Shown: positions 1 through 21,525 of the stretch, one piece after another
How the letters are laid out: the number at the start of each line of letters is the position of its first letter
Position numbering within the stretch: the first letter of the stretch is position 1
Virus record (IMG/VR): IMGVR_UViG_3300035698_001898
Span: 1-21,525 of that record
Source: a virus
Length of the DNA: 21,525 nucleotides
Direction: 5' to 3' (one strand)
Program-made: the position numbers and the translations under genes
Notes under the pieces: model-generated
Told to the model about the DNA's origin: nothing
The model's database searches: none
Seen by the model: only the letters and a program-made list of their open reading frames with translations

Positions 1-69
1 ATTGATTTTTTCGCCTAGTCGTCTTTTTTTGCCGCCAAAAGTATGCCCATTGTTAAAAAAAACGGCCAT
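1..69 (-). CDS. 5' part of a small unknown gene, cut by the left window edge
   Basis: An open frame of 23 codons begins with ATG at 69 and runs off the left edge without a stop. The visible residues begin MAVFFNNGHTFGGKK and continue basic (RRLGEKIN). The start overlaps the TAA of the glycosyltransferase gene as TAATG, the same coupled junction used through the rest of the phage operon. A strong Shine-Dalgarno sequence (AAGGGGG, 84-78) lies 8 nt upstream. Seen: the start, the ribosome site and the open frame. Inferred: a real gene co-transcribed and probably translationally coupled with the glycosyltransferase. I do not recognise the product, and too little is visible to assign a family. Confidence 0.6.
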   Translation of the reverse strand, partial: MAVFFNNGHTFGGKKRRLGEKIN

Positions 70-1010
70 TATAAAAGCCCCCTTGCTGCTTCAAAAATAC
101 TATCAATAGTTATTGTTTGGATACAAACGTTATTAGGACAAGCATATAAATGCTTAGAATGCAGACATTTAAAATGCTCGCAACCCCCGCTGCTAGATTG
201 AATCAATGTGCAATTCCCATTTACCGGGCTGTTTTTTGTCCAAAAAGTGGGGCCGAACAAACCGATTGACTTAATTCCTACAGCATCCGAAATATGTAAA
301 AGACAAGTATCGTTACTAATCATTAAGTTACACTGTCTAATAATATCCGCAGTTTTGGCAAGTGGAAACTTACCAGAAAAATCCCAAATATGATTTTTTA
401 TTTGATCATTAGATTTCAGTGGTTTAAAGAAATGTTCATCAATCTTATCACCAACTAGAACAATTCGAGCATTTAGTTTTGATACCAAAAGTTCTAGTAA
501 CTTTTCTAACAAATTTAATGGGTATTTTTTAGCTGCCCATTTTGCATTGCAACCGTTAGCGATACAGATCAACGGTTCAATACTTTTATGATACATTTTC
601 CACGCGGGATCAATCTTAATAGAAGTAGGATAATTTTTAAAATCAGATAGCAACTGTAGATAGCTGTCTTTTTCATACAACCCCGATTTAAAGTCTGGTT
701 TTGGTTGAACCACTGCGCCGTTTGTTGCTTGCCTAAAATTTGAATGATCAAATCCCCACAAAACAAACTTCCGCCTATATCCGCTCAACTCTTTATCGGT
801 GTCTAATTCGATTATATTAAACTTCGATATGCTTTTTATAGCGTCTAATCTTGGATCAGTTTTTTCGATAAAAATAATTGGATTATTTAAATTCTGCAAA
901 AACGGAGTTGCTAAAATAAAATTTCCTATTCCATTCCCAAAAAAAACGCAATCCATAAAATAATTCCCATCGTCGATCGTCGTTTGTTTATCACTTATAA
1001 TATATATCAT
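69..1010 (-). CDS. GT9 family glycosyltransferase (heptosyltransferase-like)
   Basis: This 313-residue protein has the hallmarks of glycosyltransferase family 9, the ADP-heptose:LPS heptosyltransferase group with a GT-B fold. An N-terminal glycine loop (GNGIGNFILATPFL, about residues 25-38) marks the first Rossmann half. The second half shows KWAAKKYP (157-164), RIVLVGD (182-188), FSGKFPL (211-217) and the donor-site signature SNDTCLLHISDAVG (232-245) followed by GLFGPT (250-255). A cysteine cluster near 277-296 is also usual in this family. The true start may be Met19 (position 956), which puts the glycine loop close to the N-terminus as in relatives; neither start has a strong ribosome site. 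The gene lies beyond the late-operon terminator and just before another small gene. Known of the family: transfer of heptose or another sugar to LPS or similar acceptors in the cytoplasm. Inferred: an accessory enzyme that may alter host LPS or a phage component. The donor and acceptor cannot be read from sequence. Confidence 0.85.
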   Translation of the reverse strand: MIYIISDKQTTIDDGNYFMDCVFFGNGIGNFILATPFLQNLNNPIIFIEKTDPRLDAIKSISKFNIIELDTDKELSGYRRKFVLWGFDHSNFRQATNGAVVQPKPDFKSGLYEKDSYLQLLSDFKNYPTSIKIDPAWKMYHKSIEPLICIANGCNAKWAAKKYPLNLLEKLLELLVSKLNARIVLVGDKIDEHFFKPLKSNDQIKNHIWDFSGKFPLAKTADIIRQCNLMISNDTCLLHISDAVGIKSIGLFGPTFWTKNSPVNGNCTLIQSSSGGCEHFKCLHSKHLYACPNNVCIQTITIDSIFEAARGLL

Positions 1011-1054
1011 AAGAGTATTGATAAATCAACAAAATAAAACAGCAATAAACCACT

Positions 1055-1099
1055 CTGAACTAATAAAGAAACCGGCTATCTAAGGGGTGATAGCCGGTT
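1055..1099 (-). terminator. Rho-independent terminator of the late operon
   Basis: A perfect 11-bp inverted repeat has its arms at 1070-1080 and 1089-1099 (AACCGGCTATC and GATAGCCGGTT) with an 8-nt loop. Read on the minus strand, the stem is followed at once by TTCTTTATTAG, a U-rich tail. It lies 37 nt after the endolysin stop. It is the clearest intrinsic terminator in the window and separates the structural and lysis operon from the glycosyltransferase. On the plus strand the hairpin is followed by G-runs instead, so it should act in one direction only. Confidence 0.85.
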
Positions 1100-1113
1100 G
1101 GGGTAGGGGTAGG
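1083..1113 (+). other. G-rich tract, possible G-quadruplex
   Basis: The plus strand contains one run of four G inside the terminator loop (1084-1087), then from 1096 a GG, TT, GGGG, TA, GGGG, TA, GGG series. That gives four runs of three or more G with short spacers, enough on paper for an intramolecular G-quadruplex. It lies on the template strand for the late operon, directly beside the terminator. The pattern is seen directly; structure and function are inference. Confidence 0.35.
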
Positions 1114-1135
1114 GAATCAAGAGAAAACAACTTTA

Positions 1136-1570
1136 TCAAACAATCTTCCGAACTGCAAGCAATTTCTTTGTGCTATACATTTTGAAACAAACGGAGTTAT
1201 TTTGATTTCCACCAAGCACGACAAGATACCCTGTGCTAGCGTCAATGTGGTCAAAAAAAGCAACGTGACTTTGCCAGTCTTGCGGGGTTTTTCGATAGAA
1301 AATAACTATATCGCCATAGGTTATATTTTCAAGATTTGATTCCGTGCCGAACGATTTAAATGAAACGGCAGCAGCGGTTATTTTATCGCAATTATAACCG
1401 GCTTCCATCAATACAGTTTTCGCAAAGGCCGAACACCAAGCCACCTCGTCATTAGGTGGCATTCCAATCGTGGAAAGAAAACGATTGATTATTTCATTAG
1501 ACTCTTTGTTTGGAATCTCCGTCGTGCCTAAATAGCTTTTTGCAATATCCATGTGCTTAAAATAATTCAT
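1136..1570 (-). CDS. Endolysin, TIGR02594-like (NlpC/P60-CHAP type cysteine peptidase or amidase)
   Basis: The protein matches the TIGR02594 phage lysis family, compact cysteine-dependent cell-wall hydrolases related to NlpC/P60 and CHAP enzymes. In numbering from the upstream ATG at 1576, an E-I-P-x-K-E-x-N segment at 20-27 precedes DEVAWCSAF, whose Cys48 is the expected nucleophile. SHVAFF supplies His104, and LGGNQ (121-125) is the conserved polar motif after it. I prefer the second ATG at 1570 (144 residues): it overlaps the previous stop as TAATG and sits 7 nt after GGAG (1581-1578), whereas the first ATG is only 1 nt from that site. There is no signal peptide, so export needs a holin, and two small membrane proteins are encoded just upstream. 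It is the last gene before the terminator. The expected role is peptidoglycan cleavage at lysis; the bond cut is not predictable. Confidence 0.85.
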   Translation of the reverse strand: MNYFKHMDIAKSYLGTTEIPNKESNEIINRFLSTIGMPPNDEVAWCSAFAKTVLMEAGYNCDKITAAAVSFKSFGTESNLENITYGDIVIFYRKTPQDWQSHVAFFDHIDASTGYLVVLGGNQNNSVCFKMYSTKKLLAVRKIV

Positions 1571-1791
1571 TACCATTCTCCGTTATCTTTATTGAAGATA
1601 ATCGAACCTAAGTTTTGAGCGCTTTGGGCTCCTAAATAAACACCACCTATTTTCCACATTGCATCTAAACAAACGGAAGCCAATTCAGGCTTAATGAATA
1701 GAGTAATAAATAAAGCAACCTCAATCCCAACGGCAAAAAAGAATTTTCTAAATCCAGGTTTAAATGCTTTTTTGATTTTTGTCATTGTCAT
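1570..1791 (-). CDS. Small membrane protein, candidate holin
   Basis: This 73-residue protein has a basic N-terminus (KIKKAFKPGFRK), a clear transmembrane segment at about 17-33 (FFFAVGIEVALFITLFI) and a second weakly hydrophobic or amphipathic stretch at about 38-58. Size, topology and position directly before the endolysin, which it overlaps as TAATG, fit a class II or class III holin that releases the endolysin. The N-terminus reads Met-Thr-Met-Thr, giving two possible starts (1791 and 1785), loosely recalling the dual start of lambda S, though no charged residue lies between them. Its start lies 32 nt inside the preceding gene. No specific family is recognised; holin is inferred from topology and context. 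Confidence 0.6.
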   Translation of the reverse strand: MTMTKIKKAFKPGFRKFFFAVGIEVALFITLFIKPELASVCLDAMWKIGGVYLGAQSAQNLGSIIFNKDNGEW

Positions 1792-2086
1792 TGTATTCTT
1801 TCACGGCTAAAGTCAGATTTTTAATCGTTTCTTTTAGCTCTTTAAATTCACCATTCATTTTAGGCATTGTCTTTAAAATGTCGTCAACTCTTCCGTGAAT
1901 CTTTTCCATGGAATGCCTGCATTCATTCTGTTGAAGCGTGCATTTTTTTCCCATTGTTTCAAGTACAAAGTTTTTCGTTGACTCACTTGCCTCCGTTTTG
2001 ATTTCACTTTTTAACTTGAAATAAAGGCCAAACAATCCTAAAAGAGTTACTGTAATAACACCTATTGCCGACGTGATAGAAGTCAC
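1760..2086 (-). CDS. N-terminally anchored coiled-coil membrane protein (spanin-like or XhlA/holin-accessory candidate)
   Basis: From a GTG start at 2086 this gives 108 residues. That start is chosen because a near-perfect Shine-Dalgarno (AAGGAGG, 2100-2094) lies 7 nt upstream; the upstream in-frame TTG at 2092 touches the site and is unlikely. Residues 7-24 form one transmembrane segment (AIGVITVTLLGLFGLYF). The rest is charged, heptad-like and probably coiled coil, with two cysteines in a C-x6-C arrangement near the middle. One N-terminal anchor plus a charged coil resembles an inner-membrane spanin or an XhlA-like lysis accessory. It is the first gene of the lysis cassette and overlaps the candidate holin by 32 nt. 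No embedded Rz1-like lipoprotein was recognised. Function is inferred from topology and position only. Confidence 0.6.
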   Translation of the reverse strand: MTSITSAIGVITVTLLGLFGLYFKLKSEIKTEASESTKNFVLETMGKKCTLQQNECRHSMEKIHGRVDDILKTMPKMNGEFKELKETIKNLTLAVKEYNDNDKNQKSI

Positions 2087-2093
2087 TTCCAAC

Positions 2094-2100
2094 CCTCCTT
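2094..2100 (-). promoter_or_regulatory. Strong ribosome binding site that fixes a GTG start
   Basis: AAGGAGG on the minus strand is nearly fully complementary to the 16S rRNA tail. It lies 7 nt before GTG at 2086 and touches the upstream TTG at 2092, so GTG is the likely start of the first lysis-cassette gene. It is among the strongest ribosome sites in the window. Confidence 0.75.
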
Positions 2101-2123
2101 GGTTGTCAAGCTTTTTCGTTCAA

Positions 2124-4058
2124 TTATATTTTGCAACTCAAAACAGTTATCTGAAAACCGTTATCTTGGTTATTCCCATTATGATCAGTGATTTGAACAG
2201 TCCAGCAGCTATTTACACCATCATATATTACCCTTAGCATCGCAGGAGTCCCTAATAAAGTTATTAAAAAGATTACATCATCCGGTGAATAATGTGGATA
2301 ACAAACTGACGCTTCAAAATAATGAGGCGGCTTTATTTGATAAATGCCAGTAGCGCTTTTTCTAGAATACCAGTTATTATACTCGCCGGTTACGGATACG
2401 GGAAAAGCCATACCAGCTTTATAAATAACAGCTTGACTTACTCCGTCAATATCTTCTGCTAATTCCCTGGAAATCGCGCTTGTACTAGCGTTAGCGCTCG
2501 ATGTGATGTTTACCGAGAACGACGCCAAACACCATGTTATTGTATCCGCTAAAAGCGGTTTAGTTATTGCTTCATTGGGCAAATCATGAGTACCATCGGT
2601 GTTATGTTCCTTTGTTTCAATTTCACCGATCCACCCGACATCAGGAGACGAAAAAACTTTTTTGACTACATTTGATATGGATACAGAATCAACGTTAGAA
2701 TTTAAAAACTCTAGCGGCCCCACTCCCGTTGATTCGATTCTTAGTGCATCAAGATTAACTTTAAGTCTGTGAATAATCCAATTTTCGTTGATCCCATAAT
2801 GTACCCCGTTTGTCTGCATTGCAGCGGTACTAAATGCGCCCAATACGCCACTATTTACATTAACGTTGTCAAGCGTTATTCCATCATTATCATATAAAAA
2901 CATTATGCCGGTTTTGGCAGTTGCTAAGGTGGTTGCATAAATGTTTACATTTTCAAGGTTACAATTGCTAGTGTTTCCAAAAAGAACAACGCCGCTTGTC
3001 GTTGTTTGATGTGCAGTTATTCTATCGGCGTATATTTCAGCATTTTGCAACGTTGCATTTACTATCGTTACATCAAGATTAACCGCCAGGTCCGTTATGC
3101 AAGCACAGTCTGAATTATCAACGTTGACCAATTTGCAAGCAGTAGCACTTTTTAAAGTATCGATCTTGTATGTATTGCCGGCGTTCGCACCACTATTAAA
3201 CGTAACCAACGAACCAACGCCGCTATCGTATAAATCGGCACCTGCAATTGTTAGCTCGTTTGAGTTATCAATTGACCCGATAACTGAATTAAGGCCGCAA
3301 ATAGAAAACATATCTCCTAATTGGTTTGATTTTAAATCACCAACTTTTAAATATGTTCCCTTACAATTTAAAGTTACATTAGATGGAATTTTTAGATTAA
3401 CGGGGGTTTCGTCGTAAAACTGAAAACCAGTTAAATCATAAGTACCGCCACCGGCTTGATTTAATTTTGACAAATCAAGCTGAAGTTGCAAATAATATTT
3501 TTCATCGCTCGTTACAAGATACATTTTTTGCAGAGTATAAACTGCACTTATATCAATGCAACAATAAGCCAAAACTGATTGCGTATCACGGTCAAAAACC
3601 GGATTAGTTAAAATGTTTTCGATATAATCAAAATCAGGGTCTAGCGAAGTTGAGTCAAGGTTTAAAACGATTGCATCCCACCGATAATAGAGCGAAGCGA
3701 CATTTGGACTAGGACAAGTTAAATTAAAATCAACGCTTATTGAGTTGACGTTAACCCGCTGCCCGCTTGCCGCAAAATAGCTTCCAGGCGCAACGGTATA
3801 TAATCCAGCAGCAGATCCCAACGAAACGGCAAGGCCCGAAATAACACCGCTTACAACATCCTCTAATAGATAATCATAAAACTCTAACCATTCGCCGGTA
3901 AACCGCTGAATGAAGTTCATAAATTCATACGGCGGTTCCTCGACTATCCATCCCGCTGCTATTTTACCTAGCGGGGGCACTTCAATTTCGACCCCTACCG
4001 TTCCGGCAGTACACCAAAACGGGTAGTAATCAGGGCGTTCGATATAAGGAAAACTCAT
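2124..4058 (-). CDS. Tail fibre / tailspike with predicted beta-helix
   Basis: The 644-residue protein opens with a baseplate-attachment segment typical of phage fibres: PFWCTAGTVGVE (13-24), GWIVEEPPYEFMNFI (36-50) and GEWLEFYDYLL. A beta-rich region follows, and from about 205 to 465 there are short Asn-, Thr- and Val-rich strands of similar spacing (for example NLENVNIYATT and ITLDNVNVNSG), as in right-handed beta-helix tailspikes. Residues 480-495 (ETKEHNTDGTHDLP) resemble the H-x-x-DGTH hinge common in fibre stalks, and about 505-644 forms a distinct C-terminal domain that probably binds the receptor. An RBS (AGAGG) precedes the ATG, and the gene follows the DUF2612-like baseplate protein, as expected. 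Known of such proteins: host recognition, sometimes glycan cleavage. No catalytic residues can be named, so enzymatic activity is open. No separate fibre-assembly chaperone gene is seen next to it. Confidence 0.75.
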   Translation of the reverse strand: MSFPYIERPDYYPFWCTAGTVGVEIEVPPLGKIAAGWIVEEPPYEFMNFIQRFTGEWLEFYDYLLEDVVSGVISGLAVSLGSAAGLYTVAPGSYFAASGQRVNVNSISVDFNLTCPSPNVASLYYRWDAIVLNLDSTSLDPDFDYIENILTNPVFDRDTQSVLAYCCIDISAVYTLQKMYLVTSDEKYYLQLQLDLSKLNQAGGGTYDLTGFQFYDETPVNLKIPSNVTLNCKGTYLKVGDLKSNQLGDMFSICGLNSVIGSIDNSNELTIAGADLYDSGVGSLVTFNSGANAGNTYKIDTLKSATACKLVNVDNSDCACITDLAVNLDVTIVNATLQNAEIYADRITAHQTTTSGVVLFGNTSNCNLENVNIYATTLATAKTGIMFLYDNDGITLDNVNVNSGVLGAFSTAAMQTNGVHYGINENWIIHRLKVNLDALRIESTGVGPLEFLNSNVDSVSISNVVKKVFSSPDVGWIGEIETKEHNTDGTHDLPNEAITKPLLADTITWCLASFSVNITSSANASTSAISRELAEDIDGVSQAVIYKAGMAFPVSVTGEYNNWYSRKSATGIYQIKPPHYFEASVCYPHYSPDDVIFLITLLGTPAMLRVIYDGVNSCWTVQITDHNGNNQDNGFQITVLSCKI

Positions 4059-4067
4059 ATTAAACCT

Positions 4068-4655
4068 CTATAAAATATAAGCGAAAATTCCGCCTATTCC
4101 GGTTAATCCATATTCGCCAAAACCAGTTGTTGAACCAACAACATGATGACTCACTGAACTAAATCTAAAAGCCCCGCTTGCGGCTATTATAACATATAAT
4201 TTAATTCCGCCGCCCTTTGTTTTTTGCATCAATTCCTTAACTAAAGACTTCGATAATGTCGGCGCGGTATTAGCAGTTAAGATAACACTTGCGGGGAAGT
4301 ATTCTCTATTTAAAACAGCGGTCGATTTTGTCAATGCTTTTAAGACAGCATTCAATCTATCGCCTTCACCCTTTGATCTTAGAACAGTTACAACAACTAA
4401 TAACGTAGTTTTATAATCAGCATCGCTTAACCCATTGCGAGCAAAGCCAAGAAGATTCCCATAAATATCATCTATGTTTATTCCCTCGATATCGTCAAGC
4501 CGAACACCTTCAATTAAATCATAAATTATATCTTCTAATTCCTGCGAACGATTAGCGAAAATCTCAACTGTTTGTAGAAATTTAGGTTTATCTTTAAACG
4601 GAGTTGTTACCCGTTTTTTTGCATCTATGACATGAGTTATTATTTTATCAGTCAT
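4068..4655 (-). CDS. Baseplate to fibre connector, DUF2612-like (gpI position)
   Basis: The 195-residue protein resembles the DUF2612 group of phage structural proteins that occupy the place of P2 gpI between baseplate J and the fibre. Seen: an N-terminal helical part with QELEDIIYDLIEG, a GINIDDIYGNLLGFARNGLSDADYK stretch typical of the family, then a helix (GEGDRLNAVLKALTK) and a C-terminal beta region rich in glycine (VVGSTTGFGEYGLTGIGGIF). It starts right after the baseplate J stop with the junction TAAATG. The likely role is joining the fibre to the wedge. Length and order support the call; the partner contacts are inferred. Confidence 0.75.
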   Translation of the reverse strand: MTDKIITHVIDAKKRVTTPFKDKPKFLQTVEIFANRSQELEDIIYDLIEGVRLDDIEGINIDDIYGNLLGFARNGLSDADYKTTLLVVVTVLRSKGEGDRLNAVLKALTKSTAVLNREYFPASVILTANTAPTLSKSLVKELMQKTKGGGIKLYVIIAASGAFRFSSVSHHVVGSTTGFGEYGLTGIGGIFAYIL

Positions 4656-6113
4656 TTAAACAGTTCCGTCTATTTCGACAGTTATCCGGCTTGAATCAAA
4701 TTTAAACTGTTGATAGGATAAGCAGGAAATATTAACAACCCCTAACGCGGGATAAGTCAACCCGGTAAGAACCGCGTTCAATGTCCATATGCCAGATGTT
4801 AAATTAATCGGGGTACTGTAATCATGAAGCAATAAAGCTTTTCCAATTTCTTGAATAATCAACGAGTGAACAATAATGTTATTGGCAATATCAATTTGAT
4901 TTCCAGTTGCGGAAACCGTAGAATCTAAAGTTACGTTTAAACCATTTGCGGATGCAAATTCATAGCCAGCATACAACGATTCGATCTTTAATGTTGAGCC
5001 TACAATGCTAGGTGCTATCGGCATATTCGCGGCAAGATTTATAACGTTAATTAGTCCATTAACAATTTCGCTAGCAGTTGCAGCCGCGCTAGATGTATAT
5101 GAGTAAGTAACCCCATTTATTTCAATCGTATATGTGAATAAGTTAGCGACGGTGAAGCCATAAATATTTACTTGCTTTGTTCCCTGATTAAAATCAGCGG
5201 TAACAGTTAGTTTAACATGCATCCAGATATCTAAATCTTGCGGTCGATCATAATAAATATTATGATCATTTAATTCATTGTCGGTTACTACTGTTAAATC
5301 ACTTCCGTAAGTCTGGATTCCACTTGCCTTTGCTTCCCATATCATCGACGCGACGGCTTCATCTAATCCGCCGCGCACAATACAATGCACGGAATGAGGC
5401 GGACGGCCTTCGCTGTCAATAGAATCAGTCTCGTTTTCGATTACTAAACAATCGGTAACATTTGCAACATCATCCAACAATCTAGACTGTAATGCCGGAG
5501 TTGTCCCGGCTCCAATTACTTGTAAACTTTCAAGGCGTCTTACCCTCAGATCGCCGTCCGATTCGATTACATCCCCTAATTCTTCATCAGCCGTATTAAC
5601 AATTGAGGTCCAACCGCTAACCGTTGACATTTTTTGAGATAGCTTGCCAAGAGGCGCATGAACTTTCCCGGAATTTAAAGCGGTCCAAGTATCGTTAATA
5701 ATCCCGGATACGGGGAAATGTTGAAAAGTTGTACTTCTGAATATATCACCTGTACCAATAACCGCCGCCCTTGTCCCTACCGGAACAATTGTACCAGATA
5801 TCCCGGTTAAAGTAACTGGCACGGTCGAATAACTAGCGGGGTGCCTTTGAATCAAAAGAAGATTGCAAATGTTATCAAGAGATAATCCAACAGAATTATT
5901 TGGATTAAGTGAATCATATAAATCCTGGAGCAACTCCCACAACAAAGATTCTCTTTCTGCCAAGATTGAAATCAATTGGCCTAATGCGGAATCTGCTGTT
6001 GTGATAATTGTTTCGCCAAAAATAGGCGATGCTTCAAACGCTAATGCGATTTCTGCATTTATTTCTTGCAAGGTTTTTCTAGTAAATCCATTCGCAGTTA
6101 ATCCATAAGTCAT
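4656..6113 (-). CDS. Baseplate J-like (gp47-type) wedge protein with an inserted module
   Basis: The 485-residue protein has the baseplate J layout. The N-terminal helix region carries LGQLISILAERESLLWELLQDLYDSLNP (44-71). A beta domain with TVPVTLTGISGTIVPVGTRA follows, then GDLRVRRLESL (187-197), the conserved segment before the C-terminal domain, and DEAVASMIWEAKASGIQTYGS (251-271). The C-terminal domain appears split: KLTVTADF (301-308) and NIIVHSLIIQEIGKALL (412-428) should be nearly adjacent, but about 100 residues lie between them. That insert (TYTIEINGVTYSYTSSA and onward) resembles segments in the sheath and in the neck protein at 13663-14457. The protein forms wedges around the central hub and transmits the contraction signal. 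It is coupled to the gp25-like gene by a TAAATG junction. Confidence 0.9.
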   Translation of the reverse strand: MTYGLTANGFTRKTLQEINAEIALAFEASPIFGETIITTADSALGQLISILAERESLLWELLQDLYDSLNPNNSVGLSLDNICNLLLIQRHPASYSTVPVTLTGISGTIVPVGTRAAVIGTGDIFRSTTFQHFPVSGIINDTWTALNSGKVHAPLGKLSQKMSTVSGWTSIVNTADEELGDVIESDGDLRVRRLESLQVIGAGTTPALQSRLLDDVANVTDCLVIENETDSIDSEGRPPHSVHCIVRGGLDEAVASMIWEAKASGIQTYGSDLTVVTDNELNDHNIYYDRPQDLDIWMHVKLTVTADFNQGTKQVNIYGFTVANLFTYTIEINGVTYSYTSSAAATASEIVNGLINVINLAANMPIAPSIVGSTLKIESLYAGYEFASANGLNVTLDSTVSATGNQIDIANNIIVHSLIIQEIGKALLLHDYSTPINLTSGIWTLNAVLTGLTYPALGVVNISCLSYQQFKFDSSRITVEIDGTV

Positions 6114-6476
6114 TTAAAAGACCTCTGTAATTGAGACTATTTCATCGGTACTTGTCAAGCAACTAAATGAAACTGTTAGCTCTCTACTTTCATCATCGAT
6201 AGAATAATCAATATCATCATTTAATTTAATAATTCCAGGACAACTTAAAATAGTTGAAACAAAGGCTGCGTTAATCACGACCATATTTAAAAAACTATTT
6301 CCTAGAATATATTGATAATACGGAGTCCCGAATTTTACATCTAAAAACCATTCTCCCATGAATGTTTTAAGCCGAATTAAGAGCCGTTGCCTAATAACGT
6401 CTGTACCTTCAATGATGGATAATCCGCCGTCATCGAAGGACAAATCACCGCCTAAATCTAATCCTAAATCTTTCAT
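6114..6476 (-). CDS. gp25-like baseplate wedge protein (gpW/gp25, DUF2634-like)
   Basis: The product is 120 residues from the ATG at 6476. That start is preferred to an upstream one at 6503 because it overlaps the previous stop as ATGA and has AGGA five bases upstream. Family features are LDLGGDLSFDDGGLSIIEGTD near the start, VIRQRLLIRLKTFMGEWFLD (the conserved Arg and Glu-Trp segment of gp25 and gpW baseplate proteins) and GTPYYQYILG. Proteins of this family are lysozyme-fold-free homologues of T4 gp25 that nucleate sheath assembly on the baseplate. Its place between spike and baseplate J matches many contractile phages and related injection systems. Confidence 0.85.
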   Translation of the reverse strand: MKDLGLDLGGDLSFDDGGLSIIEGTDVIRQRLLIRLKTFMGEWFLDVKFGTPYYQYILGNSFLNMVVINAAFVSTILSCPGIIKLNDDIDYSIDDESRELTVSFSCLTSTDEIVSITEVF

Positions 6477-7282
6477 CCAATTCCTACTGTATCTGATAAA
6501 CACGCAGTTAGCAAGGCAGTTAATGTTGTAATATCCCCAGGAGTCGCCGTTCCTGCGTTAACCCATGCCGCAACTGTTGCGATTATTGTATCAATAAAAA
6601 CCTTTGTGTCCTTAATTGCCATTGTGTCGCCGCCAACAACAGACTCAGCAGTTGCGCCAACTCCCACCATTCCGCCAATTAGGGATAGCGGCATATCTGC
6701 GTTGATAACGATTGAATCACCGCTAACGGCCACACTCGGCGCTGTTACGTTAACCGCTGCATTGCTTTCAATTGCAATATTTCCAGTTTTGTCTATCGTT
6801 ATTACACCATGATTTGATTCGCTGGTAAAACCAACTTGCAACTTATTTTCATACTTTGATAACGGTGGAAACAAAAACGGGAAAATTCCAGGAATTGCAA
6901 TCGTATCGTTTAAGTTATTGCTTCTTGTATCGCCACTATCGACCGGATCAATATTAGCATTGTTTAAAAATGAATCAATTGATCTGTCAGTAACTAGTAG
7001 CAAAACCATGTCATCAATTGCGACCGGCAAACTAATATAAAAATTCGTAGTTCTAAAAGTAAAGACCGGGATGCTAAATAATATCGGTAAATCTTGCGCC
7101 TTTGGAATGTTGCCAGTTGGCAAAATTTCTTTTATCAAAGGTTGAATATTCACCGTACCATCATCATTAACAGCGGTTATTTTCCCAACGGTTGCCGTTC
7201 GTACATTCTTAATAGCTCGCAAAATAGCTATCTCTATTAAGCCCGCTATCGATGAACTATTTTTTTGAACCGTTTGACTCAT
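6473..7282 (-). CDS. gp138-like baseplate spike / puncturing protein
   Basis: The 269-residue protein begins with a short helical segment and then an OB-fold-like N-terminal domain (TATVGKITAVNDDGTVNIQP, 29-48, and PVAIDDMVLLLVTDRS), as in gp138-type spikes. The later part is a string of short beta strands (GVITIDKTGNIAIESNAAVNV, then SVAVSGDSIVI), consistent with a trimeric beta-helix needle, and ends in a helical or glycine-rich tail. The role is the central spike at the tip of the tube that pierces the envelope. No metal-binding HxH tip motif is obvious. It is joined to the hub gene by TAATG and to the gp25-like gene by ATGA. Confidence 0.8.
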   Translation of the reverse strand: MSQTVQKNSSSIAGLIEIAILRAIKNVRTATVGKITAVNDDGTVNIQPLIKEILPTGNIPKAQDLPILFSIPVFTFRTTNFYISLPVAIDDMVLLLVTDRSIDSFLNNANIDPVDSGDTRSNNLNDTIAIPGIFPFLFPPLSKYENKLQVGFTSESNHGVITIDKTGNIAIESNAAVNVTAPSVAVSGDSIVINADMPLSLIGGMVGVGATAESVVGGDTMAIKDTKVFIDTIIATVAAWVNAGTATPGDITTLTALLTACLSDTVGIG

Positions 7283-8241
7283 TATGCCGTTCCGTAGTTA
7301 TCAAATAATGGAAATTCAAGCAAACCATAAGGATTATCACAAGTGCATTTTGTGTACCAATCGTTGCCATTAGTATCACCTGAGATAACTGCTTTGATTA
7401 TTCGATATTTTCCCATAGTATTTAGCGATTTTACATTGACACCAACAAGCGGTTTTAATTTTGGATTTAACAATGTTGTAAACTCACAACCGCCATTATC
7501 TAATAACTCAACTTCCCCGATTAATCCAGTTGAATTATTTACCTCAATTGGAAAATCGCCGTTATCACCATTAACTGAAAAAACATCAACCATTGAATTA
7601 TCTATTGTCCATAATAACCCAAATCGAGCGCAAATGTTATTTAAATTTTCAGCGGTTAAACCAAATACCGCTGTCGGTCGATTGTATCCAGAGAATGGAA
7701 TTTCGGGAGTTATTGTACCTGGAAGTTGGCTAGTTGCAAGTCCAAGATTCAACCCTAATTTATAAGCAATCGACGACGATAAAAATAACTGTTTGCCATG
7801 TAATTTGCTTTTACGACGATTAACAAATTGGCCGGTAAGCGCGGAAAAAAGAGAATTTATTATCACCGAACCGTTATCATCTTTTGGAGAAGTCCCGTTG
7901 AAGGTTGACTCTGTGTAGGCTATAACACCATCCGCCGCGTTGATTTTAGTGGCACGATCAACCCCGCTTTTTGCCGCTTTCGCCGATGTAATATCACCGC
8001 TTGCAAAAACCTCTAGTTCGGTTTTTCCGTAGCTTGCCGACAAAGAAATGGTATCGCCATAAAGTTGAATCTTATTTATATTATCTTTACTTAAGTTAAA
8101 TATTTCGACTTCTATAATATCCGGGCTGGATTCGGCGGTTTTTTCGCAACTGAAACGAGTATGCAGCCCGGTTAAATCAAGAGGGGGCTTGTTGCCTTGA
8201 TCAACCTTTATTTCGAAATTTCTATTAAATAAAAATGCCAT
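7282..8241 (-). CDS. Baseplate hub protein (gp27/gpD-like position)
   Basis: The 319-residue protein is beta-rich with repeated strand motifs such as NRNFEIKVDQGNKPPLDLTG and PDIIEVEIFNLSKDNINKI near the start, and GLTAENLNNICARFGLLWTI (193-212), a segment typical of tail hub proteins that sit on the spike. Its place between the small DUF6983-like protein and the spike is the hub position in Mu- and XkdQ-like tails. The expected role is a trimeric adaptor between tube and spike. The start overlaps nothing upstream but follows the previous stop directly (TAAATG). The family is recognised by layout and motif style; the exact subfamily is uncertain. Confidence 0.75.
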   Translation of the reverse strand: MAFLFNRNFEIKVDQGNKPPLDLTGLHTRFSCEKTAESSPDIIEVEIFNLSKDNINKIQLYGDTISLSASYGKTELEVFASGDITSAKAAKSGVDRATKINAADGVIAYTESTFNGTSPKDDNGSVIINSLFSALTGQFVNRRKSKLHGKQLFLSSSIAYKLGLNLGLATSQLPGTITPEIPFSGYNRPTAVFGLTAENLNNICARFGLLWTIDNSMVDVFSVNGDNGDFPIEVNNSTGLIGEVELLDNGGCEFTTLLNPKLKPLVGVNVKSLNTMGKYRIIKAVISGDTNGNDWYTKCTCDNPYGLLEFPLFDNYGTA

Positions 8242-8613
8242 TTATTCAACCGTTAATTCTGCGTATAATAACCTAAATCTTTTGCCATAACCCAAATTGT
8301 CCCTACTAGGATCATCGTTTTTTCCTAACGTATCGATAATAAATAATGATCCACTTGGGGAGCTAGTTGCAACATAGTTCTTATTTATCAAAACTCCGGT
8401 TAACATTCTCATCCCAGTAAAGATATCATTATTTGATCTGTCTTTTAAGTTGAGTGTCCATTGACCTAATCTTGTGTTATAATAACATTCCACATTATAG
8501 GAAACGCCACTTAACGTAACCGTTGCGGTTAAGATTGCATTTACCCACTTAAGCGGAAATTCGATTATTGCACTTTCATCGATTGTTACACTTGCACTTG
8601 AGAAAATACCCAT
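8242..8613 (-). CDS. Conserved small phage baseplate protein (DUF6983-like)
   Basis: The 123-residue protein has a pattern found in a widespread family of small myovirus tail proteins: a strand segment ending in YNTRLGQWTLNLKDRSNNDI (46-65), a GMRMLTGVLI segment and PSGSLFIIDT with NDDPSRDNLGYGKRFRLLY near the end. The likely place is the baseplate hub region between the Dit-like and hub proteins. No catalytic residues are visible. Family assignment is from memory of the pattern; the molecular role is not known to me. Confidence 0.65.
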   Translation of the reverse strand: MGIFSSASVTIDESAIIEFPLKWVNAILTATVTLSGVSYNVECYYNTRLGQWTLNLKDRSNNDIFTGMRMLTGVLINKNYVATSSPSGSLFIIDTLGKNDDPSRDNLGYGKRFRLLYAELTVE

Positions 8614-8617
8614 TTAT

Positions 8618-9262
8618 TTAATCCAAATATGAAATGCCAATTTGACCAACAAATAACGCTGCTGCAATTATTAAATCAGCGCTAGGGGGTGAAGATAAAA
8701 CCATTCCTAGCGTATATGGAAAAGCCGCTATATCTAAATCAGTCGTTCCCATACCATATTCTATCAATGTAATTTCTCGCAATTTTGCCGAAAACTGAAA
8801 CGACTTTCCAACCGCTGCATTAACCGGAACATCTAAATTTTCGATTTGCATCGAAGGAAAAAGTTTTCTTGATGTAATAACATCGAACGGCAAGCCGGTT
8901 TTCATCAAAGTTAACATCGCCTCATAAGCTAACAGCGAGGGTGAAAGTTTACCGGTCAGTTGTGTAAAAGATGATGCACCTAATGTTAACCCGGATAAAT
9001 AACTAATCGGGGAGTCTGAAACTATCCCATCAATGGATAATGCAACCGGGTTAAATTGTACGTTGTCTGAAACATCCTGAAAGTTTCCGTTTGATGTTTG
9101 CACCGGATGATTGGTTATTGTATTAGAGAATGCATGGGTTTCAGTTATTGATGCATCTAATGTTAAATAAGCTGGCATAAATAGCTGCTTAACGCTTCCG
9201 TCGGCTAGCCTATCCCGGAATTGTACGTTTGTCGGTGGATTCAAAACTAACGCTAATGACAT
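8618..9262 (-). CDS. Dit-like tail/baseplate hub protein
   Basis: The 214-residue protein carries the signature of Dit-like phage tail proteins: ITETHAFSNTITNHPVQTSNG (39-59), then NVQFNPVALSIDGIVSDSP (68-86), a beta core, and a conserved late segment (LPFDVITSRKLFPSMQIENL, then SFQFSAKLREITLIEYG). In contractile tails these proteins form a ring between tube and baseplate hub. It directly follows the tape measure, joined by TAATG at 9262, which is the usual position. The glycine- and alanine-rich C-terminus (SADLIIAAALFVGQIG) may be a short hydrophobic tail rather than a true transmembrane segment. Confidence 0.75.
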   Translation of the reverse strand: MSLALVLNPPTNVQFRDRLADGSVKQLFMPAYLTLDASITETHAFSNTITNHPVQTSNGNFQDVSDNVQFNPVALSIDGIVSDSPISYLSGLTLGASSFTQLTGKLSPSLLAYEAMLTLMKTGLPFDVITSRKLFPSMQIENLDVPVNAAVGKSFQFSAKLREITLIEYGMGTTDLDIAAFPYTLGMVLSSPPSADLIIAAALFVGQIGISYLD

Positions 9263-11097
9263 TAGGCAACCCCCAATAATCCTAATTTAATTCTAAGGTC
9301 ATTAGCGATTTTAGTAGTTATCTCATTAGCTAATGAGTCTTGATTAGCTGCAATTGTATTCACAACTGCGCTTGGATCATTGCTTGCTATAGTGTATTCG
9401 TTTTTAACATTAATTTCAAACTTATTATTTGCGCTATTTCCAGAACCGCTAGAAATCCCGCTCATATTAGGAACTAAAAAACTAGGGATAGAAGCAAACT
9501 TTTGCATAAGACCAAACATTGCCGCTTGTTCCGTTCCGGTTGTATCCGGTACGGTTGTTTCTATATCAATCTTATCTTTCAAAAACGGAATCTTGTTTTT
9601 AAGTTTTGTCAAGCCGTCTTTTATTTTTTTAATACTACCGGTTAACGTATCGCTCAAAAACTTATAAACGTATTTTGCAACGCTCTTTAAAGCGTTCTTT
9701 ACTTTTGACCAAATACCTTTAAAAAATAATCTTATCTTATCCCAATTTTTAATTATTAACGCAATTGGAAATGAGACTAAATATAACCAGTTTTTCTTTA
9801 GCCAAACAAATGCAAATCCAAATGCTTTAACAATCATTGACCAAATGAAAGCAAAGAACTTTTTGATTTCAGCCCAATGATAAACAATTAATGCAACTGG
9901 AAATGAAACAAGATATAACCAATTATCCATGATCCAAACAATTGCATTTAAAAACGCCTTTTTTGCCGACAAATAAGCACCAACAAAAAACGCTGCAATC
10001 TTATCCCAATTCTTGTAAACAAAATAAGTGATAATTCCAACAACCGCGATTATCGCAATAGGGATTAAAAACATTTGGACTTGCGCCCATAATGCCGAAA
10101 TCCCAACAAGCCGATACGCTAAAGCCAACCCCTTTAATACCTTAATAAAAAGGATTATTTTACCAATTGCGCTAACCATAAAACCAGTAGCAATTAAAAC
10201 CGGCCCAATTGCGGCCACTAGCAATCCCCATTTAACAATAGCGTCAACTGATTCTTTATCCATCCTTGACATTTTATCCGCCAAGTCGGCAAACTTCCCG
10301 ATGATTTTAGAGAAGGAATCTAAAAGCGGACCGCCTAAAACTTCGGTGATATCTGCAAATCTTTCTTTTAATTTCCGCGTTTTCATTTCCAAGCTGGCGG
10401 AGTTTTCGGCGGAAAAATTCATGACATCTTTTGCTTGACGCATAACAACGTTAAACCTGACCCTTGCCGCGGATGCAGCGTCAAGCGTTTCGACAGAACC
10501 CTTTAGGCCCATCCTCTCCCGTTCCTCTTCTAGCATCTGCGTAGTAATTGCGATTCCGTATTTATTCAACCCCTTGACACCGCCGGAAAGCGCCCTTGCG
10601 AGGATCTTACTCGCGCTGTCATCGCTCATACCTTCGTTAAACTCAGACATAGAAAAGGCGACTGTAGTTAATCCCTTTGCCATTTCGGTGGCCTCATCGC
10701 CCGCTATGCCGTAACCTTTAATCAGCGGTTGAACTGTATTCAAAACACCCTTAATTGTTCCCGTTCCCCGAACAACGCTTTTTTCAATTGAGTTAACCCA
10801 GTTGTTAACCTCGCTTGAACTATCGCCAAATAAAAACTTAAATTTTCGATTGGTAAAATCAAGACTAGCTGCGGCTTTTAATGAAATTGCAGCTAATGCC
10901 ATAATTGGCGCGGTAACACCAGCGGAAAATCCCTTGCCGACTGACTTTAATTTGGCTCCCACTTTTTCAAATTTTGCGGCAACTACATCGGCTTTATTTT
11001 GTAGTTTGCCAAATTCTTTGTCCACAGATTTTAACTTATTTTCGTCAACATCAAATCCCCACTTAGTGACTAAATCAGATATCGTAAAACTTGCCAT
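9262..11097 (-). CDS. Tail tape measure protein
   Basis: The 611-residue protein has the usual tape-measure layout. There is a short N-terminal domain, a heptad-rich stretch at about 17-55 and an Ala/Gly-rich segment at 60-80. A conserved central part contains GVKGLNKYGIAITTQM (173-188), and hydrophobic helices lie at about 288-360. Residues 364, 408 and 452 are tryptophans exactly 44 residues apart within three copies of a repeat. A basic C-terminal region (about 460-515) and a low-complexity tail follow. It sits directly after the tail-assembly chaperone pair, as expected. Known of the family: the protein fills the tail tube, sets tail length and is ejected first. At about 1.5 angstrom per residue, 611 residues would correspond to a tail near 90 nm (inference). 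No lytic enzyme domain is recognised. Confidence 0.9.
   Translation of the reverse strand: MASFTISDLVTKWGFDVDENKLKSVDKEFGKLQNKADVVAAKFEKVGAKLKSVGKGFSAGVTAPIMALAAISLKAAASLDFTNRKFKFLFGDSSSEVNNWVNSIEKSVVRGTGTIKGVLNTVQPLIKGYGIAGDEATEMAKGLTTVAFSMSEFNEGMSDDSASKILARALSGGVKGLNKYGIAITTQMLEEERERMGLKGSVETLDAASAARVRFNVVMRQAKDVMNFSAENSASLEMKTRKLKERFADITEVLGGPLLDSFSKIIGKFADLADKMSRMDKESVDAIVKWGLLVAAIGPVLIATGFMVSAIGKIILFIKVLKGLALAYRLVGISALWAQVQMFLIPIAIIAVVGIITYFVYKNWDKIAAFFVGAYLSAKKAFLNAIVWIMDNWLYLVSFPVALIVYHWAEIKKFFAFIWSMIVKAFGFAFVWLKKNWLYLVSFPIALIIKNWDKIRLFFKGIWSKVKNALKSVAKYVYKFLSDTLTGSIKKIKDGLTKLKNKIPFLKDKIDIETTVPDTTGTEQAAMFGLMQKFASIPSFLVPNMSGISSGSGNSANNKFEINVKNEYTIASNDPSAVVNTIAANQDSLANEITTKIANDLRIKLGLLGVA
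9688..10050 (-). repeat. Three tandem 44-residue repeats inside the tape measure
   Basis: The last two copies are very similar: NWLYLVSFPVALIVYHWAEI and NWLYLVSFPIALIIKNWDKI are 44 residues (132 bases) apart. An older degenerate copy precedes them, ending in YKNWDKIAAFF. Each unit has a hydrophobic strand or helix, then W-x-x-I-x-x-FF and an aromatic-basic helix. At DNA level the similarity is clear between about 9755 and 9795 and between 9887 and 9927. This looks like a recent duplication that could lengthen the tail. Confidence 0.8.
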
Positions 11098-11098
11098 A

Positions 11099-11359
11099 TT
11101 AAAAACCCGCCGCTATTTGTTTAATCGCCTCTGCTTTTTGAGACTCCTTAAAGTCTAACAATGCATTTGCCGTAAAAATTTCTTGTATTGTCATTTTTTC
11201 AAGTTCGCTTAACGAGCAATATCTACTTAACCACAATCGCCATAGAGGTAACAACCCATCGGTTACTACCTCTTGAGGTATTTCTTTAGGTATTTCAAAA
11301 CTTGCATTTATTCCGCTTCTTTTTCCTCCGGTTGGATTTGTGAAATACCCTCGAAAAAA
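11099..11359 (-). CDS. Tail-assembly chaperone, frameshift extension (T part of a G/GT pair)
   Basis: This frame has no convincing start of its own: the only nearby start is a TTG at 11386, and no ribosome site serves it. It is best read as the extension of the chaperone gene after a -1 shift at 11359-11353. The fused product would be 125 residues of the first frame plus 84 of this one, 209 in total. After the shift the sequence reads RGYFTNPTGGKRSG, then a helical region (DGLLPLWRLWLSRYCSL, SELEKMTIQEIFTANALLDF) and ends two bases before the tape measure. Known of the family: the long form carries a T domain that binds tape measure and tube subunits. The W/Y-rich helical character and the position fit. 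The Mu-like arrangement of overlapping frames supports the call. Confidence 0.8.
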   Translation of the reverse strand, partial: FFRGYFTNPTGGKRSGINASFEIPKEIPQEVVTDGLLPLWRLWLSRYCSLSELEKMTIQEIFTANALLDFKESQKAEAIKQIAAGF

Positions 11360-11727
11360 TCCGCGTAGTTTTCCTCCAATACCCAAAGAACAACCTTAAA
11401 CATATGCAACAATTTTCCTTGAAAAAGAATATCAAAATTCTTGACAACTTGTGTATTATTACAAGTCGTGTTTTCAAGGATTTCCTTAATCAACTTGTCG
11501 ATAAAAACAGGCTCGAAATTATCGGATAGTTTAGAAATAATATCCCCAATTTCGATATTTTTAAATGCATCGGTTAGGCTGGAAACATCCGCCCCTTTTA
11601 GTCCATTTCCGATTGACGATGAACACACCTTGACAAGCCTCGTAAAAATACGAAGTGATTTTGTCCCGGTAAAAATCGAAGTTTCATACTCGGTATTATT
11701 AATGGTCGTATTTCTGGTAAGGTCCAT
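11308..11727 (-). CDS. Tail-assembly chaperone, short form (G protein)
   Basis: The 139-residue protein lies between tail tube and tape measure, the standard place of the lambda G-like chaperone. The N-terminal part is beta-like (MDLTRNTTINNTEYETSIFTG), with helices at about 40-110 (VSSLTDAFKNIEIGDIISKLS; EPVFIDKLIKEILEN). The last 14 residues after the slip site (ending QPEEKEAE) are acidic and unique to the short form. AGGGA upstream of the ATG is the ribosome site. The frame overlaps the second frame by about 50 bases after the slip, and the slippery heptamer sits in the correct phase. The role is to keep the tape measure soluble during tube assembly; it is not expected in the mature virion. 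Confidence 0.8.
   Translation of the reverse strand: MDLTRNTTINNTEYETSIFTGTKSLRIFTRLVKVCSSSIGNGLKGADVSSLTDAFKNIEIGDIISKLSDNFEPVFIDKLIKEILENTTCNNTQVVKNFDILFQGKLLHMFKVVLWVLEENYADFFEGISQIQPEEKEAE
11353..11377 (-). promoter_or_regulatory. Programmed -1 ribosomal frameshift site with internal Shine-Dalgarno stimulator
   Basis: T TTT TTC at 11359-11353 is a canonical X XXY YYZ slippery heptamer, and its first T is the third base of a zero-frame codon, the phase needed for a -1 shift. GGAGG lies at 11377-11373, leaving 13 nt to the heptamer, the range in which an internal Shine-Dalgarno promotes -1 frameshifting (as in dnaX). No strong downstream hairpin was found by eye. Confidence 0.8.
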
Positions 11728-11741
11728 TTTGTTATTTTCCC

Positions 11742-12185
11742 TTATGCGCTGTAATTAACAGCTGAGTTACTTCCAGCCGGGAAAAGGTCAAGTGCAGGGG
11801 CCAGTAACCGCCAAATAACACTTCCAACATCCTTGCCCCTTTCATCGTCCGGGATTTTTTCAATAAAACATTGTGCGGCTTGATGCACGGAATTTCCCCC
11901 GTTATCTTTTATCAAGCATGGGATAATCCCCGCCCCCGTTTGTTCGTCTGCGATTGCGACCGCTGAAAGGTAAGCGTTATCGTCAGAAGTTTGCATTAAA
12001 GTAACTTCAATAAAGCCACTTTTATCATTCTGCCTGGCTCTTGCACCTTCACCACTTGCACCGATTAACATTGTCCAAGCAACGGCGTTTCTTCCGACTT
12101 TGATAAAAGTACCATCGGCAAACCCACTTAAAGCCTTCGTTCCAACTATGATTTTAAATTTTTTAGGATCATACTCTTTAAGCAT
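11742..12185 (-). CDS. Tail tube protein (DUF3277-like)
   Basis: The 147-residue protein matches the tube family seen with DUF3383 sheaths. It opens with YDPKKFKIIVGTKALSGFADGTFI (5-28), then VGRNAVAWTMLIGASGEGARARQNDKSGFIEVTLMQTS, the conserved ADEQTG-x-x-IIPCLIKDNGGN part and a C-terminal IEKIPDDERGKDVGSVIWRLL. AAGGAG precedes the ATG by 7-8 bases. It polymerises into the inner tube through which DNA passes. It stands between sheath and chaperone genes, the standard order. Confidence 0.9.
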   Translation of the reverse strand: MLKEYDPKKFKIIVGTKALSGFADGTFIKVGRNAVAWTMLIGASGEGARARQNDKSGFIEVTLMQTSDDNAYLSAVAIADEQTGAGIIPCLIKDNGGNSVHQAAQCFIEKIPDDERGKDVGSVIWRLLAPALDLFPAGSNSAVNYSA

Positions 12186-12209
12186 ATCTTAACTCCTTAA
12201 AGTTATTTG

Positions 12210-13661
12210 TTACACTGTTACCCGTCCGGCTACATAAACGGCATGGACAGCCCCTGCGAGCCGTGCCTGAAAAGTGATCTCCTTAAGATATCGATTTCCG
12301 CGATCTGTTACATCGGTTTCACCAACCAACGGAACAATCACCTGAAATCCCTGGCTGCCTAAATCAGCATCAAATCGAAAGAACTTTGTGGCTAGCCCGT
12401 TTCCAAGCGCGGTCCTGATTTGCAATTCAATCAAAGAAATCCCATCGTCGTCAAACGGAACTTTATCATTTGCGACCAAAGGCGCGTAGATCTTCTCCGT
12501 CATCCGCGCAACTAACCAATCGATACCCATGATCGTATCGATAAATTCACCGCTAGCAACTTTGCCCTCGATTGTAATGTATGTGCCACCTACCTCGATA
12601 TAAGCGTTTCCGTTTTTACCGCCGGAACAGTCCGGGCCAGTACCACGCAACGTTGTATATTCGGTTGTCGTTAATGAATCAACCGGAACGCCGACTAACG
12701 TTTTAAATTTCCAAGTAGCCGTTGTTTGATCCAAATCGGTAGGCAACATTCGACCCATCCACGCAAACTCTGCGTAAGGATCGTTTTCGGATTCAACCTC
12801 GTCAACACCGTCACAATAACTAGCATCATGATGAAATACGCCAATCGATCGATCATAAGACAGCGCTTGAAGTGCACTCATAATATCATCTGTTTTTAGT
12901 GGATCAACGCAATCAGGGTTCCCGGTCGAATAGAAGAACGCCCTACCTACATCAGCCGCCTCAGTCCAAGCAGCCAGATCCATTGTTATATCGTCAACTC
13001 GATAAAGAAAACCAAATGCATACCAATTGCTATTTGCTTTTAAAATCGCCGTCAATGCTTTCGCATAAGTTTCCGTCCAAACACCATCGCCGAATATAAT
13101 AGTACCTGTAGAATCTTCTGCGGTTACACCCCAAACTGTCTCGCTAACTTTCACCTCGATGGTGAAAGCGTTGGTGACATCGACTTCATCAGATCCGTAC
13201 AATTGAGCACCGTGCAAAAAAGTCACATCAAATAACGCGGAAAAATCAACATCAGCCGCCATTAGATCGTACAATGCCTGGCCTATATCATGGACGGTAT
13301 CACCTGATAATGCTGTATATGTATAAGAAAAAGTTTCGCTGTTTATTGCAAAATCAAGAACATAAGTATTTCCCTCAATAGCGTCAGTTACCACTGCAAC
13401 CCAGGAATCAACCGCAACCGTTGCGATATAAAACAAGTCAGGTGCAATGTTGGGGGAAAAATATTTAACCGCCGACAGGTATTCTGGTGATGTAGTATCA
13501 AAATCATCTAGCACATCATCGGCATTAGAATATGGTTTAATTCGCAGGCCTTTCAAGTTATGCGTAACCGTTAGCGCCATGCCATAACCAAATGCCGCTT
13601 TAGATAAAGTGCTTGTATCCCTGCTAATTGCAACATTAACAATATCTGTTTGTTTTGACAT
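12210..13661 (-). CDS. Contractile tail sheath protein (DUF3383-like)
   Basis: The 483-residue protein begins SKQTDIVNVAISRDT and has the family's early features (GYGMALTVTH; LRIKPYSNADDVLDDF; TTSPEYLSAVKYFSPN at 57-72). Residues about 91-186 form a beta-rich segment (TYVLDFAINSETFSYTYTA onward), similar to inserts in baseplate J and a neck protein. Later segments WYAFGFLYRVDD and IGVFHHDASYCD belong to the core domain, and the C-terminal DRGNRYLKEITFQARLAGAVHAVYV is the conserved last strand region. A good RBS (AAGGAG) lies before the ATG. The role is the outer contractile tube; contraction drives the tube and spike through the envelope. The gene directly precedes the tail tube. Confidence 0.9.
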   Translation of the reverse strand: MSKQTDIVNVAISRDTSTLSKAAFGYGMALTVTHNLKGLRIKPYSNADDVLDDFDTTSPEYLSAVKYFSPNIAPDLFYIATVAVDSWVAVVTDAIEGNTYVLDFAINSETFSYTYTALSGDTVHDIGQALYDLMAADVDFSALFDVTFLHGAQLYGSDEVDVTNAFTIEVKVSETVWGVTAEDSTGTIIFGDGVWTETYAKALTAILKANSNWYAFGFLYRVDDITMDLAAWTEAADVGRAFFYSTGNPDCVDPLKTDDIMSALQALSYDRSIGVFHHDASYCDGVDEVESENDPYAEFAWMGRMLPTDLDQTTATWKFKTLVGVPVDSLTTTEYTTLRGTGPDCSGGKNGNAYIEVGGTYITIEGKVASGEFIDTIMGIDWLVARMTEKIYAPLVANDKVPFDDDGISLIELQIRTALGNGLATKFFRFDADLGSQGFQVIVPLVGETDVTDRGNRYLKEITFQARLAGAVHAVYVAGRVTV

Positions 13662-13662
13662 T

Positions 13663-14457
13663 CTATAAACTCCTTATAATAAAAGTTTTATCATTTCCAG
13701 TTATTTCAACCGCTTCTATTGAATCATTATCAACCGTATCAATCATCATTGTTGATAAATTTAATTGTAATACTAACCTAGTAGTTGCATCCGTTTCAAA
13801 AAACCCGGTCAAGTTAGTTATATCAGAGCAATTATTTATTGCAATATAATAACCCTCGCTTGATGATAATACATCAATGTATTCTGACTTGTCAAAAATA
13901 AAAAGTTGCCCTAATTTACTACTTATCGAAAAAGAATCAGCACTTAACTTTGTTGCGGTTATTGATACATAAGAAAGTGTCTCGCTATTTGCTAATGAAA
14001 CTAAGTTGTTAATAACATCTTCTATTGTGCTAATAGCTGTATAACTAATAACTTCACCATCAATCGATATGCTGTAATCTTGACCTATAACTAAATCAGT
14101 TATTTGCAAAGTCTCAACTTGCTTTGAACTTAAATCAGTACATTTATTTTCGTCAGCGGATGCCATAGTTATCTTATTAACTAAATCAAATGCATCATCC
14201 CCGAATAATTGAATGTCAACCCTAAATATAGAATCTAAACAACGTTTAAATAACATCGATTCGGACAATCTTAAAGGATTCAATTTATGAAGCGATCCAA
14301 TACTAGTCAACCATTGAATATATTTAAGGGTAACATAAGGTTCATTGGGTGCGGTTGTCGATTGATCCTGATATATGATTTTCGAATCACTTAATCCGGT
14401 TGTGGATTTAATAAAATCAAAAACCGCGTCTTGTATTGTTTTGCTGCTAGGCTGCAT
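13663..14457 (-). CDS. Neck/tail-completion protein with inserted module (LIC_12616-like)
   Basis: The 264-residue protein resembles phage neck and tail-terminator proteins of the LIC_12616 type: IQDAVFDFIKSTTGLSDSKIIYQDQ at 8-32, PNEPYVTLKYI, DSIFRVDIQLFGDDAFDLVNKI (75-96) and a C-terminal LVLQLNLSTM before a final conserved V-E-I pattern. Relatives are usually shorter. Residues about 112-201 look like an added beta-rich module (DYSISIDGEVISYTAI onward) similar to those in the sheath and baseplate J. The start overlaps the upstream gene by TAATG-type coupling at 14457. Likely role: terminator or completion protein at the head-tail joint, acting before the sheath caps. The family and role are moderately sure. 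Confidence 0.7.
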   Translation of the reverse strand: MQPSSKTIQDAVFDFIKSTTGLSDSKIIYQDQSTTAPNEPYVTLKYIQWLTSIGSLHKLNPLRLSESMLFKRCLDSIFRVDIQLFGDDAFDLVNKITMASADENKCTDLSSKQVETLQITDLVIGQDYSISIDGEVISYTAISTIEDVINNLVSLANSETLSYVSITATKLSADSFSISSKLGQLFIFDKSEYIDVLSSSEGYYIAINNCSDITNLTGFFETDATTRLVLQLNLSTMMIDTVDNDSIEAVEITGNDKTFIIRSL

Positions 14458-14813
14458 TATTTACCATTCTTAATTGCGATAGATTCAAAATGAGCAATAT
14501 CAAGTTGCGACCAGTCGCGAGTAAAGTAAACTGTATATGTTTCTTTGTTATGAATTATTTCATCTGAAACATCATTTGTTTTTTCATCGGATACTTTAAG
14601 GGCAACATCGGACCAAATAGTTATCGCTGCTTTTGTCTTTTGTAAATCAGCGGGCAAATTTAAAAGTTGTTTATAGCTTGACGTTTGAACAACCGCACTA
14701 ATCGAAGTGTCGGCATAGTCGCCTTTTACGACTCTACCTTTAACAGTGGTTGGTGGTTCATAGCTCCTAATAACTATTGTCGATAACATTTTGATATCAA
14801 GTAAACTTAACAT
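14457..14813 (-). CDS. Head-tail connector/stopper-like protein
   Basis: The 118-residue protein shows the pattern of small neck proteins: an early beta part (STIVIRSYEPPTTVKGRVVKG), a middle ISAVVQTSSYKQLLNLPADLQ where a leucine-proline segment precedes a strand TKAAITIWSDV, and a final ETYTVYFTRDWSQLDIAHFESIAIK. This layout is common in head-closure or stopper proteins with an SH3/OB-like barrel. The start is the TAATG at 14813 (Met1); Met9 is a plausible alternative. No ribosome site is strong, consistent with translational coupling. Role inferred from order and style, not from a firm family match. Confidence 0.6.
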   Translation of the reverse strand: MLSLLDIKMLSTIVIRSYEPPTTVKGRVVKGDYADTSISAVVQTSSYKQLLNLPADLQKTKAAITIWSDVALKVSDEKTNDVSDEIIHNKETYTVYFTRDWSQLDIAHFESIAIKNGK

Positions 14814-15256
14814 TAGGTAAAGACTTTCGTTGTTACACTATTTCTCGCCGCGCCCGTTTCGATCCAAGGATTATCAAATCCCTTGCGTTCAATTGTGGAA
14901 TCAGCATTCATTGGTGTTCTAATATCTGTCATTGCGTTTTTAATATCAGTTTCAACTATCGAGCCTAACTTAATCAAAATCTTTTCGGCCGTCGTGTCCT
15001 GAGTAATTAATTTGCCGACACCTTCCCTAAGAACGCTAGTATATTTTTTTCTGTTCGCTGTAATTGTTGCGCGAAAAACGGAGCGTTCCGGGATTTTTGG
15101 TTTCGTTCCGGGCTTCGTACCGTATTCATTGATGATCGCATAAGCAGCAATTTCAGGACTAAAAATGCCAACCAAACAATGAGCATATTTCAGCAAAGCT
15201 ATTTGTTTCAATAACCAATTAAGTTTTGATCTATCCACTTTTGTCGATACGGCCAT
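14813..15256 (-). CDS. HK97 gp10-like / virion morphogenesis neck protein
   Basis: The 147-residue protein has features of the gp10-like tail-completion group: VGIFSPEIAAYAIINEYGTKPG (29-50), then KIPERSVFRATITANRKKY, with I-P-x-R-x-[VF] as the conserved core. The end GFDNPWIETGAARNSVTTKV (125-144) is also typical (W-x-x-TG-x-x-x-x-S). These proteins complete the neck and help join tail to head. The gene is coupled on both sides by TAATG overlaps. Confidence in the family is good; the exact role in this phage is inferred. Confidence 0.8.
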   Translation of the reverse strand: MAVSTKVDRSKLNWLLKQIALLKYAHCLVGIFSPEIAAYAIINEYGTKPGTKPKIPERSVFRATITANRKKYTSVLREGVGKLITQDTTAEKILIKLGSIVETDIKNAMTDIRTPMNADSTIERKGFDNPWIETGAARNSVTTKVFT

Positions 15257-15657
15257 TATTGATCTTTCATCATGTTAATAACAAAATTAGGTTGGTTGAT
15301 GTCGGTTCTTTCCGCTTCGGTCTCCATTTCATCAATACTTGATCCGCCTAACCATGGGATGCCAACTGCGTTTTTTTGCGTTGATCGTCTTATCGATGCT
15401 GCAATTTCTGAAAATCTAACGGATAATTGCGAGTAGTTAATGCTTACACTGCCGACAGACTGATCGCACTTTTTTGCAAACTCAGCCGCTAGGTTTTCGC
15501 AAAGAACAGCGCTCGTTTCGTCGATATTAGATGAACACATATCAAATTGTGCTAAGATTTCCTCATCGGTTAATAACGCGGGCTCTGATTTATCACCAAT
15601 GCGAAACCTAATTTTAGAAACGGTATTTGATAAAGTAGGATCATAAGAAAATGACAT
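15256..15657 (-). CDS. Head-tail adaptor (gp6-like connector)
   Basis: The start chosen is ATG at 15657 (133 residues, MSFSYDPTLSN), because TCGAGG (15672-15667) lies 9 nt upstream. An in-frame upstream ATG at 15690 would lie inside the capsid-gene hairpin, which makes it an unlikely start. Early motifs are KIRFRIGDKSEPALLTDEEI (residues 15-34 from the chosen start), the hallmark I-x-x-x-IGD ... L-x-DEEI of gp6-like adaptors, followed by helical segments (ENLAAEFAKKC; SVRFSEIAASIRR). It sits directly after the major capsid gene, as adaptor genes usually do, and forms the ring under the portal. Confidence 0.8.
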   Translation of the reverse strand: MSFSYDPTLSNTVSKIRFRIGDKSEPALLTDEEILAQFDMCSSNIDETSAVLCENLAAEFAKKCDQSVGSVSINYSQLSVRFSEIAASIRRSTQKNAVGIPWLGGSSIDEMETEAERTDINQPNFVINMMKDQ

Positions 15658-15673
15658 ATTAAATAACCTCGAA

Positions 15674-15707
15674 GGAAAGAGGGCGGGCAAAAATCCGCCC
15701 TCTTTCC
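15674..15707 (-). terminator. Perfect hairpin after the capsid gene (leaky terminator or mRNA stabiliser)
   Basis: A perfect 13-bp stem has arms GGAAAGAGGGCGG and CCGCCCTCTTTCC around an 8-nt loop (ATTTTTGC on the minus strand). It begins about 10 nt after the capsid stop. The sequence after the stem on the minus strand is TTCGAGGTTATTT, not a U-tract, and it contains the ribosome site of the next gene. It is therefore not a textbook terminator; a 3' stabiliser, processing site or weak terminator are all possible. Confidence 0.7.
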
Positions 15708-15717
15708 AAATGTAACA

Positions 15718-16707
15718 TTAAGGAGCAATAGCGCCGTTAAAGAAAACGCCCAAATCAGAGGCAACAATTCTTTGATCAATACATAGTTCGCCCTCCACGC
15801 GATCGGCTGTCAAATGTTCCATGCGGAACTTTTTAATCCGCGCGCCTTGATTGTTTGATCCCAAACGACCGGCCCAAACAAACGAATAACCAGCGCTCGG
15901 ATCATTGATATCCGGTTTATCGTTCGGGTTACTATACGTCAAAAGAGCGTCTTTTGTATAGAACGGTTTAATGTCATCGGTCGCACCAATTGCAGCCGCG
16001 TTGTAAATTGACTTGCCAACAACCAACTTGTCAAGCTCTAAAATTTCCGCGACTAGTTTCACAGTAAGAGTCCGCTGTTGGGTGACACTCATTCGCGCAA
16101 GAATGGCGGGATGATTTTTAAGAATCAACCAAACATCATTGCCAATCAAAAGGCGGTTTGGTTCCTTGCCAGTTGCATTAAGAATCGCGTTTTTCCATAC
16201 GTCAACATCTGCAATCGGATCAGAGTTAACATAATCACTCCAAAAAACAAAGTCAGTTCCGCCGCCGCTAACCCCGCCAACGGGGTTATTTGACCACAAT
16301 GCAGCAGCGAAAAACTTAGCTGCAAAACTAGCTTCCGCCGCTAGCATCAGTTTTGCGCTAACAAATTTAGTCGCATTTTTTTCGGGGTCGAATATCGGAT
16401 TGTCAAAATTAGCTCGTTGATTATCACTAACATCGTAATGGCGACCAATGATATTACAATAATAAGTCTTCGACAAATCGACATCGAACCCTTGACCACC
16501 AGCCGACTCCGTGCCATTAGCGCGGTATTCAGCATCGTTGCGAAACCACGCACCTTTCGGAAATACGGCAAAGATATCACTTTGCTTTTGAACGCTGACC
16601 GGCGGGAAGAGCTTCCAGTATGCAAAATGATCATCTTGTTGCATGTAACTAACGCATACGTCGGTAAGCGGTTTATTAACGTGAAGGTCGCCCGGTTGTG
16701 GATTCAT
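15718..16707 (-). CDS. Major capsid protein
   Basis: From ATG at 16707 the product is 329 residues. This start is preferred because AAGGAG (16721-16716) lies 8 nt upstream; an in-frame TTG at 16713 is only 2 nt from it. Recognisable parts in this numbering are LTDVCVSYMQQDDHFAYWKLFPPVSVQKQSD (about 14-44, the pattern of capsid proteins with an early V-FP-V-P/S segment), a gap-rich G-loop and a core VWKNAILNATGKEPNRLLIG (about 171-190). The C-terminal part is KKFRMEHLTADRVEGELCIDQRIV. This corresponds to an HK97-fold capsid of the type found with DUF935 portals. A decoration gene precedes it and an adaptor gene follows. No obvious N-terminal delta domain is seen, so scaffolding probably comes from the separate scaffold gene. 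Confidence 0.85.
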   Translation of the reverse strand: MNPQPGDLHVNKPLTDVCVSYMQQDDHFAYWKLFPPVSVQKQSDIFAVFPKGAWFRNDAEYRANGTESAGGQGFDVDLSKTYYCNIIGRHYDVSDNQRANFDNPIFDPEKNATKFVSAKLMLAAEASFAAKFFAAALWSNNPVGGVSGGGTDFVFWSDYVNSDPIADVDVWKNAILNATGKEPNRLLIGNDVWLILKNHPAILARMSVTQQRTLTVKLVAEILELDKLVVGKSIYNAAAIGATDDIKPFYTKDALLTYSNPNDKPDINDPSAGYSFVWAGRLGSNNQGARIKKFRMEHLTADRVEGELCIDQRIVASDLGVFFNGAIAP

Positions 16708-16735
16708 TTTCAAAACTCCTTATGATAATTGCGAA

Positions 16736-16758
16736 AAATAAAGTCATCTTTTTTGACT
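16736..16758 (-). other. Weak hairpin with U-rich tail between decoration and capsid genes
   Basis: Minus-strand reading gives AGTCA, seven bases (AAAAAGA), then TGACT followed by TTATTTTT. The stem is only 5 bp plus one wobble pair, so it is marginal. It lies in the 61-base gap between decoration and capsid genes and could act as a weak attenuator. Nothing else is seen in the gap apart from the capsid ribosome site. Confidence 0.3.
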
Positions 16759-16768
16759 CAATTAAAGG

Positions 16769-17179
16769 TTAAAACGGAATCGCGCCCATGAGATTAATGA
16801 ATACGTTTACAACAGTGTCCGCCGCGCCGGACACTTGATCTGCCGTAGCGACGACAAACTCCCCCTGAACGGGGTCCACCGCGCTAGTATCTAGTGTATT
16901 TACATAGTTTCCGCTCGTTTCAATCAGCGTACCCCCTGCACCTACAACCAACGATGCAGGAATGGCAAATGTACCGCCAGTTTTTGCGAGCGAAACACCA
17001 AACCGCCGAACACTTGCGGCCTGGCCTAGCTTCGGTTTGTTTTGCAAAATCCCGCCGGCTGCTTTTCCGGCTGCGCAGACCTGCCAAACATTATTAGCGT
17101 CCAAGATAACCGCGCAATACTGGTGGCTCGACAAGTCAACCCCGGCAAGGAATCGACCATCATCATTAATACTAGACAT
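16769..17179 (-). CDS. Capsid decoration / cement protein
   Basis: The 136-residue protein lies between scaffold and major capsid and has the make-up of DUF2190-like decoration proteins: an N-terminal GRFLAGVDLSSHQYCAVIL, repeated Gly/Ala strands (GQAASVRRFGVSLAKTGG; PASLVVGAGGTLIETSG, 74-90), and an end with VVATADQVSGAADTVVNVFIN. The repeated glycine-anchored strands are typical for trimeric cement proteins that stabilise the mature shell. A strong RBS (AAGGAG) precedes the ATG. Role known from the family; no catalytic sites are expected. Confidence 0.7.
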   Translation of the reverse strand: MSSINDDGRFLAGVDLSSHQYCAVILDANNVWQVCAAGKAAGGILQNKPKLGQAASVRRFGVSLAKTGGTFAIPASLVVGAGGTLIETSGNYVNTLDTSAVDPVQGEFVVATADQVSGAADTVVNVFINLMGAIPF

Positions 17180-17206
17180 AAACTTTCTCCTTATTTAAAA
17201 TAGAGG

Positions 17207-18139
17207 TTATTTACTAAGCTCTTTTTGTTCGGTAAGATATTTAATGTAAAGTTCCGGCTCTTTGTCCATAACCAATTGACGTGCTTCCGGTCCGGCTAAA
17301 GCCTCAGTTGATTTTTCAATCAAAGCTTCGGCCTTTTTACAAATTTCACCCCATGCCGAATTGTTATTTTGTTCAAGGCTAGAACCGACTTCTTTAAAGA
17401 TCGCGCCTTGTTTAACAATTTCATTCGCTGCATCCAGCGATTTCATAATTACGGCGATACCACTAGCTTTTTCGGCGTCGGTGCCATGCTCAATATTGAA
17501 AAGCGCATTTCCTAGTTCCTTATTATCCGGGATGCTGTCAAGCTTTGCGGCCTTAGAAAGAACCTCTGCTTTTTTCAATTCCATCTTTTGCGCAGTTACT
17601 AGCGCCTCAAAATCCGCTTGCTTTTTAGCCTGTGCTTTTTGCAGTTCATACAATTCGGTTACGGCGCTAATCATTTCTTTTGGAACGTTATCAGTGTCAA
17701 GCGTACCATCCGCTTTAATGACGGAACCTAATTTGTATTCTTTTTTAATTTCCGGCGCTTCCTCTTTCTTTTTCTCGGAAACTTCCTCTTTCTTCTCTTC
17801 ATCGGCCCCCAACATATCCGACAACCCTTTAATCACAGCCGCTGGAATCTCTTTTTCATAGGCTTTAAGCATTTTAATAGCGCTTAAAATAGCGCCCTTT
17901 GCTTCATCGCTGATATCCGCCTTTGAAATAAGTTTTTCCATATCTTCATCTAAGATATCCGCTTTCTCTACCATAGAAAGCAATGCCGAAAGTTTTTCTT
18001 TATCCATTTTTTCAATCCCTTCATCTGATTTTGTTAACAAAAATTTCCATCTATTTGCACCTTTTTTGACAAGTGATATTTCATCAAGTAACCCCTTGAC
18101 AATTCTATCTTTCGCCTTATCACTTTTCTTTTTATCCAT
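17207..18139 (-). CDS. Capsid scaffold-type protein bearing a protease-type N-terminal motif
   Basis: The 310-residue protein is largely helical and charged. About 114-137 is a Lys/Glu-rich linker, and later segments (EMISAVTELYELQKAQAKKQ, 155-174; AEKASGIAVIMKSL) look like coiled coils. The first 36 residues contain LLDEISLVKKGANRWKFLL (18-36), a motif that in most XkdF-like proteases lies at the protease C-terminus. The gene begins inside the protease stop (ATGGATAA, 8-nt overlap) and has GGGAG 8 nt upstream of the ATG. The role, inferred from position and composition, is to shape the prohead and be cleaved by the protease. The exact family name is uncertain. Confidence 0.7.
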   Translation of the reverse strand: MDKKKSDKAKDRIVKGLLDEISLVKKGANRWKFLLTKSDEGIEKMDKEKLSALLSMVEKADILDEDMEKLISKADISDEAKGAILSAIKMLKAYEKEIPAAVIKGLSDMLGADEEKKEEVSEKKKEEAPEIKKEYKLGSVIKADGTLDTDNVPKEMISAVTELYELQKAQAKKQADFEALVTAQKMELKKAEVLSKAAKLDSIPDNKELGNALFNIEHGTDAEKASGIAVIMKSLDAANEIVKQGAIFKEVGSSLEQNNNSAWGEICKKAEALIEKSTEALAGPEARQLVMDKEPELYIKYLTEQKELSK

Positions 18140-19355
18140 TGATTGGCTCCCTTACTGCAATACCGTGGATGCTAAACCCCGTGTACTTACCTATTTTTAT
18201 ATTTTCCCATATATCATTGTCAAGAACTTTCATCGCCATAATCCAGGAGCCCTTGACAACATCGTTGCCATTTATCTTAAGATCCATCGGCGCTATATAT
18301 GATTCAATGATTTTAGCTCCCGATGTTGGGATTATATGTTGTAACTTTATCGTCTGACTGTTCATCAAATAATCATGCGCTAATTGTTCGATCACATCAG
18401 CGCTTGCGACTTCGCCGTGAGTGTCGGTTGCTTCCGGCTCCATAACAACGCCGTAAACAATTTGTCGCTCTTCACTTTTTTCGAGGATATCAAAAGTTAA
18501 GTCCGGTTTAGATTCTGCGAGTCCCTTAGCTAGATAGTTAAACAAATCTTCATCGTCTAAACCATTAATTATTTTTTCATCCAATCTATCGTCCAAAACA
18601 ATGCAGCTATTTTTTATCCCTGCCATTTTAGCCAATAGCGGAATAACTTTATTATCCTCAAATAATTGATAGCTTGAAAACTTTCCATCATTCTTTACAC
18701 ACAGGACCGCTGCATCTTTTTCTAGCGGCGAAACGCTAACCGAGAATCCGGCATTTCCCGCAAGGAACAATTTAGCGTTATCATAAATTGCGTCCTTATG
18801 TTTTTCAATAAATGCTTTTTCAATTTCGCCGCTAGCGGTCGTCTTTAAAATAGCGGCAAGAATTGAATACTTTTTATTGTTCGTTTCTTTTGGCTTCGAT
18901 TTCTTAACATCCATTTCACTAATTAACTTCTTAGCTAATGTTACTTCGTCTGAATAATCTTCGCTCTTGTCAATTAGTTTTTCGGCGTAAGATCGCTCAA
19001 CCAATTCAAACGCTTCTTGCAATTCCGCTTTAGTCAACTCGTTTAACTTAATATCAGATAACGCAGCTAATGCAATCTTGCCAATCGTCGTTAACTTTTC
19101 CGGCTTCCGATTGCTTGACTTTCCACCAGCCTTTGCTCTTGATGTAGTTATGATTTCATTTTTCAGCCATGCCGGGAGTTCTTTGATCCTACCCAGTATC
19201 TCGGAAACGTATTCTTTTGATGGGCTAGAGTTGATTATTACATCAAACAAGGCATTGCTCAATTCATCATCATCAATAGATAACTCTTGTTTTTTTAATT
19301 CATCAAATAATGTTGAATGTAGAGCGTGAATTAACGCTAGCTTTTCATCTATCAT
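18132..19355 (-). CDS. Prohead protease, XkdF-like (Peptidase_S78_2) with long N-terminal extension
   Basis: The 407-residue protein has the XkdF-like serine protease domain only in its C-terminal part (about 297-407): RQIVYGVVMEPEATDTHGEV (297-316), a helix SADVIEQLAHDYL, then TIKLQHIIP with His340 as candidate catalytic histidine, and KGSWIMAMKVLDNDIWENIKIGKYTGFSIHG, where Ser370 or Ser395 may be the nucleophile. The preceding 290 residues are unusual: an acidic helical N-terminus, a basic stretch (SRAKAGGKSSNRKPEK, 72-87) and a beta-like region with VSVSPLEKDAAVLCVKNDGKF. Family members are usually shorter. It precedes the scaffold with an 8-nt overlap. The expected role is cleaving the scaffold during maturation; the purpose of the extension is unknown. 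Confidence 0.75.
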   Translation of the reverse strand: MIDEKLALIHALHSTLFDELKKQELSIDDDELSNALFDVIINSSPSKEYVSEILGRIKELPAWLKNEIITTSRAKAGGKSSNRKPEKLTTIGKIALAALSDIKLNELTKAELQEAFELVERSYAEKLIDKSEDYSDEVTLAKKLISEMDVKKSKPKETNNKKYSILAAILKTTASGEIEKAFIEKHKDAIYDNAKLFLAGNAGFSVSVSPLEKDAAVLCVKNDGKFSSYQLFEDNKVIPLLAKMAGIKNSCIVLDDRLDEKIINGLDDEDLFNYLAKGLAESKPDLTFDILEKSEERQIVYGVVMEPEATDTHGEVASADVIEQLAHDYLMNSQTIKLQHIIPTSGAKIIESYIAPMDLKINGNDVVKGSWIMAMKVLDNDIWENIKIGKYTGFSIHGIAVREPING

Positions 19356-19356
19356 T

Positions 19357-20319
19357 TTACCACCCTTTATAAACTACGTTTTCAGAACAACGGCAAAGAT
19401 TATGTGCAAAGGCTACGGCTGTTTGTCCACCGGTTGGCAAGGTCCAAACTGCATCAATTCCGAATATTTTCTTACCGTCCATTTCTTCACATATTTCACA
19501 AACGTTTTCGTCTTTCGCCGTTGTCCAAATTCTTTCTATTTTTTCATTGTCAAGCGCATATTTTTTTTGCGCTTGTTCCCATGATTGTTTGCGGCCGTTA
19601 GAAACGGCTTGCGAAGTTTCAGTCCGAGCTATGTTCTTTGCTCTTGCATTAATTAATTTAGTTGAATATCGTTCAACCTTTTTATTGATTACTTTGTCAG
19701 ATAATTCCTGCTTAACTAATTTTCCCCTGAACTTTTCCAGGGCGTTTGCTTGACGTTCGTTAAGCCCTATCGATTCCCTCATTAACCGCGCTGCTTTGAT
19801 CGGAGTATATTCAGCCTCAACTCCCACGGTCTTTTTTAGAATGTCTTTGATCGCGGCCCTTGATCCATCGGTTATTTGCTTGATAGATTTAAGAGTTTTT
19901 TTCCTCATAAATTCAGCGGCTTTTGTGTCGCCTGAGTCAAAGATCATTCGACCGGCTTTTGGTCGATGCTTTGCTAACAATAAATTAACATTTACCGTTT
20001 CAAGTTCGCCAGCGCTCATAAACGTTTCTAAAAGCGGTTTAGATATCGATTCTATTTCGTTGCTAAATTCACCAACAAACGAAATTGCATATTCTGTAGC
20101 CTTGCCAACATCCCCAACTGTTATCATAGATGTTAACTGAGTTATTCTAACTTGATTTCTTACTAATGTTATTGAATGTTCAACAGTTGCGATTAACTTT
20201 TTCTCGTTGCTAGTTACCAATTTTTGAGCAGCACGATTTACCGCCCTTGATTCTGCGGTTGCCTTGCTCAAATCAAAAACCCTCGTTTTATCTTTGTTAT
20301 ATTTTCGCTTGCTTATCAT
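19357..20319 (-). CDS. Mu F-like / SPP1 gp7-like minor head protein
   Basis: The 320-residue protein has the family signature late in the sequence: RAKNIARTETSQAVSNGRKQSW (about 231-252), then ENVCEICEEMDGKKIFG with paired cysteines, and FAHNLCRCSENV near the end, giving a C-x-x-C and H-x-x-C-x-C zinc-like cluster. The first 200 residues are helical. These proteins are packaged near the portal during prohead assembly and in Mu-like phages are needed for head morphogenesis. The gene is coupled to the portal by TAATG at 20319. Length and motifs fit well. Confidence 0.9.
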   Translation of the reverse strand: MISKRKYNKDKTRVFDLSKATAESRAVNRAAQKLVTSNEKKLIATVEHSITLVRNQVRITQLTSMITVGDVGKATEYAISFVGEFSNEIESISKPLLETFMSAGELETVNVNLLLAKHRPKAGRMIFDSGDTKAAEFMRKKTLKSIKQITDGSRAAIKDILKKTVGVEAEYTPIKAARLMRESIGLNERQANALEKFRGKLVKQELSDKVINKKVERYSTKLINARAKNIARTETSQAVSNGRKQSWEQAQKKYALDNEKIERIWTTAKDENVCEICEEMDGKKIFGIDAVWTLPTGGQTAVAFAHNLCRCSENVVYKGW

Positions 20320-21525
20320 TATTTGTCATCCGTGATAGTCGGCAAATTAGCGATAGACCTTAACTTATTTTCAGTTTCAAGGTCCGTTAGGTCAATGCCT
20401 AGTCCAGACAGCGAAGAAATGAACGTACCTAATTCGGTTAAATTCGGCGATTCAATATCGGAGTGAATTAAGTTAGGATAATTTCCAGGGTCCATATAAC
20501 CGTTCAACCTTAGCAAACTAGGAATAGCATTGTTTTCTATAACGCTGGAAATTGATCCTAACCACGCGCCCAACGCGCTAACAAATAAGGCGGTTTTATC
20601 GCTTGACAATGCAAAAGAACCAACTTTTTCATGTCCTAATAAAATGAAATCAGCGAGGCATGTCATTGCGATTAAACGGTTATGCCTGCTGATAATAGGA
20701 TCAAGGGTAAACTCTCTTTTACCGCCGGAAGTTAAAAGTTTTAACCTAAGAGTTTCATGCCCGTTGTCGTCTAACTCAATCGGCCAAACAATCGCAGCCT
20801 GATGATTCAACCTGATATTCATTAGGATCTTTTTGATTGCAACAACGAGCGCTTTTTTATCGGCGGGCGCATCCGTTGCTAAATAATCAGATCGGATTTC
20901 AGCCACTGGCAAACCAGCTAAATCCCGTTCAATTCCTATCCCTTCAATCTCTTCAAATTTTGTCTTAAAATAATAAGGTCGATAAGCGTTTCGCAAGATT
21001 GACCGGCCTTCTGGATTTCCGCCTTTGATTGTCGTTCTAAACAACAATCCTTTTTCAATCGGGATTTCAACGAATCCACCACTAGGCATGTTTTGAATAA
21101 ATGCAATCACATCGCCTGAATCATTAAACTTCCAACGGTCCAAAGTTATTGCCGGGCGAATGCCAAACTTTTTCCAACCGATTTTTCCATCACTGTACTT
21201 CGATGAAAATTCTTTGTTATTTAACCGTTGCTTATAAACGGTTTCAAAGAACGAAAAACCGAACGGTAACATTTCCAAAACTTCGCTAATAAAATCGGTC
21301 CATTGATATTGCATGTCATGCATACAACTATTAACAAAGTCTCTAATCTCGAACGATTCTTTTTCTTCATTTGGTGCGGCCAAATCCCAACGCACAGACC
21401 TAATCAACATATCAATTGTAAAAAGTATTGATCCAATAACCGGATCGTTTAATCGCATTTCATTATATTTGCGCCTGCCGTTTTCGCCTTTTAGCGCAAA
21501 AAGAAATTCATTCGTTATCAGGGAA
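20319..21525 (-). CDS. Portal protein, DUF935-like (Mu gp29 type), 5' end cut by the window edge
   Basis: The frame is open from 21524 to the window edge with no stop, so the gene begins beyond it; the first internal ATG at 21458 is not the true start. Upstream residues SLITNEFLFALKGENGRRKY lead into NEMRLNDPVIGSILFTIDML, the pattern typical of this portal family just after its N-terminus. Other markers are LPFGFSFFETVYKQR, IGWKKFGIRPAITLDRWKF, and IPIEKGLLFRT, then NPEGRSILRNAYRPYYFK. The C-terminal region (LGTFISSLSGLGIDL) is helical. The role is the dodecameric ring through which DNA enters the head. The 3' end is intact and overlaps the minor head gene. Confidence 0.9.
   Translation of the reverse strand, partial: SLITNEFLFALKGENGRRKYNEMRLNDPVIGSILFTIDMLIRSVRWDLAAPNEEKESFEIRDFVNSCMHDMQYQWTDFISEVLEMLPFGFSFFETVYKQRLNNKEFSSKYSDGKIGWKKFGIRPAITLDRWKFNDSGDVIAFIQNMPSGGFVEIPIEKGLLFRTTIKGGNPEGRSILRNAYRPYYFKTKFEEIEGIGIERDLAGLPVAEIRSDYLATDAPADKKALVVAIKKILMNIRLNHQAAIVWPIELDDNGHETLRLKLLTSGGKREFTLDPIISRHNRLIAMTCLADFILLGHEKVGSFALSSDKTALFVSALGAWLGSISSVIENNAIPSLLRLNGYMDPGNYPNLIHSDIESPNLTELGTFISSLSGLGIDLTDLETENKLRSIANLPTITDDK

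Follow-up and report, generated by a model that had tools for sequence, protein, structure and literature searches.

The inserts found in the baseplate wedge protein J, the tail sheath and the neck protein of one myovirus are best explained by a homologous accessory domain with a flagellin/FliD-like (FD-like) fold that serves in lateral packing or docking, a reading to which a probability of about three in four is given. The analysed window of 21.5 kb is a whole IMG/VR virus record and holds a minus-strand myovirus structural cluster with a Mu-type portal, a Mu F-like protein, an XkdF-like protease, a capsid protein, a collar, a terminator, a sheath, a baseplate, J and a fibre. The three host genes and the modules inserted in them are listed in Table 1. 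In the tape measure protein of the same cluster (9262-11097, minus strand), two near-copies of a hydrophobic stretch can be read from the translation (NWLYLVSFPVALIVYHWAEI and NWLYLVSFPIALIIKNWDKI).

Table 1. Host genes and inserted modules in the window
Feature	Position	Strand	Basis
Baseplate wedge protein J (485 aa), host of copy 1	4656..6113	-	PF04865 1.9e-9; phrog_6 baseplate wedge 4e-46
Module copy 1, J residues 311-407	4893..5183	-	S1A profile, relatives without insert, AF2, Foldseek
Tail sheath (483 aa, DUF3383 / phrog_205), host of copy 2	12210..13661	-	PF11863 1.8e-33; phrog_205 6e-82
Module copy 2, sheath residues 86-193	13083..13406	-	S1A profile, hhalign, shorter sheaths without insert
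Neck / tail terminator protein (264 aa), host of copy 3	13663..14457	-	PF23961 2e-8; AF2 core matches
Module copy 3, neck residues 112-207	13837..14124	-	S1A profile, L010 neck, necks without insert

The three copies are mutually 15-26% identical, and their full-length pairwise scores were equalled by 74 of 500 shuffles for J and sheath, by 87 for sheath and neck and by 7 for J and neck. A tblastn search of phages with the 90-residue J module matched nothing even at an E-value of 10, and the neck protein found no match there either. At the sequence level, pairwise alignment by itself is too weak as proof, and profiles decide. Because two of the three pairs had pairwise scores close to chance, relatives were gathered and profiles were built. 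The relatives comprised phage records, 80 viral loci found via the sheath and 35 prophage loci, the latter obtained from a contig search with a broader sheath alignment. A contig search with the closest sheath pair as query returned 0 loci, as did a related-locus search with J alone or with a J alignment.

The profile S1A represents the insert region of 29 sheaths, all from phages other than that of the window, and was searched against the 57 ORFs of the window. J (1.1e-10), the sheath (8e-5) and the neck protein (1e-3) were the top three, with the next ORF at 0.87, while the lowest E-value among 4590 reversed ORFs used as a control was 0.078. The preliminary description of this DNA had proposed the same small module in these three proteins, a claim borne out by these profile HMM searches. 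The matched residues (J 315-379, sheath 77-153, neck 116-168) lie inside or overlap the segments proposed there (J 308-408, sheath 91-186, neck 112-201), whose borders proved accurate to within about 10 residues. In a comparison of 113 window fragments with S1A using hhalign, six fragments overlapping the three inserts ranked on top with probabilities of 13-96%, and every remaining fragment stayed at or below 1.4%. Other phages show the same link between sheath and J. A profile of their J inserts matched 27 sheath ORFs, the sheath profile matched 15 of their Js with a domain E-value <= 0.01, and the two profiles aligned to each other with 98% probability (6e-14). The neck copy is the weakest of the three, with an E-value of 1e-3 and a low-confidence model.

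Related sheaths, Js and necks without the segment are known at each of the three sites, which identifies the inserts as accessory and as lying outside the core of each family, as had been presumed. The window sheath matches the solved sheaths 9zdk, 9mt4 and 9cb9 by sequence and is 49% identical to the sheath of the related locus L010; paired with its L010 counterpart, its module reaches 98.8% probability to sheath inserts in hhalign. The segment is missing from sheaths of about 330-360 aa, among them those of Herod and of many prophages from gut and soil. Most of the longer sheaths in the set carry a lateral insert at that place, which is not always of the same type. The sheath insert is a real module, but it is a usual accessory domain of the family and no peculiarity of the window phage.

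PF23961, together with a predicted core that matches the neck chains of Pam3, PhiTE, Bas63 and Sf14, identifies the neck protein as a tail terminator. With 264 residues, compared with 160-206 in its relatives, it looks long because of the module insert. Among 20 distinct aligned necks, only those of the window and of L010 carry the insert (6e-7 for the L010 neck), and the remaining 18 close up without it. A Pfam match of the neck protein to Fn3/Dep-1 (E-value 0.003) was below the cut-off and was not accepted as an identification.

J, which matches the wedges 9zd7, 9ndy and 9cuy in the PDB by sequence, carries its module at a site, here called site 2, between the strand ...VKLTVTADF and the helix IDIANNIIVHSL. 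This stretch measures 39-51 residues in 62 of 63 distinct Js and 135 in the window J. The module thus breaks a region that is otherwise continuous, in agreement with the preliminary description. Fifty-two of the 63 Js carry an insert at site 1 (residues ~125 to ~150 of the window J), about 180 residues upstream of site 2, and ten carry one at neither site. These site-1 inserts are often of the same module type as the window copy. The window J alone has an insert at site 2 and an empty site 1. In two further Js of about 617 aa (L063 18000-19850 and L036 17982-19829), the site-1 region spans 271 residues and resembles two stacked inserts.

For fold prediction, AF2 was given 39 aligned modules with the J copy of the window as the lead sequence. 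Since this alignment mixed J and sheath rows, the model partly depends on the homology claim and is not fully independent evidence for it. The core is confident, with block means of pLDDT of about 84-93 across most of residues 1-80. The elements are predicted in the order b-b-b-a-b-b-b, in which the helix bears the signature T-x3-I-x3-L and is followed by three or four strands. In a Foldseek search of the PDB, this model matched the A-1(L) sheath (E-value 7e-5, TM 0.65). Chains of the Bas63 baseplate 9ndy, in which wedge protein 2 is related by sequence to the window J, were matched with E-values of 7e-4 to 0.15. Further matches were found to the sheaths of PhiTE, Mu and Milano and to podovirus nozzle complexes, and weaker ones to siphophage proteins and to flagellin/FliD (0.08-0.5). 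Among predicted viral proteins, J-like proteins, sheaths and tail tubular proteins were matched. As modelled, the fold of the module is a flagellin/FliD-like ('FD') accessory fold. The lateral sheath domain of Adele, published in December 2025, is a seven-stranded beta-sandwich with a flanking helix and takes no direct part in contraction (PMC12846349); the model of the J copy has this fold, and the neck copy has it at low confidence. An Ig fold, a Greek-key sandwich that lacks a central helix, is not seen in the module, given the strand-strand-strand-helix-strand order, and no Ig family matched above the Pfam cut-off.

The neck protein was folded with neck rows only because adding module rows misaligned the neck alignment. 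In the resulting model, the core is good and the insert is of low confidence, with its first strands and helix in the order and spacing of the J module. Structure prediction thus unites the J module with sheath and wedge folds, and extends to the neck copy as the same element order at low confidence. An alternative is that beta-rich inserts with similar turns arose by convergence or chance and form no single family. This would agree with the low pairwise identity and with unaided pairwise scores near chance, and also with the type C ('FSxVP') inserts at site 1 of J, for which no kinship to the type A module was detected (hhalign 0.2-4%). It is nevertheless highly improbable, since the profile and profile-profile matches far exceed those of all other ORFs and fragments of the window, and since sheath and wedge folds are matched at once. 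A common ancestry of the three inserts is supported.

As to the idea that the module was copied between genes, common ancestry is clear, but recent copying within the window phage is unsupported. In a tree of 54 modules, the labels group by host protein, with 4-6 changes compared to 17-18 in shuffles and with several apparent switches. In AU tests, a single origin for each protein was not rejected, and neither was a grouping of the window's three copies as a clade, so that different numbers of transfers are compatible with the trees. Transfers in the distant past, with vertical inheritance inside each protein thereafter, would fit. A recent intragenomic duplication, in which two of the genes received the module from the third within the lineage of the window, would accord with a genome that holds three copies of a single type. 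The window J module also scores 104 with the L010 neck module and 106 with the best J module, and in 13 genomes the own J and sheath modules score slightly above mismatched ones, a difference (permutation p 0.002) that is confounded by phylogeny. Such a duplication is quite improbable, as the copies share just 15-26% identity and are not mutual best matches, the module tree clusters by host protein, and GC and GC3 track the host gene and give no sign of recent transfer.

Other insert types occur in the relatives. A type B family with the motif VTGGASQ was found in sheaths, terminators, collars, one J and a relative of the structural cement protein of E217/Pam3, and its kinship to the module is borderline in hhalign (67% to S1A, 0.2% to J1A). 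One phage fragment, L059, carries type B in a cement-like protein (326-1174), a collar (3563-4267) and a sheath (4819-6165). In L074 (9989-12142 and 17140-19116) and L078 (9992-12154), type B lies inside type A after the third strand, the hosts being both sheaths and the J of L074. When the B stretch was omitted in silico, the type A bit scores rose from 25 to 39 in the L074 sheath, from 21 to 51 in the L078 sheath and from 10 to 21 in the L074 J, and this gain was greater than in shifted controls in both cases that were controlled. It is tentatively suggested that the inserts may be mobile virion domains, with a few families that repeatedly occupy outward loops of many virion proteins (sheath, J, terminator, collar and a cement-like protein), may leave one site of a protein empty while filling another, as in the window J, and nest in each other at a fixed point. 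Separately, L068 (1551-3119) encodes an ORF of 523 aa with four tandem type C modules, whose only family match is a weak one to a cellulase Ig-like domain.

The module is a domain of about 90 residues, set as long-diverged copies into loops of the sheath, wedge J and terminator, and each copy would lie laterally on the outside of its host protein. Its role would be non-enzymatic: it may pack against its neighbours, add bulk or stiffness to the particle, or present a docking face. Outward-pointing loops may tolerate the module, so that recombination could add, lose, move and nest it while assembly stays intact. Packing or docking is the most likely role that we infer for this homologous, inserted module. 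Surface exposure, as put forward in the preliminary description, agrees with the literature for the sheath copy (PMC12846349), and a similar outward orientation is inferred for the J and neck copies. The insertion domain of the A-1(L) wedge, of which one copy fits the hub cleft and the other holds the long tail fibre (PMC10966104), may by analogy be an example of such a docking role.

The glycan binding that had been considered for the module received no positive evidence. In the 39-row alignment, the conserved positions (Y328, T346, I350, L354 and alternating hydrophobics) are structural, and there is no conserved surface patch. The lack of a conserved patch of ligand type argues against a shared glycan-binding function, while lineage-specific ones may exist. 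The module evolves faster than the cores of its hosts, both in the sheath and in J. Between the window and L010 sheaths, identity is 26% in the module and 55% in the core, and module identity was below core identity in 96-100% of the sheath pairs per bin. In J, the corresponding values are 33% and 48%, with the same direction in 153 of 153 pairs. This fast change could reflect relaxed constraint and not a role. It could also be taken to indicate an adhesin that binds host-surface glycans weakly in many copies and spread by aiding adsorption, together with the repetition of the sheath copy over the particle surface and the proposal that Ig-like extra sheath domains aid adhesion (PMC9230969). 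This interpretation is unlikely because a conserved ligand-like patch is missing, the conserved residues belong to the core, and one copy sits at the neck, distant from host contact.

Both the fold and the fact that sheaths, nozzles and auxiliary capsid proteins reuse it have been published before. The lateral-domain fold was also described in FliD and flagellin besides nozzles and auxiliary capsid proteins (PMC12846349), the related part of the auxiliary capsid protein was named the FD domain in the crAss001 atlas (PMC10172136), extra sheath domains were surveyed (PMC9230969), and domain shuffling among phage proteins was covered (PMC10684548). The lateral domain of type-2 sheaths, as in Adele, PhiTE and Sf14 (PMC12846349, PMC9230969), shares the sheath site, homologous sequence and the fold class with the window copy, and PAK_P1-like and Felix O1-like sheaths fall within or match the module profile. 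Baseplate wedge J and the terminator are absent from the published list of proteins with a lateral domain, which comprises sheaths, nozzles, auxiliary capsid proteins, FliD and flagellin. Wedge protein 2 of Bas63 (9ndy) and the PAK_P1-like wedge 9zd7 carry a site-1 insert that belongs to the module family by profile, with a Foldseek match to 9ndy, whereas the window J leaves site 1 unoccupied and has its module some 180 residues downstream, towards the C-terminus. The gp31 wedge of cyanophage A-1(L), likened here by description, also has an insertion of about 100 residues, but at residues 81-180 and not at the C-terminal site of the window J (PMC10966104). The FD domain of crAss001, flagellin D2/D3 and FliD (PMC10172136) are alike in fold class, with weak Foldseek E-values of 0.08-0.5 for flagellin/FliD. 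Promiscuous Ig-like domains (Fraser et al. 2006, as cited in PMC9230969) are similar as accessory domains spread over virion proteins, whereas the window module is FD-like, with three strands, then a helix, then strands, and has no Ig fold. The literature text searched yielded no description of the module in a terminator, of its relocation in J or of the nesting.

Accounts of contractile-tail evolution usually describe a conserved core to which further domains, most of them Ig-like, are added. In the present case, sequence connects sheath, wedge and terminator through a single accessory domain that is not of the Ig type, and its fold extends the connection to nozzles and flagellin. The relatives present this domain in all states, namely absent, present, at another site, doubled and nested, and thereby form a natural dataset on how a domain enters obligate assembly proteins without breakage. 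Its reuse and relocation show how freely such domains enter the proteins of phage particles.
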